64,000 nt of DNA, from contig NZ_KQ130455.1 of assembly GCF_001046635.1 (NCBI RefSeq), positions 313,103 to 377,102 of the forward strand, given 5' to 3'. The notes under the pieces are model-generated. The model made no database searches. It worked only from the letters and a program-made list of their open reading frames with translations, and was not told the DNA's origin. Source of the stretch: Novosphingobium barchaimii LL02. Lineage in GTDB: Bacteria; Pseudomonadota; Alphaproteobacteria; Sphingomonadales; Sphingomonadaceae. Positions within the stretch are counted from its first letter, which is position 1, and each line of letters begins with the position of its first letter. Positions 1 through 64,000 of the stretch are shown in pieces. Position numbers and translations under genes: made by a program.

Positions 1-347
1 GCGGCGCACTGTTCTATGTCACCGGCGGCGGCGGCATGGCCAAGATCGACCACACGTTCACCACCACCAACACCGCCAACTCGTTCGACCCCGAGCGTAA
101 CAACAAGATGGTCTGGGGCTGGCAGGCTGGTGGCGGCACCGAGATCATGCTCACCGATCACATGAGCCTGGGTCTCGAGTACCTCTACAACCGCTACAGC
201 GACAACAAGTACAACGTCGAAGTCGGCCCCGGCACCGCGCCTGCGACCAACCCGTTCCTGCTCGATTCGGGCTCGACCCGCATCAAGGGCGGCGACAAGA
301 ACTTCGACTACCACTCGCTGCGCGCGACGGTAGGCTTCCAGTTCTGA
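1..347 (+). CDS. Outer-membrane beta-barrel protein, C-terminal part (5' end outside window)
   Basis: The reading frame is open from base 3 and stops with TGA at 345-347, so only the last ~115 residues are present. The visible part alternates polar and hydrophobic residues as in beta-strands, contains a glycine-rich turn (TGGGG), a segment reading SLGLEYLYNRYSD, and ends in aromatic Phe (VGFQF). A C-terminal Phe is the usual beta-barrel assembly signal of outer-membrane proteins. It resembles the Opa/OmpA-like small porin barrels (outer_membrane beta-barrel family) common in sphingomonads. The signal peptide and N-terminus lie upstream of the window. A strong hairpin terminator follows at 386-418. 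The general class is fairly secure; the precise family is not. Confidence 0.75.
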   Translation, partial: GALFYVTGGGGMAKIDHTFTTTNTANSFDPERNNKMVWGWQAGGGTEIMLTDHMSLGLEYLYNRYSDNKYNVEVGPGTAPATNPFLLDSGSTRIKGGDKNFDYHSLRATVGFQF

Positions 348-385
348 TCCAGCGCTAGTCCTCTCACGAGGATATGAGCAACGGC

Positions 386-420
386 AAAGGGCCGCGTCTG
401 TTACAGACGCGGCCCTTTGT
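386..420 (+). terminator. Rho-independent terminator of the outer-membrane protein gene
   Basis: GGGCCGCGTCTG pairs perfectly with CAGACGCGGCCC around a short loop, followed by TTTGTTTTG. It lies 40 bases after the stop of the barrel gene and fits an intrinsic terminator on the plus strand. Confidence 0.8.
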
Positions 421-474
421 TTTGTCTGGGGTGCAGTGGGACCGCGCTGTCAGACGAGGAAGGTGCCGGACAAG

Positions 475-514
475 AAAAGGGGCGCGACGGTCGATACCGT
501 CGCGCCCTTTTTTA
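475..514. terminator. Bidirectional hairpin terminator downstream of typA
   Basis: GGGCGCGACGGT and ACCGTCGCGCCC form a 12-bp stem with a CGAT loop. It is flanked by AAAA on the left and TTTTTT on the right, so it can terminate in both directions. It sits just downstream of typA, which is transcribed from the minus strand. Confidence 0.8.
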
Positions 515-537
515 GCGCAAGCCGTGTCTGTTACGGC

Positions 538-2367
538 TTAGTCGTTCTTCTTGCGACCGGCCTTCTTGCGGTCGTTCGGGTCGAGCAGGGCCTTGCGCAG
601 ACGGATCGACTTGGGGGTCACTTCGACCATTTCGTCGTCGTCAACGTAGGCGATCGCCTGCTCCAGCGTCATCACGCGGGGCGGGGTGAGGCGGATGGCG
701 TCGTCCTTGCCGGTCGAACGGAAGTTCGTCAGCTGCTTCGACTTCATCGGGTTCACTTCGAGATCGTCGGGCTTGGCGTTCTCGCCGATGATCATGCCTT
801 CATAGAGCGGCTCGCCCGAACCGACGAACAGGATGCCGCGCTCTTCGAGCGGGCCCAGTGCGTAGGCAACGGCTTCGCCGGCACCGTTCGAGATCAGCAC
901 GCCGTTCTTGCGGCCTTCGATCTTGCCCTTGTGGGGGCCGTACTTGTCGAACAGGCGGTTCATGATGCCGGTGCCGCGCGTGTCCGACAGGAACTCGCCG
1001 TGGTAACCGATCAGGCCGCGCGAGGGGGCGATGAAGGTGATGCGGGTCTTGCCACCGCCCGAGGGGCGCATGTCGGTCATCTCGCCCTTGCGGATCGCCA
1101 TCTTCTCGACGACGGTGCCCGAGAATTCCTCGTCCACGTCGATCACGACGGTTTCGTAAGGCTCGGTCTTCTTGCCGTTCTCGTCTTCGAGGAACAGCAC
1201 ACGCGGGCGGCTGATGCCCAGTTCGAAGCCTTCGCGGCGCATCGTCTCGATGACGACGCCCAGCTGAAGTTCACCGCGACCGGCGACTTCGAAGCTGTCC
1301 TTGTCGGCCGATTCGGTGACGCGGATGGCGACGTTGGTTTCGGCTTCGCGGGCCAGACGGTCGCGGATCATGCGGCTGGTGACCTTGGAGCCTTCGCGGC
1401 CGGCCATCGGCGAATCGTTGACGGCAAAGCGCATCGACAGCGTCGGCGGATCGATCGGCTGAGCCTGCAGCGGCTCGGACACCGAAGGATCGGCGATGGT
1501 GTTCGACACGGTAGCGGCGGTGAGGCCCGCGATCGAGATGATGTCGCCTGCCTTGGCCGATTCGACGGGAACGCGGTCGAGGCCGTGGAACGCCAGCAGC
1601 TTGGAGGCGCGGCCGGTTTCAACGACGTTGCCTTCGCTGTCGAGGGCGCGGATCTGGTCGTTCAGCTTCACGGTGCCCGACTGGACCTTGCCGGTGAGGA
1701 TGCGGCCCAGGAAGTTGTCGCGGTCAAGCAGGGTGACGAGGAACTTGAAGGGACCGTCGACGTCGGCTTCGGGAGCCGGCACGTGCTCGATGATCTTCTC
1801 GAACAGCGGGGTCAGCGTGCCTTCGCGCGCATCGGGATCTTCGCTGGCGTAGCCGTTACGGCCCGAAGCGTAGAGCGTGGGGAAGTCGAGCTGTTCGTCG
1901 TTGGCGTCCAGGCTGACGAAGAGGTCGAACACTTCGTCGAGCACTTCGGCGTGACGGCCATCGGGACGGTCGATCTTGTTAACGACGACGATGGGCTTGA
2001 GACCCAGGCCCAGGGCCTTGCCGGTGACGAACTTGGTCTGCGGCATCGCGCCTTCCGAGCTGTCGACCAGCAGGATCACGCCGTCGACCATCGAGAGGAT
2101 GCGCTCAACCTCGGCGCCGAAGTCGGCGTGTCCGGGCGTGTCGACGATGTTGATGCGGTAGCCGTTCCACTCGATCGAGGTCGGCTTGGCCAGAATGGTG
2201 ATGCCGCGCTCTTTTTCGAGATCGTTCGAATCCATTGCGCGCTCTTCGACGCGCTGGTTGTCGCGGAAGGTGCCGGACTGGCGGAAGAGCTGGTCGACGA
2301 GGGTGGTTTTACCGTGGTCAACGTGCGCGATGATCGCGATGTTGCGCAAAGGAAGCGGGGCGGACAT
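538..2367 (-). CDS. typA: Ribosome-associated translational GTPase TypA/BipA
   Basis: Full-length (609 residues) TypA/BipA, a paralogue of EF-G/LepA that binds the 70S ribosome and helps subunit assembly and growth under cold or stress. The G1 loop HVDHGKTT lies near residues 15-22, followed by the switch I region with ERERGITI-type sequence ([11 protein letters not shown]), G3 DTPGHADFG and G4 NKIDR. After the GTPase domain come a beta-barrel domain II, EF-G-like domains III and V, and the TypA-specific C-terminal domain. The C-terminus is lysine-rich ([10 protein letters not shown]). The start at 2367 is the first ATG before the conserved [15 protein letters not shown] block. The gene is transcribed alone and ends at the bidirectional hairpin at 475-514. 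The long open frame on the opposite strand is a codon-bias shadow. Confidence 0.97.
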
Positions 2368-2648
2368 TCAGGTCTTCTTTCGAAAGGAGGGCCAGCGGGC
2401 AGATGCGTGTTGCACTGCAAAATTTGGGCGCCCTTACCCGATGCGAGCGTTTCCGGCAAGCGTGCTGCGATATGCCGGTCTGTGGCGCAGGTGTCACAAT
2501 GATGCGAATTGTCCGCATGTATACACCGGGTTCTGTTGTCGGCATCCCGGTTCTTTCCTAAAAGAAGGCTCGAATACACGACTACACAAGTGACGAGCCT
2601 TTCGCGCGCAAGACGCGGGCAGTCACATACAAGGATAGGGGATGGCCA

Positions 2649-5384
2649 ATGAAGGGCAGTTCAGCAGGCATCGCCGCGCGGGTATCGCGCATGGCCATGG
2701 AAACCGCTCTGGGCAGAGCGGGGTTGGCGGCCGGAATCGCGGTGGCGGGGCTGGCTTCGCCGGCGGCGCTGGCCCAGGAAAGCGGTTCGCAGAACACGGC
2801 TCCACAGGCAGGCGAGCAATATGCCGATACCATCATCGTCACCGCCACCAAGCGCGAGCAGACGCTGCAGGACGTGCCCGTGGCGGTTTCCGTCACCACC
2901 GGGGCCACGCTGGAGCGCGCGCAGATCCGTGACCTGAAGGACCTGCAATCGGTCGTCCCTTCGCTGCGCGTAAATCAGTTGCAGTCCAGCGCGAACACCA
3001 ACTTCTATATTCGCGGCTTCGGCAATGGCGCCAACAATGCCGGCATCGAGCCTTCGGTCGGTCTGTTCGTCGACGGGGTCTACCGCTCGCGTTCGGCCTC
3101 GATGATCGCCGATTTCCCGGATGTGGAGCGGATCGAGGTGCTGCGCGGGCCGCAGTCCACACTATTCGGCAAGAACGCCTCGGCGGGCGTGATCTCGATT
3201 GTAACCCGAAAGCCGCAGTTCGAATTCGGCGGAAACGTCGAGGCGAGCTACGGCAATTACGATGCGGTGGTGGTGAAAGGCGTGGTCACCGGCCCGATCA
3301 CCCAGAACATCGCCTTCAGCCTGGCGGGCGGGATCAACAAGCGCGACGGCATCGTCAAGGATCTGGCAGACACCGGCGCGCGCACCAACGAGCGGGACCG
3401 CTGGTTCACGCGCGGCCAGTTGCTGTTCGATAATCACGATGGTTTCGCAGTCCGCCTGATCGGCGATTACAGCAAGATCGACGAGAATTGCTGCGCGGTC
3501 GTCAACTTGCGGCAGGCGGCGCCCACGGCGGCGATCTTCGCGCTGGGCGCGGCGGTGAACCAGCCAGGCGAGAAGTACGACAATATCGGCTACAACAACT
3601 TCCAGTCCTCCAACAACATCAAGAACTGGGGCGTCTCGGGCGAGCTGAGCTACGATCTGGGCGATGTGAAGCTGACCTCGATCACTTCGTACCGCCGCAC
3701 CGATGCGGTGACCAATCAGGATTCGGACTTCTCCAGCGCCGACCTTCTGGGCCGCAACTGGCAGGATCTGCAGATAAAGACCTTCACTCAGGAACTGCGC
3801 GCCAGCTTCGAGGTGGGCGATCGGATCAGCGGCCTCATTGGCGGCTATTATTTCAACGAGAAGATCGACCAGAACAATCAGGTCCTGTGGGGCGACGACG
3901 CGCGCACTTACGCGGACCTGCTGGTGCGCAGCCTGTCGGGCGGCGCGCTCAACGTGCCGACGCTGGAAACCGCGTTCGGCGCGTCCGAGGGTAACCCTGC
4001 GAAATACACGAACCAGTTCTTCGCCTCGGGCACTGGCCTGACCGAAGCCTACAAGCTCAAGAACGAGGCCTATTCCGGGTTCGGCCAGCTCGACTTCGAG
4101 GTGGCGCCGGGGCTGATCGTGACGGGCGGGCTCAATTATACCCACGACACCAAGCGCTTCGCCACGGGGACGACCTCGAACGATGTCTTCGCGGCCATCG
4201 ATTTCAACGATCCACGTTATGCGGGCTTCCGCCAGACATTGCTTTATCAGGGCGCGCTGTCGCAGACGGTAGGCAATCTGCTGGGGCTGGGCCGGTCGGC
4301 GACGGCGGCCGAGATCGGCGCTTTTGCGGGGGCCAACGGCGCGGCCTTCGCGCAGGTGAACGCGGGCGCTACCGCCTTCGCGGCGGGCAATGCCAACAAC
4401 CCCTCGGCGAACCCGCTCAATGGTCTGCGCGCGCTGCAATATTTCCCGCCGTTCATGAACCTGCCCAACGCGGTGGAGCCGGGGAGGGTCAGCGACGGCG
4501 ATTTCAGCTACACCGCGCGCGTGGCATGGGATGCCAGCCCGGCGATCAACCTCTACGCCGCCTGGGCGACCGGCTACAAGGCGGCCTCGATCAACCTGTC
4601 GCGCGATAGCCGGCCCACCCCGGCAGACCTCGTGGCCTTGCGCGCGCAGGGGCTGGCGGTGACCAACCTTACTTCCGGCAGCCGCTTCGCCAATGCCGAG
4701 AACGCGACCGTTTACGAACTGGGCTTCAAGGGCAACTGGGGCATCGTTTCGGCCAACGTCGCGGTGTTCAAGCAGATCATCAAGAACTTCCAGTCGAACA
4801 TCTTCACCGGCTCCGGCTTCTTCCTTGCCAATGCGGGCAAGCAGTCGGCCTTCGGGATCGAGTTCGAAGGCTCTGCCAAGCCGATCGATCCGCTGACGCT
4901 GACGCTTTCGTGGACCTACCTCGATCCCAAGTACGACACCTTCAAGCTCTCCGCCTTCGGGGATCTTTCGGGCACGACCCCGGCGGGGGTATCTCCGCTG
5001 TCGGTCACGTTCGGGGCGGAGTTCGTGCAGCCGGTGGGTTCAGGCGGCGACCGGGTGATCCTGCGCGGCGACTATCACTACGAAGCGCAGTTCAGGCTGG
5101 TCGAGGGTTTGCCCGGCCTGGTGACGCGTGATGCTGCCGGTAATGTCACCAGCGTTGCCGCCGCGCTCGCCGCCGCGCGCGAGTTCAAGCAGGACATCAA
5201 CGACGTCAACGCTTCGCTGACGTATGCCATGGCCAGCGGCATCGAAGTCTCCGTCTGGGGCCGCAACCTGCTGAACGACCGCACGATCCTGCAAATCTTC
5301 GACAGCCCGGCGCAGCCTGGCTCGATCTCGGGCTATCCGAACCAGCCGCGCACTTACGGCGTGGCGGCGCGCTACCGGTTCTAA
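2649..5384 (+). CDS. TonB-dependent outer-membrane receptor
   Basis: 911-residue TonB-dependent receptor that would import a large or scarce substrate across the outer membrane using TonB-ExbBD energy. After a ~40-residue leader ending near ALAQES there is a TonB-box-like stretch (DTIIVTATKRE), then a plug domain (DVPVAVSVTTG, YIRGFGNG, VERIEVLRGPQS, GKNASAGVISIVTRKP) and a long 22-strand barrel ending in ARYRF, with the terminal Phe expected for barrel insertion. The closest general type is the IroN/CirA-like receptors that are numerous in sphingomonads. No substrate is indicated: there is no adjacent regulator or catabolic gene, and the DUF805 gene downstream is not informative. The leader is long, so ATG codons further in (for example the MAMETALGRAG region) are alternative starts. 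An AAGGATAGGGG stretch upstream of 2649 acts as the ribosome site. Confidence 0.93.
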   Translation: MKGSSAGIAARVSRMAMETALGRAGLAAGIAVAGLASPAALAQESGSQNTAPQAGEQYADTIIVTATKREQTLQDVPVAVSVTTGATLERAQIRDLKDLQSVVPSLRVNQLQSSANTNFYIRGFGNGANNAGIEPSVGLFVDGVYRSRSASMIADFPDVERIEVLRGPQSTLFGKNASAGVISIVTRKPQFEFGGNVEASYGNYDAVVVKGVVTGPITQNIAFSLAGGINKRDGIVKDLADTGARTNERDRWFTRGQLLFDNHDGFAVRLIGDYSKIDENCCAVVNLRQAAPTAAIFALGAAVNQPGEKYDNIGYNNFQSSNNIKNWGVSGELSYDLGDVKLTSITSYRRTDAVTNQDSDFSSADLLGRNWQDLQIKTFTQELRASFEVGDRISGLIGGYYFNEKIDQNNQVLWGDDARTYADLLVRSLSGGALNVPTLETAFGASEGNPAKYTNQFFASGTGLTEAYKLKNEAYSGFGQLDFEVAPGLIVTGGLNYTHDTKRFATGTTSNDVFAAIDFNDPRYAGFRQTLLYQGALSQTVGNLLGLGRSATAAEIGAFAGANGAAFAQVNAGATAFAAGNANNPSANPLNGLRALQYFPPFMNLPNAVEPGRVSDGDFSYTARVAWDASPAINLYAAWATGYKAASINLSRDSRPTPADLVALRAQGLAVTNLTSGSRFANAENATVYELGFKGNWGIVSANVAVFKQIIKNFQSNIFTGSGFFLANAGKQSAFGIEFEGSAKPIDPLTLTLSWTYLDPKYDTFKLSAFGDLSGTTPAGVSPLSVTFGAEFVQPVGSGGDRVILRGDYHYEAQFRLVEGLPGLVTRDAAGNVTSVAAALAAAREFKQDINDVNASLTYAMASGIEVSVWGRNLLNDRTILQIFDSPAQPGSISGYPNQPRTYGVAARYRF

Positions 5385-5464
5385 GCCGGAGCGCGAAAAC
5401 GCGCGCCACTTGCCCGTGGTTTCTGGGAGGAGACATGGGCAGGGACGGCGGCGCAAACTGGAAC

Positions 5465-5503
5465 AGGGGCGCGAGGGGCATTGCCTTTCGCGCCCCTCTT
5501 TCT
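5465..5503 (+). terminator. Terminator of the TonB-dependent receptor gene
   Basis: AGGGGCGCGA pairs with TCGCGCCCCT across a 13-base loop, followed by CTTTCT. It lies 80 bases after the receptor stop codon. The rest of 5385-5620 holds no gene that I can see. Confidence 0.65.
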
Positions 5504-5620
5504 GTGCCTGTTCTGACAAGCAGAACTGCGGCGTTGCCCCTCAAGTCTTTGTCCTTATAGTCGATTTCCGCAAGGCAAGGCTCAAGGCGCACATGCGTCC
5601 ACATACAATAGGGGAAAGAT

Positions 5621-6085
5621 ATGCTCGATTATATGCTGATGCCGTTTCGGCGATATGCTGATTTCAGGGGGCGTTCACGGCGGATGGAATTCTGGTCATT
5701 CACGCTGCTTAACGTGATTGTCTATGCCGTGATCGTGATCCTGGCTTTGGCCATGGGCCTTTCTTTCAGCGCCTTTGAGAACCTTGAAAACGGGCAGGCG
5801 CCTTCGGCAGCCTTTGGCGGCGGTTTCATGGTGCTGGTGGGCGTTGGCGGCCTCTATGCGCTCGCGACGCTGGTGCCGAACATCGCGGTGGCCGTTCGCC
5901 GCCTGCATGACCGCGACATGAGCGGGTGGTGGTATCTCGGCTTCAGCGTTCTGGGCATGATCCCGTTCGTCGGCTGGATCGCCAGCATCGCCTTCCTGGT
6001 GATCCTGTTCCTGCCCGGTACGCCCGGCCACAATCGCTTCGGCGCCGATCCCAAGGACCCCAGCGGCGCCGACGTGTTCGCCTAA
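5621..6085 (+). CDS. DUF805 family small integral membrane protein
   Basis: 154-residue inner-membrane protein of the DUF805 (YhaH/YhaI) family, whose function is unknown. It has the family start FRRYADFRGRSRRMEFW, then three to four hydrophobic segments and the signature RRLHDRDMSGWWYL near residues 93-106. The tail FLPGTPGHNRFGADP is also typical of the family. A GGGGAAAG ribosome site precedes the ATG at 5621. The stop codon overlaps by 4 bases the stop of the convergent ABC permease gene, so the two transcripts run into each other. Confidence 0.9.
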   Translation: MLDYMLMPFRRYADFRGRSRRMEFWSFTLLNVIVYAVIVILALAMGLSFSAFENLENGQAPSAAFGGGFMVLVGVGGLYALATLVPNIAVAVRRLHDRDMSGWWYLGFSVLGMIPFVGWIASIAFLVILFLPGTPGHNRFGADPKDPSGADVFA

Positions 6086-8586
6086 AGCTCCCTGAGCGCA
6101 CGTGCCGGTTTCGCCCGCAACAGCGGTAGCGAGCCGGCCAGCGCGAAGCCCAGGATCAGCACCAGACCGGCCCCCAGTACCGCAAGAATACGGGGCCAGT
6201 CCGGCAGCCAGGTGAATTCGAACAGCTTCACGATCACCGCCCAGGCCATCACGCTGCCTGCGGCGAGCGCCACGACCGCCAGAACGGCGGCGATGAGCCC
6301 GTATTCCGCCATCTGCAGCACCAGCAACTGGCGCCGGCTGGCGCCCAGCACGCGCAGGATCACGGTGTCGTAAGTCCGGCTGGCGCGCGCGGCGGCGATG
6401 GCGCCCAGCAGCACCGCCAGCCCCGACAGCACCGCCACCGAAGCCGCCGCAAGGATCGCCGCCGACATCTGATCGAGCAGAGCGCGCGCATCGCGCAGCA
6501 GGCTGCCGGTTTCGATCACCGAACTCGACGGGAAGGCCCGGACCAGTTTCGGCAGCAGACCGGTGGTCGCGGTGCCGGGCGGCACTTCGATGGTCGCGGC
6601 AAGGTTGTGCGGGGCGTCTGCCAGCGCGTTGGGCGAAAACACCAGCACGTAGTTGAAGCCCAGCGTATCCCAGTCGATCCGGCGCAGTGCGGCGATCCGG
6701 GCGGTCTTCTCGACCCCGAGCACGTTCACCGTGATATAATCGCCGAGCCTGACGCCGATCGCCTCGGCCAGTTTTTCATCGAGGGAAACGAGCGGCTCGC
6801 CGCGATGGATCGCAGGCCACCATTGGCCGGAAGTGACGGTGCTGCCCTGAGGTACGTTGACCGAGTAGGTGAGGCCGCGTTCACCCTTCAGCGCCCAGGC
6901 GCCATCAGGCAGGTCCTTGCCCAGGCTCGACACTTTGGTCATGTGGCCCTTGGGTCCGTAGGCAAGGATGCGCCCGCGCAGGTTGGGGACCAGATTGAGC
7001 TTGGCCCCGGGGACAGTCTGCGTCACTGCCTTGCGAAAATCCGCAGCCTTGTCCTTCGGCACGTCGAGCACGAAGAAGTCGGGCGCGCGGTCGGGCACGG
7101 TGCGGCGGATGTTGGCGTCGAGGCTGGTCTGCACGGCCGCGATCAGCACGAAGGCGGAGAGCCCGAAGCCCAGCGCCGTGACCAGTGCGCCGGTCTGGGC
7201 GCCGGGGCGGTGCAGGTTGGCAAGGCCCGCCCGCAGCATGGGGGCACGCGGCCGGGGCAGGCGGGCGGCAAGGCGGCGGATGCCGGTGCCGATCAGTGCC
7301 AGCAGGCCCAGCATTGCCGCCGATCCGCCAAGGAAGCCCAGCGTCACCAGCGGCTGCGCGGCATTGGCCAGCGCGAGGACCACGATCGCGGCAAGGCCGA
7401 GGCCGACCGGCAGGGCCAGCGCCTTGCGGTCCGAGCGCAGCGGCATCACGCCCGCGCGCATCAGCGCCATGGCCGGATAGCCGCGTGCCCGCACCAGCGG
7501 CGGCGCGGCGAAGATCAGCGCGACGAGCAATCCGTAGGCAGCCGCCGTCGCCAGCGCAGCGGGAGAAACGGTGAAGCCGGTGTCGACAGGCAGCAGGCTT
7601 CGCAGCGCAGAGGCCAGCATCGGCGTGACCAGCACCCCGGCGGCCAGCCCCGCAAGGCTTCCCGCCAGCGCGGCCGCGCCCACTTGCAGCAGGTAGATGC
7701 GCGCGATGTCTCCGCTTGTTGCGCCCAGCACCTTGAGCGTCGCGATCGACGTGCGCCGGGCCTCAAGATAGGAGGAAACACCGCCGCCGATCCCGATCCC
7801 GGCGATCACCAGCGCGGCCAGCCCGACCAGCACGAGGAATTCGCCCATGCGGCTGACGAAGCGTTCGGTCGAAGGCGAGGCGGCCTTGCGGGTGCGCGCG
7901 TCGAAGGCGCCGTCGCCGAAGCGGGCCTTGAGGGCATCGACCACCGGTTCGGGATCGCGCAGGCTGTCTGCGAAGCGTACACGAACGGCGCTGCGATACA
8001 TCGCGCCCGGCGCGGTCAGCCCGGCCCTGGCCGGAAGGTCCAGCGGGGCGATGGCAACGTCGCCCAGCGCAAAGCCTTCGCTCATTTGCTCGGGGTCGTC
8101 CGTAATAATGCCGCCGATGGTGACCGGAACGCCGCCAAGGTCGATGCGCGTGCCCTTCGCGGCGCCGAGACGAGCGGCGGTGCCCTTGGCGATCCATACC
8201 GTTCCGGGCGGCGGTGCGCCGACCTTGCGGCCGTCCACCAGTTCCAGCTTGCCATACAGCGGCCATCCGGCATCGACCGCTTTCAGGGCGACGGGCGCGG
8301 TGGCATCACCCTGGCTGGCGATGGCCTGCATCCGGTAGCCGCGCGAGACTTTGCCCAGCCTGGCGAGCGCTGCGAGTTCGTCAGCCGAAAGATCACGCTG
8401 CCAGATCCTGAGTTCGATGTCGCCGCCAAGGATCTCGCGCCCGCGTGATCCCAGTTCGCTTTCGATCGAGCCGGTCAGCGTTCCGATCGCGGCGATCGCC
8501 CCCACGCCCAGAAACAGGCAGACAAGAAGGAGCCGCAGGCCCTTGAAACGGGCGGACAGATCGCGCCGCGCGATGGTCCAGGCCAT
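6082..8586 (-). CDS. ABC transporter permease, FtsX/MacB type (YbbP-like)
   Basis: About 834 residues with two FtsX-type permease modules, each with a cluster of transmembrane helices, and large periplasmic parts between them. This is the architecture of YbbP/LolE-like permeases that work with an ATPase to move lipids or lipoproteins or to release periplasmic products, rather than to import a solute. I take the ATG at 8586 (MAWTIARRDLSARF) as the start because the family begins at this point. The open frame continues upstream to 8721, but that extension only translates the 27-bp tandem repeat (QRTSQATRL units) and overlaps the ATPase gene, so it is unlikely to be protein. The gene follows its ATPase by about 20 bases. 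With the divergent esterase this matches the E. coli tesA-ybbA-ybbP neighbourhood. Confidence 0.9.
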   Translation of the reverse strand: MAWTIARRDLSARFKGLRLLLVCLFLGVGAIAAIGTLTGSIESELGSRGREILGGDIELRIWQRDLSADELAALARLGKVSRGYRMQAIASQGDATAPVALKAVDAGWPLYGKLELVDGRKVGAPPPGTVWIAKGTAARLGAAKGTRIDLGGVPVTIGGIITDDPEQMSEGFALGDVAIAPLDLPARAGLTAPGAMYRSAVRVRFADSLRDPEPVVDALKARFGDGAFDARTRKAASPSTERFVSRMGEFLVLVGLAALVIAGIGIGGGVSSYLEARRTSIATLKVLGATSGDIARIYLLQVGAAALAGSLAGLAAGVLVTPMLASALRSLLPVDTGFTVSPAALATAAAYGLLVALIFAAPPLVRARGYPAMALMRAGVMPLRSDRKALALPVGLGLAAIVVLALANAAQPLVTLGFLGGSAAMLGLLALIGTGIRRLAARLPRPRAPMLRAGLANLHRPGAQTGALVTALGFGLSAFVLIAAVQTSLDANIRRTVPDRAPDFFVLDVPKDKAADFRKAVTQTVPGAKLNLVPNLRGRILAYGPKGHMTKVSSLGKDLPDGAWALKGERGLTYSVNVPQGSTVTSGQWWPAIHRGEPLVSLDEKLAEAIGVRLGDYITVNVLGVEKTARIAALRRIDWDTLGFNYVLVFSPNALADAPHNLAATIEVPPGTATTGLLPKLVRAFPSSSVIETGSLLRDARALLDQMSAAILAAASVAVLSGLAVLLGAIAAARASRTYDTVILRVLGASRRQLLVLQMAEYGLIAAVLAVVALAAGSVMAWAVIVKLFEFTWLPDWPRILAVLGAGLVLILGFALAGSLPLLRAKPARALREL

Positions 8587-8605
8587 GCGCCAGGGCAAGG
8601 CGGTG

Positions 8606-9445
8606 TCAGGCAAGCGTGTCGCTCGCCATGTCCGCTGCAAGCGTGTCGCTTGCGATGTCCGTTGCAAGCGTGTCGCTTGCGATGTCCGTTGCAAGCGTGT
8701 CGCTTGCGATGTCCGTTGCAAGCGTGTCGCTTGCGATCATGCCGTCCGCCAGCGTCACCACGCGCTCGCACTGGCGGGCGAGGTTTTCGTCATGCGTGAT
8801 GATGAGCAGGGTCGCACCGGCCTCGGCGCGGCGGGCGAACAGGAGTTCGACGATCGCGGCGCCGGTGGCGGCATCGAGGTTGCCGGTCGGCTCGTCGGCG
8901 AAGACCAGCGCCGGGCGCGGGGCCAGCGCGCGGGCAATGGCCACGCGCTGCTGCTCTCCGCCGGAAAGCTGTGCGGGATAGTGCGAAAGGCGGTGGCCAA
9001 GGCCCACTGCGACCAGTTCCGCCTCGGCCCGTTCCCGCGCGCCGGGCATTCCGGCCAGTTCCATTGGAGTGGCCACGTTTTCCAGCGCCGTCATCGTCGG
9101 CAGCAGGTGGAATGCCTGAAGCACCACGCCGATGCGCCCGCGCCGTGCCCGCGCCAGATCGTCCTCGCTCATTCCGGCGAAGTCCTCACCCGCGACCTGC
9201 AATGTGCCTGAACTGGCGCGCTCCAGCCCGCACAACACCGCCATGAGCGAGGATTTGCCCGAGCCCGAGGGTCCCAGCAGCGCCAGCGTCTGTCCTTGCG
9301 GCACGGTAAGGTCGATGCCCTTGAGAATCTCCACCCCGCTCTCGCCCGAGCCCAGCGTCAGGCGCAGGTCGGTGGCAAGTATCGTCGGAATTGATTGCGT
9401 TTCGGAGCGGGCGAGGGAGTGGGCAGGGCTTGTCACGATCCCCAT
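8606..9445 (-). CDS. ABC transporter ATP-binding protein (LolD/YbbA type) with a repetitive C-terminal tail
   Basis: ATP-binding subunit for the permease encoded just downstream. Walker A is GPSGSGKSS, the signature is LSGGEQQRVAIARAL, and Walker B plus the catalytic Glu is LVFADEPTGNLD, followed by the switch His in IITHDEN. This is the LolD/MacB/YbbA class. Starts at 9445 (MGIVTSP), 9460 or 9484 are possible; 9445 leaves the normal short N-terminus. The oddity is the C-terminus: after the core (VVTLADGMI) the protein carries about four copies of a 9-residue unit SDTLATDIA encoded by a 27-bp DNA tandem repeat. This tail is not part of the fold and may vary in copy number between strains. Confidence 0.92.
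   Translation of the reverse strand: MGIVTSPAHSLARSETQSIPTILATDLRLTLGSGESGVEILKGIDLTVPQGQTLALLGPSGSGKSSLMAVLCGLERASSGTLQVAGEDFAGMSEDDLARARRGRIGVVLQAFHLLPTMTALENVATPMELAGMPGARERAEAELVAVGLGHRLSHYPAQLSGGEQQRVAIARALAPRPALVFADEPTGNLDAATGAAIVELLFARRAEAGATLLIITHDENLARQCERVVTLADGMIASDTLATDIASDTLATDIASDTLATDIASDTLAADMASDTLA
8611..8737. repeat. 27-bp tandem repeat, about 4.7 copies, inside the ATPase 3' end
   Basis: Four complete units begin at 8611, 8638, 8665 and 8692, with a 19-base partial unit at 8719-8737. Units 2-4 are identical; unit 1 differs at a few positions. The unit starts CAAGCGTGTCGCTTGC, which itself contains the short inverted repeat GCAAGCG/CGCTTGC when units abut. Because 27 is a multiple of 3, copy-number change keeps the ATPase frame open and adds or removes nine residues. 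Confidence 0.9.
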
Positions 9446-9496
9446 ATGGGATAGCACCATGCGGTCCGACAAGTCGGGCCTCAAAAGGAGTTTGCC

Positions 9497-10201
9497 TTGC
9501 GCTTCGTTTCCCTTGCTCTCCTTGCCGCCTCAACCTTGACCCTGACTGCCTGCGACAAGGCCCCGGCGCCGTCCCCCACCACCAGCGAAAGCGTTCTGGA
9601 TACGCCTCCGCAGATCCCGGTCATGGGGCCGGAGCGCGCGATCCTGGCGTTCGGCGATTCGCTGCTGGCGGGCTACGGTCTGGAAGACGGTGAGAGCTAT
9701 CCCGACCGGATGGAACAGGCCCTGCGCGCGCGCGGTGTGAATGCGAAGATTGCCAATGCCGGGGTTTCCGGCGACACAACGGCGGCGGGCCTGCAGCGGC
9801 TCGATTTCACGCTGAAAAGCCAGCCGGTGAAGCCCGAGCTGGTGATCATCAGCCTGGGCGGCAATGATATGCTGCGCTCGCTCCCGCCGGCGCAGACGCG
9901 CTCGAACATGGAGGCTATCCTCAAGCGGCTGAAGGAGGAGAAAATTCCGGTCGTGCTGCTGGGGATGCTGGCGGCGCCGAACCTGGGGCGTGATTATGCG
10001 CAGGGTTTCAACCCGATCTATCCGCAACTGGCCGAGAAATACGGCGCGGTGCTGGTGCCGTTCTTCCTCCAGCCGGTGATCGACAAGCCGGACCTCCTTC
10101 AGGGCGACCACGTACATCCCACGGCCATCGGTATCGACGCGATCGTCGCCGCGACGGTGGATGATGTGAAGGATGCGCTGCCGAAAAAGTCGGGGGCTTG
10201 A
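9497..10201 (+). CDS. Lipoprotein SGNH-fold arylesterase/lysophospholipase (TesA-like)
   Basis: 234-residue GDSL/SGNH hydrolase. Block I is FGDSLLAGYG (nucleophile Ser), block II holds the Gly of NAGVSGDTT, block III is GGNDM, and block V is DHVHPT with the catalytic Asp/His pair. The N-terminus MRFVSLALLAASTLTLTAC is a lipoprotein signal with lipobox LTAC, so the enzyme should be membrane-anchored on the periplasmic side. The start is TTG at 9497, chosen because AAAAGGAG lies 6 bases upstream and the signal peptide begins exactly there. It hydrolyses short-chain esters or lysophospholipids. It is divergent from the LolD/YbbA-type ABC genes, the same association seen for tesA with ybbA-ybbP in enterobacteria. 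Confidence 0.92.
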   Translation: MRFVSLALLAASTLTLTACDKAPAPSPTTSESVLDTPPQIPVMGPERAILAFGDSLLAGYGLEDGESYPDRMEQALRARGVNAKIANAGVSGDTTAAGLQRLDFTLKSQPVKPELVIISLGGNDMLRSLPPAQTRSNMEAILKRLKEEKIPVVLLGMLAAPNLGRDYAQGFNPIYPQLAEKYGAVLVPFFLQPVIDKPDLLQGDHVHPTAIGIDAIVAATVDDVKDALPKKSGA

Positions 10202-10290
10202 AGGAAGGTGGGGTGATAATCTCGATATATCGGTTCGGATGAAACTGACTTAAAGCCGATAGACATTCACAGTTTTTGCCGGGCTGACCC

Positions 10291-10380
10291 CGTCACCCTG
10301 AACTTGTTTCAGGGTCCATTTTGCCGTTCACACCGCCGCTGGATCGGATAGATGGACCCTGAAACAAGTTCAGGGTGACG
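10291..10380. repeat. REP-like inverted repeat with nested palindromes
   Basis: Two perfect 29-bp inverted arms (10291-10319 and 10352-10380) are separated by 32 bases. Each arm contains its own hairpin, CCCTGAA and TTCAGGG around CTTGT. This double-hairpin arrangement is typical of dispersed REP/BIME-like elements in sphingomonad genomes. It fills the gap between the convergent esterase and recF genes and could also act as a terminator. The rest of 10202-10400 shows no gene. Confidence 0.85.
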
Positions 10381-10400
10381 ATGTGGAATGTCGATCCGAC

Positions 10401-11495
10401 TTAATCCACCCGCCGCACCGCACCGCTGCTGACTTCCCACACTGCCGCTTCCCCGGCGATGGCCTCAAACGGGGCGATTTCGGTGCCGGTCAGCCATACC
10501 TGCGCGCTGCCCGTGCGCAGTCGCTCGAACAGGGCCTCGCGGCGCAGGGGATCGAGGTGGGCGGCCACTTCGTCCAGCAGCAGCAGGCGGGGGCGAGCCT
10601 CGCCGTAGCCTTCGAGAAGCTGCGAATGCGCCAGGACGATGGCGATCAGCATCGCCTTCTGTTCTCCGGTCGAACAATCGGCGGCCGGTTGGCCTTTGCC
10701 TGCCATGGTCACGGCGAGTTCGTCGCGGTGGGGGCCGGTCAGGGTGCGCTGCGCCGCGCGTTCGCGCGGGCGCCCTTCGCGCAGCGCCGCCGCCAGCGCC
10801 TCGGCATCGAGCGGGCCGCCGGGCTGATAGGCCAGCGCCGGGCGCGCAAAAGGCGCCTCGGGCAGGGCGAGCAGCGCCTCGTCCAGCCGGGCGACGAGGT
10901 CCGCGCGCGCGGCGGCGACCAGCGCGCCGGCCTCGGCGATCTGCAATTCGATGGCATCTAACCAGCGCGGATCGGGCGCACGATCTTCGGAAAGCAGGCG
11001 GTTGCGTTCGCGAAGCGCGGTTTCCAGCCGCACGGTATTTCCCGCATGACCGGGGGCGAGGGCCAGCACCAGCCGGTCAAGGAACCGCCGCCGCGCGCCT
11101 GCGCCTTCCACGAAAAGCCGGTCCATCGCCGGGGTCAGCCAGCCGATCGACAGCCACTCGGCCAGGCTGAGCGCGGAGCCTTGCGCGCCGTTGACCTGCA
11201 CCAGCCGCCGTCCGGGCCGCTCTGCCGCGATGCCGGTGCCCAGCCGCACGGGGTCGCCGCCCGGCGCGGCCAGTTCCGCGCTCACCGCGAAGCCGCCGTC
11301 GCCCGCCTGTCCCGGCATGTCGGCCAACTGGGCGCGGCGCAGGCCCCGGCCGGGTGCCAGCAGGCTGATCGCCTCCAGCACGTTGGTCTTGCCCGCGCCG
11401 TTCTCACCCACCAGCAGGTTGAACTGCGCCGTGCCTTCCACCGCGGTTTCGCGGTGGTTGCGGAAACGGGACAGGAGAATGCGATCAAGGCTCAT
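10401..11495 (-). CDS. recF: DNA replication/repair protein RecF
   Basis: 364-residue SMC-like ATPase that loads RecA at single-strand gaps together with RecO and RecR. The N-terminal SLDRILLSRFRNHRE leads into Walker A GENGAGKTN. The ABC-type signature appears as STGEQKA and Walker B as LLLLDEVAAHLD, with a following WLTGTE segment. Length and motif order match the family. In many bacteria recF lies next to dnaN and gyrB, but here it stands alone between an esterase and a YhhQ-type transporter, as is common in Alphaproteobacteria. Confidence 0.96.
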   Translation of the reverse strand: MSLDRILLSRFRNHRETAVEGTAQFNLLVGENGAGKTNVLEAISLLAPGRGLRRAQLADMPGQAGDGGFAVSAELAAPGGDPVRLGTGIAAERPGRRLVQVNGAQGSALSLAEWLSIGWLTPAMDRLFVEGAGARRRFLDRLVLALAPGHAGNTVRLETALRERNRLLSEDRAPDPRWLDAIELQIAEAGALVAAARADLVARLDEALLALPEAPFARPALAYQPGGPLDAEALAAALREGRPRERAAQRTLTGPHRDELAVTMAGKGQPAADCSTGEQKAMLIAIVLAHSQLLEGYGEARPRLLLLDEVAAHLDPLRREALFERLRTGSAQVWLTGTEIAPFEAIAGEAAVWEVSSGAVRRVD

Positions 11496-11557
11496 CGCGT
11501 GGCTGACTAGCCGTACTTCACCGTCAATGCGAGACCGTCAATGCGAGCAGCGAAGGA

Positions 11558-12310
11558 TCAAACAGCCCGTGTCTTGGCGAAAGGCGAGAAATCGACGTTC
11601 TCGTCGAACACCTCCACGCCTTCGCGCGCCTTGAGCCAGCCGACGGCGGCGTAAGTCACGGGCGTCAGCACCGCTTCCCAGGCAACCTTCATCGCCCAGT
11701 TGGTGACCATCACGGTCAGGACCTGCGCGGTGGTCCAGGTTCCAAGGAAGGCGATGGGGTAGAACAGGGCGCTGTCGATCGCCTGGCCGAACACGGTCGA
11801 ACCGATGGTGCGGGTCCACAGGTGCTTGCCGCCCGTCATCAGCTTCATTTTGGCAAGGACGAAGGAGTTGACGAATTCACCCGCCCAGAACGCTGTGACC
11901 GAGGCAAGCACGATGCGCCAGGTGGACCCGAACACGGCCTCGTAGGCGGATTGTCCTTCCCAGCCATCGGCCGGGGGCATGGAGACGACGATGAAGCTCA
12001 TGAACGCCATGAACACCAGCGCAAAGAAGCCCGCCCACACGCACCGGCGTGCATTGGCATAGCCATAGACCTCGGTCAGCACGTCGCCGATGACGTAGCT
12101 GACGGGGAAGAACAGGATTCCCGCGCCGAAGGTGACCCCGCCCAGCGAAGCCAGCTTGGACGCGCCGATCAGGTTGGACAGCAGCAGGATCGCCACGAAG
12201 GCGACCATGACATAATCGAAATAGCGAAAGTGCCGCCGGCCGCCTGCGCTGCCGTCGATTCGGGAAAGGTTGGCCGAAGCGGCGGGGAGTTCGTCCGGGC
12301 TGGCGTTCAT
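11558..12310 (-). CDS. Queuosine precursor transporter (YhhQ/VUT family)
   Basis: Integral membrane protein of the VUT_1/YhhQ family (PF02592), which takes up queuine-pathway precursors such as preQ0/preQ1 for tRNA wobble modification. After a hydrophilic N-terminus it has about six hydrophobic segments. Family features include the first helix FDYVMVAFVAILLLSNLIGA, the segment LFFPVSYVIGDVLTEVYGYANARR, and GSTVFGQAIDSALFYPIAF near the end. I prefer the ATG at 12310 (MNASPDEL); an upstream GTG at 12349 would add 13 residues. No queuosine biosynthesis gene is adjacent. Confidence 0.9.
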   Translation of the reverse strand: MNASPDELPAASANLSRIDGSAGGRRHFRYFDYVMVAFVAILLLSNLIGASKLASLGGVTFGAGILFFPVSYVIGDVLTEVYGYANARRCVWAGFFALVFMAFMSFIVVSMPPADGWEGQSAYEAVFGSTWRIVLASVTAFWAGEFVNSFVLAKMKLMTGGKHLWTRTIGSTVFGQAIDSALFYPIAFLGTWTTAQVLTVMVTNWAMKVAWEAVLTPVTYAAVGWLKAREGVEVFDENVDFSPFAKTRAV

Positions 12311-12409
12311 GGCCTGTGCGTAACCTGCCTTTTCGGCCGCGCAAAGCACAAGTTTGCGTCAGTGTCCCGGTTTGCCAAGCCGCGCTTCCGCGCTATGGGG
12401 AACTCGCGC

Positions 12410-12486
12410 GCGCCCGTAGCTCAGCTGGATAGAGCACGAGCCTTCTAAGCTTGGGGTCACAGGTTCGAACCCTGTCGGGCGCGCCA
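12410..12486 (+). tRNA. tRNA-Arg (anticodon UCU)
   Basis: A 77-base cloverleaf with acceptor arms GCGCCCG and CGGGCGC, D-loop AGCTCAGCTGGATAGAGC, anticodon stem-loop CGAGC-CTTCTAA-GCTTG giving anticodon TCT, T-arm with GGTTCGAACC, discriminator G and encoded CCA at 12484-12486. It reads AGA/AGG arginine codons, which are rare in this GC-rich genome. Confidence 0.95.
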
Positions 12487-12623
12487 ATTTTTTGCAGCGG
12501 CAACCGCTGGCACGGGCGTTCGCACGCCTGGCGATCCTCGCACAATCTGCGGCGTGTGTTTGGCCTTGCGAACCCTAGGGGCTCGAAATCGGGCTCAACG
12601 CTGGCGATGTTTTTGGGGGAGTG

Positions 12624-12726
12624 GTTCGAATTTGCTTCGAACGGCGGGCTGTTTCGGCCCGCAATTCGGCGCAGCGGCGCCGAAAAGTCGCAGGACCCGG
12701 TCCGGCCTTGGGCGCGGACCGGGTCC
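12624..12726. other. Two hairpins between tRNA-Arg and the small lipoprotein gene
   Basis: GTTCGAA/TTCGAAC forms a small hairpin at 12624-12642. GGACCCGGTCC/GGACCGGGTCC forms an 11-bp stem at 12693-12726. The second lies 10 bases past the stop of the minus-strand lipoprotein gene and is followed on that strand by CTTTTC, so it is probably that gene's terminator. Nothing else is visible in 12487-12735. Confidence 0.55.
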
Positions 12727-12735
12727 CGACGAAGA

Positions 12736-12906
12736 TTACATTGCTTCCGAAGCAGCCTCGGTCGGCGCGTCGGTGGCATCGCCAACCACTACGTCGTCCG
12801 AAGCGCCGGTGGCGGTTTCGGTTGCCGCAGGAGCAGGCTCGCCGCCGCAAGCCGAGAGAGCCAGAACAGCAGCCGAGGCGAACGCGGCGAGAGCAATCTT
12901 CTTCAT
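12736..12906 (-). CDS. Small acidic lipoprotein, unknown function
   Basis: A 56-residue precursor starting at ATG 12906 (MKKIALAAFASAAVLALSAC). It has a lysine pair, a hydrophobic core and a lipobox LSAC, so it should be lipidated on Cys20. The mature part is only about 37 residues, rich in Ala, Thr, Glu and Asp, with no recognisable fold (low-complexity and acidic). A longer frame runs up to 12972, but the lipoprotein signal fixes the start. Short entericidin-like or spacer lipoproteins look like this, though no specific family can be claimed. The convergent hairpin at 12693-12726 would terminate it. Confidence 0.65.
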   Translation of the reverse strand: MKKIALAAFASAAVLALSACGGEPAPAATETATGASDDVVVGDATDAPTEAASEAM

Positions 12907-13193
12907 AGGTATTCCTTTGCGATGTCTGGTGCACAAGCCGCCGCTATCGAGCAGGCCTGCGCTGGTGCCCATTTGCTGGACTTGGCGCTTCAGCGCAATG
13001 CACTTTGCTGCGTTGCATTAAAACTCCTTGGTTTCTGCACAGCTGTCGCGAAGTTTGCCAGAACGGTCGCCTCCGTCCCGCGATGCGCACTTTCGGGGGC
13101 TGCAACCGCTTGCCCTGCGCAGCAAAAGTGCGCAAAGACCCGCGTCTTGCCATGCCGCGCCGTGCAGGTCCGGCCTTTCGGGAGAAAACGGCA

Positions 13194-14510
13194 ATGGCCG
13201 TGATGATGGATACCGGTAGCAAATCTCCCTCGGAATTCGGCGACGAAGTGCCCGGCGGGCATGTCGACGCGCCGGAACTGCGCTATTTCGTGATGGCGCT
13301 GTTCTTCATCTTCGGCGGCATCACCAGCCTCAACGATGTGATCATCCCGAAGCTCAAGGAACTGTTCACGCTGAGCTACACCGAGGCGATGCTGGTGCAG
13401 TTCTGCTTCTTCACCGCCTATGCCGTGATCGGCATTCCCGGCGCGATGCTTGTCCGCAAGGTCGGCTACATGCGCGGTGCGGCCGCAGGACTTGGGATCA
13501 TGATCCTGGGCTGTCTGGCCTTCATCCCGGCCTCGCAGACGGCGACCTACTGGCTGTTCCTGGCCGCCTACTTCGTGCTGGCGGCGGGCGTGGTGATCGT
13601 GCAGGTCGTCTCCAATCCGCTTATCAGCCTGCTGGGCAAGCCCGAGACGACCAGTTCGCGCCTTACTTTCGCGCAGGCCTTCAACTCGCTGGGCACCACC
13701 ATCTTCCCGATTGCCGGTTCCGTGCTGATCCTTGGCAGCCTTGCCTCCGTTTCGGCCAAGGAACTGACTGGTCCGGCGCTGAACGCCTATCGCAGCGCCG
13801 AGAGCCAAGCCATCGTCCACGGCTACCTCGGCATCGCGGTCGCCCTTGCGCTCGTCGCGGCGGCGGTGTGGATGTTCCGCAATCGCCTCCCGCGCGAACA
13901 GCATGACGACAGCGCCGGTGGCGGCGCCGGCTTTGCCGGGCTTGACCTGCTCAAGCGCGCGCGTTTCGGTTACGGCGCGCTGTGCATCTTCCTTTACGTC
14001 GGCGCGGAAGTCTCGATCGGTTCGCTGGTGGTCAGCTATCTCATGCAGGATCAGGTCATGGCGCTGCCCGAGCAGTCTGCCGGCAAGCTGATCGGTGTGT
14101 ACTGGGGCGGGGCGATGATCGGCCGGTTCATCGGTTCGGCCTTGTTGCGGGTGCTGAACCCCGGGCTGGTGCTGGTATTCAATACCTGCGCGGCGATCGC
14201 GCTGATCGCGGTTTCGGTGACTACTACGGGCCATGTCTCGGGCTATGCGCTGCTGGCGGTGGGCCTGATGAACTCAATCATGTTCCCGACGATCTTCAGC
14301 CTTGCCTGCGAAAAGCTGGGCACGCGCGCCGCGGATGGTTCGGGTATCATCAACGTCGCAATCTGCGGCGGTGCGATCGTGCCGCTGGCAACCGGAGCGC
14401 TGGCCGATGCCACGGGCGGGAACCTGGGTATCGCGCTCGTGCTTCCGGCGCTGTGTTATGCGGTGATTGCCGGGTTCGGTATCTTCGCGCGCAAGCCCGC
14501 AGCGGCCTGA
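13194..14510 (+). CDS. Sugar MFS transporter (FucP/GluP family)
   Basis: 438-residue major facilitator with about 12 predicted membrane helices. The first is FVMALFFIFGGITSLNDVI, the FHS (fucose/glucose-galactose:H+ symporter) family pattern with an Asn-Asp after helix 1. Further family marks are QFCFFTAYAVIGIPG in helix 2, QVVSNPLISLLG and FNSLGTT between helices 4 and 5, and YVGAEVSIGS at the start of the second half. The ATG at 13194 is chosen because GGGAGA lies about 8 bases upstream and the hydrophobic core follows at the usual distance; the frame is open back to 13005 but without family similarity. The substrate is likely a hexose. No regulator or sugar enzyme is adjacent. Confidence 0.88.
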   Translation: MAVMMDTGSKSPSEFGDEVPGGHVDAPELRYFVMALFFIFGGITSLNDVIIPKLKELFTLSYTEAMLVQFCFFTAYAVIGIPGAMLVRKVGYMRGAAAGLGIMILGCLAFIPASQTATYWLFLAAYFVLAAGVVIVQVVSNPLISLLGKPETTSSRLTFAQAFNSLGTTIFPIAGSVLILGSLASVSAKELTGPALNAYRSAESQAIVHGYLGIAVALALVAAAVWMFRNRLPREQHDDSAGGGAGFAGLDLLKRARFGYGALCIFLYVGAEVSIGSLVVSYLMQDQVMALPEQSAGKLIGVYWGGAMIGRFIGSALLRVLNPGLVLVFNTCAAIALIAVSVTTTGHVSGYALLAVGLMNSIMFPTIFSLACEKLGTRAADGSGIINVAICGGAIVPLATGALADATGGNLGIALVLPALCYAVIAGFGIFARKPAAA

Positions 14511-14570
14511 TCTGCGGAATATGCGGCGCGGTTAAGCGATGTTACACAAAATCGGCCTATACATCGCTTT

Positions 14571-14885
14571 ATGACCCGCCGCATCCTCCCTCGACGTTCG
14601 CAGCGACGCTTCGTGGCGCTGCCTGTCCAGTGCCGCACGCAAAGCGGCCTGCGCGATGACGGCGAGATTTCCGACATCTCCACCGAAGGCTGCTGCCTGC
14701 GCATGCGCGGTCTTTATTTCCGGGTCGGCTCCCGGCTGATCATCCGCCCCAAAGGGCTGGAGGGAATGCCCGGCGTGGTGCGCTGGGTCAGCGCGGATCT
14801 CGCCGGAGTCGAATTCGACAGGCCGATCTACGGTCCGGTGCTCGATCATCTTGCCTTGACGCATGCGGTTCCGCAGCAAGCCTGA
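14571..14885 (+). CDS. PilZ domain protein
   Basis: A 104-residue single-domain protein with PilZ features: an N-terminal arginine-rich segment (RRILPRRSQRRFVALPVQC), then the DISTEGCCLRM segment corresponding to the D/NxSxxG c-di-GMP binding motif, followed by beta strands (LIIRPKGLEGMPGVVRWV). PilZ domains bind cyclic di-GMP and regulate motility, exopolysaccharide or adhesion by contacting partner proteins. The first RxxxR arm is present, though the spacing is relaxed. No flagellar or polysaccharide genes are near; a GGDEF-EAL enzyme lies 34 kb away in this window. Confidence 0.8.
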   Translation: MTRRILPRRSQRRFVALPVQCRTQSGLRDDGEISDISTEGCCLRMRGLYFRVGSRLIIRPKGLEGMPGVVRWVSADLAGVEFDRPIYGPVLDHLALTHAVPQQA

Positions 14886-14971
14886 ATGGTTCAAGGGCGC
14901 GCGCGAGCGTGTGATGATGCTTCCACTTCCGGTCAACCCGCTCTAATCCTTGACGGTCAACGCCGCAGGTG

Positions 14972-15676
14972 ATGGAACGCCCTTTCGTGAACGATAGCTC
15001 CCCCGAATTCGAAACCAAAGCCCAGGCCAGGGCCGAAGCGAAGGCCGATGTCCGCGCTGCCGAGGCTGCCGCCATCCGGCGCCGCTGGGTCACGCTCGGC
15101 GAAGTGCTGGCGGTGATTGCCGTCGTTATTTCCGGTCTGACCTTGTGGAATAACTGGAGCCAGCGAAGCGACAGCGAGGCGTTGAAGACCGCAGAAGCGC
15201 AGCAGGCTTCCACCCGCGCGGCGACGCTGGTGCTTATGGCGACAGGGTCCGGGGATCGGGAACTGATCCTGAGGCCTGCCGCGGCCGAACAATCCGTGCA
15301 GAGCCAGGAGGTATCCTTCCCCAGCGCATTGGACGTGCCGCCCGCGCAAACCACGGGAGAGCCTCGAATTGAGGCGGCATGGTTCGAACGTGCACTCAAG
15401 CAGGCACGCGATGCGGCCCGGTTGCCCGATGAAAGCCGCGGCGACGAGCGGCTGCCGGTGCTTGTCACCACGCGCTTTCTGGTGGCGGGCGAATCGCATG
15501 AAGATGTTGCGCTCTACGATGTCGGTTACAGCATTTCGGGCCGTTGGCTCGGCGGTCACAGTGTCACCCTGCGCGGTGTATCGCTGGTGTCGCGGGTGAA
15601 GCGCGCCAGCGGCCAGGCAAAGCTGGATGCCCGGTGGAGCGCGCTGCTTCCTGCAAAGAGTGCTGGCCGCAAGTGA
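14972..15676 (+). CDS. Hypothetical protein with one N-terminal membrane segment
   Basis: A 234-residue protein I do not recognise. The N-terminus is charged and alanine-rich (ETKAQARAEAKADVRAAEAAAIRRR), probably a cytoplasmic helix. It is followed by one membrane helix (LGEVLAVIAVVISGLTLWNNW) around residues 43-63 and a ~170-residue domain that would face the periplasm. That domain has beta-rich stretches such as LPVLVTTRFLVAGESHEDV and a repeated 'SGRWLGGHSVTL' turn. The ATG at 14972 is preceded in frame by GTG at 14969, an alternative start. It is not obviously coupled to the PilZ gene upstream. Confidence 0.7.
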   Translation: MERPFVNDSSPEFETKAQARAEAKADVRAAEAAAIRRRWVTLGEVLAVIAVVISGLTLWNNWSQRSDSEALKTAEAQQASTRAATLVLMATGSGDRELILRPAAAEQSVQSQEVSFPSALDVPPAQTTGEPRIEAAWFERALKQARDAARLPDESRGDERLPVLVTTRFLVAGESHEDVALYDVGYSISGRWLGGHSVTLRGVSLVSRVKRASGQAKLDARWSALLPAKSAGRK

Positions 15677-15726
15677 AGTAGCGCAACAACCGGGCGTACT
15701 GCGCGCGTCAAGCCGCAACGAGGGGT

Positions 15727-16518
15727 CTAGCCGCGCAGCGCCGTTGCCCTGGGTTGACCCAGCACCGGATAACCATGGCCTTCCGCAATGACGAGCCATT
15801 GCCCGTCTTCGCGCTCCTCGATGCCGGGGTGAATCCGGGCGACCGGATGTGCTGCGATATCGGCCAGCGCCTCGGCGTGACTGGCGTATTGAGCCAGCCG
15901 CTCCAGATTGCGCCGGGTCGGAAAGATCACGGAGATGTCGCCGCTGTCGGCCATATCCAGCGCCTCGGCGGCGCTGGCCCAGAACAGGCGGGTGTTTTCG
16001 GTGGCATCGACGGTGATGTCGACCGCGCCCGTGCCAAGGTCCATGACGAAGAAGCGGGTGTCGAAGGCTTTGTCCGATAACGGGCACCAGTGTGCGAAGA
16101 AGGTGAGGGCGGCCGGTTCCAGTTCCCAGCCGAAGCGCGCCAGTACGGTGTCGAGGCGGCCGTCCTCCAGCAGCAGCGCGCGCGCCTGTGCCGCTTCCTG
16201 CGCGCCAACGGGCTGGCGGGCGGCGATCATCAGGCCGGTCTCCTCCAGTGTCTCGCGGATCGCGGCGATGCGGGCGGCAGCGATTTCCTCGGCTTCGTTC
16301 GGCAGCAGGCGGCGGGCGAGTTCACGGTCCGCAGGGTCGACACGGCCGCCGGGGAACACCGCTGCTCCGCCGGCAAAGCGCATCTCTTTCGCGCGCTGGA
16401 CCATCAGCACCTCTGGAGCGCCGCCGGTGGCGGAATGGCGGAAGATCACCACGGTTGCGGCGGGGACGACGGCGGGCCCCTCTGCTGGGATCGGCTGGTC
16501 GGAAGGCGTGCTGGACAT
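15727..16518 (-). CDS. NUDIX hydrolase
   Basis: A 263-residue NUDIX-superfamily hydrolase that splits a nucleoside diphosphate linked to a moiety X. The box is visible as GGRVDPADRE, then an inserted loop, then AAIRETLEETGLMI, carrying the RExxEExG residues. The insertion between the Gly and the Glu-rich helix, together with the length, resembles the RNPP/NUDT19-like group that can act on CoA esters. The substrate cannot be read from the sequence. The N-terminus VVIFRHSATGGAPEVLMVQRAKEMRFAGG is the typical first strand and loop. The gene is monocistronic. Confidence 0.87.
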   Translation of the reverse strand: MSSTPSDQPIPAEGPAVVPAATVVIFRHSATGGAPEVLMVQRAKEMRFAGGAAVFPGGRVDPADRELARRLLPNEAEEIAAARIAAIRETLEETGLMIAARQPVGAQEAAQARALLLEDGRLDTVLARFGWELEPAALTFFAHWCPLSDKAFDTRFFVMDLGTGAVDITVDATENTRLFWASAAEALDMADSGDISVIFPTRRNLERLAQYASHAEALADIAAHPVARIHPGIEEREDGQWLVIAEGHGYPVLGQPRATALRG

Positions 16519-16693
16519 GTACCGGCTGTCGCCCGCGAAAGGGCGGGCATCAAGGGGAAACTGCTTCGCTCTGGCGGGAACATGTGTCGGCCTGGTTTAC
16601 ACTTCACTGTAGTCACAGGAGGGACGCCGGTCAGGGAATGGCCAATTTGCGCCGATTATTGAAACTGGCACGGCTTGTGCTTATAGTTGAGTA

Positions 16694-16758
16694 CCCCGAG
16701 AAGCAGTCTCGATAGAGGCGGGGCCGATCAGTCTCACGGCCCCGCCTCCCCGAGAAGC
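16694..16758. repeat. Hairpin flanked by 11-bp direct repeats
   Basis: CCCCGAGAAGC occurs at 16694-16704 and again at 16748-16758. Between them lies the 12-bp stem GAGGCGGGGCCG/CGGCCCCGCCTC (16715-16748). The element sits in the ~390-base gap between the NUDIX and grxD genes, which holds no gene. A GG-N10-GC sigma-54-like motif (TGGCACG, then GTGCT) lies at 16666-16681, just upstream on the plus strand. Confidence 0.5.
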
Positions 16759-16852
16759 TTCACTTCCTTACATCGCCGGAACGCCTAGCCGCCGTGGAAA
16801 TGGGCTGCTGTTTGCCGCGTCATCACGGCGAAGGAGATGGTCGCCCGGACGC

Positions 16853-16880
16853 AAGAAAGCCCGGGCGTTTCCACCCGGGC
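16853..16880 (-). terminator. Terminator downstream of grxD
   Basis: On the minus strand GCCCGGG pairs with CCCGGGC around an 8-base loop and is followed by TTTCTT. It lies 30 bases past the glutaredoxin stop and would end the DUF1476-bolA-grxD transcript. Confidence 0.7.
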
Positions 16881-16908
16881 CTTCCAGTATTCGGCGATAC
16901 CAAGCAGA

Positions 16909-17238
16909 TCAGCCCTGCGCGGCGATCCCGGATTCGGTGATGAGCTGGTGCAGTTCGCCGGCCTCGTACATCTCCATCATGATGTCGCTGCCGCCCACGA
17001 ATTCGCCCTTGATGTAGAGCTGCGGGATCGTCGGCCACTCGGAGAAGCCCTTGATGCCCTGGCGGATTTCCATGTCCTGCAGCACGTCCACGGTCTCGTA
17101 AGGGACCGCGAGATGCTCGAGGATCGCAATAGCGCGGCTGGAAAAACCGCACTGCGGGAACAGCGGCGTTCCCTTCATGAACAGGACGATGTCGTTGCTG
17201 TTTACGATTTCGCCGATGCGGGCGTTGACGTCGGACAT
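16909..17238 (-). CDS. grxD: Monothiol glutaredoxin, Grx4/GrxD family
   Basis: A 109-residue monothiol glutaredoxin that carries [2Fe-2S] clusters and hands them to acceptor proteins, often as a heterodimer with BolA. The active site is CGFS (PQCGFSSRA), followed by KGTPLFP just before it, the WPTIPQLYIKGEFVGG segment with the cis-Pro and GG motif, and the C-terminal LHQLITESGI. Length and motif spacing match the family. The bolA-family gene lies 30 bases upstream in the same direction, matching the known Grx4-BolA partnership. Confidence 0.95.
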   Translation of the reverse strand: MSDVNARIGEIVNSNDIVLFMKGTPLFPQCGFSSRAIAILEHLAVPYETVDVLQDMEIRQGIKGFSEWPTIPQLYIKGEFVGGSDIMMEMYEAGELHQLITESGIAAQG

Positions 17239-17268
17239 TTCGATGGAACCCTTAGTGTGTACCAGGCG

Positions 17269-17502
17269 TCAGTTGGGGACGGCGGTGGTCAGTTGCAAGG
17301 CATGGAGCACGCCGCCCATCCGCCCGCCCAGCGCCTCATAGACCAGCTTGTGCTGGGCGACGCGGGGCTTGCCGGCAAATGCGGAGGACACGACATGCGC
17401 GGAATAGTGGTCGCCGTCGCCAGCGAGATCGGTGATCGTCACCTCCGCATCGGGCAGCGCGGCGCGGATGAGGGTTTCGATTTCTTCGGAAGACATTGCC
17501 AT
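17269..17502 (-). CDS. BolA family protein
   Basis: A 77-residue BolA/IbaG-like protein that pairs with monothiol glutaredoxins to coordinate and transfer [2Fe-2S] clusters. It has the class II KH-like pattern: an early helix (EEIETLIRAALPDAEVTI), DLAGDGDHYSAHVVSSAFAGKPRVAQHKLVYEAL with the conserved His residues of HYSAHV and QHKLVY, and the C-terminal GVLHALQLTT. The HKLVYEAL motif identifies the family. It sits between the zeta-subunit gene (11 bases upstream) and grxD (30 bases downstream), suggesting one transcript. Confidence 0.93.
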   Translation of the reverse strand: MAMSSEEIETLIRAALPDAEVTITDLAGDGDHYSAHVVSSAFAGKPRVAQHKLVYEALGGRMGGVLHALQLTTAVPN

Positions 17503-17513
17503 CGTAAAATTCC

Positions 17514-17831
17514 TTAGCCCAGAAACGCGCGGCGGGCTTCGACCTGCTTGGCCTCCAGCGCAGCGCGGATTTCGCCTTCGCTGGTGTCGACGCCGGCGGC
17601 GGTGATGTCGCCCAGCAGCTTGCGGATCACGTCCTCGTCGCCGGCTTCCTCGAAATCAGCCTGGACTACGGCCTTGGCATAGGCGTCGGTTTCGGCAGGC
17701 GAAAGCTTCATGCGCTCGGCCGCCCATTCGCCGAGGAGGCGGTTGCGGCGGGCCTGGATGCGGAACGCGGTATCGGCGTCGTGCGCGAACTTGGCTTCTT
17801 CGGCGCGTTCGCGATCCTGGAAACTGGTCAT
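17514..17831 (-). CDS. DUF1476 protein, F1-ATPase zeta inhibitor subunit
   Basis: A 105-residue DUF1476 protein. In Paracoccus this family was shown to be the zeta subunit that inhibits F1F0-ATPase hydrolysis in Alphaproteobacteria. The family start FQDRERAEEAKFAHD is intact and forms the N-terminal inhibitory helix, followed by FRIQARRNRLLGEWAAE and the four-helix body. I use the ATG at 17831 (MTSFQDRER); the frame continues 10 residues upstream without similarity. It is the first gene of a probable DUF1476-bolA-grxD unit. Whether it inhibits here or only binds is not visible; the strength of inhibition varies between species. Confidence 0.92.
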   Translation of the reverse strand: MTSFQDRERAEEAKFAHDADTAFRIQARRNRLLGEWAAERMKLSPAETDAYAKAVVQADFEEAGDEDVIRKLLGDITAAGVDTSEGEIRAALEAKQVEARRAFLG

Positions 17832-18069
17832 CGGACAACCTCGAATGATAGCGCCTTGCATATGCAGGGCGCGCTGCTTTGACCTTAGCCGATAGGGCGG
17901 GGAGAGTTCGGGTTCAATCCCGATTCGTCAGGAAGCGGCTCGGGGATGAAACAGCGGCAAAAGCGGCGCTCGGCGCGATGGTGTCCGACCGGTGGATAGG
18001 CGCCGGGTGATAGATGGCGCTTGGCAGTGATTAAGAATGGATAGTGCCCGACACAATAGGGGGACTTGG

Positions 18070-18963
18070 ATGCCTAGCTTGCCACGCCTGCCGGATATGA
18101 TCCGGCCCGATCGCCGCGATGCCCTGAAGCTGGGACTGGGACTGGCGGCATCGGTCGCCGTAGCGCCGGGAGTGTCGGCGAAGGCGGGGCGCCGCACGCT
18201 GGACCCGGCCAATCCCGCCGACGCCGTGCAGATATATCGCAAGCTGCGCTACCGCACCGACGATGGCCTGATCTATTCGTGGATCAAGGGTCCGTACATG
18301 GCCGCGATCGGCGGGGACCTGATCCCGCTTTACGCGATCAACCTGGGGTCGATCCAGCGCGTCACCCTCAATCCCGACGGCGGTTTCGACCTCATCGACC
18401 TGGAGATCAGCTTCCGCGTCGATGTGAACACGGGCAAGCGCCTGACTAACATGCGCAATCCGCTGACCGGCGAGACGGTGCGCGTGGGCGGCAGGGGACC
18501 GGTGCCCACCCATGTCAAGGTAGGGCCGGACAATGAGGTTCACATCCCCGACGTCCCCGGCGCGCCGCGCTATGAGCATGTTCACTTCGGCGCTACGCCG
18601 CTGATGCTGGGGCGCGACGAGATCGCGATCCGCGACCGGTCGCACGCCAAGGTGACGGCGCCGGACGGCGGGGTATCCTATCTCAACGAGGTCAGCACGA
18701 TCACGGCATCGCGCGCGCAGGTGCTGGATTCGGCGACCACGAACGTACTGTCGCGGGTACAGTCCAACGATGTGCGAAGCTGGCAGGCATGGCTGAACAT
18801 GGGGGACCGTGCGGGCACCCAGAACCTGTTCGGCAATGGCGGTAAAGTGGCGCGTTTCGCCGATCTTCCGGCGGACTGGCTGGCGATGCTGGAGGAATTC
18901 TATCCCCAAGTCGCCGCCGATCCGATCGCGGTTCTGGACGGCAAGGTCGTGGTCAAGCCCTGA
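18070..18963 (+). CDS. Tat-exported DUF1838 family protein
   Basis: A 297-residue protein of the DUF1838 family (function unknown). The N-terminus has a twin-arginine motif, RPDRRDALKLG, followed by a hydrophobic stretch and a likely cleavage after VSAKA, so it should be exported folded by the Tat route. The mature part has the family pattern: NPADAVQIYRKLRYRTDDGLIYSW near the start, then beta-rich segments and a C-terminal LPADWLAMLEEFYPQV helix. The ATG at 18070 is preceded by AGGGGGAC at good distance; the frame is open from 18037. It stands alone, convergent with leuD, separated by a hairpin. Confidence 0.88.
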   Translation: MPSLPRLPDMIRPDRRDALKLGLGLAASVAVAPGVSAKAGRRTLDPANPADAVQIYRKLRYRTDDGLIYSWIKGPYMAAIGGDLIPLYAINLGSIQRVTLNPDGGFDLIDLEISFRVDVNTGKRLTNMRNPLTGETVRVGGRGPVPTHVKVGPDNEVHIPDVPGAPRYEHVHFGATPLMLGRDEIAIRDRSHAKVTAPDGGVSYLNEVSTITASRAQVLDSATTNVLSRVQSNDVRSWQAWLNMGDRAGTQNLFGNGGKVARFADLPADWLAMLEEFYPQVAADPIAVLDGKVVVKP

Positions 18964-18971
18964 CCCATACG

Positions 18972-19006
18972 AGCCGGGAGACGGGCGCGGTGCCCGGCTC
19001 CCGGCT
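18972..19006. terminator. Shared hairpin between DUF1838 and leuD
   Basis: AGCCGGGAG pairs with CTCCCGGCT across a 17-base loop that can itself fold further. It lies between two convergent stop codons. There is no clear T-run, so assignment as a terminator is tentative. Confidence 0.5.
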
Positions 19007-19011
19007 ATAGA

Positions 19012-19614
19012 TCAGGCAGCGATGCTCAGGGTATTCGCCAGGAACGGGAGGCCTTCGCGCGCCTTGTTCTCGTAAGCCGAGATCGCGTCGCCCTGAGCCA
19101 TCGTCAGGCCCACTTCGTCCAGACCGTTCAGCAGGCAGTGCTTGCGAAAGGGGTCGACGTCGAAGGTGAAGCGGTCCTGGAACTGCGTGGTGACGGTCTG
19201 CGTATCGAGGTCGATGTCGATGGGCTGGTCCTGCGCCACTTCCATCAGGCGGTCGATCGCAGCCTGCGGCAGTGCCACGGTCAGGATGCCGTTCTTGAAC
19301 GCATTGCCCGAGAAGATGTCCGAGAAGCTTGGCGCGATCACGCAGGTGATGCCCATGTCGAGCAGCGCCCATGCGGCGTGTTCGCGGCTGGAGCCGCAGC
19401 CGAAGTTGTCGCCCGCGATGAGGATCGGCGCGCCGGCCCAGCGATCGTCAGTGAAGACGTTGCCGTCTTCCTTCTTCACCGCTTCGAACGCGCCCTGGCC
19501 CAGGCCGTCACGGGTGACGGTCTTGAGCCAGTGGGCGGGGATGATGACGTCGGTGTCGACGTTCTTGCGGCCGAACGGGATCGCCTTGCCGGCGACGTGG
19601 TTGATCGCCTGCAT
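19012..19614 (-). CDS. leuD: 3-isopropylmalate dehydratase, small subunit LeuD
   Basis: A 200-residue swivel-domain subunit that, with LeuC, isomerises 2- to 3-isopropylmalate in leucine synthesis. Family marks are [20 protein letters not shown] near the start, [21 protein letters not shown] (the substrate-recognition loop) and [24 protein letters not shown]. The ATG at 19614 shares TGATG with the stop of the small gene upstream, which suggests translational coupling; a TTG at 19617 is the alternative. It is last in the leuC - small membrane protein - leuD set. Confidence 0.96.
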
Positions 19615-19796
19615 CAATCGGTCTCGTTCGGGAAGTGCGGCGCGGTATTGGTCGCGCCGGGCTTGCCGTCGACCTTTTTACGGTCGTTGCGGCGCTTCAC
19701 GAAGAGCAGCGCGGCAGCGATGGCGGCCGAACCGATGGCGGCACCGGCGGCAAGGGCGGCGCGGCCGGCGAGCGAGTTGTCGTTGTTGTCGGACAT
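19614..19796 (-). CDS. Small membrane protein encoded between leuC and leuD
   Basis: A 60-residue protein of unknown function. One hydrophobic, alanine-rich helix ([22 protein letters not shown], residues ~11-32) is followed by a strongly basic stretch ([13 protein letters not shown]), so it should sit in the inner membrane with the C-terminus in the cytoplasm. Its stop overlaps the leuD start (TGATG) and its ATG lies 13 bases after the leuC stop, so it is positioned as a real operon member. Similar short proteins in this slot would support it. No domain can be named. Confidence 0.65.
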
Positions 19797-19809
19797 GGCG
19801 TTTATCCTA

Positions 19810-21249
19810 TCAGTTTGCCGGTGCGAGGTCGCGCACGTCGGTCAGCTTGCCGGTGACGGCAGCGGCGGCGGCCATCGCGGGGCTCATCAGGTGGGTGCGG
19901 GCACCCGGACCCTGACGGCCGGTGAAGTTGCGGTTGCTGGTGGACGCACAGCGCTCTCCGGGCGGAACCTTGTCCGGGTTCATGGCAAGGCAGGCCGAGC
20001 AGCCCGGTTCGCGCCATTCCAGTCCGGCGTCGATGATGATCTTGTCCAGCCCTTCCGCCTCGGCCTGTTCCTTGACCAGGCCCGAGCCGGGGACGACGAT
20101 CGCCCACTTGACGTTATCGGCCTTGTGCCGGCCCTTGAGCACTTCGGCAGCGGCGCGGATGTCCTCGATGCGGCTGTTGGTGCAGCTGCCGATGAAGACG
20201 TTCTGCACTTCCACTTCGGTCAGCTTCATGCCGGGGGTCAGGCCCATGTATTCAAGGCTGTGCTTCACCGCGTCGCGCTTGGAGGCATCGGCGAAGTCTT
20301 CCGGCGCCGGAACCACGCCGCCGATGGCGGATGTGTCTTCCGGGCTGGTGCCCCAGGTGATGGTGGGCTGGATGTCCTCGGCGCGGATGAACACGGACTT
20401 GTCGTAAGTCGCGCCTTCATCGGTGGCCAGGCTCTTCCACCAGGCCACGGCCTTGTCCCATTCCTCGCCCTTGGGGGCGTAGGGACGGCCTTTGACGTAG
20501 TCGAAAGTGATATCGTCAGGCGCGACGAGGCCAGCGCGGGCGCCGCCCTCGATCGACATGTTGGACACCGTCAGGCGCCCTTCGACCGACATCTCGCGAA
20601 AGACGTTGCCGGTATATTCGATGACGTAACCGGTGCCGCCGGCAGTGCCGATCAGGCCGATGATGTGCAGGATCACGTCCTTGGGAGTGACGCCGGCGCC
20701 CAGCGTACCCTCGACCCGGACCTCGAAGGTCTTCGACTGCTTGAGCAGCAGGGTCTGCGTGGCGAGCACATGCTCCACCTCGCTGGTGCCGATGCCGAAG
20801 GCCAGCGCGCCCAGTCCGCCGTTGCAGGCGGTGTGGCTGTCACCGCACACGATCGTGGCGCCGGGCAGGGAGAAGCCCTGTTCCGGGCCGACGACGTGGA
20901 CGATGCCCTGTTCGCGGTCGGCATCGCCGATGTAGCGGATGCCGAAGGCGGGGGCGTTCTTTTCCAGCAGGTCGAGCTGCTGCGCGCTCTGCAGGTCGGC
21001 GATGGGGATGCGGTTGCCGTTCGCATCGCGGCGCGCGGTGGTGGGCAGATTGTGGTCCGGCACGGCAAGCGTAAGATCGGGACGGCGCACCGGGCGGCCG
21101 GCGGCGCGAAGGCTTTCAAAAGCCTGCGGGCTCGTCACTTCGTGGACGATATGCCGGTCGATGTAGATGAGGCAGGTGCCGTCGTCGCGTGTATCGACGA
21201 CGTGGGCGTCCCAGATCTTCTGGTAAAGGGTGCGCGGAGTGTTTGTCAT
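19810..21249 (-). CDS. leuC: 3-isopropylmalate dehydratase, large subunit LeuC
   Basis: A 479-residue aconitase-family catalytic subunit carrying a [4Fe-4S] cluster. The family features are all visible: [14 protein letters not shown] at the start, [18 protein letters not shown], the substrate loop [19 protein letters not shown], the cluster cysteine in [14 protein letters not shown], and the pair in [13 protein letters not shown], followed by [29 protein letters not shown]. It catalyses the second leucine-pathway step with LeuD, encoded downstream. The ATG at 21249 is the natural start (MTNTPRTLY). No leader peptide or attenuator is evident upstream. Confidence 0.97.
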
Positions 21250-21393
21250 GATGAGGCGCGATTAGGCCCGGAACCCGCGAAATTCAAGGGGCAGGGCGAT
21301 TCGATTACACCGTTTGGCGAAATTTTCGTTCAAACAGAAGCTGCCTTGCGATGTATCGTTGCTTGAAAGACGCGCGCTATCCGCCACGCGAAA

Positions 21394-21419
21394 CGCGCCC
21401 GGACGTGGTGCCGGGCGCG
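21394..21419. terminator. Hairpin between leuC and the His-rich gene
   Basis: CGCGCCCGG pairs perfectly with CCGGGCGCG around an 8-base loop. It lies upstream of leuC and ~55 bases past the stop of the minus-strand His-rich gene, so it is probably that gene's terminator. No other gene is visible in 21250-21472. Confidence 0.55.
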
Positions 21420-21472
21420 CTGGTCGTGTTGGAATCTGGCGAATCGTTACGGTTGGGGGCTAACCCGCTCGA

Positions 21473-21727
21473 TCAGCGGTGATGGCGATCGTAAGCCGCG
21501 GCGCGGTGGCGAACCACATGATGCGGGGCGGCGCGGCGATGATGCTTCACGTAACGCGGCGGGGTGTGGCGGACGTGATGCACCGGCCTGTGATAGCGCG
21601 CGCGCTGGTCGTGGTGACCGCGCTGATCGTGGTGGCGCGGGGCGGCCTCGGCGATGGACGGGGCCAGTGTGGCGGCACCCAGCAGGACGGCGAGGGCCGG
21701 CGCGATGATCTTGGTGAACTTGCCCAT
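21473..21727 (-). CDS. Small secreted histidine/arginine-rich protein
   Basis: An 84-residue protein with a clear Sec signal peptide (KFTKIIAPALAVLLGAATL, cleavage after IAEAA). The mature ~55 residues are mostly His, Arg, Pro and Tyr, with repeated HHDQR and HHxxR motifs (RHHDQRGHHDQRARYHRP). Such sequence could bind metal ions in the periplasm, but this is inference and no domain is recognisable. Its signal peptide is nearly the same as that of the next gene upstream (21849-22220), so the two are probably paralogues whose mature parts have diverged. Confidence 0.75.
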   Translation of the reverse strand: MGKFTKIIAPALAVLLGAATLAPSIAEAAPRHHDQRGHHDQRARYHRPVHHVRHTPPRYVKHHRRAAPHHVVRHRAAAYDRHHR

Positions 21728-21848
21728 GGGGGTATCTCCTGTGAGAATTACGATTGTTGCTGGTTTACAACCAAGGCCGGCGGAAAAGGCTGCCCCGGTT
21801 TCGGCTTGAGTGGATCAAGCCGTCCAGGGCGCCCGCAGCCCGGCGCGA

Positions 21849-22220
21849 TCAGCCGCGGCGGCCGTCATAGTCGCGGCGCTCCATGTGAAGGGCGGTGTAG
21901 ACCTTGTTGACGCGGTTCTGGAGAATGCGGGTCTCCTGCGCGCTGAGGCCGCCTCGGGCATAGCTGCTGTAGAGGCGCTGGACGTCGGCGGCATCGCGGC
22001 GCAGGCCGGTCGCTTCACGCTGCGAGATCGTGCGGCGCGCTGCGGCGCGGTCGATCTGCGCGCGCAGGCCGGAGATGTCGGCGCGGATGTTGGCGTTGCG
22101 AACCGGCGTCTTGTAGGCGGCCTCGTGGCGCGGGGCGGCTTCGGCGATGGTCGGCACGGCGGCCGAAAAACCGAGGACGGCGACGAGGGCGGGGGCGACG
22201 AGCTTGGTGAACTTGCGCAT
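21849..22220 (-). CDS. Small secreted basic helical protein, paralogue of the His-rich gene
   Basis: A 123-residue protein. The signal peptide (KFTKLVAPALVAVLGFSAAV ... IAEAAPRH) matches that of 21473-21727. The mature part is Arg/Ala-rich and probably helical: NIRADISGLRAQIDRAAARRTISQREATGLRRDAADVQRL, then SAQETRILQNRVNKVYTAL. This pattern, with the heptad-like ISQREATGLR and LSAQETRILQNRV units, suggests two related helical hairpins. It resembles other short sphingomonad periplasmic proteins of unknown function. The start at 22220 is fixed by the signal peptide. Confidence 0.75.
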   Translation of the reverse strand: MRKFTKLVAPALVAVLGFSAAVPTIAEAAPRHEAAYKTPVRNANIRADISGLRAQIDRAAARRTISQREATGLRRDAADVQRLYSSYARGGLSAQETRILQNRVNKVYTALHMERRDYDGRRG

Positions 22221-22381
22221 GGGTGGCACTCCTTCTTGAAACCTTGGGGTGGAGGAGGTGGATGACCTCGCTTCCGATGCATTCAGGTTTAGGGCCGCGA
22301 AGGTGAACGCCAGAGATATGACCCGTCGCAAAAAAGTCTGCGATTGTAAGAGAGTGTCGCAAGGTGCGGGTTCGGTGGTGA

Positions 22382-22457
22382 GGGCTTCGACAAGCGCAGC
22401 CTGCGCGGATTGAAGGATCCGCTTTAAATTCCGCTCAGGCTGAGCTTGTCGAAGCCC
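22382..22457. repeat. REP-like inverted repeat
   Basis: Arms of 27 bp (22382-22408 and 22431-22457) pair with two mismatches; the outer 14 bp, GGGCTTCGACAAGC, are perfect. The loop is 22 bases. It lies between the secreted-protein gene and crtZ. The type, with GCTTCGACAAGC ends, is a common dispersed element in alphaproteobacterial genomes and differs from the one at 10291-10380. Confidence 0.8.
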
Positions 22458-22510
22458 CGAGTCAGTCACGAGGGTTTTGCCAGCCAGTGCTTCCCGCTAT
22501 AAGGCGGCGC

Positions 22511-23032
22511 ATGTCCCTTGCCGCCGTGATCCTGACCGTCCTTGCCTCCGTCGCCGCGATGGAGTTTGTCGCGTGGTCGAGCCACAAGTACATCATGCAC
22601 GGGTTCGGCTGGGCCTGGCACCGCGATCATCACGAACCCCACGGCAACCTGCTGGAAAAGAACGACCTGTTCGCCCTGTTCGGCGCGGCGATCAGCATCG
22701 GCATGTTCGCGCTGGGCTCGCCGCTGGTGATGGGTGTCCATGCCTGGGAGCCGGGGACGTGGGTCGGGCTGGGCGTGCTGATCTACGGCGTCATCTATAC
22801 GCTGGTTCACGACGGGCTGGTGCATCAGCGCTACTTCAGGTGGGTGCCCAAGCGCGGCTACGCCAAGCGGCTGGTCCAGGCGCATAAGCTGCACCATGCG
22901 ACGATCGGCAAGGAAGGCGGCGTCAGCTTCGGTTTCGTGGTCGCCCGCGATCCCGCCAGCCTGAAGCGCGAACTGCGTGAGCAGCGGGAACGCGGCATCG
23001 CCGTGCTGCGCGAGGCGGTGGACGAACGCTAG
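22511..23032 (+). CDS. crtZ: Beta-carotene hydroxylase CrtZ
   Basis: A 173-residue membrane-bound di-iron hydroxylase of the fatty-acid hydroxylase superfamily that adds 3-hydroxyl groups to beta-carotene rings, giving zeaxanthin. All histidine boxes are present: HKYIMH, HRDHHEPH, HDGLVHQR and HKLHH. Four hydrophobic segments lie between them, and the length is standard. I use the ATG at 22511 (MSLAAVILTV); an upstream start at 22487 would add 8 residues. Other carotenoid genes are not nearby. The product fits the yellow nostoxanthin/zeaxanthin pigments of sphingomonads. Confidence 0.95.
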   Translation: MSLAAVILTVLASVAAMEFVAWSSHKYIMHGFGWAWHRDHHEPHGNLLEKNDLFALFGAAISIGMFALGSPLVMGVHAWEPGTWVGLGVLIYGVIYTLVHDGLVHQRYFRWVPKRGYAKRLVQAHKLHHATIGKEGGVSFGFVVARDPASLKRELREQRERGIAVLREAVDER

Positions 23033-23056
23033 GCGATCATCGCGGCTGGAGCCGCG

Positions 23057-23416
23057 TTACTCCGCCCGGGTCCAGATCCAGGTTCCGATCGTCGCCAGCA
23101 CCGCCAGCGGGATCAGCGTCCACCAGCCCCCGGCGGTGAACCACACCGCGACCACGCTCAGGCTCATCGTCAGGATCGCGGCGATCTTGCCCTTGCGGCT
23201 GATGGCCTTGCGGTCGCGCCATTCGCGAAGGTGGTGGCCATATTTCGGGTGCTGGTAGAGCCGTTCCGCCCATTCCGGGTGGCTTTTTGAAAAGCATGCG
23301 GCGGCGAGGATGTAGAAGATCGTCGTAGGCAGCAGGGGCACGAAGATGCCCAGCGTACCGATGCCCACCAGGATCACCCCGCCGATTATCCAGAACGCGC
23401 GCCTAGCGCGGTGCAT
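23057..23416 (-). CDS. DUF454 family inner-membrane protein (YbaN-like)
   Basis: A 119-residue protein of the DUF454/YbaN family, function unknown. It has a first membrane segment (WIIGGVILVGIGTLGIFVPL), the family signature LLPTTIFYILAAACFSKSHPEWAERLYQHPKYGHHLREWRD, and two further hydrophobic segments near the C-terminus. The signature 'ACFSxSHPxxxRLY' with the following Pro-Tyr-Gly is diagnostic. It lies 8 bases downstream of the sufE-family gene on the same strand and is probably co-transcribed with it. Confidence 0.9.
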   Translation of the reverse strand: MHRARRAFWIIGGVILVGIGTLGIFVPLLPTTIFYILAAACFSKSHPEWAERLYQHPKYGHHLREWRDRKAISRKGKIAAILTMSLSVVAVWFTAGGWWTLIPLAVLATIGTWIWTRAE

Positions 23417-23424
23417 GGGCGGCC

Positions 23425-23829
23425 TTATGCATAGCGCGCGGCGGTTTCCCGGATAAGCGCGATCATGTTGGGTATGCCCTGGGTACGGTTGGAGGACAGC
23501 TGGTTCTTCAGGTCGAAGGGCCCAAGCGCCTCGGTGATGTCGGTTGCGGCCACGGCGGCGGCGGGCTTGTCCTGCACGGCGGCGATCACCAAGGCGACGA
23601 TGCCTTTGGTGATGCCGGCGTTGCTGTCCGCCAGAAAGTGCAGGGTGCCGTCATCGCGCGCGGCGGGATAGACCCACACGCTGGCCGAGCAGCCGCGCAC
23701 TTTGGTGGCGTCGGTCTTGAGGGCATCGGGCATGTCGTCCAGTTCGCGCCCCAGTTCGATGAGGAGGCGATAGCGTTCGTCGCCATCGAGGAATTCATAC
23801 TCTTCGCGGATATCGTCGAGGCTGCGCAT
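23425..23829 (-). CDS. SufE family cysteine-desulfurase sulfur acceptor
   Basis: A 134-residue SufE/CsdE-like protein that takes persulfide sulfur from a SufS-type desulfurase for Fe-S cluster assembly. The start SLDDIREEYEFLDGDERYRLLIELGREL is the family N-terminus. The acceptor cysteine lies in VRGCSASVWV, and SNAGITKGIVALVIAAV follows. It ends with LSSNRTQGIPNMIALIRE, also characteristic. I use ATG 23829; a longer frame to 23967 has no similarity. It is separate from any suf operon in this window. Confidence 0.92.
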   Translation of the reverse strand: MRSLDDIREEYEFLDGDERYRLLIELGRELDDMPDALKTDATKVRGCSASVWVYPAARDDGTLHFLADSNAGITKGIVALVIAAVQDKPAAAVAATDITEALGPFDLKNQLSSNRTQGIPNMIALIRETAARYA

Positions 23830-23922
23830 GGCTTTGGCATTTAAGGCGAGCGGCTGCGAGGGCAAGGGGAACATTGCAAGGCGATGTTGCAAGGGGTGGG
23901 GCTTCCTGTCAGGGAATTGCCC

Positions 23923-25980
<2,058 letters not shown>

Positions 25981-26382
25981 CAGGCACGGGTCATCGCCCG
26001 CCGGCGAGCGCGGGGTAACGCCAGGGAAATTCAGCGGACGGGCTGCGGCCGGCGCTGGGTTTGGTCGCCAGCATCAGGCGACTAGTGCTGGGCCCTGCCT
26101 TTTATCTGCGAACGGCTGGTAAGGGGCGTGACCTCGTGGGACTTCCAGCTCGACCCTGCGGTGCGTGGGGGTGAGGGGGCGGGTTCGCACTCTTGCCCTA
26201 TTCCCTGAGGGCACACCCTCACGTTCATCCACGCATCCCTGATTTGCGGCTTGTCCGGTCCGCACCGGACGCCGGCCGCGCCGGGAGCATGGAGTGTCAG
26301 CTACACACCCCCGACCCGTCACGCCGCAGCATATAACCTATATGGTTATAAGTATCAAGGGCAGGCGCCGGGTGAGGGCGCG
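25981..26382. other. 400-base gene-free region with small hairpins
   Basis: No convincing gene. Hairpins are TGAGGG-CACA-CCCTCA (26206-26221), GTCCGGT-CCGC-ACCGGAC (26253-26270), and an AT-rich inverted repeat TATAACC-TATAT-GGTTATA (26332-26350) about 35 bases past the end of the psp operon. I looked for RNase P RNA, tmRNA and SRP RNA signatures and found none. A minus-strand open frame at 26074-26322 has no signal, RBS or domain. Confidence 0.5.
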
Positions 26383-26631
26383 TCAGCGTAGCTTTTCGAT
26401 CTCGCGCGCCAGGTCGTTGCCGTGCTTTTCATCGGTGGCGATACGTTCGAGGACGATGATGCGCTTGCGCATTTCCTCGACCTCGCGCTCCAGTTCATGC
26501 TCGCGTGCGGTGTGGTCGTAGCCTTCGGCGCGGGGCCCTCGCTTGTCGCCCAGCGCCTGATAGCGCTGCGCCTTCAGCCAGGTGACGCACCCGATCGCGA
26601 AAAGCACGACGACGGCAGTCCAGAAACTCAT
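26383..26631 (-). CDS. PspB-like envelope stress protein, third copy
   Basis: An 82-residue membrane protein with PspB architecture: one N-terminal membrane helix (FWTAVVVLFAIGCVTWL) and a charged coiled coil (EHELEREVEEMRKRIIVLERI) ending in ATDEKHGNDLAREIEKL. The stretch VLERIATDEKHGNDLAREIEKL is characteristic of PspB. It overlaps the second copy by 4 bases (ATGA), so all three PspB-like genes should be translated together. It is the most divergent copy in its N-terminal half and the last gene of the psp operon. Confidence 0.8.
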   Translation of the reverse strand: MSFWTAVVVLFAIGCVTWLKAQRYQALGDKRGPRAEGYDHTAREHELEREVEEMRKRIIVLERIATDEKHGNDLAREIEKLR

Positions 26632-26921
26632 TGCTTAGTCACCTCAAGTCCGCTCTCGCCGCGCAGCGCCTCGATCTGGAGGGCGATGTCGCGGGCGTTG
26701 CCGCCATCCGTAATGATCCTTTCAAGAACGCGCACGCGATTTTCGACATCGCTGTTGTGCGTGGCATATTGCGCGGCCTTTTCGGCGGTGGCGCCCAAGG
26801 TGATCTCCAGCTTGCGTTCGAGGAAGGCGAGGCGGCGCTTGTAGACGCCCGCAAAGATCGCGAACATCACGATCATGGCGATGAGGACGGCGCACAGGCC
26901 CATGAAATCGCCGGGGCTCAT
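26628..26921 (-). CDS. PspB-like envelope stress protein, second copy
   Basis: A 97-residue protein with a membrane helix (FMGLCAVLIAMIVMFAIFAGVY), a basic KRRLAFLERKLE linker and a coiled coil reading AEKAAQYATHNSDVENRVRVL followed by ERIITDGG and DIALQIEALR. The block AEKAAQYA...RVRVLERIITDGG is shared almost exactly with the first copy (26918-27199), so they arose by tandem duplication. It overlaps both neighbours by ATGA. In enterobacteria a single PspB binds PspC and PspA at the inner membrane to sense envelope stress. Confidence 0.82.
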   Translation of the reverse strand: MSPGDFMGLCAVLIAMIVMFAIFAGVYKRRLAFLERKLEITLGATAEKAAQYATHNSDVENRVRVLERIITDGGNARDIALQIEALRGESGLEVTKQ

Positions 26922-27199
26922 TGCTTTGTCTGCTCCGACATGCGGCCGGTCTCGACCGCCCGCTGGTCGCGCAGTGCCTCGATCTGGAGGGCGGTGTCGT
27001 AGCCGCCGTCAGTGATGATCCGTTCCAGCACGCGCACGCGCTCTTCCAACTCGCGTGAGTGCGAGGCGTATTGCGCGGCTTTCTCGGCGGTCGCCTCGAT
27101 CTGAAGCTCGGCGAGTTTGCGCTGGTGCTTGGTCCAGATCGCGAAGCCGCCCATGATGAACGGAGCGAGCGGTATCAGCACCCAGATTGCGTCTTCCAT
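26918..27199 (-). CDS. pspB: PspB-like envelope stress protein, first copy
   Basis: A 93-residue PspB-type protein. The membrane helix (AIWVLIPLAPFIMGGFAIW) is followed by KHQRKLAELQ and the coiled coil AEKAAQYASHSRELEERVRVL, then ERIITDGGYDTALQIEALRD. This is the copy closest to canonical PspB by position, directly after pspC. In the established system PspB and PspC together relieve PspA inhibition of PspF on secretin or membrane stress. AGGGAA lies about 9 bases before the ATG. Two further copies follow with overlapping codons. Confidence 0.87.
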   Translation of the reverse strand: MEDAIWVLIPLAPFIMGGFAIWTKHQRKLAELQIEATAEKAAQYASHSRELEERVRVLERIITDGGYDTALQIEALRDQRAVETGRMSEQTKQ

Positions 27200-27235
27200 C
27201 GAATGAGTTCCCTGTTGCCCGGAAAAAAGAAGCGC

Positions 27236-27634
27236 TTAGCGCAAGCTGTCGATCTCGGCCGCGAGGCGCGAGTTGCTGCTGGAATAGTGCGCTTCCATGT
27301 CGGCGACCCGGCGGTCCATGTCGGACAGGTCGGTGCGCAGGCGGCTTGAGGGCTCCGAACCGCTCAGGTTCAGGCCCTTGCGGGCACGGCGGCGTTCCAT
27401 GCGGCGCAGCAGGCGCATTTCTTCCTCTTCGCTGTAGAGCCCCATCGGCCGCTTGTCGGCCACCAGGGCGACCACGATGTAAATTGCGATGATGAGCGGA
27501 AACCCGAGCAGCAGGAGCAGCACGGCCCCCACGCGCACCCACAGGCTGTCCACGCCGGTGTAATCGGCGATGCCCGAACATACGCCGGCGATCTTGGCAT
27601 TCGACTTGTCGAGATAGAATTGTCCGCGTGACAC
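27236..27634 (-). CDS. pspC: Phage shock protein C
   Basis: A 132-residue PspC-domain protein. The domain start FYLDKSNAKIAGVCSGIADYTGVD (residues ~6-29) is diagnostic; it is followed by a membrane segment (WVRVGAVLLLLLGFPLIIAIYIVVALVA). The C-terminal half is longer than in some homologues: EEEMRLLRRMERRRARKGL and a coiled-coil tail SRLRTDLSDMDRRVADMEAHYSSSNSRLAAEIDSLR. That tail probably pairs with PspA or the PspB coiled coils. It lies 28 bases after pspA and 36 bases before the first pspB. Confidence 0.93.
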   Translation of the reverse strand: MSRGQFYLDKSNAKIAGVCSGIADYTGVDSLWVRVGAVLLLLLGFPLIIAIYIVVALVADKRPMGLYSEEEEMRLLRRMERRRARKGLNLSGSEPSSRLRTDLSDMDRRVADMEAHYSSSNSRLAAEIDSLR

Positions 27635-27662
27635 TGGTTTTTCCTTTCCCTGTAGGCCGGCG

Positions 27663-28376
27663 TTACTGTTCGGTCGAAGCCTTGTCGGTCGACGTATGGG
27701 CGGCGCCCTGGTCCTGACCCATGGCGCGCTTCATGGCGGCCAGTTCGGCGTCGATGGTGTCTCCGTCCGCCAGCGCGGCGATTTCCTCGGCAAGGCTGGG
27801 CTGGCGATGGTCGGAGAGGCTCATCGCCTCGGCGCGGCCTTCCGCATAGTCCACCCGGCGTTCCAGCTGGTCGAACCGGGCCATGGCTTCATCCACGCGC
27901 TCGCTCGACAGCAAGGTGCGCAGTTTGACGCGATTCTCGGCGCTCTGCAAGCGGGCGGCGATGGACGACTGGCGGCTGCGGGCTTCGCGCAGGCGGGTCT
28001 GCAGCTTTTCGATGTCCAGCTCGTAAGCGCGCAGCGCATCGTCGAGCACCAGCGTCTCGGCGGAGAGCTGCTCGGCCATGTCGGCGGCTTTCTTGCGTTC
28101 CATCAGCGCGGCGCGGGCGAGGTCTTCGCGGCCCTTGGACAGAGCGAGCTGCGCCTTGTCGGCCCAGTCGGCCTGCAGCTTGTCCAGCTTGCTGACGTGG
28201 CGGCGCAGTTCCTTCTGATCGGCGATCGTGCGGGCGCTGCTGGTGCGTACCTCGACCAGCGTTTCCTCCATCTCCAGGATGATGAGCCGGATCATCTTCG
28301 CCGGGTCTTCCGCCTTGTCGAGCAGGTCGTTGAAGTTGGCGGCGACGATGTCGCGGGTGCGGGAGAAGATGCCCAT
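27663..28376 (-). CDS. pspA: Phage shock protein A
   Basis: A 237-residue PspA/IM30 (ESCRT-III-related) protein. The family start is GIFSRTRDIVAANFNDLLDKAEDPAKMI, which contains the membrane-binding amphipathic helix, followed by IILEMEETLVEVRTSSARTIADQKEL and long helices with regular heptads. It forms oligomers that stabilise the inner membrane and, when unstressed, PspA holds PspF inactive. GAGGAACC precedes the ATG at 28376. The frame is open further, and an in-frame ATG at 28514 overlaps the stop of the gene upstream (ATGA); that would add 46 residues unlike PspA, so I treat it as an alternative only. Confidence 0.94.
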   Translation of the reverse strand: MGIFSRTRDIVAANFNDLLDKAEDPAKMIRLIILEMEETLVEVRTSSARTIADQKELRRHVSKLDKLQADWADKAQLALSKGREDLARAALMERKKAADMAEQLSAETLVLDDALRAYELDIEKLQTRLREARSRQSSIAARLQSAENRVKLRTLLSSERVDEAMARFDQLERRVDYAEGRAEAMSLSDHRQPSLAEEIAALADGDTIDAELAAMKRAMGQDQGAAHTSTDKASTEQ

Positions 28377-28510
28377 GGCGGTGGTTCCTCGGATGAAAGT
28401 CGGGCGGCGGGGGCCGCCGGTATATTCGAAAGCGTCAAAGCGGCGGGCGCGGTTTGCGCCTTCACCCTCGCGCGGATTTTGGAGAATTTCGATCTCCGCG
28501 TCGAGCCTGC

Positions 28511-28720
28511 TCATGCGAGGGGGGCTCCGCAGGCATGGGTCTTCACCGTAGAGGCATAGGCCTTGGTGCCGAACTGGTCGGCCATGACATAGAGGTTGAA
28601 CGCGCCCATCGCCAGAAGGCTGGCGATGATGGCCCAGTCCAGTCGGGTCCGGGCCAAAGTCGAACGCATCGGCGCGGGGCGGACCTGCTGGGGTGCGGTG
28701 CTGGCGGTATGCGATGACAT
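28511..28720 (-). CDS. Small membrane protein leading the psp operon
   Basis: A 69-residue protein, the first gene after the sigma-54 promoter. It has a basic N-terminal half (RSTLARTRLDW), one membrane helix (WAIIASLLAMGAFNLYVMA, residues ~29-47) and a short C-terminal part with a single Cys (KTHACGAPLA). GAGGAA sits about 8 bases before the ATG. I know no family with certainty; its place between the promoter and pspA resembles the accessory genes (such as pspD) that some psp operons carry at the other end. Confidence 0.72.
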   Translation of the reverse strand: MSSHTASTAPQQVRPAPMRSTLARTRLDWAIIASLLAMGAFNLYVMADQFGTKAYASTVKTHACGAPLA

Positions 28721-28787
28721 GGCGGCGTTTCCTCGTGAACCTGAACTTGTCTTGCCAGAGCGTTCGCACCGGCAGCGCAAAGCCCAT

Positions 28788-28803
28788 CGCAACGACCGTG
28801 CCA
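28788..28803 (-). promoter_or_regulatory. Sigma-54 promoter of the psp operon
   Basis: Read on the minus strand the site is TTGGCACG, 4 bases, TTGCG. The GG-N10-GC core is exact and TGGCACG-N4-TTGC matches the RpoN consensus with almost no deviation. It lies ~70 bases before the first ATG of the operon, in the divergent gap opposite pspF, which encodes a sigma-54 activator. Placement and sequence agree with the known PspF/sigma-54 control of psp genes. PspF binding sites should lie upstream, within 28804-28900. Confidence 0.9.
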
Positions 28804-28903
28804 AACTGCACAGACGGCCTAAATCCGCGCTTCTTCCAGATTGTCGCGGTGTTGCGACGAAAATGAATTGCCAATGAATGGGAAATTTCGCTAACTCTTG
28901 GGG

Positions 28904-29914
28904 ATGGAGCGAGAAGCCCAATTCATAGGCCAGTCCACGGCCTTCCTCGACGCGGTGGAGCGGGCCAGCCGCGCCGCTGCCGTGCGCCGCCCCGTCCTCG
29001 TCATCGGGGAGCGGGGGACCGGCAAGGAACTGATCGCCCAGCGTCTGCATCACCTTAGTCCCCGTTGGGGCGAGCCGCTGGTCACTCTCAACTGCGCGGC
29101 GCTGCCCGAAACCCTGATCGAGGCCGAACTGTTCGGGCACGAGGCGGGGGCCTTCACCGGGGCCACCCGCGCAAGGGCAGGGCGCTTCGAGGAGGCGGAC
29201 CGGGGCACGCTGTTCCTCGACGAACTGGGCAACCTGTCGATGGCGGCGCAGGAACGCCTGCTGCGCGCGATCGAGTACGGCGAGGTCGTGCGTATCGGTT
29301 CCTCGCGCGCGATGACGGTGGACGTGCGTATCGTCGCCGCCACCAATGCCAACCTGCCGCGCATGGCCGCCGAAGGCACCTTCCGCGCCGACCTGCTTGA
29401 CCGACTGAGTTTCGAGGTCATCACTCTCCCCCCGCTGCGCGCCCGCGAGGGCGACGTCTACGAACTCGCCGACTTCTACGGCCGCCGCATGGCGAGCGAG
29501 CTGGAATGGGACCGCTGGCCAGGCTTCTCGGCTGCTGCGATGGCGGCGCTGGAGGCCTACGAATGGCCCGGAAACGTCCGGGAACTGCGCAACGTGGTGG
29601 AGCGCGCGGTTTACCGCTGGGGTGACGAGAACGGACCGGTAGGCGAGGTAGTCTTCGACCCCTTCGCAAGTGCCTGGGCCATGCAGGGTGCGGTCGAACC
29701 GGCGGCGCCGCCTCCTGCTCGCGAGCCGGAATTGCCGCCGGCCCCGTCCGGGTCGCTGCGCGATGCGGTGGACGCGCACGAGCGGGGGCTGTTGGTGGAA
29801 ACGCTGGAGCGCCTGCGCTGGAACCAGCGCAAGGTCGCCGGGGCGCTGGGACTGACCTACGACCAGCTACGGCATTGTCTCAAGAAGCACGGGCTGCATC
29901 AGAAGCGGGAGTGA
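28904..29914 (+). CDS. pspF: Sigma-54-dependent activator PspF
   Basis: A 336-residue AAA+ enhancer-binding protein with no N-terminal sensor domain, as is usual for PspF. Walker A is GERGTGKE, the sigma-54-contacting loop GAFTGA is intact (GHEAGAFTGATRA), Walker B is GTLFLDELGNL, and the arginine-finger region FRADLLDRLSFEVITLPPLRAREGDV follows. The C-terminus holds a Fis-type helix-turn-helix (RWNQRKVAGALGLTYDQLRHCLKKH). PspA would restrain its ATPase. It is divergent from the psp operon it presumably activates. The ATG at 28904 is preferred over an in-frame TTG at 28898. Confidence 0.94.
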   Translation: MEREAQFIGQSTAFLDAVERASRAAAVRRPVLVIGERGTGKELIAQRLHHLSPRWGEPLVTLNCAALPETLIEAELFGHEAGAFTGATRARAGRFEEADRGTLFLDELGNLSMAAQERLLRAIEYGEVVRIGSSRAMTVDVRIVAATNANLPRMAAEGTFRADLLDRLSFEVITLPPLRAREGDVYELADFYGRRMASELEWDRWPGFSAAAMAALEAYEWPGNVRELRNVVERAVYRWGDENGPVGEVVFDPFASAWAMQGAVEPAAPPPAREPELPPAPSGSLRDAVDAHERGLLVETLERLRWNQRKVAGALGLTYDQLRHCLKKHGLHQKRE

Positions 29915-30119
29915 GCGGGCGCAGCCGAGGACTTGCTGCATGGCGTCCAACTCCCCCTTGCCTTTTTCCAGAATCGCGCCTATCTGCGCCTCATCCCGTC
30001 ATTGGTGAAACAACGATCGGGCTGGCGCCGGTAGGGGCCGGCGCGAAACCGCGTTGTGGCAGCTTTGGCATTTCCCGGTTCGCTCAGGCGGGTCGGGCAT
30101 AAGCAATTTGGAGTTTCGT

Positions 30120-30713
30120 TTGGTCGATATCGCGCGTCTTACCGAAGTGATCGAACCGGAGGTCAAGGCCCTGGGTCTGGACCTCGTGCGTGTGCGCGTC
30201 TTCGGCAAGAGCGAGGTCGGCGACGACGAGATCGCATTGCAGATCATGGCTGAGAACCCGGCAACCGGGCAGCTCCTGCTTGACGATTGCGCGGCTCTTT
30301 CGCACCGCATCTCCGACCGGATGGACGTGCTGGAAGCCGCCGGCGAAATGCTTATCGAAGAGGCCTATCGCCTCGAAGTCAGCTCACCGGGGATTGATCG
30401 TCCGCTGACCCGTCCCAAGGATTACGCCAACTGGGCCGGGCACGAGATCAAGGTCAACCTGGCCGCCCCGATCGAAGGCAACCGCAAGGGTCTGCACGGC
30501 GAACTCGTCGGCATCGAGGGCGAAGCGGGCGCCGAGATCGTCACGGTTGCGGATAAAAAGTCCGGCACCGTCAGCTTCCCGCTGGAAAACGTACAATCGG
30601 CTCGGCTTATCCTTACCGACAAGCTGATCGCAGCAAGCCGCCCGCTGGATGCTTCTGGTGCAGATGAAGTAGTCGGCGGCGCAGACGACATTCTTGAGGA
30701 ACAGGAAGACTAA
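30120..30713 (+). CDS. rimP: Ribosome maturation factor RimP
   Basis: A 197-residue protein that helps 30S subunit maturation. It has the family N-terminus (RLTEVIEPEVKALGLDLVRVRVFG) and the central segment DDCAALSHRISDRMDVLE followed by AYRLEVSSPGIDRPLTRPKDY, with a C-terminal SH3-like domain (HEIKVNLAAPIEGNRKGLHGELVG). The start is TTG at 30120, since GGAG lies 6 bases upstream and the protein begins VDIARLTEV as expected. It heads the rimP-nusA-ylxR-infB operon; nusA starts 2 bases after its stop. A Gly/Ala/Asp-rich tail (SGADEVVGGADDILEEQED) is an extra extension. Confidence 0.95.
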   Translation: MVDIARLTEVIEPEVKALGLDLVRVRVFGKSEVGDDEIALQIMAENPATGQLLLDDCAALSHRISDRMDVLEAAGEMLIEEAYRLEVSSPGIDRPLTRPKDYANWAGHEIKVNLAAPIEGNRKGLHGELVGIEGEAGAEIVTVADKKSGTVSFPLENVQSARLILTDKLIAASRPLDASGADEVVGGADDILEEQED

Positions 30714-30714
30714 T

Positions 30715-32337
30715 ATGGCCAGTGCGATTTCCGCCAACCGCGCCGAGCTCCTCGCGATCGCGAATTCCGTCGCATCGGAGAAGATGATCGACAAGTCGAT
30801 CGTCATCGAGGCGATGGAAGAAGCCATCCAGAAGTCGGCCCGCAACCGCTACGGCGCCGAGAACGACATCCGCGCGAAGCTCGATCCGCGCACCGGCGAC
30901 CTGCGCCTGTGGCGCGTCGTCGAGGTCGTCGAGGAGGTTGAGGACTACTTCAAGCAGGTCGACCTCAAGCAGGCAGAAAAGCTCCAGAAGGGCGCGGCCC
31001 TGGGTGACTTCATCGTCGACCCGCTGCCCCCGGTGGACCTGGGCCGTATCGACGCGCAGTCGGCCAAGCAGGTGATCTTCCAGAAGGTCCGCGACGCCGA
31101 GCGTGACCGCCAGTTCGAGGAATTCAAGGATCGCGCCGGCGAAGTCATCACCGGCGTCATCAAGTCGGTCGAATTCGGCCACGTGATCGTCAATCTCGGC
31201 CGCGCCGAGGGCGTGATCCGCCGCGACCAGCAGATCCCCCGCGAAGCCGCCCGCGTGGGCGAGCGCGTCCGCGCGCTGGTCATGCGCGTCGAGCGTCAGA
31301 ACCGCGGTCCGCAGATCTTCCTTTCCCGCGCCCACCCGGACTTCATGAAGAAGCTCTTCGCGCAGGAAGTCCCCGAAATCTATGACGGCGTCATCGAGAT
31401 CAAGGCTGCTGCCCGCGATCCGGGTTCGCGCGCCAAGATCGGTGTCATCAGCAACGACAGCTCGATCGATCCGGTCGGCGCCTGCGTCGGTATGAAGGGC
31501 AGCCGCGTTCAGGCCGTCGTGCAGGAGCTGCAGGGCGAGAAGATCGACATCATCCCCTGGAGCGAAGATACCGCGACCTTCGTGGTCAACGCGCTCCAGC
31601 CCGCGACCGTCAGCCGCGTCGTCATCGACGAGGAGGAAAGCCGCATCGAAGTCGTCGTGCCCGATGACCAGCTTTCGCTGGCGATCGGCCGCCGCGGCCA
31701 GAACGTGCGTCTGGCCTCGCAGCTTACCGGCTCGCAGATCGACATCATGACCGAGGCGGAATCCTCGGAGAAGCGCCAGAAGGAATTCGTCGAGCGCTCG
31801 AAGATGTTCGAGGAAGAGCTGGACGTCGACGAGACCCTTTCGCAGCTGCTGGTGGCCGAAGGCTTCAGCGAGCTGGAGGAAGTGGCTTACATCGACATCA
31901 ACGAACTGGCCGCGATCGAAGGCTTCGACGAGGAACTCGGCGAGGAACTGCAGAGCCGCGCGCTCGAAGCGCTTGAGCGCCGCGAAGAAGCGAGCCGCGA
32001 GGCCCGCCGTGGTCTTGGCGTCGAAGACGCGCTGGCGGAACTGCCGCACCTCACCGAAGCCATGCTGGTCGTGCTGGGCAAGGCGGGCATCAAGACCCTC
32101 GACGACCTGGCCGATCTGGCCACCGACGAGCTGATCGCCAAGAAGCGCACCGAGCAGCGCCGCCGTGACGGCACCGTCAATCGCCGCGCCGCGCGCGACG
32201 AAGACAAGGGCGGCGTTTTGGGCGAGTACGGCCTGAACGAAGAACAGGGCAACGAAATCATCATGGCCGCCCGCGCGCACTGGTTCGACGAAGAGCCGCA
32301 AGCTGAGGAGGCCGCCGATGCGGATTCCTCGCAATGA
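30715..32337 (+). CDS. nusA: Transcription termination/antitermination factor NusA
   Basis: A 540-residue NusA with the full set of domains: an N-terminal RNA-polymerase-binding domain ([21 protein letters not shown] and following), an S1 domain ([26 protein letters not shown]), two KH domains ([18 protein letters not shown] and [18 protein letters not shown]) and C-terminal acidic repeats ([31 protein letters not shown]) with [16 protein letters not shown] at the end. It controls pausing, termination and antitermination. Its 3' end overlaps the ylxR start by 20 bases. Confidence 0.97.
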
Positions 32338-33088
32338 GCGCGTAAGCTCCGACATCGATGGCAACGCGGCGGAGCGGACTTGCATCCTCTCCGGCGGGAA
32401 AGCTGCGCGGGACGCATTCGTCCGTCTGGCGATTTCGCCGGACGGTCTGGTGCTCCCGGACGTCCACGCGCGTGCCCCCGGCCGCGGCGCGTGGATCGGC
32501 GTTTCTCGCGATGCCCTTGAAATCGCGCTCTCGAAGGGCAAACTTAAGGGAGCATTGGCGCGCGCCTATAAAGGCGCATCGCTGTCCATTCCCGAAGACC
32601 TCGCCGACAGGATCGAAAACGCGCTGACGCGTTCGCTGACCGACCGGCTGGGGCTGGAACTCAAATCGGGCAGGTTGCTCATGGGCTCGGACCGCATCGC
32701 GCAAAATGCGCGTGAGGGCCGGGTCGAGTGGCTTGCCCATGCCGCCGACGCCAGCGTCGACGGGTCGCGCAAGCTCGACCAGGCATGGCGGGTCGGGCGC
32801 GACGAAGAAGGATCGGGTCTCAGGGGCACGCGCTTGCCACTGGACCGGGAGGCGCTGTCTGTGGCATTGGGCCGCGACAACGTCGTACACTTGGCGCTGA
32901 ATGATCGCGGGGCAGCGACGCGAGTCGCATCGCAGCTCCAGCGCCTACTGCATTTCCAGGGTAAGGTTTCGGGCGAAGATATCGCCATGGAAACCGGCAG
33001 CCGGGAAACCCCTCAAGGGGACTTGAGCGCGACCGACATGGATGATGGCAGCGGAGCGGCACCGGCCGCCTCCGTTACGACGAACTGA
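32318..33088 (+). CDS. YlxR (DUF448) RNA-binding protein with C-terminal L7Ae-like domain
   Basis: A 256-residue protein in the canonical slot between nusA and infB. The N-terminal YlxR domain carries RTCILSGGKAARDAFVRLA and the LVLPDVHARAPGRGAWI segment, matching the conserved RTCxxxRxxxxK and GRGAYL pattern. The second part, from about residue 105 (RSLTDRLGLELKSGRLLMGSDRI), resembles an L7Ae/Gadd45-type RNA-binding fold, a fusion seen in several Alphaproteobacteria. YlxR acts on RNA or RNase P in some bacteria. The start at 32318 overlaps nusA by 20 bases, which suggests translational coupling. The N-terminus has an extra ~15 residues before the first Cys. Confidence 0.85.
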   Translation: MRIPRNERVSSDIDGNAAERTCILSGGKAARDAFVRLAISPDGLVLPDVHARAPGRGAWIGVSRDALEIALSKGKLKGALARAYKGASLSIPEDLADRIENALTRSLTDRLGLELKSGRLLMGSDRIAQNAREGRVEWLAHAADASVDGSRKLDQAWRVGRDEEGSGLRGTRLPLDREALSVALGRDNVVHLALNDRGAATRVASQLQRLLHFQGKVSGEDIAMETGSRETPQGDLSATDMDDGSGAAPAASVTTN

Positions 33089-33110
33089 CCGAAGGGCGAA
33101 GACGAGAATT

Positions 33111-35957
33111 ATGAGCGAGACCGACAACAAACCGACCCTGGGCCGCAAGCCGCTTGGGCTTAAGCGCTCGGTGGAAGCGGGTGAGGTCAAGCAGACCTTC
33201 AGCCACGGCCGCACCAACAAGGTGGTGGTCGAGGTGAAGCGCCGCAAGCTGATTGGCAAGCCCGGTGAAGGCGGCGCCGTCGAGGCGGCCGCTCCCGAGC
33301 CTGTGGCCGCAGCGCCCGCTCCGGCCCCTGCGCCGCAGCGTCCCGCGCCGCCGCCGGTGGTCAAGCGTTCGGCGCCCTCCAACGAGACCCCGCAGGAGCG
33401 CGTTGCCCGCCTCCAGCGCGAGGCCGAGGAAGATCGCCTGGCGTCGCAGGAAGAGAACAATCGCCGCGACCAGGAAAACCGGGTCCGCGCGATGGAAGAA
33501 GAGAAGCGCCGCGTCGAAGCCGCGCGCGCTGCCGAGCAGGAAGCTGCTGCCCCGGCTCCCGCTCCCGTCGCTGAAGCACCGGCTGAGCCGGTCGCTGCCG
33601 CGCCTGTCGCAGATGCTCCTGCCGCAGAGGCGGCTCCTGCCGCAGAGGCCGCTCCGGCACCTGCCGCTGAAACCGCAGCGCCCGTCGCCGAAGCGGCTCC
33701 CGCCGCTGAAGCTGCGCCTGCTGCCGAAGCCGCGCCTGTCGCCAAGGCTGCGGAGCCGGCACCTGCCGCCCCCGCAGCGCCTGAGCCCACCCCGGTTCCA
33801 GCGCCCCGCGCCTTTACCCCGGTTGCCCGCCGCTTTACCCCGGTTGCCCGCCCCGAGCCGCGCAAGCCCGAGCCTGCCGCCGCGACCACGGCTGCCGCCG
33901 GTCTGACCGCCGCTGCGGCAACGGGTTCGGCCGCAAGCGCGGCGACCGGTGCCGGCGCAGCCGCCAAGCGTCCCGACGCCAAGAAGGGCGCAGTTGCCGC
34001 TCCTGCCCGTCCGGCCCAGCCCGGCGAGCGCGGCAAGGCCGTTGGCGGCGATCGCCGCCAGTCCGGCAAGCTGACCGTCACCCGCGCCCTGAACGACGAC
34101 GAGGGCGCCCGCGCCCGTTCGCTCGCCGCTCTGAAGCGTGCGCGTGAAAAGGAACGTCGCGGCAGCTACGGCGGCCGCCAGCAGCAGCGCGAGAAGCAGG
34201 TCCGCGACGTGGTCGTGCCTGACGCGATCACCGTCCAGGAACTCGCCAACCGCATGGCCGAGAAGGGCGCCGACCTCGTCAAGTCGCTGTTCAAGCTGGG
34301 CATGATGGTCACCGTCAACCAGACGATCGACCATGACACGGCGGAACTGCTGGTCGAGGAATTCGGCCACAACATCCAGCGCGTCTCGGAAAGCGATGTC
34401 GACATCGACACCACGACCGACGTCGATGCCGAGGAAACGCTGAAGCCGCGCGCTCCGGTGGTCACCATCATGGGCCACGTCGATCACGGCAAGACCAGCC
34501 TTCTGGACGCCCTTCGCGGCACCGACGTGGTGCGCGGCGAGGCCGGCGGCATCACCCAGCACATGGGCGCCTACCAGATCAAGACCAAGGGCGGCGACCT
34601 CGTCACCTTCCTAGATACGCCGGGCCACGCCGCCTTCACGCAGATGCGTATGCGCGGTGCCAACGTCACGGATATCGTGGTGCTGGTGGTTGCGGCCGAT
34701 GACGGCATCATGCCGCAGACGGTCGAGGCCATCAATCACACCAAGGCCGCGGGCGTGCCGATGATCGTCGCGATCAACAAGTGCGACAAGCCCGAAGCGA
34801 ACCCGCAGAAGGTGCGTGAGCGTCTGCTCGAGCACTCGATCGTGGTCGAGGACATGTCGGGCGACGTCCAGGACGTGGAAGTTTCGGCCAAGACCGGCAA
34901 GGGTCTGGACGAACTGATCGAGAAGATCCTGCTCCAGGCCGAACTCATGGAACTGACCGCCAACCCCGATCGCGAGGCGGAAGCCACCGTGATCGAGGCC
35001 AAGCTCGACAAGGGCAAGGGTCCGCTGGCCAGCGTGCTGGTCAATCGCGGCACCTTGCGGGTCGGCGACATTCTCGTCGTCGGCACCGAGAGCGGCCGTG
35101 TTCGCGCCATGCTCGACGACAAGGGGCGTCAGGTGAAGGAAGCCCTGCCGTCCATGCCGGTCGAGGTCCTGGGCCTCAGCGGCGTGCCGATGGCGGGTGA
35201 CATGCTCACCGTGGTCGAGAACGAGAGCCGTGCGCGCGAAGTCGCATCCTACCGTCAGGAGCAGGCCACGGCCAAGCGCACCGCGACGGCGCCCACCAAC
35301 ATCGAGACGATGTTCTCGGCGCTGGCCGCCAAGCAGAGCGTCATCGAGTATCCGGTGGTCATCAAGGGCGACGTGCAGGGTTCGGTCGAGGCGATCAACG
35401 CCGCGCTCAACAATCTGTCGAACGACGAGATCAAGGTGCGTATCCTCAGCTCGGGCGTCGGTGCGATCACCGAATCCGACGTGACCCTGGCAGCCGCCAG
35501 CGGCGCGCCGATCGTGGGCTTCAACGTCCGTCCGAACGCCAAGGCGCGCGGCCAGCTCGAGAAGACCAAGACGCCGATGATGTATTACGACATCATCTAT
35601 GAACTGACGGCGGAAGTCGCCAAGCAGATGGCCGGCATCTGGGGGCCGGAGCGGATCGAAACCGTGGTTGGCCGCGCCGAGGTCAAGCAGGTGTTCCCGG
35701 CGGGCAAGAAGGACAAGGCGGCTGGTCTGCTTTGCACTGACGGCTACATCCGCAAGGGTATCAACGCGCGTCTCACGCGCCAGGATGTCATCGTCTCGAA
35801 GACGGTCATCCAGTCGCTGCGCCGCTTCAAGGACGATGTGGACGAAGTCCGCGCCGGTCTGGAGTGCGGTGTGGTCTTGGCCGACACCAACGACATCAAG
35901 CCGGGCGATATGCTCGAAGTGTTCGAAGTCACGGAGCGCGAGCGCACCGTCGGCTGA
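33111..35957 (+). CDS. infB: Translation initiation factor IF-2
   Basis: A 948-residue IF-2. The N-terminal IF2-associated segment ([21 protein letters not shown]) is typical of Alphaproteobacteria. The next ~230 residues are a low-complexity Ala/Pro/Glu-rich linker with many AEAAPAAEA units. The GTPase domain begins with [20 protein letters not shown], followed by G3 DTPGHAAF and G4 NKCDKPEA, and domains II-IV end with [18 protein letters not shown]. It brings initiator tRNA to the 30S subunit. The ATG at 33111 follows the ylxR stop by ~22 bases. Confidence 0.97.
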
Positions 35958-36069
35958 GCCTTTCAGGCTTGACGCAGACACAGGCGGCCATCGTCGGGGG
36001 AACCCGGCGGTGGCCGTTTCCTTAGATGCCTCCGATTTGGGCAAAGTTGATCCGAAACGGATTCATAAA

Positions 36070-36085
36070 TAAGTACATGTACTTA
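36070..36085. promoter_or_regulatory. Perfect 16-bp AT-rich palindrome, candidate operator
   Basis: TAAGTACATGTACTTA is a perfect palindrome, 113 bases after the infB stop and ~100 bases before the 33-residue micro-ORF. Its low GC stands out in this genome. It could be a binding site for a dimeric regulator or a promoter element. No regulator gene is adjacent. Confidence 0.45.
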
Positions 36086-36184
36086 GTCCGTTCCGAAACT
36101 TGCAAACCATTCACTCGGCACAGTTAAGGGAGCCCGCCTATGCCTTTTCGGTCGCGACCTGCGACGGAGAGGCGGTGATGCTAT

Positions 36185-36286
36185 GTGAATGTGCAGACTG
36201 TAGTGTTTCTGGTGCTGGGCGCGGTGACCTTTGTGGTCGCCCTGCTGCAACTGGTGGTCAAGCTCATCGAGCTGAGCCGCAAGTAA
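36185..36286 (+). CDS. 33-residue holin-like micro-protein (Hol_Tox-like), candidate
   Basis: A very short frame starting at GTG 36185 and ending TAA at 36284-36286. It encodes one hydrophobic helix (VVFLVLGAVTFVVALLQLVV) followed by a short basic end (KLIELSRK). Size, single helix and the 'ALLxLVVKLIxL..K' ending resemble the putative holin-like toxins (Hol_Tox family, known mainly in Firmicutes) and other type I toxin peptides. It begins within an ATGTGA, where an out-of-frame ATG stops at once. GGAGAGG lies 12 bases upstream. A stem of TGAGCCCGGATG/CATCCGGGCTCA follows at 36331-36360. The frame is short and the family link is by appearance only. Confidence 0.4.
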   Translation: MNVQTVVFLVLGAVTFVVALLQLVVKLIELSRK

Positions 36287-36330
36287 CCGGTGAGGAGGCT
36301 GGCGCTGGAACGTCGGCCTCCAATACGCGA

Positions 36331-36360
36331 TGAGCCCGGATGCTGGAACATCCGGGCTCA
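36331..36360. terminator. 12-bp hairpin after the micro-ORF
   Basis: TGAGCCCGGATG and CATCCGGGCTCA pair perfectly around CTGGAA. There is no following T-run, so termination is plausible but unproven. The remaining bases of 35958-36519 hold no other gene that I can support. Confidence 0.5.
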
Positions 36361-36519
36361 GGCAGTGATGTGAAAGTATCGACTGTAGTATCGCTTTTCA
36401 TACGGCCGATCAGCGCATTTTTCAAGACGCGCAGTTTGGAGCACATCGCGCCTTGCCGCCGCCCGGGCGCGGTGGTGTAACGAATTTAATCCGTGGCCAC
36501 CATTTACCGGAATATCAGG

Positions 36520-37053
36520 ATGACCCGCTACTGTGCTTTCTTCGCTTCGATCAACGTCGGCGGCAACCGCCTGACGATGGCCGACCTGCGCTATGCTTTC
36601 GAGCGGGAGGAATTCGAGAATGTCGAAACCGTGGTCGCCAGCGGCAACGTCCTGTTCGATTTCGACGAGCGGCCCACCGATGGGCTGGAAGACCTGTTCG
36701 CCCACATGATGCGCGATCGCTTCGATCTTGAAACATTCGCGGCGGTGCGCAACCGGGACGAGGTTCGCGCGGCCGTCGACGAAAATCCTTTCACCGGCAT
36801 CGGCAAGGATCACTACGTCCATACCCTGTTCCTGGAACGGCAGGCCGAGCAGGGGGCTTTCGACAAGATGGTGGCCGACCACGCAACGCGCGGGCCTGAA
36901 AAGATCGCGCTGGGGCCGCGCTCGCTCTACGTCGATTACGTTGAAGGGGTGGGTTCGTCCAGGCTGACCGGGGCCTTCATCGAGCGGCGGCTGGGCTGCC
37001 GGGCCACCGCGCGCAACGTGCGGTCGCTGGCGCGTATTCTCGCCAAGATGTAA
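36520..37053 (+). CDS. DUF1697 family protein
   Basis: A 177-residue DUF1697 protein, function unknown. The start MTRYCAFFASINVGGNRLTMADLRYAFE has the family pattern RxxALLRGINVGGxNxxxMxxLR (here FASINVGGNRLTMADLR), followed by ENVETVVASGNVLFDF and the C-terminal GCRATARNVRSLARI, corresponding to the typical TxRNWxTVxKL. I use the ATG at 36520; the frame extends to 36493. It lies alone between infB and rbfA, an insertion into the conserved translation cluster. Confidence 0.88.
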   Translation: MTRYCAFFASINVGGNRLTMADLRYAFEREEFENVETVVASGNVLFDFDERPTDGLEDLFAHMMRDRFDLETFAAVRNRDEVRAAVDENPFTGIGKDHYVHTLFLERQAEQGAFDKMVADHATRGPEKIALGPRSLYVDYVEGVGSSRLTGAFIERRLGCRATARNVRSLARILAKM

Positions 37054-37059
37054 AAGAAA

Positions 37060-37085
37060 GGCGGCCGCTCGGCAGAGCGACCGCC
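37060..37085. terminator. Hairpin between DUF1697 and RcnB-like genes
   Basis: GGCGGCCGCTC and GAGCGACCGCC pair with one mismatch around GGCA. The element lies just after the DUF1697 stop and 59 bases past the stop of the minus-strand RcnB-like gene. Confidence 0.5.
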
Positions 37086-37143
37086 TTCCATTGCCTGTCC
37101 CGCCGCGCCCAGGGCGACGGCATCCGGATCAGGCGCTTGGGGA

Positions 37144-37476
37144 TTAGCGGAACATACCGGTCGTGACGGCCGAAATGATCCCGCTGGTGATGCCGACGAG
37201 CAGGAGGTCATTGCCCGAACGCACATAGTGGTAGCCGCGCGGCGGGGCCTTCACGTTGCGATACTTGCGATAGTCGACCTGCTGGTAATTGCGGGCACGG
37301 TTGCGGTCGAACCTCTCTCCCTTGCGGAAGGTCTTGTAGGTGACCTGCTTGGTCACGACCGTCTTGCTGGAACCGCGATGGTCGTCATGGCGCATGGGCT
37401 GCGCCATCGCCGGCGCTGCGGCAAGGGTGGGGACAACGATGGCGGCTGCGATCAGGGCGGCGGTAAACTTCTTCAT
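37144..37476 (-). CDS. RcnB family periplasmic protein
   Basis: A 110-residue precursor with a Sec signal (KKFTAALIAAAIVVPTLAAA, cleavage near AMAQ). The mature part is basic and contains the RcnB (nickel/cobalt homeostasis) pattern: FRKGERFDRNRARNYQQVDYRKYRNVKAPPRGYHYVRSGNDLLLVGITSG, with the Pro-Arg-Gly-Tyr-His-Tyr and 'GNDLLLV' elements. E. coli RcnB modulates Ni/Co efflux from the periplasm. Many sphingomonad copies exist without a nearby efflux pump, and none is adjacent here, so metal specificity cannot be claimed. Confidence 0.87.
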   Translation of the reverse strand: MKKFTAALIAAAIVVPTLAAAPAMAQPMRHDDHRGSSKTVVTKQVTYKTFRKGERFDRNRARNYQQVDYRKYRNVKAPPRGYHYVRSGNDLLLVGITSGIISAVTTGMFR

Positions 37477-37585
37477 TAGGCACTCCTTTGACGGGTCGTT
37501 CCATTCCAGATAACGCCGAAAGGGCGGGGAGGAGCCGTAATCAATTGTTGCAAATTGTAGCAACACATCCAAATGGACCCAGAAT

Positions 37586-38023
37586 ATGGCACGCAATCCC
37601 AGCACTCCCGAACAGCACTCCGTCCGCCTCCTCAAGGTGGGCGAGCAGGTGCGCCACGTCATTTCCGAGATTCTTACCCGCCAGCAGGTCCACGACGCGA
37701 CGCTGAGCACGCATACCGTGTCGGTCACCGAAGTGCGCATGACGCCCGATCTGCGTCAGGCGGCGGTCTTTGTGAAACCTCTGCTGGGTGAGGACGAGGA
37801 AGTCGTGCTCAAGGCCCTGCGCACGAATACGGCCTATTTCCAGCGCGAGGTCGCCCAGCGTCTCAAGCTCAAGTTCGCGGCGAAAATCCAGTTCCGCGCC
37901 GACGAGACCTTCGACGAGGCCAGCCGTATAGATGCACTGCTGAGCGATCCGCGCGTGAAGCGAGACCTCGCCGCGGGGAGCGAAGCGCAAGGTGAACCGG
38001 ACGCCGAGCCCGAGAACGATTGA
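37586..38023 (+). CDS. rbfA: Ribosome-binding factor A
   Basis: A 145-residue RbfA with the KH-type fold, which matures the 16S rRNA 5' end in the 30S subunit. The pattern [21 protein letters not shown] is the family start, followed by [23 protein letters not shown] and [25 protein letters not shown] near the end. The C-terminal ~25 residues ([17 protein letters not shown]) are an acidic tail. It belongs to the translation cluster but is separated from infB by ~1.6 kb of unrelated genes. Confidence 0.96.
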
Positions 38024-38062
38024 TCGCGGGTATCGTCAGGTCCGCAGGGCGTGGCCGGCCGA

Positions 38063-39751
38063 TCAGTCGCTTTCGAAAGTCAGCGTCGCCGCGCTCCAGT
38101 TACCGGCTGCGGCGTCCTCGGGGCTGATCCAGAACTGATAGAGGCCGGCCTCGCTCCAGCACCATTCCATCATGTCGTCGTAGCCCAATTGCAGCAGCAG
38201 CAAATTGCGGCGCGGCTGACCGCGCCCGCCAAGACGGCTGGCGGGAAGGCCGAACATCTGATGCTGGTCCACGGGGGGCAGGCGGTAATCGCGGTTGATG
38301 CGGGCCAGAACACCGTCCGGCAAGGCCGCAAAGGTCTCGGGCGGGCCGGAGACCATGGCCCGTAGCGAAAGCGTGGCCAGTTGCGCCAACGAGCCGGGCG
38401 CGTGATAGCGCACCAGTTCGCCGAAGCGTTCATGCACTTCGGCCAGGATATCTGCGACGATGTCCAGTTCCGCCGGTTCAAGCTGCTCCCAAGGGTCGCG
38501 CCCGGCGACGAACTGGTCCAGCGCCTCGACCATATCGGGAAGCGCGGCGGACTGTTCCTCCATCACGGCGAGCTCGTCGGCGAGATAGTCCGCCGCCTCC
38601 TGCGCATGTTCGAGCGCATCGGGCCCGGCTTGCGGATCGCGGCGCAGATGTTCGAACGCCGCGCGTTTCTGGTCAAGCGCGGCGCGGTGGGCCGCCAGGG
38701 GCCGCGCGCAGGCGGCAAGCGCTTCGTGAAGCTGGTCGGCGAGGTGGATCACCGAATGCCACCACAGCGTTTCCACGGGCGCGCCGACGCCGGCGGCATA
38801 GAAGGGGTGATCGCGAAGCGGGGCGCTGCGGTCGAGCTGCACGGCCATGGCCTGCTCGATCGCAGCTTCACGCAAGGGATCGTGATAGTCGCGCAGGGTT
38901 TCGGGGAGGTCGAGCGCGAGCAACTGTACCGGCCAGAACGGGAAAAACCAGCGGCTCAGGCGGTTGGGCGTGGCCGGGAAGGGGTAGCCGCCCTCGTCGA
39001 AGGCCGGGGCCAGGTCATGTGGCGGATCGGTGAAGTCATGCGCGCCCTCAGGCACTGCGATAACCGCGCCGGCGCCAAGGAAAAAGGCCAGCGAGCCGGT
39101 GCGCGGCAGCGGAGTGTCCGGGCAGGCGAAGGCCAGTTCGACAAGATCGATCTGGGCCATGAAGGGCAGCGGCAGTCCGTCTGCGCCGCGCGGCCAGGGA
39201 ATGCCGCCGAGGCGGGGCAGGCCGCCCAGCCAGCTGCTGTCGGCGAACCAGTCGCGGGTGCGTTCGCGGGGCTTGCGCACAAGAATGACGGGAGCAGGCA
39301 GGAGGCGCGCCTGTTCCGGGAACGGTGAGGCAGGGAACGGTGCGGGTGCTTCCGGCAAAGGGGCCGCTTCGGCAGGCGCCTGGCTGCCCGACAAGGCGCG
39401 GCGGCGCAAATTGGCGATCCGGGCATCGGTGTTTGCCTCAGGCTCCGGCGCCGTAGCGAGGCTTTCCGAGGTGGGCAGTGGCTCGGGCGTCCAGGCTGGC
39501 GGGGCTGCGGGGGCATCATCGGCTCCCGCGTCATGCTCGCGGCGGCGCAGGGTGAACGCGGCTACCAGCGCCAGTACCAGGCCCAGCACCAGCAATGCCG
39601 GGATGACGTTGCCCTGCCCCAGGGCGGCCGCGATCCGCTCCGCACCCGCGTCGAGAGGGGACAGCGCGCCGCCGAACGGGGCCAGCGCCACATAGAAGGC
39701 CACGGCCGCCGGCAGAGCGAAACATGCCATCACCGCGATCAGTCTTTTCAT
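38063..39751 (-). CDS. DUF1963 family protein with N-terminal membrane segments
   Basis: A 562-residue protein. Residues 1-60 hold two hydrophobic segments (LIAVMACFALPAAVAFYVAL and ALLVLGLVLALVAAF). A Pro/Ala-rich linker follows, then the DUF1963 domain (SLAFFLGAGAVIAVPEGAHDF, FPATPNRLSRWFFPFW). The domain ends with the family pattern LLLLQLGYDDMMEWCWSEAGLYQFWISPEDAAAGNW. In soluble relatives (YwqG-like) the role is unknown. The central part holds coiled-coil-like charged helices (RAALDQKRAAFEHLRRDPQAG). I use the ATG at 39751 (MKRLIAVM); an in-frame GTG lies 6 bases earlier. Confidence 0.82.
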   Translation of the reverse strand: MKRLIAVMACFALPAAVAFYVALAPFGGALSPLDAGAERIAAALGQGNVIPALLVLGLVLALVAAFTLRRREHDAGADDAPAAPPAWTPEPLPTSESLATAPEPEANTDARIANLRRRALSGSQAPAEAAPLPEAPAPFPASPFPEQARLLPAPVILVRKPRERTRDWFADSSWLGGLPRLGGIPWPRGADGLPLPFMAQIDLVELAFACPDTPLPRTGSLAFFLGAGAVIAVPEGAHDFTDPPHDLAPAFDEGGYPFPATPNRLSRWFFPFWPVQLLALDLPETLRDYHDPLREAAIEQAMAVQLDRSAPLRDHPFYAAGVGAPVETLWWHSVIHLADQLHEALAACARPLAAHRAALDQKRAAFEHLRRDPQAGPDALEHAQEAADYLADELAVMEEQSAALPDMVEALDQFVAGRDPWEQLEPAELDIVADILAEVHERFGELVRYHAPGSLAQLATLSLRAMVSGPPETFAALPDGVLARINRDYRLPPVDQHQMFGLPASRLGGRGQPRRNLLLLQLGYDDMMEWCWSEAGLYQFWISPEDAAAGNWSAATLTFESD

Positions 39752-39874
39752 GCCCACTCCCGCTTCATGCTATCGGTACTCCTCCTGGCGTCGGATTGTT
39801 AGGGGCAATCCAGCCGGGGAGAAGCCCATGTAAGACAGTGCGCGGTGTCCGGTGGGGTGTTATCCCCAGCGTCG

Positions 39875-40465
39875 ATGGCCAAGCTCTACTTCTATTATGC
39901 CAGCATGAACGCAGGCAAATCCACCACGCTGCTGCAGGCGGACTTCAATTACCGCGAGCGCGGCATGCGCACCATGCTGTGGACCGCCGCGATCGACGAC
40001 CGCAGCGCCGATCTGGGCAGCGGACACGCGATCGAAAGCCGCATCGGTCTGCATGCCGGCGCGCACCGCTTCGTTGGTAGCACTGACTTGTGCGAGCAGG
40101 TGCGCAGCGCTCATGCCGCCCAGCCGTTGTCCTGCGTGCTGGTCGACGAGGCGCAGTTCCTCACGCCGGAGCAGGTGTGGCAATGCGCCGACATCGCCGA
40201 CAAGGTGGGCATTCCCGTCCTGTGCTACGGCCTTCGCACCGATTTTCGAGGTGAACTGTTCCCCGGCGCCGCGGTGCTGCTGGGCATTGCCGACAGTCTC
40301 GTCGAGTTGAAGGCGGTTTGCCACTGCGGCCGCAAGGCCTCGATGAACCTGCGCGTCGATGACACGGGCAGCGCCGTCAGCGAAGGTGCCCAGACCGAGA
40401 TCGGCGGCAACGACCGCTACGTAGCCTTGTGCCGCCGTCATTTCAGCGAGGCTCTGGGGCGGTAG
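39875..40465 (+). CDS. tdk: Thymidine kinase
   Basis: A 196-residue type II thymidine kinase that salvages thymidine to dTMP. The P-loop is [12 protein letters not shown], the catalytic Glu lies in [14 protein letters not shown], and the lasso segment with zinc ligands includes [12 protein letters not shown] and a further Cys in ALCRRHF. It fits the bacterial/human TK1 family length. The gene has no obvious operon partner; it sits between the minus-strand DUF1963 gene and DUF2239. Confidence 0.95.
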
Positions 40466-40519
40466 TTATTTTTATCCGGGTGCATTGACTGTTTAATCCG
40501 GGTAAATATAAGCCGCGCG

Positions 40520-41026
40520 ATGACTGTCACCGTATTCTACAAGGACGATGTGATCGCCAGCGGATCGCCCGGCGATTTCGCGGCGGCGCTGCGCGATCTC
40601 GGCCCGCTGGCCCGCAGCGGTGATCTGCTTGCTTTCGACGACGACACTGGCCGCCAAGTCGATCTCGACCTGGCGGAGCCCGTGGCGCCGCGTCCGCGCG
40701 GCCGCCCGGCACTGGGCGTCGAGGCGCGTGAGGTCACCTTGCTGCCCCGGCACTGGGAATGGCTGTCCGCCCAGCCCGGCGGTGCGTCCGTCACCTTGCG
40801 CAAGCTGGTCGAGGCGGCGATACGCAGCGGCCGCAGCGAGCGTGAATGCCTCGACGCCGCCTGCCGCTTCCTCACCGTCATGGCGGGCGACCGCCCCGGC
40901 TATGAAGAAGCAACCCGCGCGCTCTACGCCGGGGACCGCGACAATTTCGATGCCCTGTGCGTGCTGTGGCCCAGCGCCGTGGCCCAACATGCCCGCCGTC
41001 TGGCGTGGCCGAAGGATGCCTTTTGA
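40520..41026 (+). CDS. DUF2239 family protein
   Basis: A 168-residue DUF2239 protein of unknown function. The family layout is visible: AFYGD-type start (VTVFYKDDVIASGSPGDFAAAL), LAFDDDTGRQVDLDL, a GRPALGVEAREVTLLPRHWEWLSAQPGGASVTLRKLVE segment resembling a ribbon-helix-helix or antitoxin-like DNA-binding unit, and RPGYEEATRALYAGDRDNFDALCVLWP near the end. The stop overlaps the truB start (TGATG), so the two genes are probably translated together. Confidence 0.88.
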   Translation: MTVTVFYKDDVIASGSPGDFAAALRDLGPLARSGDLLAFDDDTGRQVDLDLAEPVAPRPRGRPALGVEAREVTLLPRHWEWLSAQPGGASVTLRKLVEAAIRSGRSERECLDAACRFLTVMAGDRPGYEEATRALYAGDRDNFDALCVLWPSAVAQHARRLAWPKDAF

Positions 41027-41931
41027 TGCCGCACGGATGGATCATTCTCGATAAGCCCATCGGCCTCGGGTCGACGCAGGCGGTGGCCGCAGTGAAGCGC
41101 AACCTGCGCGAGGCGGGGTATGGCAAGAAGGTCAAGGTCGGCCACGGCGGCACGCTGGACCCGTTGGCATCGGGCGTTTTGCCCATCGCGCTGGGCGAGG
41201 CGACCAAGCTGGCCGGGCGGATGCTCGATGCCACCAAGACCTACCTGTTCACCGTCCGCTTCGGGACCCAGACCGATACGCTGGACCTTGAAGGCAAAGT
41301 GGTCGCCGAGAGCGACGTGCAGCCCTCGCAAGCTGAGGTCGAAGCCGTGCTGGCGCGCTTCACCGGGCCGATCGAGCAGGTGCCGCCCGCCTATTCGGCG
41401 CTCAAGGTCGATGGCGAGCGTGCCTATGACCTCGCGCGGGCCGGTGTCGAGGTGGAGCTGAAATCGCGCAGTGTCACCATCCACGAACTGGGACTGGACG
41501 CCTTTGATGCGCAGGAAGGCGCGACCCTTGCGGCCAAAGTTTCCAAGGGGACCTACATCCGCAGCCTGGCGCGCGACATTGCGCTGGCGCTGGGTTCGCG
41601 CGGCACGGTGACGATGTTGCGCCGCATCCAGGCTGGCCCGTTCGAGGCGTCTCAGGCGATTCCGCTGGACAAATTGAACGAAACGGGTAAGGGCGCCCCT
41701 CTTGAGCAGATACTCTTGCCGCTGGAGGCGGGGCTGGACGACATCCCGGCCATCGACCTCGACCCGGAGCAGGCAAGGGCGGTCCGACAGGGCCGCGTTC
41801 TAACCGGAATGCCCCATGAAGATGGGCTTTACTGCGCGAAAGAGGGCACTGTCCCGGTTGCGCTGGTGGAGCTTTCGGACGGAAATGTCCGCGTTTCCAG
41901 GGGGTTTAATCTCATTGATGTCGCGGAGTGA
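41026..41931 (+). CDS. truB: tRNA pseudouridine(55) synthase TruB
   Basis: A 301-residue enzyme that converts U55 of tRNA to pseudouridine. The catalytic Asp lies in GHGGTLDPLASGVLPIALGEATKL. Other family segments are GWIILDKPIGLGSTQAVAAVK, QVPPAYSALKVDGERAYDLARAG and VSKGTYIRSLARDIALALGS. The C-terminus holds the PUA domain (EQARAVRQGRVLTG). The start at 41026 shares TGATG with the DUF2239 stop. rpsO follows after 6 bases, as expected for the truB-rpsO-pnp unit. Confidence 0.97.
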   Translation: MPHGWIILDKPIGLGSTQAVAAVKRNLREAGYGKKVKVGHGGTLDPLASGVLPIALGEATKLAGRMLDATKTYLFTVRFGTQTDTLDLEGKVVAESDVQPSQAEVEAVLARFTGPIEQVPPAYSALKVDGERAYDLARAGVEVELKSRSVTIHELGLDAFDAQEGATLAAKVSKGTYIRSLARDIALALGSRGTVTMLRRIQAGPFEASQAIPLDKLNETGKGAPLEQILLPLEAGLDDIPAIDLDPEQARAVRQGRVLTGMPHEDGLYCAKEGTVPVALVELSDGNVRVSRGFNLIDVAE

Positions 41932-41937
41932 ATTGAA

Positions 41938-42207
41938 ATGACGGTTACTGCTGAAAAGAAGCTGGACATCATCACCGACAACGCCCGCGCCACTGGCGAC
42001 ACGGGCAGCCCGGAAGTCCAGGTTGCGATCCTCACGGAGCGCATCAAGAACCTGACCGAGCACTTCAAGGCTCACCACAAGGATAACCACTCGCGTCGCG
42101 GTCTGCTGGCCATGGTCAACAAGCGCCGCTCGCTGCTGGATTATCTCAAGAAGAAGGATGTGGCGCGTTACAACTCGCTCATCCAGAAGCTGGGTCTGCG
42201 TAAGTAA
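41938..42207 (+). CDS. rpsO: 30S ribosomal protein S15
   Basis: 89 residues with the full S15 pattern, including [43 protein letters not shown] and [16 protein letters not shown]. It binds 16S rRNA helices 20-22 early in assembly. A strong terminator (42217-42242) follows, so part of the transcription ends before pnp. Confidence 0.98.
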
Positions 42208-42216
42208 GATCGAGTG

Positions 42217-42242
42217 ACGGCCCGCTTCGGCGGGCCGTTTTG
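42217..42242 (+). terminator. UUCG-capped terminator between rpsO and pnp
   Basis: ACGGCCCG-C(TTCG)G-CGGGCCGT forms a stem with a stable UUCG loop, followed by TTTTGT. The remaining ~165 bases to the pnp start are a leader with an inverted GGGGC/GCCCC pair around 42322-42337; PNPase leaders are autoregulated in enterobacteria, which may apply here. Confidence 0.85.
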
Positions 42243-42409
42243 TATTTGTCGTCCAGGACGTGTATCCGGGCGACGTTGAAAATTCGGGTGTCCTTCGCAA
42301 TTCGGCGAGGAAACCCAGGGGCGACGAAAAAGCCCCGCACCGGACCGGGACGGTACCCCGGCAGTAAGCCCCGCCGCGCAATAGGGCCGGTGGGTCAAGG
42401 AATTCGAAA

Positions 42410-44737
42410 ATGTTCGACGTACAGACCGTAAGCATGGAGTGGGGCGGTAAGACCCTCACCCTGGAAACCGGCCGCATCGCCCGCCAGGCGAACGGCGCAG
42501 TCCTCGCCACCTACGGCGAAACCGTGGTGCTTTGCGCGGTTACCGCCGCCAAGTCGGTGAAGGAAGGCCAGGACTTCTTCCCGCTGACCGTTCACTACCA
42601 GGAAAAGTTCTCCTCGGCCGGCCGCATCCCCGGCGGCTTCTTCAAGCGTGAGCGCGGCGCGACCGAAAAGGAAACGCTGACCAGCCGCCTGATCGACCGT
42701 CCGATCCGCCCGCTGTTCCCCGAAGGTTTCTACAACGAAATCAACGTCATTGCCCAGGTTCTGAGCTATGACGGCGACACCGAAGCCGACGTCCTCGCGA
42801 TGATCGCCGCCTCGGCCGCCCTGACGATCTCGGGCGTTCCCTTCATGGGCCCGATCGGCGCTGCGCGCGTCGGCTATGTCGACGGCGCATACACGCTGAA
42901 CCCCAAGCAGGACGCCGCCCTCAAGGACGGTGAACTCGATCTGGTCGTTGCCGCCACCGGCGACGCCGTGATGATGGTGGAATCGGAAGCCAAGGAGCTT
43001 ACCGAGGAAGTCATGCTTGGCGCCGTCGTGTTCGCGCATGACGAGATCAAGAAGGTCGTGAACCTCATCATCGACCTGGCCGAAAAGGCCGCCAAGGAGC
43101 CTTGGGACGTCGACCTCTCAGACAGCACCGCCGACATCAAGGCGAAGCTCAAGAAGGCCGTCGGCAAGGACATCACCGCAGCCTACAAGCTGACCGACAA
43201 GTCGGCCCGCTCCAATGCCCTGAACGCCGCGCGCGCCAAGGCCAAGGAAGCGTTCTCGGGCGAAACCCCGCAGACGCAGATGGTCGCCATCAAGACCATC
43301 AAGAAGCTGGAAGCGGAAATCGTTCGCGGCGCCATCCTCAAGGATGGCAAGCGCATCGACGGCCGCAAGCTCGACCAGGTTCGCCCGATCGAAGCGATCG
43401 TCGGCTTCCTGCCGCGCACCCACGGTTCGTCGCTGTTCACGCGCGGCGAAACCCAGGCGATCTGCACCACCACCCTTGGCACCAAGGAATCGGAACAGAT
43501 GATCGACGGCCTGGAAGGCCTGTCGTACTCGTCGTTCATGCTGCACTACAACTTCCCGCCCTACTCGGTCGGTGAAGTCGGCCGCTTCGGCGCTCCGGGC
43601 CGCCGCGAAGTCGGCCACGGCAAGCTGGCATGGCGCGCGCTGCACCCGGTGCTGCCCGCCAAGGAAGACTTCCCCTACACGATCCGCGTTCTCTCGGACA
43701 TCACCGAGTCGAACGGGTCGTCCTCGATGGCCACCGTCTGCGGCGGTTCGCTCTCGATGATGGACGCCGGCGTGCCGCTGGTTCGCCCGGTTTCGGGCAT
43801 CGCCATGGGCCTGATCCTGGAAGGCAAGGACTTCGCGGTTCTTTCCGACATCCTGGGTGACGAAGATCACCTCGGCGACATGGACTTTAAGGTCGCGGGC
43901 ACCGAAGTCGGCATCACCACGATGCAGATGGACATCAAGATCGCGGGCATCACGCGCGAGATCATGGGCAAGGCGCTTGAGCAGGCCAAGGCCGGCCGCG
44001 CGCACATCCTGGGTGAAATGACCAAGGCTCTCGGTTCCTCGCGTACCGAACTGTCGGCGCACGCCCCGCGCATCGAGACGATCCAGATCGACAAGTCGAA
44101 GATCCGTGACGTCATCGGCACCGGCGGCAAGGTCATCCGCGAGATCGTCGCCGAGACCGGCGCCAAGGTCGACATCGACGACGAGGGGATCATCAAGATC
44201 TCGTCCTCCGACACCGCGCAGATCGAGGCCGCCAAGAAGTGGATCCTCGGTATCGTGGAAGAAGCGGAAGTCGGCAAGGTCTACCAGGGCAAGGTCGTCA
44301 ACATCGTCGACTTCGGCGCTTTCGTGAACTTCATGGGCGGCAAGGACGGTCTCGTCCACGTTTCCGAAATGAAGAACGAGCGCGTGGAAAAGCCGACCGA
44401 CGTCGTGAAGGAAGGCCAGGCGGTTTACGTCAAGGTCCTCGAGATCGACCCGCGCGGCAAGGTTCGCCTGTCGATGCGCGTCGTCGACCAGGAGACCGGC
44501 GCCGAGCTGGAAGATACCCGTCCGGCACGCGAACCGCGTGAAGGCGGCGACCGTGGTCCGCGCGCTGGCGGTGATCGCGGCGGTGACCGTCGTGGTCCGC
44601 GCCGTGAAGGCGGTGGTGATCGCGGCCCTCGCGGCGGCGGTGATCGTGGTCCCCGCGGTGGCGGCGATCGCGGTCCGCGCGGCGGCAGCGAAGGCGGCAA
44701 CCCGGATCACCTGCCGGCCTTCCTCAAGGAAGACTGA
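42410..44737 (+). CDS. pnp: Polyribonucleotide nucleotidyltransferase (PNPase)
   Basis: A 775-residue 3'-5' phosphorolytic exoribonuclease of the degradosome. The first RNase PH domain begins [21 protein letters not shown], the second holds [12 protein letters not shown] and [16 protein letters not shown] ([20 protein letters not shown]) and S1 ([27 protein letters not shown]) domains follow. The tail after the S1 domain is a Gly/Arg/Asp-rich repeat region with GGDRGPRG units, ending in [11 protein letters not shown], which is a typical alphaproteobacterial C-terminal end. AAGGA lies about 8 bases before the ATG. Confidence 0.98.
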
Positions 44738-44770
44738 TCAGGTCCAGGTTCCGCAAGGAAACACAGGAAG

Positions 44771-44797
44771 GGGCTGCGCGAAAGCGCGGCCCTTTTT
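44771..44797 (+). terminator. GNRA-capped terminator of pnp
   Basis: GGGCTGCGC and GCGCGGCCC pair around a GAAA loop with one T-G wobble, followed by TTTTT. It lies 34 bases after the pnp stop. Confidence 0.85.
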
Positions 44798-44922
44798 CGT
44801 TGGAGCTGAGCGCCTGGCGGCCAGCCCAGATCATCCTGCGCCGACATCGGCTTGCAGTTGCGCCAACTTGCGCGGTAGGCAAGGATATGGGCGATTGCGA
44901 TGGATCGTGTGGAGATAGCGAC

Positions 44923-45897
44923 ATGCCGACGGTGGCAGGGATCGGCTTGGGGCTGTTGTTGGGAAGCATGCATCTCAGTGCGGCAAGCGCTGGGCCCCCT
45001 GCCGCCGGTCCTGTCGAACCTGCGCACAACCGGGCTGACTTGGCTCGCCCTGTCATGCCGGATTGCACATTGCCCGAGGGTTGGGCCTCAATAGACCAGC
45101 GCAATCCGGACTTCGTGATTTTCGGTGAAATTCACGGCACTCGGCAGGCCCCGGCGTTCGTCGGGCGCGTGGCGTGTTCCCTTGCTGCGAGCGGCAAGAA
45201 GGTCTTGATCGGCGTGGAATTTGATGCGGGCGTCGATCCGCGGTTTCAGGCGGCTTGGGCGCTGCCGCATTCTCAGTTTGCAGATGCGCTGGGCGCGGCA
45301 GGCTGGAGCGGCCGACGTGATGGCGTTGCCAGCAAGGCGATGTTCCAGCTTTTGGTGGATCTTAATGCCTTGAAGGCAGCCGGCGCCGAAATCGGTATCG
45401 CCGCGTTCAATGGCGAAAAAGATGACGAGCAACGCCGCCGGTTTGCCAAGTTACCGGGGCAAGGCCCTCACGAAGCGGCACAGGCTGAAAACATAGTGAC
45501 CGCGTTCCATGCATCGAAATACGACATGGCGCTGATCCTCGTCGGGGGACTTCATGCACAGAAACGCGCCGTCGAAACCGTAGGGGTCATGTTCGAGCCC
45601 ATGGCGATGCGCTTGATCGATGCCGGATCCGTCATTTCGCTGCGAATGAAATCTGCGGGCGGGACCGCGTGGAATTGCGGGTTGAAGGCTGGTTATAAGG
45701 CGGAAGCTGGCAAGCCCATCCACGATGATGCCATAGATTGCGCCGATCATCAGGTTTTGCCGGACCCGGATTTCCGGGGCGCTCCGCATGTCTCGCTCGC
45801 TTCGGATGCGAAGCAGGGCGTCAGCAGCGACTATGATGGATATTTCTGGGTTGGGGAGGTCAGCGGCTCGCCGCCTGCGATCCCGGTCAGGAAATGA
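44923..45897 (+). CDS. Secreted ChaN/TIKI-like protein
   Basis: A 324-residue precursor. The N-terminus (VAGIGLGLLLGSMHLSAASAG) is a signal peptide, so it should be periplasmic. The domain core has DFVIFGEIHGTRQAPAFV, KVLIGVEFD, and later YDMALILVGGLHAQKRAVE. The GE-x-H at the start and the late GGxHA are the marks of the ChaN/erythromycin-esterase-like and TIKI superfamily, which binds or acts on heme, metals or peptides in different members. The exact role is not readable. I choose the ATG at 44923 because GGAGA lies ~8 bases before it. Confidence 0.72.
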   Translation: MPTVAGIGLGLLLGSMHLSAASAGPPAAGPVEPAHNRADLARPVMPDCTLPEGWASIDQRNPDFVIFGEIHGTRQAPAFVGRVACSLAASGKKVLIGVEFDAGVDPRFQAAWALPHSQFADALGAAGWSGRRDGVASKAMFQLLVDLNALKAAGAEIGIAAFNGEKDDEQRRRFAKLPGQGPHEAAQAENIVTAFHASKYDMALILVGGLHAQKRAVETVGVMFEPMAMRLIDAGSVISLRMKSAGGTAWNCGLKAGYKAEAGKPIHDDAIDCADHQVLPDPDFRGAPHVSLASDAKQGVSSDYDGYFWVGEVSGSPPAIPVRK

Positions 45898-45970
45898 GCC
45901 TGTGATGGCCATCCGCTAGCCCGCATAGTCCGTGTTTCAGAGATGAGCGCGGTTTCGGCAGGCGCAGCGC

Positions 45971-46645
45971 TCAGAGAGCGGTCGGCGGCGCCTTGGTGCG
46001 GCGCGCGGTCACGATCTTCACCTCGTTTTCGAGGATCTGGCCCTTCATCACGCCCTGGCCCTTGGTGGGGGAGAGCGGGGCGTTCCAGATCTTCCTGACG
46101 ACGTCCATGCCCGAGACGACGTGGCCGAACGCGGCGAAGCCGGCGCCGGGGTCCTTGCCCTGGTTGCCTTCGTCAGCGTTGAGCGAGGTCATGTCGGTGA
46201 GCAGGATTAGGAAGTCGGCGGTGGCGCTGCCGGGAGCGAAGCGGGCCATCGAGACAGTGCCCGCGACGTGCTTGATGCCGGTCTTGCTGGTCGGTTCATG
46301 GGCTACCGGCGGCAGCAGGTTGGCGGGGTTGCGCACCCCGCCCTGCAGCAGGCCCTGTTCGTGGTCGTAGTCGAAATGCATGGCACGGTAGAACACCGCG
46401 CCGTCCATCTTTTTCGAATCGACGTATTTCAGGTAATTGGCCGTGGTCAGCGGGGCATGGGTCTTGTCCAGCGCCAGCGTGATGACGCCCTGAGGCACCG
46501 TCAGAGCAACGTAGACGTACTCGGTCGGCACCGGTGCGGGCGCGGCGGCAGGGGCTGCGGGAGACTCCTGCGCAGTGGCAGGGGAAAACGAAAGCGTGAG
46601 CGGCGCGATCAGCGCCGCCAGCTTCGACAGCCGCCTGCCCATCAT
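45971..46645 (-). CDS. Periplasmic cyclophilin-type peptidylprolyl isomerase
   Basis: A 224-residue protein with a signal peptide (KLAALIAPLTLSFSPATAQ) and a cyclophilin fold: VPQGVITLALDKTHAPLTTANYLKYVD, DGAVFYRAMHFDYDHEQG-LLQGG with the catalytic Arg in FYRA, and HVAGTVSMARFAPGSATADFLILLTD. It would catalyse proline cis-trans isomerisation in the periplasm. The FYRA-plus-insert form (YDHEQGLLQGG in place of PGFMxQGG) is less canonical than E. coli PpiA. It lies 4 bases after gcrA on the same strand. Confidence 0.9.
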   Translation of the reverse strand: MMGRRLSKLAALIAPLTLSFSPATAQESPAAPAAAPAPVPTEYVYVALTVPQGVITLALDKTHAPLTTANYLKYVDSKKMDGAVFYRAMHFDYDHEQGLLQGGVRNPANLLPPVAHEPTSKTGIKHVAGTVSMARFAPGSATADFLILLTDMTSLNADEGNQGKDPGAGFAAFGHVVSGMDVVRKIWNAPLSPTKGQGVMKGQILENEVKIVTARRTKAPPTAL

Positions 46646-46649
46646 CGGA

Positions 46650-47369
46650 TCAGCGGACCCGCGGGCCGCCGAAAGGCAGCGGCGGGGGCGCACGGCGGGC
46701 ACCGCGCGGCAGCTGCGCTTGATAGGCGCGGCCGCAATGATCGACGCAGTACGGGAAACCGGGGTTCACCTTGTCGCCGCAGAAATGGAAGTCCGGCTCG
46801 CCCGGGTGCCCCATCGGCCAGCGGCAGACGCGGTCGTTGAGGTCGAGCAGGCTTGTCTTGCCGGCGATCTCGGCGCTGGGCTTGGCCGGAATCAGGCGGC
46901 GCGGCGGCGCGGGCGGGATCGGCTGCTGTTGATCGCCGGGGCCCTGGCGCAGGAAGCCGCCGGGGCCGACCGAGACGACGCGCGGACGGTCCGAAACCGG
47001 CGCAGGCGTATCGCTGGCAGGCGCGGCGACCGGTTCGGCGGCGCGCGGTGCAGGCGACTCGGGGGCAACCGGCGGAGCGGCACGCTGGAAAGAGGGCGCG
47101 GGCGGCGTTTCTGCCTGCGGCTCGGGTGCGCGGGGCGGCGTCGGCGCGGCTTCCACCGGCTTGACCTTCTTGGGCGCGGCCGGGCGAGCAGCGGCAGGCT
47201 TGTCGTTCGCCTTCACGGGGGAAGGGCGCGCCTTCAGGTCGAGGCGATGCGCCTTGCCGATCACCGCGTTGCGGCTGACACCACCAAGCTCTTCCGCGAT
47301 CTGGCTGGCGGTTGCGCCGCCTTCCCACATCTTGGTCAGCTTCTCGATCCGCTCGTCCGTCCAGCTCAT
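46650..47369 (-). CDS. gcrA: GcrA family cell cycle regulator
   Basis: A 239-residue GcrA, an alphaproteobacterial factor that binds sigma-70 RNA polymerase and methylated GAnTC sites to drive cell-cycle genes. The N-terminal helix-turn-helix SWTDERIEKLTKMWEGGATASQIAEELGGVSRNAVIGKAHRL is diagnostic. The middle is a long Pro/Ala-rich linker, and the C-terminal sigma-interacting part has CRWPMGHPGEPDFHFCGDKVNPGFPYCVDHCGRAYQ. The linker is longer than in Caulobacter. The ATG at 47369 is fixed by the family start. Confidence 0.95.
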   Translation of the reverse strand: MSWTDERIEKLTKMWEGGATASQIAEELGGVSRNAVIGKAHRLDLKARPSPVKANDKPAAARPAAPKKVKPVEAAPTPPRAPEPQAETPPAPSFQRAAPPVAPESPAPRAAEPVAAPASDTPAPVSDRPRVVSVGPGGFLRQGPGDQQQPIPPAPPRRLIPAKPSAEIAGKTSLLDLNDRVCRWPMGHPGEPDFHFCGDKVNPGFPYCVDHCGRAYQAQLPRGARRAPPPLPFGGPRVR

Positions 47370-47478
47370 TCCAGTTCCATCATTCAAGAGGACCATTCTT
47401 CAGGATTACTCCCGGGAATCGGTCCAGATACCTAGGCGCCGCTTGCCTCGGAAGCGTTCAGCCGATAGTCGCCGGTCC

Positions 47479-48384
47479 ATGGCCGATCAACCCCATTCGA
47501 CTGAGCTGCCGGACACCCCCGGGATTCTGGAACCCCACGGCAATCCGGCTCTATCGCTTCCTGGCCGGTTTCCGGCAAAGGGAGAGCCCGTGATCCACCA
47601 GGTAAACTGGGTGGGGCTCAAGACGCTCTATATGAAGGAGGTTCGCCGCTTCTTCAAGGTGCAGACCCAGACGATATGGGCGCCGGCGATCACCACGATG
47701 CTGTTTCTGGTGATCTTCACGGTTGCACTGGGCCGGGCGAACCGCGAAGTGCTGGGCGTCAACTTCGCGACGTTCGTGGCGCCGGGCCTGATCGTCATGG
47801 GAATGATGCAGAACGCCTTCGCCAATTCCAGTTTCTCATTCCTGGCCGGCAAGATCCAGGGCACGATCATCGACTTCCTGATGCCGCCGCTTACCGAGGG
47901 CGAGCTGATGCTGGCGATCGTGGGCGCTGCCGTCACCCGCGCGGTGCTGGTGGGGCTGGCGCTGACCGGCGCGATGCTGCTGTGGCCGGGCGTCGACCTG
48001 TCCATGGCGCACCCCTGGGCCGTTCTGTGGTTCGGCCTGTGCGGATCGGTTTTCCTGGCGCTGCTGGGCTTCCTTTCGTCGATCTGGGCAGAGAAGTTCG
48101 ATCACAACGCTGCCGTGACCAACTTTGTCATCGCTCCGCTCTCGCTGCTGTCGGGCACGTTCTACGTGATCGACAACCTGGCCCCGGCCTTCCAGGCGAT
48201 CAGCCGCGCCAACCCGTTCTTCTACGTCATTTCAGGGTTCCGCTTCGGCTTCCTGGGGCAGAGCGACATCGGCGATACCAACATGGCCGTGCTGCACAGC
48301 GCGCTTGGCCTTGGCGTGCTGGACGCGGCGCTTGCCGGCGTGGTATTTCTCGTTCTGCGGTCAGGTTGGAAGTTAAAGGGATAA
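47479..48384 (+). CDS. ABC-2 type transporter permease (without an adjacent ATPase)
   Basis: A 301-residue ABC-2 permease with six hydrophobic segments. After a hydrophilic N-terminus it reads VGLKTLYMKEVRRFFKVQTQTIWAPAIT, typical of the NodJ/YadH type, followed by FATFVAPGLIVMGMMQNAFANSSFSFLAGKIQGTIIDFLMPPL, the conserved 'FAxSS..GKI.G.....L..P' region, and LSGTFYVIDNLAPAFQAISRANPFFYVISGFR. The class moves lipids, polysaccharides or drugs. No ATP-binding gene lies on either side, so the partner is elsewhere. I use the ATG at 47479 (MADQPHST); the frame is open much further upstream, overlapping gcrA. Confidence 0.9.
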   Translation: MADQPHSTELPDTPGILEPHGNPALSLPGRFPAKGEPVIHQVNWVGLKTLYMKEVRRFFKVQTQTIWAPAITTMLFLVIFTVALGRANREVLGVNFATFVAPGLIVMGMMQNAFANSSFSFLAGKIQGTIIDFLMPPLTEGELMLAIVGAAVTRAVLVGLALTGAMLLWPGVDLSMAHPWAVLWFGLCGSVFLALLGFLSSIWAEKFDHNAAVTNFVIAPLSLLSGTFYVIDNLAPAFQAISRANPFFYVISGFRFGFLGQSDIGDTNMAVLHSALGLGVLDAALAGVVFLVLRSGWKLKG

Positions 48385-48465
48385 ATAGCCGGGCCTAAGT
48401 GAAAAAACGCGAGTGTACACCGTACGTTAACGGAAATTTATTCGCTCTGGTGCAGGCAATGGGAT

Positions 48466-50709
48466 GTGCCGTTAAGCAAGGTCTCAAGCGAAAACCGTAG
48501 CAAGACTGTCGTGCGTTTCACCGCGCCGATCGTCTTGGCGGCGCTTTGCGTTGGTGTACTGATCCTTGGCCTGCTCTACTGGTCCGGTCGCGAGGTGGAC
48601 CGCATCGCCCGTGAACGTGACCGTGCAGTGGTGTCGCTGGTGCTGTCGCAAGCGGTGGAGCGGGTGGCCCATGCTCAGGAATCATCCACCGTCTGGGACG
48701 AGGCGGTGCGCCAGGTGCGCAAGGCCCCGCTCGACATGGCGTGGATGGACCTCAACCTGGGGATCTGGTTCCAGGGCTACGCGGGTATCGACGAGGTCTA
48801 TATCCTCGATCCGCGCGACCGACCAATCTATGCGATGCGCGGCAGCAAGCGAACGAGGCCTGAAAGCTATATCGCGGTCGAGGACGTGGCCGATCCGCTG
48901 GTCGTCAGATTGCGCGCTACGCGTACCATTCAGAAGCGCAACAATGCCCGCTCCGCCATGCTTTCGCCGGGGCAGGGGGATCTTGCGGTCGTGCGCGGCC
49001 GGCCCGCGATCATCAGTCTCAAGCCGATTGTCAGCGACAGCGGGCAGTTGCCGCAGGTGCCGGGCACGGAAGCGGTGCACATAGGCGTGGTATACCTCGA
49101 CGACAGCGTCTTTACGCGGGTCGGCAGGCAGTACGGGCTGAACGATGCACACTATGCGATCGCACCGGACAGCGACACCCGGACCCGATCGGCAGCGCTG
49201 CAAGATCGGAAGGGCGGCACGATCGGCTATCTGGTGTGGAAGCCTTTCGCGCCGGGCAGCCAGGTGATGGCGGCGCTGGGGCCGATGCTGGCGCTTGTGC
49301 TGCTGCTGTCGACGGGGGTGATCTACGTCCTTGCCAGTCGGCTTGCCCGGCGGACCATCGACCTAGAGGAAAGCCGTCTCCACGCCCAGCACCGGGCCAT
49401 GCACGACGAACTCACCGGCCTAGGCAACCGCGCCATGTTCGAGCAGCGCCTTGATGAGGCGCTGTCGCGTGCGCGCCGGCACAAGTCGCTGCTGGCGCTG
49501 CTTTATATCGACCTCGACCGCTTCAAGCAGGTCAACGACACCTTGGGCCATCCCGCCGGCGATGCGCTGATCCGCCAGGTTGCCCGTCGTCTTATCGCCG
49601 AAGTGCGCGGCTACGACCTGGTCGCCCGGCTGGGCGGCGACGAGTTCGCGATTCTGATCAGCGAACCGGAAGACCGGGTGGCGGTCGAGCATATATGCGC
49701 GCGCGTCGTTGCCGCATTGGAGCGTCCGTTCGACCTGTCCGGCTCGCAGGCCTTCATTGGCGCCAGTGTCGGCGTGGCCCTCGCCCCTGAACACGGGGTC
49801 GACCGCACCGAGCTTATCCGCAAAGCCGACATCGCTTTGTACAAGGCGAAGAACGAGGGGCGCAGCCGCTTCCTGTTCTTTACCCCCAGCATGGACGTGG
49901 ACGTGCGATCGCGCGAGGAGAGCTACCGGGAACTGCGCCTCGCCCTTGCCGACTGCGACCAGCAGCTGCGCGTTCACTACCAGCCGATCTATGCGATGGA
50001 CGATGGGCGGATGGTCGGGGTGGAGGCACTGCTGCGCTGGCAACACCCCGAGCAAGGTCTCGTTGGCCCAGCCGATTTCATCCGCTCGGCAGAAGAGTCG
50101 GGCCTGATCGAAGTGGTGGGCGAATGGGTGCTGCGCCGGGCGATCCGCGATGCGCGGGCATGGCCGGGGCTCCGTGTTGCGGTCAACGTCTCGCCGATCC
50201 AGCTGCGCAGCCGCAAGTTCGTCGAAACCGTAAGCCAGGTGCTGGCCGAAAACGGCGTATCGCCCGAACGGCTCGAGCTGGAAATGACGGAGACGGCGCT
50301 GATGGCCGCCTCGGGCGATGTCGCCCGCTCTTTATCTGAACTGCGCCGCCTTGGCGTCGCCTGCGCTCTGGACGACTTTGGTACGGGTTATTCCTCGCTC
50401 AGCCACATCCGCGACTTCGCGGTGGACCGCATCAAGATCGATCGCTCCTTCGTCAACGCCGTGGCCACCGTACCCGGTGCGGCGCTGGTGGAGGCGATCG
50501 TGAGCCTCGCTCGCGCCAACGGCCTGCGCCTGACCGCGGAGGGCGTCGAGGAGCAGGAGCAGTACGCGTTCCTGAAAAGGGTCGGCTGTCACGAAGTGCA
50601 GGGCTATCTGCTCTCGCGTCCGGTGCCGGCCGGGGAGGTCTCCAGCCTGCTTCAGGGCTCCAGGCGCGCAGCCAAGGGCATCAGTATGCAAGCTGCCCCG
50701 CCGCTGTAG
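48466..50709 (+). CDS. CHASE4-GGDEF-EAL cyclic-di-GMP enzyme
   Basis: A 747-residue inner-membrane regulator. One membrane helix (IVLAALCVGVLILGLLYW) precedes a CHASE4-type periplasmic sensor (VLSQAVERVAHAQESSTVWDEAV ... DLNLGIWFQGYAGIDEVYILD), then a second helix (LGPMLALVLLLSTGVIYVLA). The GGDEF domain has an intact LARLGGDEFAIL. The EAL domain keeps EALLRWQHP and DDFGTGYSSL, so both synthesis and hydrolysis are possible. The start is GTG at 48466; GTG 48511 is an alternative. The gene is monocistronic. Confidence 0.92.
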   Translation: MPLSKVSSENRSKTVVRFTAPIVLAALCVGVLILGLLYWSGREVDRIARERDRAVVSLVLSQAVERVAHAQESSTVWDEAVRQVRKAPLDMAWMDLNLGIWFQGYAGIDEVYILDPRDRPIYAMRGSKRTRPESYIAVEDVADPLVVRLRATRTIQKRNNARSAMLSPGQGDLAVVRGRPAIISLKPIVSDSGQLPQVPGTEAVHIGVVYLDDSVFTRVGRQYGLNDAHYAIAPDSDTRTRSAALQDRKGGTIGYLVWKPFAPGSQVMAALGPMLALVLLLSTGVIYVLASRLARRTIDLEESRLHAQHRAMHDELTGLGNRAMFEQRLDEALSRARRHKSLLALLYIDLDRFKQVNDTLGHPAGDALIRQVARRLIAEVRGYDLVARLGGDEFAILISEPEDRVAVEHICARVVAALERPFDLSGSQAFIGASVGVALAPEHGVDRTELIRKADIALYKAKNEGRSRFLFFTPSMDVDVRSREESYRELRLALADCDQQLRVHYQPIYAMDDGRMVGVEALLRWQHPEQGLVGPADFIRSAEESGLIEVVGEWVLRRAIRDARAWPGLRVAVNVSPIQLRSRKFVETVSQVLAENGVSPERLELEMTETALMAASGDVARSLSELRRLGVACALDDFGTGYSSLSHIRDFAVDRIKIDRSFVNAVATVPGAALVEAIVSLARANGLRLTAEGVEEQEQYAFLKRVGCHEVQGYLLSRPVPAGEVSSLLQGSRRAAKGISMQAAPPL

Positions 50710-50754
50710 GAATCGGACATTTCCAGCTGCCACAAACAACCGGAAGGCGCTGTA

Positions 50755-51135
50755 TCAGTGCGCCAGACCATGCCGCAGCGGGTAATGGCCGTCGCTATAA
50801 TCCTCAAACATCTGAGATAGCGAGGGGTGGTCCACTGGCCCACCTTCGGCATCTTCCGTCAGGTTTTGCTGGCTTACATAAGCGACGTAGCTTGATTCCT
50901 CGTTTTCGGCGAGGAGGTGGTAGAAAGGCTGGTCGCGGACCGGCCTCACCTCAAGCGGGATGGACTCGTACCATTCATCGCTGTTGGCGAAGACGGGATC
51001 GATATCGAAAACCACGCCGCGAAAGTCATGCAACTTGTGGCGAACCACATCGCCGATCGCGAATCGCGCCCGGGTCTGCCTGGGAGCATCGATGACGCGT
51101 CCGGCCTGAGGGGAATAGAAGGACGCCCTGTTCAT
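50755..51135 (-). CDS. hspQ: Heat shock protein HspQ
   Basis: A 126-residue HspQ/YccV-like protein. The domain pattern is ARFAIGDVVRHKLHDFRGVVFDIDPVFAN, PVRDQPFYHLLAENEESSYVAYVSQQNL and the end part HPSLSQMFEDYSDGHYPLRHGLAH. In E. coli HspQ binds hemimethylated DNA and also acts as an adaptor enhancing Lon proteolysis. The size is near normal with a ~25-residue N-terminal extension. Confidence 0.93.
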   Translation of the reverse strand: MNRASFYSPQAGRVIDAPRQTRARFAIGDVVRHKLHDFRGVVFDIDPVFANSDEWYESIPLEVRPVRDQPFYHLLAENEESSYVAYVSQQNLTEDAEGGPVDHPSLSQMFEDYSDGHYPLRHGLAH

Positions 51136-51303
51136 GGACCCGATATAGGTTTTGCAGCGGGGTGAAACAAGCGGGGGAAACGGGGGATGGACAAGTCATT
51201 CCCGAAAAAGTGCAATTCGGGGCTTGGCAAGGTCGATCAAGTGGGCTAGCGGCGCACTTCGCTTGACCCGGTGGGGCTTCCCCACTGTAGCACGATCTCT
51301 AGC

Positions 51304-51395
<92 letters not shown>

Positions 51396-51549
51396 GCTCC
51401 TCACAAACACTCCCAGAACTGCCCAGAATACCTCGCATTTTTGCGGGTTTGCCGCTATTAAGCTTGCCCGATCTACCCAAGCTTTCACCGATCTAACCGA
51501 GTGATGTGGGGGTAAAAGGTCGGGGTAAGCTGGCGATGGGGGAGCATCA

Positions 51550-51563
51550 TACCCCTAGGGGTA
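51550..51563. promoter_or_regulatory. 14-bp palindrome over the integrase ribosome site
   Basis: TACCCCTAGGGGTA is a perfect palindrome ending 3 bases before the integrase ATG, and its right arm supplies the AGGGG ribosome-binding sequence. A bound repressor or a folded leader would block translation or transcription of the integrase. Confidence 0.5.
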
Positions 51564-51566
51564 GAT

Positions 51567-52868
51567 ATGCTGACGGACAAGGAAGTGCGGAACGCGGCGC
51601 CGAGGGATAAGCCGTACAAGATTTCAGATTCGGGCGGGCTCTACCTGTACGTTTCAAAGACGGGCTCGAAGACCTGGCGGATGAAATATCGTCTGTTCGG
51701 GAAAGAGGGCTTGTTGACGTTCGGGCCGTATCCGGAGGTCAGGCTCACCGAGGCACGAGACAAGCGGGACGACGCGCGCCGAAAGCTCCGCGAAAACATC
51801 GATCCTTCAGGCGCCCGGAAAAAGGCTAAGGAGGCAGCCGAGCGCGAGAAGGCGGAGGCGGCGAAGCAGGTAGCATTCGAGGTTGCCGCACGCGCTTGGT
51901 TCGAGTTGCAGAAGCCTCGCTGGGCCCCTGTCCATGCCAACGACGTCATCACCAGCCTTGAGCGCGACGTCTTCCCGTCGCTCGGCGCGAAGGCCCTGGT
52001 GTCGATCGACGCGCCGGCGGTGCTTAAGACCTTGCGTCTGGTGGAGGCCCGTGGCTCCATCGAGACGGCGAAGCGCCTGCGCCAGCGGATCTCGGCGGTC
52101 TTCTCTTACGCGATTTCCGAGGGCGTCGTGACGCATGACCCAGCGGCGGTCGTGGGCAAGGCGCTGAAGCCACTTCCGAAGAAGGGGAAGCAGCCGTCCA
52201 TCACAGACCCGGACGAAGCGCGGGAGGTCCTGATCGCCGCAGAGGGATCGGGCGCAGACCCGGTGACGAAGCTCGCATCGCGCTTCCTGGCGCTGACGCA
52301 GGCTCGGCCTGGCATGGTCCGATTCGCGGAGTGGTCGGAATTCGAGGGGATCGACTGGGAGGGGGAAGCCTTCGGCCCGTTCATGCCGCTCTGGCGTGTG
52401 CCGGCCCAGCGCATGAAGCTGGTGGCCGACCTGAAGGGGGAAGATGAGTTCGAGCACCTGGTGCCGCTCTGCTGGCAGGCTGTGGAGGTGCTAAGAGCAA
52501 TCCGACGCATGTCCGGCCGGGGAAGGCTGGTCTTTCCTGGGCAGCGGCATAGCCACCGGCCCATCAGCGAAAACGCGATCGGCTACCTCTACAACCGCGT
52601 CGGGTTCTTCGGCCGCCACGTCCCGCACGGCTGGCGGGCGGCATTCTCGACGACCATGAACGCGATCGCGGTGAAGCAGAAGCGCATGGCGGACCCGGCG
52701 ATCATCGAGCTGATGCTAGCGCACGTCCCGGAGAACCAGGTGAAGGCCGCCTACGATCGGGCCGGGCACATGGAACGGCGGCGCGAGCTGGCGCAGGAAT
52801 GGGCGGATATGCTGATGAAGGGGATGCGGCCGGCGAATGAGCTGCTGGATGGGCCGAGAAGGGGCTGA
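51567..52868 (+). CDS. Tyrosine-type integrase of the element
   Basis: A 433-residue tyrosine recombinase with an N-terminal DUF4102-type arm-binding domain (MLTDKEVRNAAPRDKPYKISDSGGLYLYVSKTGSKTWRMKY), a core-binding domain (FEVAARAWFELQKPRWAPVHANDVI), and a catalytic domain with LTQARPGMVRFAEW (first Arg), HGWRAAF (HxxR) and AAYDRAGHMERR, carrying the Tyr nucleophile. This is the P4/CP4-57-like type that integrates into tRNA 3' ends. It is directly next to tRNA-Ser(CGA) and marks the left end of the mobile element that fills the rest of the window. Confidence 0.93.
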   Translation: MLTDKEVRNAAPRDKPYKISDSGGLYLYVSKTGSKTWRMKYRLFGKEGLLTFGPYPEVRLTEARDKRDDARRKLRENIDPSGARKKAKEAAEREKAEAAKQVAFEVAARAWFELQKPRWAPVHANDVITSLERDVFPSLGAKALVSIDAPAVLKTLRLVEARGSIETAKRLRQRISAVFSYAISEGVVTHDPAAVVGKALKPLPKKGKQPSITDPDEAREVLIAAEGSGADPVTKLASRFLALTQARPGMVRFAEWSEFEGIDWEGEAFGPFMPLWRVPAQRMKLVADLKGEDEFEHLVPLCWQAVEVLRAIRRMSGRGRLVFPGQRHSHRPISENAIGYLYNRVGFFGRHVPHGWRAAFSTTMNAIAVKQKRMADPAIIELMLAHVPENQVKAAYDRAGHMERRRELAQEWADMLMKGMRPANELLDGPRRG

Positions 52869-52933
52869 TGCGGCGTGGTGAGAAATCAGGGGGTGTTATA
52901 ACCTGATTTTCGGAAATACTTCGATAGCGTACG

Positions 52934-52954
52934 TTCGTAATGACTAATTACGAA
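52934..52954. promoter_or_regulatory. Inverted repeat upstream of the secreted orphan gene
   Basis: TTCGTAAT and ATTACGAA are perfect 8-bp arms around GACTA, ending 28 bases before the ATG at 52983. The spacing suits an operator; as it also follows the integrase stop, a weak terminator role is possible. Confidence 0.45.
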
Positions 52955-52982
52955 GTTGTTTTAGTAATTCCGGGAGAGTTCG

Positions 52983-53792
52983 ATGATTAATCGAAGGTTA
53001 GTTATTGTTAATGGTGCGGTTGCCATTGCTGCTGTCGCATTGCCTTTCGGTTCGGTCGGCTCAGCGGTTGCGCAAGAACCTAATCTTGAGGCCGATCTCG
53101 CTGCCGTTCGAAAGCGTCTTGCGTCTTATTACAAGAAAGTCACCAATGCATCTTTGGCCTCGCCACCGCCAGGTGCTGCGGCGTCGAATGGGTGGTTTGT
53201 CAAATACATGAAAGACGATGCAGACCTGAGCGTGACGCAGCGGCCGATACAGACGGCGACCTCTGAAGGAAAGATTTGCGCGGATCTAGCGCAGGGGATG
53301 ATGGCTTATTGCCGATCTGGCTTTGGGCCTGGAACCTACAAAGCGAATTGGGCCACAAGCTTTGACATGTTGTTAGCTAATTTGGAGGCAGCAACTTCTG
53401 GATTTACTCAGATGGCGTCGCAAATGGTTCATTCAATTTTGGGTGACATCCCTGTCGTCAACTCAATAGTCGAACAGATCGACGGTCAGATCAATCAGCT
53501 TGCTGCCTCTGCAAGACAAAAAGGTCCCACGTCGGGCGATCATGCGAATGGATGGATTTCGGTAGGCGTCCGTGATGGCGCAAACGCGTGGTTAGGACAG
53601 TCCAACGGGGCGCTAGGAAACCTGACTGCCCCCAAATCAAAGGACCTTGTCGAAACAATGAAGGTATTTGCAAACGCGATGGCTGGGCTCAACACAGAAG
53701 GGCACAGTCCGTGGTTAAAGGGTGAGTGGCAAGTCGGTTTCGGAGCAATCACTTCAACAGCTTACCATGTGCTCGAAGCCGAACCCGATTGA
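52983..53792 (+). CDS. Secreted orphan protein in the island cargo
   Basis: A 269-residue protein I do not recognise. The N-terminus (INRRLVIVNGAVAIAAVALP, ending near AVAQEP) is a signal peptide with an arginine pair, Sec or possibly Tat. The mature part starts with a helical segment (LEADLAAVRKRLASYYKKVTNA), then a Cys pair (GKICADLAQGMMAYCRSGFG) that may form a disulfide, a hydrophobic/amphipathic helix (ASQMVHSILGDIPVVNSIVEQIDGQINQLAA) and a Gly/Trp-containing end. Base composition is visibly lower in GC than the core genes. GGGAGAG lies about 7 bases before the ATG. It is the only plus-strand gene in the cargo block. Confidence 0.75.
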   Translation: MINRRLVIVNGAVAIAAVALPFGSVGSAVAQEPNLEADLAAVRKRLASYYKKVTNASLASPPPGAAASNGWFVKYMKDDADLSVTQRPIQTATSEGKICADLAQGMMAYCRSGFGPGTYKANWATSFDMLLANLEAATSGFTQMASQMVHSILGDIPVVNSIVEQIDGQINQLAASARQKGPTSGDHANGWISVGVRDGANAWLGQSNGALGNLTAPKSKDLVETMKVFANAMAGLNTEGHSPWLKGEWQVGFGAITSTAYHVLEAEPD

Positions 53793-53858
53793 ATAACCTG
53801 TGGGTCCAGTACGCATCGGACGCTCGATCTCTTGCGAGGCCACCTTCGTCGAGTTCAG

Positions 53859-53960
53859 TTAAAGCGTCTGAGCCCAGGTCACCGCCGCATAGGCCGCCTG
53901 CTTCGCGGCTGGCGTCGTGGCCGCCTTGATCGCGAGCACGACTTCTACACTCGATCGCGG
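53859..53960 (-). pseudogene. Degraded C-terminal remnant of a phage tail-type gene
   Basis: On the minus strand a frame reading VEVVLAIKAATTPAAKQAAY followed by AAVTWAQTL ends in TAA at 53859. It is interrupted by TAG about 34 codons upstream and has no start. This kind of ending is seen in small phage tail or baseplate proteins, as I judge by appearance. The 236 bases of 53793-54028 otherwise show no gene. It suggests earlier phage genes were lost here. Weak. Confidence 0.3.
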
Positions 53961-54028
53961 CGAGACGGGCTAGCTCCACGATTGTCGATGGCACGCTGCG
54001 TTGCTTGGTTTGGTTCAATGATACCGCC

Positions 54029-55084
54029 TTATCGCCCGAACTCAGCATCGTATGCCTGGAGAGCTCTCTCACCAGCATTGTCCAATTTTTCGGCCCAACC
54101 TTCTGGTAATCCAAGGACGATCGAAAGCCGATGTTCGCCTGCTTTTGGATCCTCGGTCAGAATTTCTGATAAGAAAGCGGGCACCTTCGCCGCCTCATCG
54201 ATTAGGTAGCCCGCTACGCCGGCAAGGAGCGACAACATCTCACTGAATATGTCATCTACTTTTGCGAATTGGACAGTTTCCTCCCACACCAATGCGCTGC
54301 GGCACATCTCTGCAAATAGCCTGGTCGTCGCGACGATTTCACTCGCATCCCCAGAGCTTTTGGGTAGGCTCCGGTCGCCCCACGACCGCCCGAACTCTAC
54401 GTTCATCAATTCGCCGAATGCCCGCGCGATGCCTCGAATTTCAGCCATCCGCAAGCTTGTCCATCGGAAGAATTCTGACGCTGGAACGGGAACAGCAGGC
54501 AGCATGTACAGCCCCCTTTGCAATGCTCGCCAGCGCTGAAGCACGGGCGACATTTCATAGCGAAGCATCTCCGCCGTAAGCCGGTACTCCCAGTTGTCCG
54601 ATTTCTCGATAAGCAGACGCTCGGCACGATAACTGATGCGACCAAATTCCTCTAGGTAACGAACCTCGTAGCGGCGACGTGCTTCCGCCCCAGCCTTCCC
54701 GATCATCCGCCCAATTTCCAACTCGTGCTGCTTGACCCATTCAAAGAGAATGCCGGCCGGAAAGCGGGCTTCATCATCGTCGATCAGCTTATGGCAGTTA
54801 CCGCACAGCCAAATTGCGTTTGTGATATCGGAGCGCGCTGAAGACACCATTTTTGGGTCATATCGCGCTGATCCAGGGTGCGCGCCGTAAATGTGCGCTG
54901 CCTCCCCAACATTTACGGTGCCGGCCGGGAGATCGGTTGGTCCAGTGGTGATTGCCATGCAATCTGGGTTTGAACAGCGATGCGCGGCGCGCTTCGCTAT
55001 TGCTGCGATAACAGGTTTTTTGAACCGGTCAGACGATGGAGTAGTCACCGCTGCTAGGTGCCTTTGAGCGCTTCGATCCGTCAA
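54029..55084 (-). CDS. HNH-type endonuclease-domain protein
   Basis: A 351-residue protein. The N-terminal ~110 residues form a zinc-containing HNH-like nuclease module: C37 and C42 (HRCSNPDC), the histidine in GEAAHIYGAHPG (~H64), and NAIWLCGNCHKLIDDDEARFP with C94, C97 and H98. The remaining ~240 residues are helical and match no family I know, with segments such as RYEVRYLEEFGRISYRAERLLIEK and SLLAGVAGYLIDEAAKVPAFL. Such HNH-plus-unknown-domain proteins often appear as effectors in defence islands. Its neighbours are the secreted orphan (convergent) and the KAP NTPase (same strand, ~285 bases upstream). Confidence 0.8.
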   Translation of the reverse strand: MTDRSAQRHLAAVTTPSSDRFKKPVIAAIAKRAAHRCSNPDCMAITTGPTDLPAGTVNVGEAAHIYGAHPGSARYDPKMVSSARSDITNAIWLCGNCHKLIDDDEARFPAGILFEWVKQHELEIGRMIGKAGAEARRRYEVRYLEEFGRISYRAERLLIEKSDNWEYRLTAEMLRYEMSPVLQRWRALQRGLYMLPAVPVPASEFFRWTSLRMAEIRGIARAFGELMNVEFGRSWGDRSLPKSSGDASEIVATTRLFAEMCRSALVWEETVQFAKVDDIFSEMLSLLAGVAGYLIDEAAKVPAFLSEILTEDPKAGEHRLSIVLGLPEGWAEKLDNAGERALQAYDAEFGR

Positions 55085-55368
55085 CAGCTATCGTTCGTTG
55101 GTCCGGTCGTTGTTGACGTTCGAAGTGAACATAACTGTCATTCCGATTAGCGCCGAGCTCGGAATTTAATCCATATAGATCAGTTGGGCCTGTCGCCATA
55201 CCGCAGAAAGCTTCAAAACCTGCGCCTTACCCCGACAGCCCCGGCCGAACATTATCCACCGTTTCGACAGTTCGGGGTTGAAAGCGAGGTTTGTTGCTCG
55301 GCGGGGACGCCGGCCAAAAACGCATACTATATCTCGTCGAAGGCATGGTCGGCTTTGTCGCCGATTAC

Positions 55369-57489
55369 CTACGAATCGTCAGGGCCTGCTAGCGTAGCGC
55401 GGAGCTGTCCGACTGCATTATCGATCCAAGGTTGCAGCGGAGGGGTCGTGAAATCCGCTTCACCAAGAGCTTTGGTGACTGGAACCGGGTCGAATAGTTG
55501 AGAGACTGAGGCATAACTGCTGCCGTAACCTGGGGGATAAATCAGCGCCGCCATCGTTGCCAACGCATCGCGGCCGTCAAGTTGATGTGTGAGAGAGTCG
55601 CGAAGGTCGTTGCCCCAATACTCGTTGTTCGCAAGAGTATAGATCACCTCTAGGTTGGGAAGCCGACGCAGCGCCGTGCCGTCGAGCACGGCATCCCGAT
55701 AGCGAGGAATTTCGCGCTGCAGTAAATCGATCGCCTCCGATTTAGTGTAAAGAACGTCATTATTGACCAATTCCTGTCCGTATCTTCCGTTAACATATAA
55801 CTGCTTACGCAATATGGTAGGAGTAATCGCGAGATCGCCTGAGGCAATTAAAGCATCAACAGCCGCCTTTACGCGAGACTCTTGTTTTCGGTCTCGTATT
55901 GCCAGATGCGTCAACATAGCTGCAGCATCATCGACCAGCGCATACTCTGGCCCCGGGCTAGTCATCCAGTCGCGTGACCGGGTCAAAGCACGCGAAAGTA
56001 CGGGCCAGAACAACGTATCCCCGTTGGCAGGCAACTGCGCTATCAGATCGTCCATGCGATCGAGAAAGGCAGTCAACTCGCCTGCTTCCATCAATGCCCG
56101 TAGCGCTGCTTCCATTTCGGCGGCGTCCCGCATCTGCCAAATTCGCTCGATATCTTTGCGCGCAACCGCTCCTGGTGGATTTCCAAGATATAGCAGGCGC
56201 ACCATGTTACGGCGGCGATCCAGTCGGTTTCCATCGTTGCCGGTCGCATTCTGGTCTTCCCGGAAATTAGGAAATAGGAGAAGAAGCAGGTCGTGGTGCG
56301 CCAATGCGCATTCACCAAGGATTTCAGATGGGAGTGGCGGCCTTTGATTATTGCTGTGACGTCGCATCAAATCGGCGATGAGAGTGCGGTCGGTCACGTC
56401 GGAGACGATACCGTCGAAGTGAACCATAATCGCCTCGCGTAGGTCAGGCGCCTTAGTCAGTATCCAAGAGTAGGCGAGGACATCGACAGGTTCGATTTCC
56501 CCGCGTGTTGCTTGTTCGAGCACCGCGAAGGCGCCGACGAGACGCTTGATGTCGCGAGGCGTCGTGACCTCTCTCTTAATCTGGTCAAAGATTGCGCGTT
56601 GATTCTCTCGCTGCTCGTCCGGAAGCGATACCCCATAGGTTTCGAGCTCCGCTTTGAGCAACGCATCTACATCCGCTTCGAATAGCGGACGCAGCGGTAT
56701 CGGCAGCTGGACAATCTTTTCCAGATATCGCGCACCGGAAGTGAGCCGATCTTGCCCGACACCGCGGCCGAGCGCGTCGGCAACCCGGTCTGGATCGTAT
56801 GCGACTAGATACGATACGCCCTCGATGTCGCCGACCGCCTTGATCAGCTGCGCCACCGCGCGCACTTCGTCGTCTTCTACCCGGTCGAGTTCGTCGATCA
56901 GTACGACGACTGCGACCTTCGCCGTCGTGATCTTCTTTTCAAGAAAGCGCCTTTCCTCCTCGGGCGAACGTGCCTCTGGCTTTGCTATGGCATCCTTAGT
57001 GCGCTTGCTCCACAGACCCCAGCCTGTCGTAGCGGCGCCGCCCGCGCCATGCAGGTCAGCGACTGCGGCTACCGCGTGCCCAGCAAGGTCTATGGCGCCC
57101 CAGTAACGTTCGAGGGCCTCAGCCAGGTCCCGGCCATGCTCTCTGGTGCTGCGCCCCATGTCATCGCGAAGGCCGCTAAAGAAGCCGCGCACGAGTTCAT
57201 CCCGGCCGTTGAAAAGCCATGGATTGAAATAGGAAACAATCACTCTGTCCATTGTCCCCAGCTCGGCTTGAACGAGCGACAGGATACTAGACTTACCTGA
57301 GCCCCACTTGCCGGTCAGGCCAACGACAAATCCTGAGGATGACCGCCCAATTAGGTTACCTTGAGCATCCCTGCTGTCTCGCACAAGGGTCCGTACGAGG
57401 CTGGCGACGAACGGCCCGCGATCAAGTTTATCGTCCCGATTGCGACGGATTGGCCGATCTTGGTTGGGATGCTGGGTGGTTGAGGTCAT
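55369..57489 (-). CDS. KAP family P-loop NTPase
   Basis: A 706-residue KAP NTPase. After a short basic N-terminus come GPFVASLVRTLVRDSRDAQG, Walker A GKWGSGKSS (residues ~60-68), IVSYFNPWLFNGRDELVRGFF, then Walker B VVVLIDELDRVEDDEVRAV with the catalytic acidic residues, and LVAYDPDRVADALGRG. The WLFNG(R/D)EL pattern is typical of the KAP group. Unlike many KAP proteins I see no pair of membrane helices inserted before Walker B; the insert (WGAIDLAGHAVAAVADLHGAGGAATTGWGLW) is only mildly hydrophobic. The C-terminal ~300 residues are helical. KAP NTPases occur in phage-exclusion systems (PifA) and defence islands. The ATG at 57489 is used; 57513 is in frame. Confidence 0.88.
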   Translation of the reverse strand: MTSTTQHPNQDRPIRRNRDDKLDRGPFVASLVRTLVRDSRDAQGNLIGRSSSGFVVGLTGKWGSGKSSILSLVQAELGTMDRVIVSYFNPWLFNGRDELVRGFFSGLRDDMGRSTREHGRDLAEALERYWGAIDLAGHAVAAVADLHGAGGAATTGWGLWSKRTKDAIAKPEARSPEEERRFLEKKITTAKVAVVVLIDELDRVEDDEVRAVAQLIKAVGDIEGVSYLVAYDPDRVADALGRGVGQDRLTSGARYLEKIVQLPIPLRPLFEADVDALLKAELETYGVSLPDEQRENQRAIFDQIKREVTTPRDIKRLVGAFAVLEQATRGEIEPVDVLAYSWILTKAPDLREAIMVHFDGIVSDVTDRTLIADLMRRHSNNQRPPLPSEILGECALAHHDLLLLLFPNFREDQNATGNDGNRLDRRRNMVRLLYLGNPPGAVARKDIERIWQMRDAAEMEAALRALMEAGELTAFLDRMDDLIAQLPANGDTLFWPVLSRALTRSRDWMTSPGPEYALVDDAAAMLTHLAIRDRKQESRVKAAVDALIASGDLAITPTILRKQLYVNGRYGQELVNNDVLYTKSEAIDLLQREIPRYRDAVLDGTALRRLPNLEVIYTLANNEYWGNDLRDSLTHQLDGRDALATMAALIYPPGYGSSYASVSQLFDPVPVTKALGEADFTTPPLQPWIDNAVGQLRATLAGPDDS

Positions 57490-57513
57490 GTAGCCTTTGT
57501 AGATACCCTGCAT

Positions 57514-58104
57514 CTCGAGGGAAGTGGGAAGTCATTTTGCGAGTTATCATTTGGCGATCGCGGTCCAGCCATGTCCCGTGGGAGCCTGCAGCTTTTGCTG
57601 AGCCGCTGGCTGCGTACCATTGGTCGCGGCATCTGGCACGCACACCCTATCTGCTGGGTCAAAAGGCATCAGATATTCGGTGTGATCGCCTCCCCCGGTT
57701 CTAGGCCATTTCTGTCACCGGCAATCTTGGGCAACAGACCCGGACTTCTGACGCTTCAGCGGCGCCTCCGCTATTGCATGCGTATCGCAACATACGAATA
57801 AATCCATGCTGCGTAATAAAATTACGGGTCCTACCTAGTTAATTGCGCACCCTAAAGCGCATAGGAACCGCGTTTTATGCGCGATTTTGAGCCCCATAGG
57901 TTCGCAATAGTTAGAAGAACCAGTCACTTAGACACAAAAAGGGCGGCCAAGCCGAAGCCTGACCGCCCTTTTCGTGAATGGGGCAGCCGGCCTGAAGCTC
58001 CGGCCGCCCCTCCCGGCGGAAAACCCTCCGCCGGCCCCGTGCCCCGCCCCGTCCAAGGGCGAGGCCCACCCGAGCGGGGGAAGAGGACCCCGCCCGATCT
58101 CGTG
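57514..58104. other. 590-base gap between KAP NTPase and tail module
   Basis: No gene that I can support. It contains the terminator at 57937-57972 and GC-rich sequence with several further inverted repeats at 58000-58100. The KAP gene promoter should lie just right of 57513. AT-rich stretches such as the one at 57780-57850 are unlike the tail module and mark a composition break. Confidence 0.5.
57937..57975 (-). terminator. Terminator of the phage tail operon
   Basis: AAAAGGGCGG and CCGCCCTTTT form a 10-bp stem with a 16-base loop that ends in a T-run on both strands. It lies 132 bases past the last tail gene (58105) on the minus strand. Confidence 0.75.
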
Positions 58105-58887
58105 TTACCTGTAGAAGACCGACCTCTGCGGGGCCGGCGCCACCTCGCGGCGCATTGCTACTGCGAGGGTTGCCGGCTCGTAGTGGTCGCGGAGCTGCAC
58201 CGACTTCGGCAGGCCTCCCATATACGCCGCTCCCTTCCCGGCAAGGATTGCGGCCAATGCTACAACCTCGTCAGGGACCGGCATCGAGTTCCCGAGGGCC
58301 AGTAGCGAACCAGACGTCGACACGCCGGTGGCAGCGTGCGCCGTTTCATTAAGGCCTGGCGGGTTGCTGTTCGTTGCCCGGCCGATCGCGCTGAGGGCTG
58401 CAAAGCTTTCCATGATGAGCGTTGCCCCTTCTTTCGCTTTGTCGAGGTATGCCTGGCACAACGGTCTGAGTTCCTCGAGCGCCCGACGCGCCGCGGCCCG
58501 CTGAGTGTCTTGACGCTGGCGCTGCAGGGCGGTCCTGCGGGTCGCCAGCGCGGACAAGCCTTCCGAGAGGGCATCACGTTCGTGCTCGAGCGCTCCACGG
58601 TCAAACTTGCTCGCTGCGGCGTCGGCGGGAGCTACGCCGGCAAGCAACGCATCGGCCACCGCGTTCCCATCGTCGATATCGAGGGTCGAGCGTCTAGCGG
58701 GATTGCTCTCACCGTTCAGCTCGCGGACGAGCTGCAAGACTTCCTCGCGCCGGGCGCGCGCTCCCTGTATGGCCTCCTCAATCTGCCCAAGCTGCTGGTC
58801 TATTCCGGCAATGCGCTCGTTCTCGGCGGAGAAGTCGAGAGCTTGAGCGCGGCGGGTGGCTTCGTGAAGTGCGGTTTGCAGGCTCAT
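58105..58887 (-). CDS. Phage-associated coiled-coil protein, unknown function
   Basis: A 260-residue protein, last in the tail operon. The N-terminal 80 residues are coiled-coil (RRAQALDFSAENERIAGIDQQLGQIEEAIQGARARREEVL), followed by a second helical part (ERDALSEGLSALATRRTALQRQRQDTQRAAARRALEEL). The C-terminal ~80 residues are Ala/Gly-rich with the end VFYR. The start overlaps the stop of the 223-residue gene by ATGA, so the two are translated together. I recognise no family; position suggests a structural or assembly role. Confidence 0.7.
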   Translation of the reverse strand: MSLQTALHEATRRAQALDFSAENERIAGIDQQLGQIEEAIQGARARREEVLQLVRELNGESNPARRSTLDIDDGNAVADALLAGVAPADAAASKFDRGALEHERDALSEGLSALATRRTALQRQRQDTQRAAARRALEELRPLCQAYLDKAKEGATLIMESFAALSAIGRATNSNPPGLNETAHAATGVSTSGSLLALGNSMPVPDEVVALAAILAGKGAAYMGGLPKSVQLRDHYEPATLAVAMRREVAPAPQRSVFYR

Positions 58888-59555
58888 GAGTAGATCCTCC
58901 GATGGGCTTCCATTCTGGCGTTAACGCGGTCCCACACCGCATCGGCGGCGGCGCGGCCAATTGCCGGCCCATGCTTAGGCACCAGTGCGGGAGCGTCGGT
59001 GGCAGCGCGTCCGTAAGCGCGATCCCAGACGGCACCGCTTGCCTTGCGGCTCCCGTTCTCAGCATTGGCAGCGGGGGCCGATCTTCGCGCTTCGGCCCCG
59101 AAACGGGCGCGGTCCCACACCGCATCCGACGCTTCGCGCTTTGCCTTGGCGCGGATATCCGCGTCGGTCGGCATGCTCGCCAGGCTCCCCAGGATCTGCG
59201 CGGTGGTGTAGTTCTCCTTCGCTTCCAGCAGGGCCTTGGCGGTGAGCTGGCGGCCCCTCGCGGCAATCGAGCCCATCACGGCATCGTGACGCTCGGCGCG
59301 CCGCGTCCGCGCAATCTCAGCCTGCGACATAGCTGGCACCTTGGGGGCGGCTGCAGGCGGCTGGGCCGGGGTCTGCGTCGTCGACTGATGAGCGGCCGCT
59401 CCCGGCTTGGTGTTGATCGCTCCAGGAAGCGGCGCGCTGAGACGGGCTTGGAAGTTGTCAAAGCGGCGGGGCGCGCCCGCCGCGAGCGGGAGCCCGGTGC
59501 GCAAGTCGGTCCCATTCTTTTCGCGATGAGCCGTCAGTCTTGAACTCGTGGTCAT
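58884..59555 (-). CDS. Phage-associated protein with three AVWDR motifs
   Basis: A 223-residue protein. The first ~75 residues are low-complexity and Pro/Ala-rich. A helical middle (MSQAEIARTRRAERHDAVMG, RQLTAKALLEAKENYTTAQILGSLA) is followed by a C-terminal part with AVWDR at residues 145-149, 175-179 and 206-210, each preceded by a small-residue pair (ASD, ASG, AAD) and spaced by about 30. I know similar 'x-x-x-WD-x-A' endings in phage head and tail proteins, but cannot name a family. It follows the tape-measure gene in the same direction. Confidence 0.7.
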   Translation of the reverse strand: MTTSSRLTAHREKNGTDLRTGLPLAAGAPRRFDNFQARLSAPLPGAINTKPGAAAHQSTTQTPAQPPAAAPKVPAMSQAEIARTRRAERHDAVMGSIAARGRQLTAKALLEAKENYTTAQILGSLASMPTDADIRAKAKREASDAVWDRARFGAEARRSAPAANAENGSRKASGAVWDRAYGRAATDAPALVPKHGPAIGRAAADAVWDRVNARMEAHRRIYS

Positions 59556-59573
59556 GGGTCTTTCCTTTCGTGG

Positions 59574-62500
59574 TTAGAAGTAGCTGGGCAGGGAAATTCG
59601 CGGCGATCCGGACGACGGCATAGTGCCCCCGTTTGCTGCGATCTGGCTGAGGAAGGACAGCGCCCGCCCAAGATTCTCATTCACCGCATCGAGGCGAGAC
59701 ACGGTTTGGTCGGTCTGGGTGTCGATCGACGACTTGACGGCGCCGGTGGCATCGAACGGGCTGTCCCGGTTCTCGGCGATGGAAACGACGTTGGTCTCGG
59801 CATCGATGCGTGTCTTCGTTAGGTCGGTCACCTCGTTGAGGCGGTCGAAGTATTCCTGCTGCGAGCCGTAGAGGTCCCGTTCGATGTCGAGCAGCTGCTG
59901 AGCGGCGCTGGCATAGTCATCGTAAGCAGAGCTATCGCCGGCTTTCACCCGGGCCGCCAAGCCGTCATAGGTGCCCAGCGCCGCCGCTCTGCGGTCGCGG
60001 AGCGAGAGCCCATTGTCCCCGGTGGTGAGGCCGTCGAGTAGGCCTTGCAGGGAGCCCAGGATGCGATCCTTGTAGTCCTCGGCCGCCTGGGCCTGCTTGA
60101 TGCTGTATAGCTCCTGCAGGTCGGCCATTTCCGCCGCACTGGCGCCAGCTGTCTTGGCAAGGTCGATGTACCGTTCGAACTCCTTGTCGAGATCGTCCAT
60201 CGCCGAGCCCAAGGGATCCTTGATCGACTTCAGCTCGCGGAATACGTTCTCCCAATCTAGCGCGTCCTGCAAAGCCGCTTCGAGGTCGTCGCCGGCCTTG
60301 ATGATGTTGAGGGTGGATGCCCTCATCCCCTTGAGTGCGCCATCCTCGATCGCGTTCTTCACTGCGAAGGCGATGGCCGCCTCGGCATCATCCCCGAACG
60401 AAATCGCCCCTTTGTCGATCTTCAGGCTCGTGCCGTTGGGATTGACCCGGTATTCGTCACCGCGCGTACCGATCGACACCATGAAGCTGCCGACGGTGCC
60501 GCCGAGCTTGTCGACGATGTTCGTCAGGTTGCCGATGACGCTATCACCCAGCCCAGCGACGGTGCCGTAGTTCCCGTTGTCCTTGCCGCCTTGGGTATAG
60601 CCGTTCGCATTCGTGATGACGGCATTGGCGGTGCGATTGCCCTTCAACAGGCCGCCGAGCAGGCCGCCAGCGATCGAGCCGATGATGTCGCCGCCTGGGA
60701 TACCGGTAAGACCCCCGAGCGCACCGCCGATCTGAGCCCCGGTTGATGAGGTCTTGAGGCCAATGCCCTTCATCAGACCAGCCGCCATGCTGCCGGTTTG
60801 CACGCCGCCGAGGGCATCGTCGAACCTGCCAAGTAGCTTTTCCGTCATGCCCTTGCCGAAGACGTCAGGGCCATAGTCGAATACCATGCCCCGCAGCCCG
60901 CCAACCGCGCCACCGACTGTGCCGCCCGTCATTGCGCCAGCGAGGGCGCCGCTCAGTGTACCGGACAGGTTCTGGAAGAACGTGGTGCCCATGGTGTGAT
61001 CGAAGCCGGCAAGCAGCGGATCGACCGTCGCGTGAGCGGTCTTCTCCGCGAGCTGCTGGATAGTCAGCTTCGTGAGGTCGGTGGCCCCGGTCTTCGCGGC
61101 TGGTGAGGCGCTGGGACGCGTGCCCGGCACTGTCACGGCATTCCCGTCAACCAAACTGGCGGAGACCGCGTCCGTGCCCGCTGCGCCAATACGCTTCGTG
61201 GCACCTTCGACTGCGGTGGCGAGATCCTCCAGCTTCTTGCCGGCGGTATCTACGCCTTCGGTCAACCGGCCTGTCGCCTTGCCCAAGGGGGAGCGCTGCC
61301 GAAGCTGATCTTCCAGTTCCTGGAAAACGCCGCCGAAGATCTCATCCGCGAGACGCGCACCCTGCAGGTCCTTCAGGCTCTGCTTCATGCTGCCCAGGAA
61401 ATCCGTCTTTCGGCCCGAAAGCATGTCGGTGAGGCTGGTGCGCGCGGTGTCGATGACGTGCAGCTGCGCCTCGAACAGGGCGCGCTGACGTTCCGCCTGG
61501 CGCGTCCGCTCCTCTTCGATCTGCGCCAGTTCGGCCGCCTCGCGCTTCATTGCTGGGTACGAGGCGAGCAGCCGTTCGAAGATCGCCGCCTCATCCTTCC
61601 GGCCGGCAGTGATGAGGTCCTGCATCTTGGCCCGCAGCTCTTCCTCGCTGCCCAGCTTGTCCTCGATGCTCCATACTGCCTGCAGCGCCGCGGCTTCGTC
61701 GTCACGGCCCGCGGTCAGCAGGTCCTGTACCTGAAGGCGGCGCTCGCTTTCCTTCCGCATTTCCTCAAGCGGGCGGAGCAGAGAGTCGGCGACCACATCC
61801 TTCGCGTCCCGGGCCTGCTCAATCATTTCCGCGAAGCCGGCGGGCTTGTGTTTGCCCAGGTCAGCGATGACCGCATCCAGATCGCGAGTGGCGCGTGCTG
61901 CCTGATCGATAGCCTTCGGCTGCTCGTCGAACTGCTCCGTCGTGCGCCTGATAGTCTCGATGGCCTTTTCGCCGGCAGCTTGGTCCGCTGCGGCTTTGCG
62001 CTCTGCGGCCTTGGCCGCACGTTCTGCCGCTTTCGCGGCGCGATCGTCCTCGGCGGCGCGCTTCTTGCCATCGACGGCCGACCTGTCGGCAGCATCAGCC
62101 TTCGCCTGGATGTCGGCCCGCATTTGACTGACCTTGAGCAGCGCCTGCGCGTCCTCAAGCTCTTGCTGGGCATCATCGCGTTTCAGCTCGAGGCTGCGAA
62201 CGCCCGCCGCCAGGCCGACATTCCCGCTCGCGGTTTTAATGGTTCGGTCCAGCTGGGAAACCGCCGTCTGCTTCTCGAAGACATCGGCCTGGGCATAGCC
62301 GAGCTGCTGCATCGTCACGCGGCCCTGGGCTTGCCGCAACCGGTCGAGCGAGTCCGTGAGGCCATCGACTTTTTTGGAGGTGGTGTCCGCCTCGTCGCCG
62401 GTATCAGCCAGCGATGCGATGAGCGGACCCAGCACCGAAACACCGACCACCAAAGCTGCGCCCCATGGCCCGCCGAGGAAAGCTGCAAAGCGGCCCATGC

Positions 62501-63395
62501 GCGATCCGGTGTTCTCCACCTTCTCCGCTACGCCGATCGCCTGCTCGCCAAGGCCCTCAATGTCGACGCCGGCCTCGTCGGCCGCTTCGCCCGCCTTCGA
62601 TATGCCCTGCCCCGCAGTGCCGCCGGCCGCGCTCATCTCTGCGAGTGCCGAGACGATCGAGCCGCCCTGCTGGGCCATGATAGTGAACCACGACGTTCCC
62701 ATCTGCGCCTGGATCGCCACGTCCTGCAGCTGGTAGGACAGGTTCTGCATCGCCGCGCGGTGGCGGCCCGAAGAATCGGTGGCGTTGTCGTTCGCCGAGG
62801 CCAGGAGCTTGGTGGCGCCTGCCGTTCGGGTGGACGCCATCGCCTCGTCGCTGAGTTGAGCCTGAACCTGTTGCAGCATCGCAGCGTGATCGTGCGCCGC
62901 CGCTGCCGCCGCCCGCTGCTCCACCGCTACCGCCTCGGCTGCCGCCACGTTGATGCGCGCGCTCTGCGAATACGCCCCCTCCGCTTCAGCCGCCCGGCGC
63001 ATCGCGTCAGCGACTTCCTGCGCGGCGTTCGCCTTCCCCTGCAGCGCCTGGGCTTCCTGCTGCGCGCCAGCGACGTCCAGTACGTCCACCGCGCGCGTCA
63101 CGCCGTCTCCGCGCTTGCCGGCCTGGGCAAGGCTGCGCGTAATCTTCTGCTGCATGGCGTTGAATTGGCGCTCGAAGTCATCCGTCGCGCTGCCCAGCGC
63201 TGAGCCGAGCTGCGCCGGCAGTATCTGAGCCAGCTTGCCGGCGCCGCCCTGGATGGTGGTGAAGGACTGCTCGAACTTGCGGCTCGTCAGCGCGGCCGCC
63301 GCTTCCGCATCGCTTTCGAGCCGGTCGAAGACGCCGTTCTCTTCGTAGCGCATCTGGATGTAGGCGGGCAGCTGGGTCGGTGTGTTGGTGGCCAT
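59574..63395 (-). CDS. Phage tail tape measure protein
   Basis: A 1273-residue tape measure protein, which sets tail length and helps DNA injection. It has long Ala/Gln/Glu-rich coiled coils (AEAVAVEQRAAAAAAHDHAA, AEDDRAAKAAERAAKAAERK), a hydrophobic segment (FAAFLGGPWGAALVVGVSVLG, residues ~310-330), and glycine-rich stretches (GTLSGALAGAMTGGTVGGAVGG) in the last third. Large size, position in a minus-strand tail module and composition support the call. If tail length scales at ~1.5 angstrom per residue, a long flexible (siphovirus-type) tail is implied; this is inference. The ATG at 63395 starts MATNTPTQLPAYIQMRYEEN. Confidence 0.9.
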   Translation of the reverse strand: MATNTPTQLPAYIQMRYEENGVFDRLESDAEAAAALTSRKFEQSFTTIQGGAGKLAQILPAQLGSALGSATDDFERQFNAMQQKITRSLAQAGKRGDGVTRAVDVLDVAGAQQEAQALQGKANAAQEVADAMRRAAEAEGAYSQSARINVAAAEAVAVEQRAAAAAAHDHAAMLQQVQAQLSDEAMASTRTAGATKLLASANDNATDSSGRHRAAMQNLSYQLQDVAIQAQMGTSWFTIMAQQGGSIVSALAEMSAAGGTAGQGISKAGEAADEAGVDIEGLGEQAIGVAEKVENTGSRMGRFAAFLGGPWGAALVVGVSVLGPLIASLADTGDEADTTSKKVDGLTDSLDRLRQAQGRVTMQQLGYAQADVFEKQTAVSQLDRTIKTASGNVGLAAGVRSLELKRDDAQQELEDAQALLKVSQMRADIQAKADAADRSAVDGKKRAAEDDRAAKAAERAAKAAERKAAADQAAGEKAIETIRRTTEQFDEQPKAIDQAARATRDLDAVIADLGKHKPAGFAEMIEQARDAKDVVADSLLRPLEEMRKESERRLQVQDLLTAGRDDEAAALQAVWSIEDKLGSEEELRAKMQDLITAGRKDEAAIFERLLASYPAMKREAAELAQIEEERTRQAERQRALFEAQLHVIDTARTSLTDMLSGRKTDFLGSMKQSLKDLQGARLADEIFGGVFQELEDQLRQRSPLGKATGRLTEGVDTAGKKLEDLATAVEGATKRIGAAGTDAVSASLVDGNAVTVPGTRPSASPAAKTGATDLTKLTIQQLAEKTAHATVDPLLAGFDHTMGTTFFQNLSGTLSGALAGAMTGGTVGGAVGGLRGMVFDYGPDVFGKGMTEKLLGRFDDALGGVQTGSMAAGLMKGIGLKTSSTGAQIGGALGGLTGIPGGDIIGSIAGGLLGGLLKGNRTANAVITNANGYTQGGKDNGNYGTVAGLGDSVIGNLTNIVDKLGGTVGSFMVSIGTRGDEYRVNPNGTSLKIDKGAISFGDDAEAAIAFAVKNAIEDGALKGMRASTLNIIKAGDDLEAALQDALDWENVFRELKSIKDPLGSAMDDLDKEFERYIDLAKTAGASAAEMADLQELYSIKQAQAAEDYKDRILGSLQGLLDGLTTGDNGLSLRDRRAAALGTYDGLAARVKAGDSSAYDDYASAAQQLLDIERDLYGSQQEYFDRLNEVTDLTKTRIDAETNVVSIAENRDSPFDATGAVKSSIDTQTDQTVSRLDAVNENLGRALSFLSQIAANGGTMPSSGSPRISLPSYF

Positions 63396-63406
63396 GGCCG
63401 GTCCTT

Positions 63407-63673
63407 TCAGAGGCTGGCGGGGGCGTCGCCGAAACGATCGTCGAGCGGCTGGCTGGTGAGATCGATGATCAGCAGATCGAGGTCGTCTGCCCGGTCGGCA
63501 GCGTATGCGAAGGCGATCGCGCGCGTCGTCATCCAGCGCCGCTTCGGACGACGCCCGCCACCTTGCCAGACCGTTACGCTGTAGAGCTTTTCACCGCCCA
63601 GCTCATGCGGGGAGATGACGACGCCCTTGAGACTGCTGCGCTTAGGGATGCCCGGTAGTGCCAGCTCAGCCAC
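63407..63673 (-). CDS. Small phage tail-module protein, unknown function
   Basis: An 88-residue protein, directly upstream of the tape-measure gene (11 bases). The sequence holds VVISPHELGGEKLYSVTVWQGG and RWMTTRAIAFAYAADRADD, with a mixed beta/alpha look, and ends SQPLDDRFGDAPASL. In many siphoviruses two short genes precede the tape measure as tail assembly chaperones (gpG/gpGT type). Position would fit, but no frameshift site or similarity is visible. It overlaps the previous gene by 8 bases. Confidence 0.65.
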   Translation of the reverse strand: MAELALPGIPKRSSLKGVVISPHELGGEKLYSVTVWQGGGRRPKRRWMTTRAIAFAYAADRADDLDLLIIDLTSQPLDDRFGDAPASL

Positions 63674-63920
63674 GACCGTTCCCTCCGAAATCAGGGCGCT
63701 TCCAACCGGGCCGGTCGAGGATCAGCCCCATAATGCCGCCGTGCTGCGCGATGTAACGGCGTTGTACGGCACCGGCCTGGTCAAGCGTAGAGGCCCGCAA
63801 GAGATCGGTTACCGGGGTCCAACCCTGCAGCGGAGGTTGCCACATCTGGAAGGTGAAACCGACATCGTCGCGGCAGACCAGCGACAGCGGCATGGTGGTG
63901 AAGCGGAGCGGATCAGCCAT
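63666..63920 (-). CDS. Small phage tail-module protein, unknown function
   Basis: An 84-residue protein overlapping the next gene by 8 bases. It contains ADPLRFTTMPLSLVCRDDVGFTFQMWQPPLQGWTPVTDL and an ILDRPGWKRPDF end, with little helical character. No family recognised. The overlap and direction place it in the tail operon. Its ATG lies directly after the stop of the partial gene at the window edge. Confidence 0.6.
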   Translation of the reverse strand: MADPLRFTTMPLSLVCRDDVGFTFQMWQPPLQGWTPVTDLLRASTLDQAGAVQRRYIAQHGGIMGLILDRPGWKRPDFGGNGRG

Positions 63921-63921
63921 G

Positions 63922-64000
63922 TCAGACCGCGGCCTCGCCAGTGATCAACAGGTGAAGGTCATCGACCAGCACCAGCGTCTTGGCTCCGACCTTTCGTAGC
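63922..64000 (-). CDS. Tail-module gene, C-terminal fragment cut by the window edge
   Basis: The minus-strand frame ending with TGA at 63922-63924 reads AKTLVLVDDLHLLITGEAAV at its end. It is open to the window edge, so only about 25 residues are visible. One base separates its stop from the next gene's ATG, so it is in the same operon. No identity can be given. Confidence 0.55.
   Translation of the reverse strand, partial: LRKVGAKTLVLVDDLHLLITGEAAV

What the first reader, a model, noticed from the sequence alone, without database searches (positions are those of the whole stretch)
52983..57489. Candidate undescribed defence module in a prophage: secreted orphan, HNH protein, KAP NTPase
Between the integrase and the tail genes lies an AT-richer cargo block. 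A KAP-family NTPase and an HNH-nuclease-like protein share a strand, facing a secreted protein with no known family. KAP NTPases are known in phage exclusion (PifA) and HNH proteins are common effectors. A sensor NTPase with a nuclease effector would make a two-gene system; the secreted protein may be a separate moron.
Basis: inference. Interest (0 to 1): 0.7.

Follow-up and report, generated by a model that had tools for sequence, protein, structure and literature searches.

The report
Solitary HNH and KAP prophage cargo
A prophage inserted beside a transfer-RNA gene carries three unrelated cargo genes, two of them plausible but untested antiviral genes, and they do not look like the two-part defence system first proposed.

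Summary
The three ORFs are real and at the stated coordinates: a secreted orphan (52983-53792 +), an HNH protein (54029-55048 -) and a KAP NTPase (55369-57489 -), in an AT-richer block between a tRNA-Ser integrase and phage tail genes. The two-gene KAP-HNH system is not supported. In 12 other loci with a full-length HNH relative, no relative of this KAP gene lies in the fetched flanks; 6 of 9 genomes and 3 of 3 viral fragments among them hold no KAP_NTPase match at all. The two close KAP relatives (50%, 46%) have no relative of this HNH gene on their contigs.

The HNH protein looks self-contained: an HNH domain like that of CBASS Cap5, joined to a conserved helical domain of about 190 residues without a match in Pfam, PADLOC, PDB or viral folds. 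One protein carries this helical domain on a different N-terminus (DUF4236 plus a hydrophobic two-helix stretch), suggesting an exchangeable sensor. The KAP protein forms its own clade beside PifA. Best reading: independent prophage morons, two of them single-gene antiviral candidates. Defence activity is inferred, not shown.

The parts
51304..51393 (+). tRNA-Ser(CGA), integration site; synteny with three relatives ends at 51393-51397
   Evidence: ARAGORN, Rfam, blastn against G001, G033 and G007
51567..52868 (+). tyrosine-type integrase
   Evidence: Pfam Arm-DNA-bind_3 and Phage_int_M, PHROG integrase; motifs HGWR and AAYDR present
52983..53792 (+). secreted-type orphan, 269 aa
   Evidence: ORF; no family
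54029..55048 (-). HNH protein, 339 aa from the GTG start (351 aa from TTG 55084)
54722..55036 (-). HNH domain, residues 17-121 of the 351-aa numbering
54032..54637 (-). helical C-terminal domain, from residue 150 of the 351-aa numbering
55049..55368 (.). 320-base gap between the KAP stop and the likely HNH start
55369..57489 (-). KAP NTPase, 706 aa
57289..57312 (-). Walker A of the KAP NTPase, residues 60-67
56881..56910 (-). Walker B region of the KAP NTPase, residues 194-203 (VVVLIDELDR)
58105..63395 (-). tail-side block: two ORFs of unknown family and a tape measure protein (59574-63395)

Best explanation
The block is a moron (cargo) slot of a prophage inserted at tRNA-Ser(CGA) and holds three independently acquired genes. 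The HNH protein is a self-contained two-domain effector: I infer that the helical C-terminal domain senses an infection cue (a small ligand, a phage protein or a DNA state), after which the HNH domain cuts DNA, either the invader's or the host's in an abortive response. The KAP NTPase is, by inference, a separate single-gene exclusion protein that works broadly like PifA: it meets a phage product, uses NTP and stops the infection. The secreted orphan is a third, unrelated conversion gene. Shown here: gene anatomy, conserved residues, lack of linkage in the loci examined, the KAP clade, and a second protein context for the helical domain. Inferred: every functional step.
For: Independence: no relative of this KAP gene in the flanks of 12 of 12 full-length HNH loci (for L001-L010; for L066; for L078); KAP_NTPase matches in 3 of 12 of their genomes or records, none near the HNH gene. 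ORFs within 6 kb of the HNH gene, all against all over 12 loci and the window: four cross-locus pairs, none with the window, no family in three loci. Both close KAP relatives lack a relative of this HNH protein on their contigs. Moron slot: synteny ends at the tRNA and three relatives carry other integrases there; composition differs; the G108 prophage has other genes beside its related tail block. HNH-domain matches are annotated as lysogenic conversion proteins in phage P2-EC46 and in Yersinia phage 31.17 (2 records), 3 of 5 phage records matched. Self-contained effector: invariant residues in both domains; PADLOC HNH effector matches; the helical domain recurs on a DUF4236 protein; one distant HNH relative lies beside a ThsB_TIR gene. 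KAP: best PADLOC model is PifA; hhalign probability 98.8 over 576 columns with F-plasmid PifA.
Against: No functional test. The KAP protein falls outside the PifA clade and scores lower on the PifA model (171 bits) than three other KAP proteins that also lie outside that clade (237-265). I saw no defence gene beside most of the 12 HNH loci, though their neighbours were mostly judged by eye. The sensor role rests on one domain swap. Same strand and order would allow co-transcription, and two genes brought together recently could still cooperate here. The fetched flanks are short (0.4-8 kb a side).
Confidence: 0.6

Rival explanations
1. One reading: the KAP NTPase senses infection and licenses the HNH nuclease.
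For: Same strand, KAP upstream of HNH; both domain types match models of defence proteins.
Against: No linkage in 12 HNH loci or 2 KAP loci; 320-base gap; the HNH protein has a conserved second domain of its own.
Confidence: 0.08
2. The HNH protein is a modification-dependent (type IV) restriction enzyme whose helical domain reads modified phage DNA.
For: HNH domains occur in such enzymes joined to a reader domain (PMC7897488 and PMC11037411, search listing only); a solitary gene is expected.
Against: Pfam up to E 0.1 gave only HNH_2 and a weak zinc-finger match, no known reader domain; no fold match.
Confidence: 0.15
3. The HNH protein is a prophage housekeeping or homing nuclease, not a defence protein.
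For: It lies in a prophage here, and 3 of 12 relatives lie in viral contigs; HNH folds are common in phage packaging and homing (recalled).
Against: Other relatives lie in diverse genomic settings without evident phage genes (judged by eye); best PADLOC matches are defence effectors; composition differs from the tail genes.
Confidence: 0.12

Closest known systems
CBASS Cap5 (HNH-SAVED) and similar HNH effectors
   Same: N-terminal HNH domain with conserved cysteines; one polypeptide with a second domain that could sense. PADLOC SAVED_HNH and CBASS 'Effector' models; PDB 9om4, 7rwm, 8fm1, 8ysq, 7rwk and 9dif match the HNH part only.
   Different: No SAVED domain: the C-terminal half is another, helical domain. 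No CD-NTase among the neighbouring proteins scanned. In Cap5 the SAVED domain binds 3',2'-cGAMP and activates the HNH domain (PMC8568899, passages).
PADLOC PDC-M68A (candidate system)
   Same: Best PADLOC match, 80.2 bits, residues 26-128.
   Different: Only the HNH part aligns (profile 10-112 of 253); no second gene of that system was identified.
PifA of plasmid F
   Same: KAP NTPase of similar length (706 and 741 aa); 21% identity over 533 aligned positions; hhalign 98.8 over 576 columns.
   Different: Separate clade; 171 bits on the PifA model against 963 for F PifA; no room for a pifC upstream.
QatA and Tmn (other KAP-family defence proteins)
   Same: KAP NTPase family (PMC12424860 and PMC13273231, passages).
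   Different: QatA models score only 36 and 30 bits; two QatA-type proteins fall elsewhere in the tree. Tmn sequence was not compared.

Membership tests
PifA | KAP P-loop NTPase domain with intact Walker motifs | tested here: met
PifA | place within the PifA clade | tested here: not met
   tree of 13 proteins: window clade 100/100, PifA clade 100/97; some branches are long
PifA | pifC immediately upstream, as on plasmid F | tested here: not met
   615 bases between the KAP start and the tail block hold no such ORF; F layout
PifA | exclusion of T7-like phages | not testable with these tools
   needs a plating assay
CBASS Cap5 | HNH nuclease domain | tested here: met
CBASS Cap5 | C-terminal SAVED domain | tested here: not met
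   PADLOC and PDB matches stop by about residue 131; C-terminal profile finds no SAVED chain in PDB
CBASS Cap5 | CD-NTase next to the effector | tested here: not met
   the eight window proteins scanned gave no such Pfam match
PDC-M68A | full-length match to the model | tested here: not met
   residues 26-128 only, profile 10-112 of 253
two-gene KAP-HNH system | conserved adjacency of the two genes | tested here: not met
   0 of 12 HNH loci, 0 of 2 KAP loci
type IV HNH restriction enzyme | known modification-reading domain (EVE, SRA and the like) | tested here: not met
   no such Pfam match up to E 0.1
prophage moron | accessory gene of differing composition in a variable slot of an inserted phage | tested here: met
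   the far end of the element lies outside the window

The most novel reading that the evidence does not exclude
The helical C-terminal domain is an undescribed sensor module of bacterial antiviral proteins that is swapped between effectors: an HNH nuclease in most carriers seen, a DUF4236 protein with a hydrophobic two-helix stretch in at least one. It would parallel the way SAVED sensors are combined with HNH or two-transmembrane effectors, and define a family of single-gene antiviral proteins carried partly by prophages. Beside it, the KAP protein would represent a further clade of single-gene exclusion NTPases.
Probability: 0.3. Interest if true: 0.6.

Novelty: new variant of a known kind. 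Interest (0 to 1): 0.4.

Why it matters
It corrects a guilt-by-adjacency claim: neighbours in a prophage cargo slot need not be one system. It leaves two candidates that can be tested one gene at a time: an HNH effector with an unexplained, strongly conserved helical domain, and a KAP clade distinct from PifA. If the helical domain is a sensor, finding what it binds would open a new recognition route in bacterial immunity.

Tried and rejected
Rejected: KAP-HNH pairing; filing the KAP protein as PifA; filing the HNH protein as Cap5.

Led nowhere: single-sequence model of the orphan (pLDDT 37); its one hit in 197 relatives (E 6.7e-4 inside an 843-residue frame), not pursued; promoter and terminator scan (3 promoter-like sites against a shuffle mean of 3.4, 3 terminator-like against 5.7); Foldseek of the HNH model, no match at E 0.001 or better in PDB or BFVD, best PDB hits talin helical bundles from E 0.13; relatives of the KAP gene, the orphan and a tail-side gene in viral contigs, none confirmed; KAP in 50,697 phage records, none; DNA of one HNH homologue in E. 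coli genomes, none.

Rows dropped or special: L011 is not among the 12 HNH loci because only residues 17-121 match. L010 is counted although its gene is broken into two ORFs, and was left out of the alignments. L009 has 381 bases of upstream flank; L001-L003 have 5 kb a side; the rest 7-8 kb. Three of the 12 are viral-contig fragments. Genomes matching the HNH domain alone (14 of 15; 6 of 7) were not counted as full-length. Seven of the 12 came from a pattern scan that reaches close relatives only. In one search at most 2 candidates per genome were scored, so KAP relatives there may be missed. In one search the tblastn of the tape measure protein against the G108 stretch printed only its first 42 residues, whereas one search gave 57% identity over residues 389-1265; I did not resolve this. 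On contig L065 a 303-residue ORF about 3.8 kb from the KAP gene looked HNH-like by eye; Pfam gave no match and it is no relative of this HNH protein. L005 has a second, sub-threshold HNH_5 protein beside the HNH gene.

Full report
What is there. The window carries tRNA-Ser(CGA) at 51304-51393, an integrase at 51567-52868, the three cargo ORFs, and a tail-side block on the minus strand that includes a tape measure protein. Cargo gene GC is 0.52, 0.553 and 0.57 with GC3 0.50-0.60; the integrase, the tape measure gene and two host genes have GC 0.645-0.655 and GC3 0.80-0.84, and another tail-side gene has GC3 0.73.

It is an inserted element. G001, G033 and G007, the three best matches among 61 genomes searched with the tRNA region, match the window up to bases 51397, 51393 and 51394, the end of the tRNA, and then diverge. 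Each then carries another integrase (51%, 41% and 29% identical to this one); the other six window proteins tested gave no match in the fetched 14.0, 5.2 and 13.0 kb. The tRNA end is therefore an integration hotspot, and the cargo is not part of the shared chromosome there. The far end of the element lies beyond base 64000. The tape measure protein has matches in 21 of 197 relatives. In G108, the best of them, two other genes, one of them DUF4760, lie beyond the end of the related block; whether these are prophage cargo was not settled.

The HNH protein. Library matches cover about the first 130 residues: PADLOC PDC-M68A 80.2 bits and two HNH effector models at 63.7 and 63.6, Pfam HNH_2 at 20.3, cut-off 21, and PDB chains such as 9om4, 7rwm and 8fm1. 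Twelve other loci encode full-length relatives: three viral contigs, seven named genomes (one gene broken), and G163 and G571. Ten share 49-56% identity, the last two about 33-34%. Full-length relatives are rare: 1 of 197 relatives and 1 of 398 genomes drawn from the phylum, while HNH-domain-only matches were found in 14 and 6 more. Presumed active-site and zinc residues are invariant in 11 sequences, and 24 columns of the C-terminal domain are invariant in 12. AlphaFold2 from 11 sequences gives a helical C-terminal domain with mean pLDDT above 90 in residues 171-220 and 251-300, 70-86 between them; the HNH part is poorly modelled (overall pLDDT 72). Foldseek found nothing at E 0.001 or better and the C-terminal profile has no convincing PDB relative.

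A second context for the helical domain. The C-terminal profile alone, searched in 329 Pseudomonadota genomes, found one match, in G308 (E 3.4e-18): residues 442-627 of a 635-residue protein (hhalign probability 97.9 over 185 columns). Its N-terminus is DUF4236 (77 bits), followed by a hydrophobic stretch that I read by eye as two helices, with a sub-threshold SLATT match (E 0.0074). This is one case, but it shows that the domain can occur without the nuclease. SAVED sensors are likewise reported with HNH or two-transmembrane effectors (PMC8568899, passages). I infer a sensor or adaptor role.

The KAP protein. Walker motifs are intact. Of 197 relatives, 19 have some match, and two have a close full-length one (50% and 46% identity). 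In 398 genomes drawn from the phylum, one partial match reached E 1e-40 (at most two candidates per genome scored). PADLOC ranks PifA first, at 171 bits. F-plasmid PifA scores 963 and four members of its clade 467-758; three further KAP proteins score 237-265, the window's two relatives 167 and 149, and two QatA proteins 99 and 101. The tree of 13 proteins groups the window protein with its two relatives (100/100), apart from the PifA clade (100/97); several branches are long. It may work like PifA; by clade it is not PifA. PifA is described as sensing T7 proteins and killing the cell by membrane depolarisation, with a narrow range in a phage panel (PMC8594841, passages).

Are they a pair? The evidence says no. 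None of the 12 HNH loci has a relative of this KAP gene in its flanks. A family search for KAP_NTPase matched 3 of the 12 genomes or records: Comamonas, about 730 kb from the HNH gene if its contig 1 is the chromosome; Pectobacterium, on another contig or else about 377 kb away; and P. fluorescens P5A, on another contig, since the match position exceeds the length of the HNH contig. Six genomes and the three viral fragments had no match; absence from a fragment is weak evidence. The same search rang in 10 of 14 control genomes. The two KAP contigs, 9.4 and 14.1 kb, hold no relative of this HNH protein. ORFs within 6 kb of the HNH gene share no recurrent family. In the window the genes are 320 bases apart.

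The orphan. No relative was found in viral contigs, plasmids, PHROGs, Pfam over cut-off or PDB; one weak match in 197 relatives may be chance. Its model is unusable. It is probably a real exported protein, and nothing more can be said.

In print. Ten searches of the held open-access library listed no paper that I recognised as describing this HNH-helical family or this KAP clade; subscription papers are mostly not held, and I saw passages of six papers, otherwise listings and starts of abstracts. P2-like phages and satellites are reported to carry hotspots of antiviral genes (PMC9122126, start of abstract and passages). HNH-domain matches are annotated as lysogenic conversion proteins in P2-EC46 and Yersinia phage 31.17. 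One distant full-length relative lies near a ThsB_TIR gene. These make an antiviral role plausible and do not prove it.

Verdict. Observation confirmed; two-gene interpretation not supported; best reading is independent morons, with the HNH-helical protein the most interesting of the three.

Noticed in passing
L094 / L098 (G308), 635-residue ORF: The helical C-terminal domain occurs on a DUF4236 protein with a hydrophobic two-helix stretch instead of an HNH domain.
   Followed up: partly
window 51304-51397; L091, L092, L093: tRNA-Ser(CGA) is an integration hotspot: three relatives carry different integrases directly after it.
   Followed up: partly
L066 7382-9932 (G163): A distant full-length HNH relative is followed by a small membrane-like protein and a ThsB_TIR protein.
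   Followed up: partly
L080 8347-14096 (G006): A stretch with an integrase 48% identical to the window's carries an HNH-domain protein that overlaps an upstream gene of no Pfam family; phage head-like genes lie on the other side (judged by eye).
   Followed up: partly
window about 57936-57972: A GGGCGG/CCGCCC inverted repeat flanked by A and T runs looks like a two-way terminator between the tail block and the cargo; seen by eye, with a loop too long for the scan.
   Followed up: no
L010 7989-8992 (Variovorax): The HNH gene is split into two ORFs there, as if decaying.
   Followed up: no
L031, L032, L034, L035: Relatives of G001 (same genus or order) carry KAP proteins that score 467-758 bits on the PifA model, so PifA-type genes occur among them.
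   Followed up: partly
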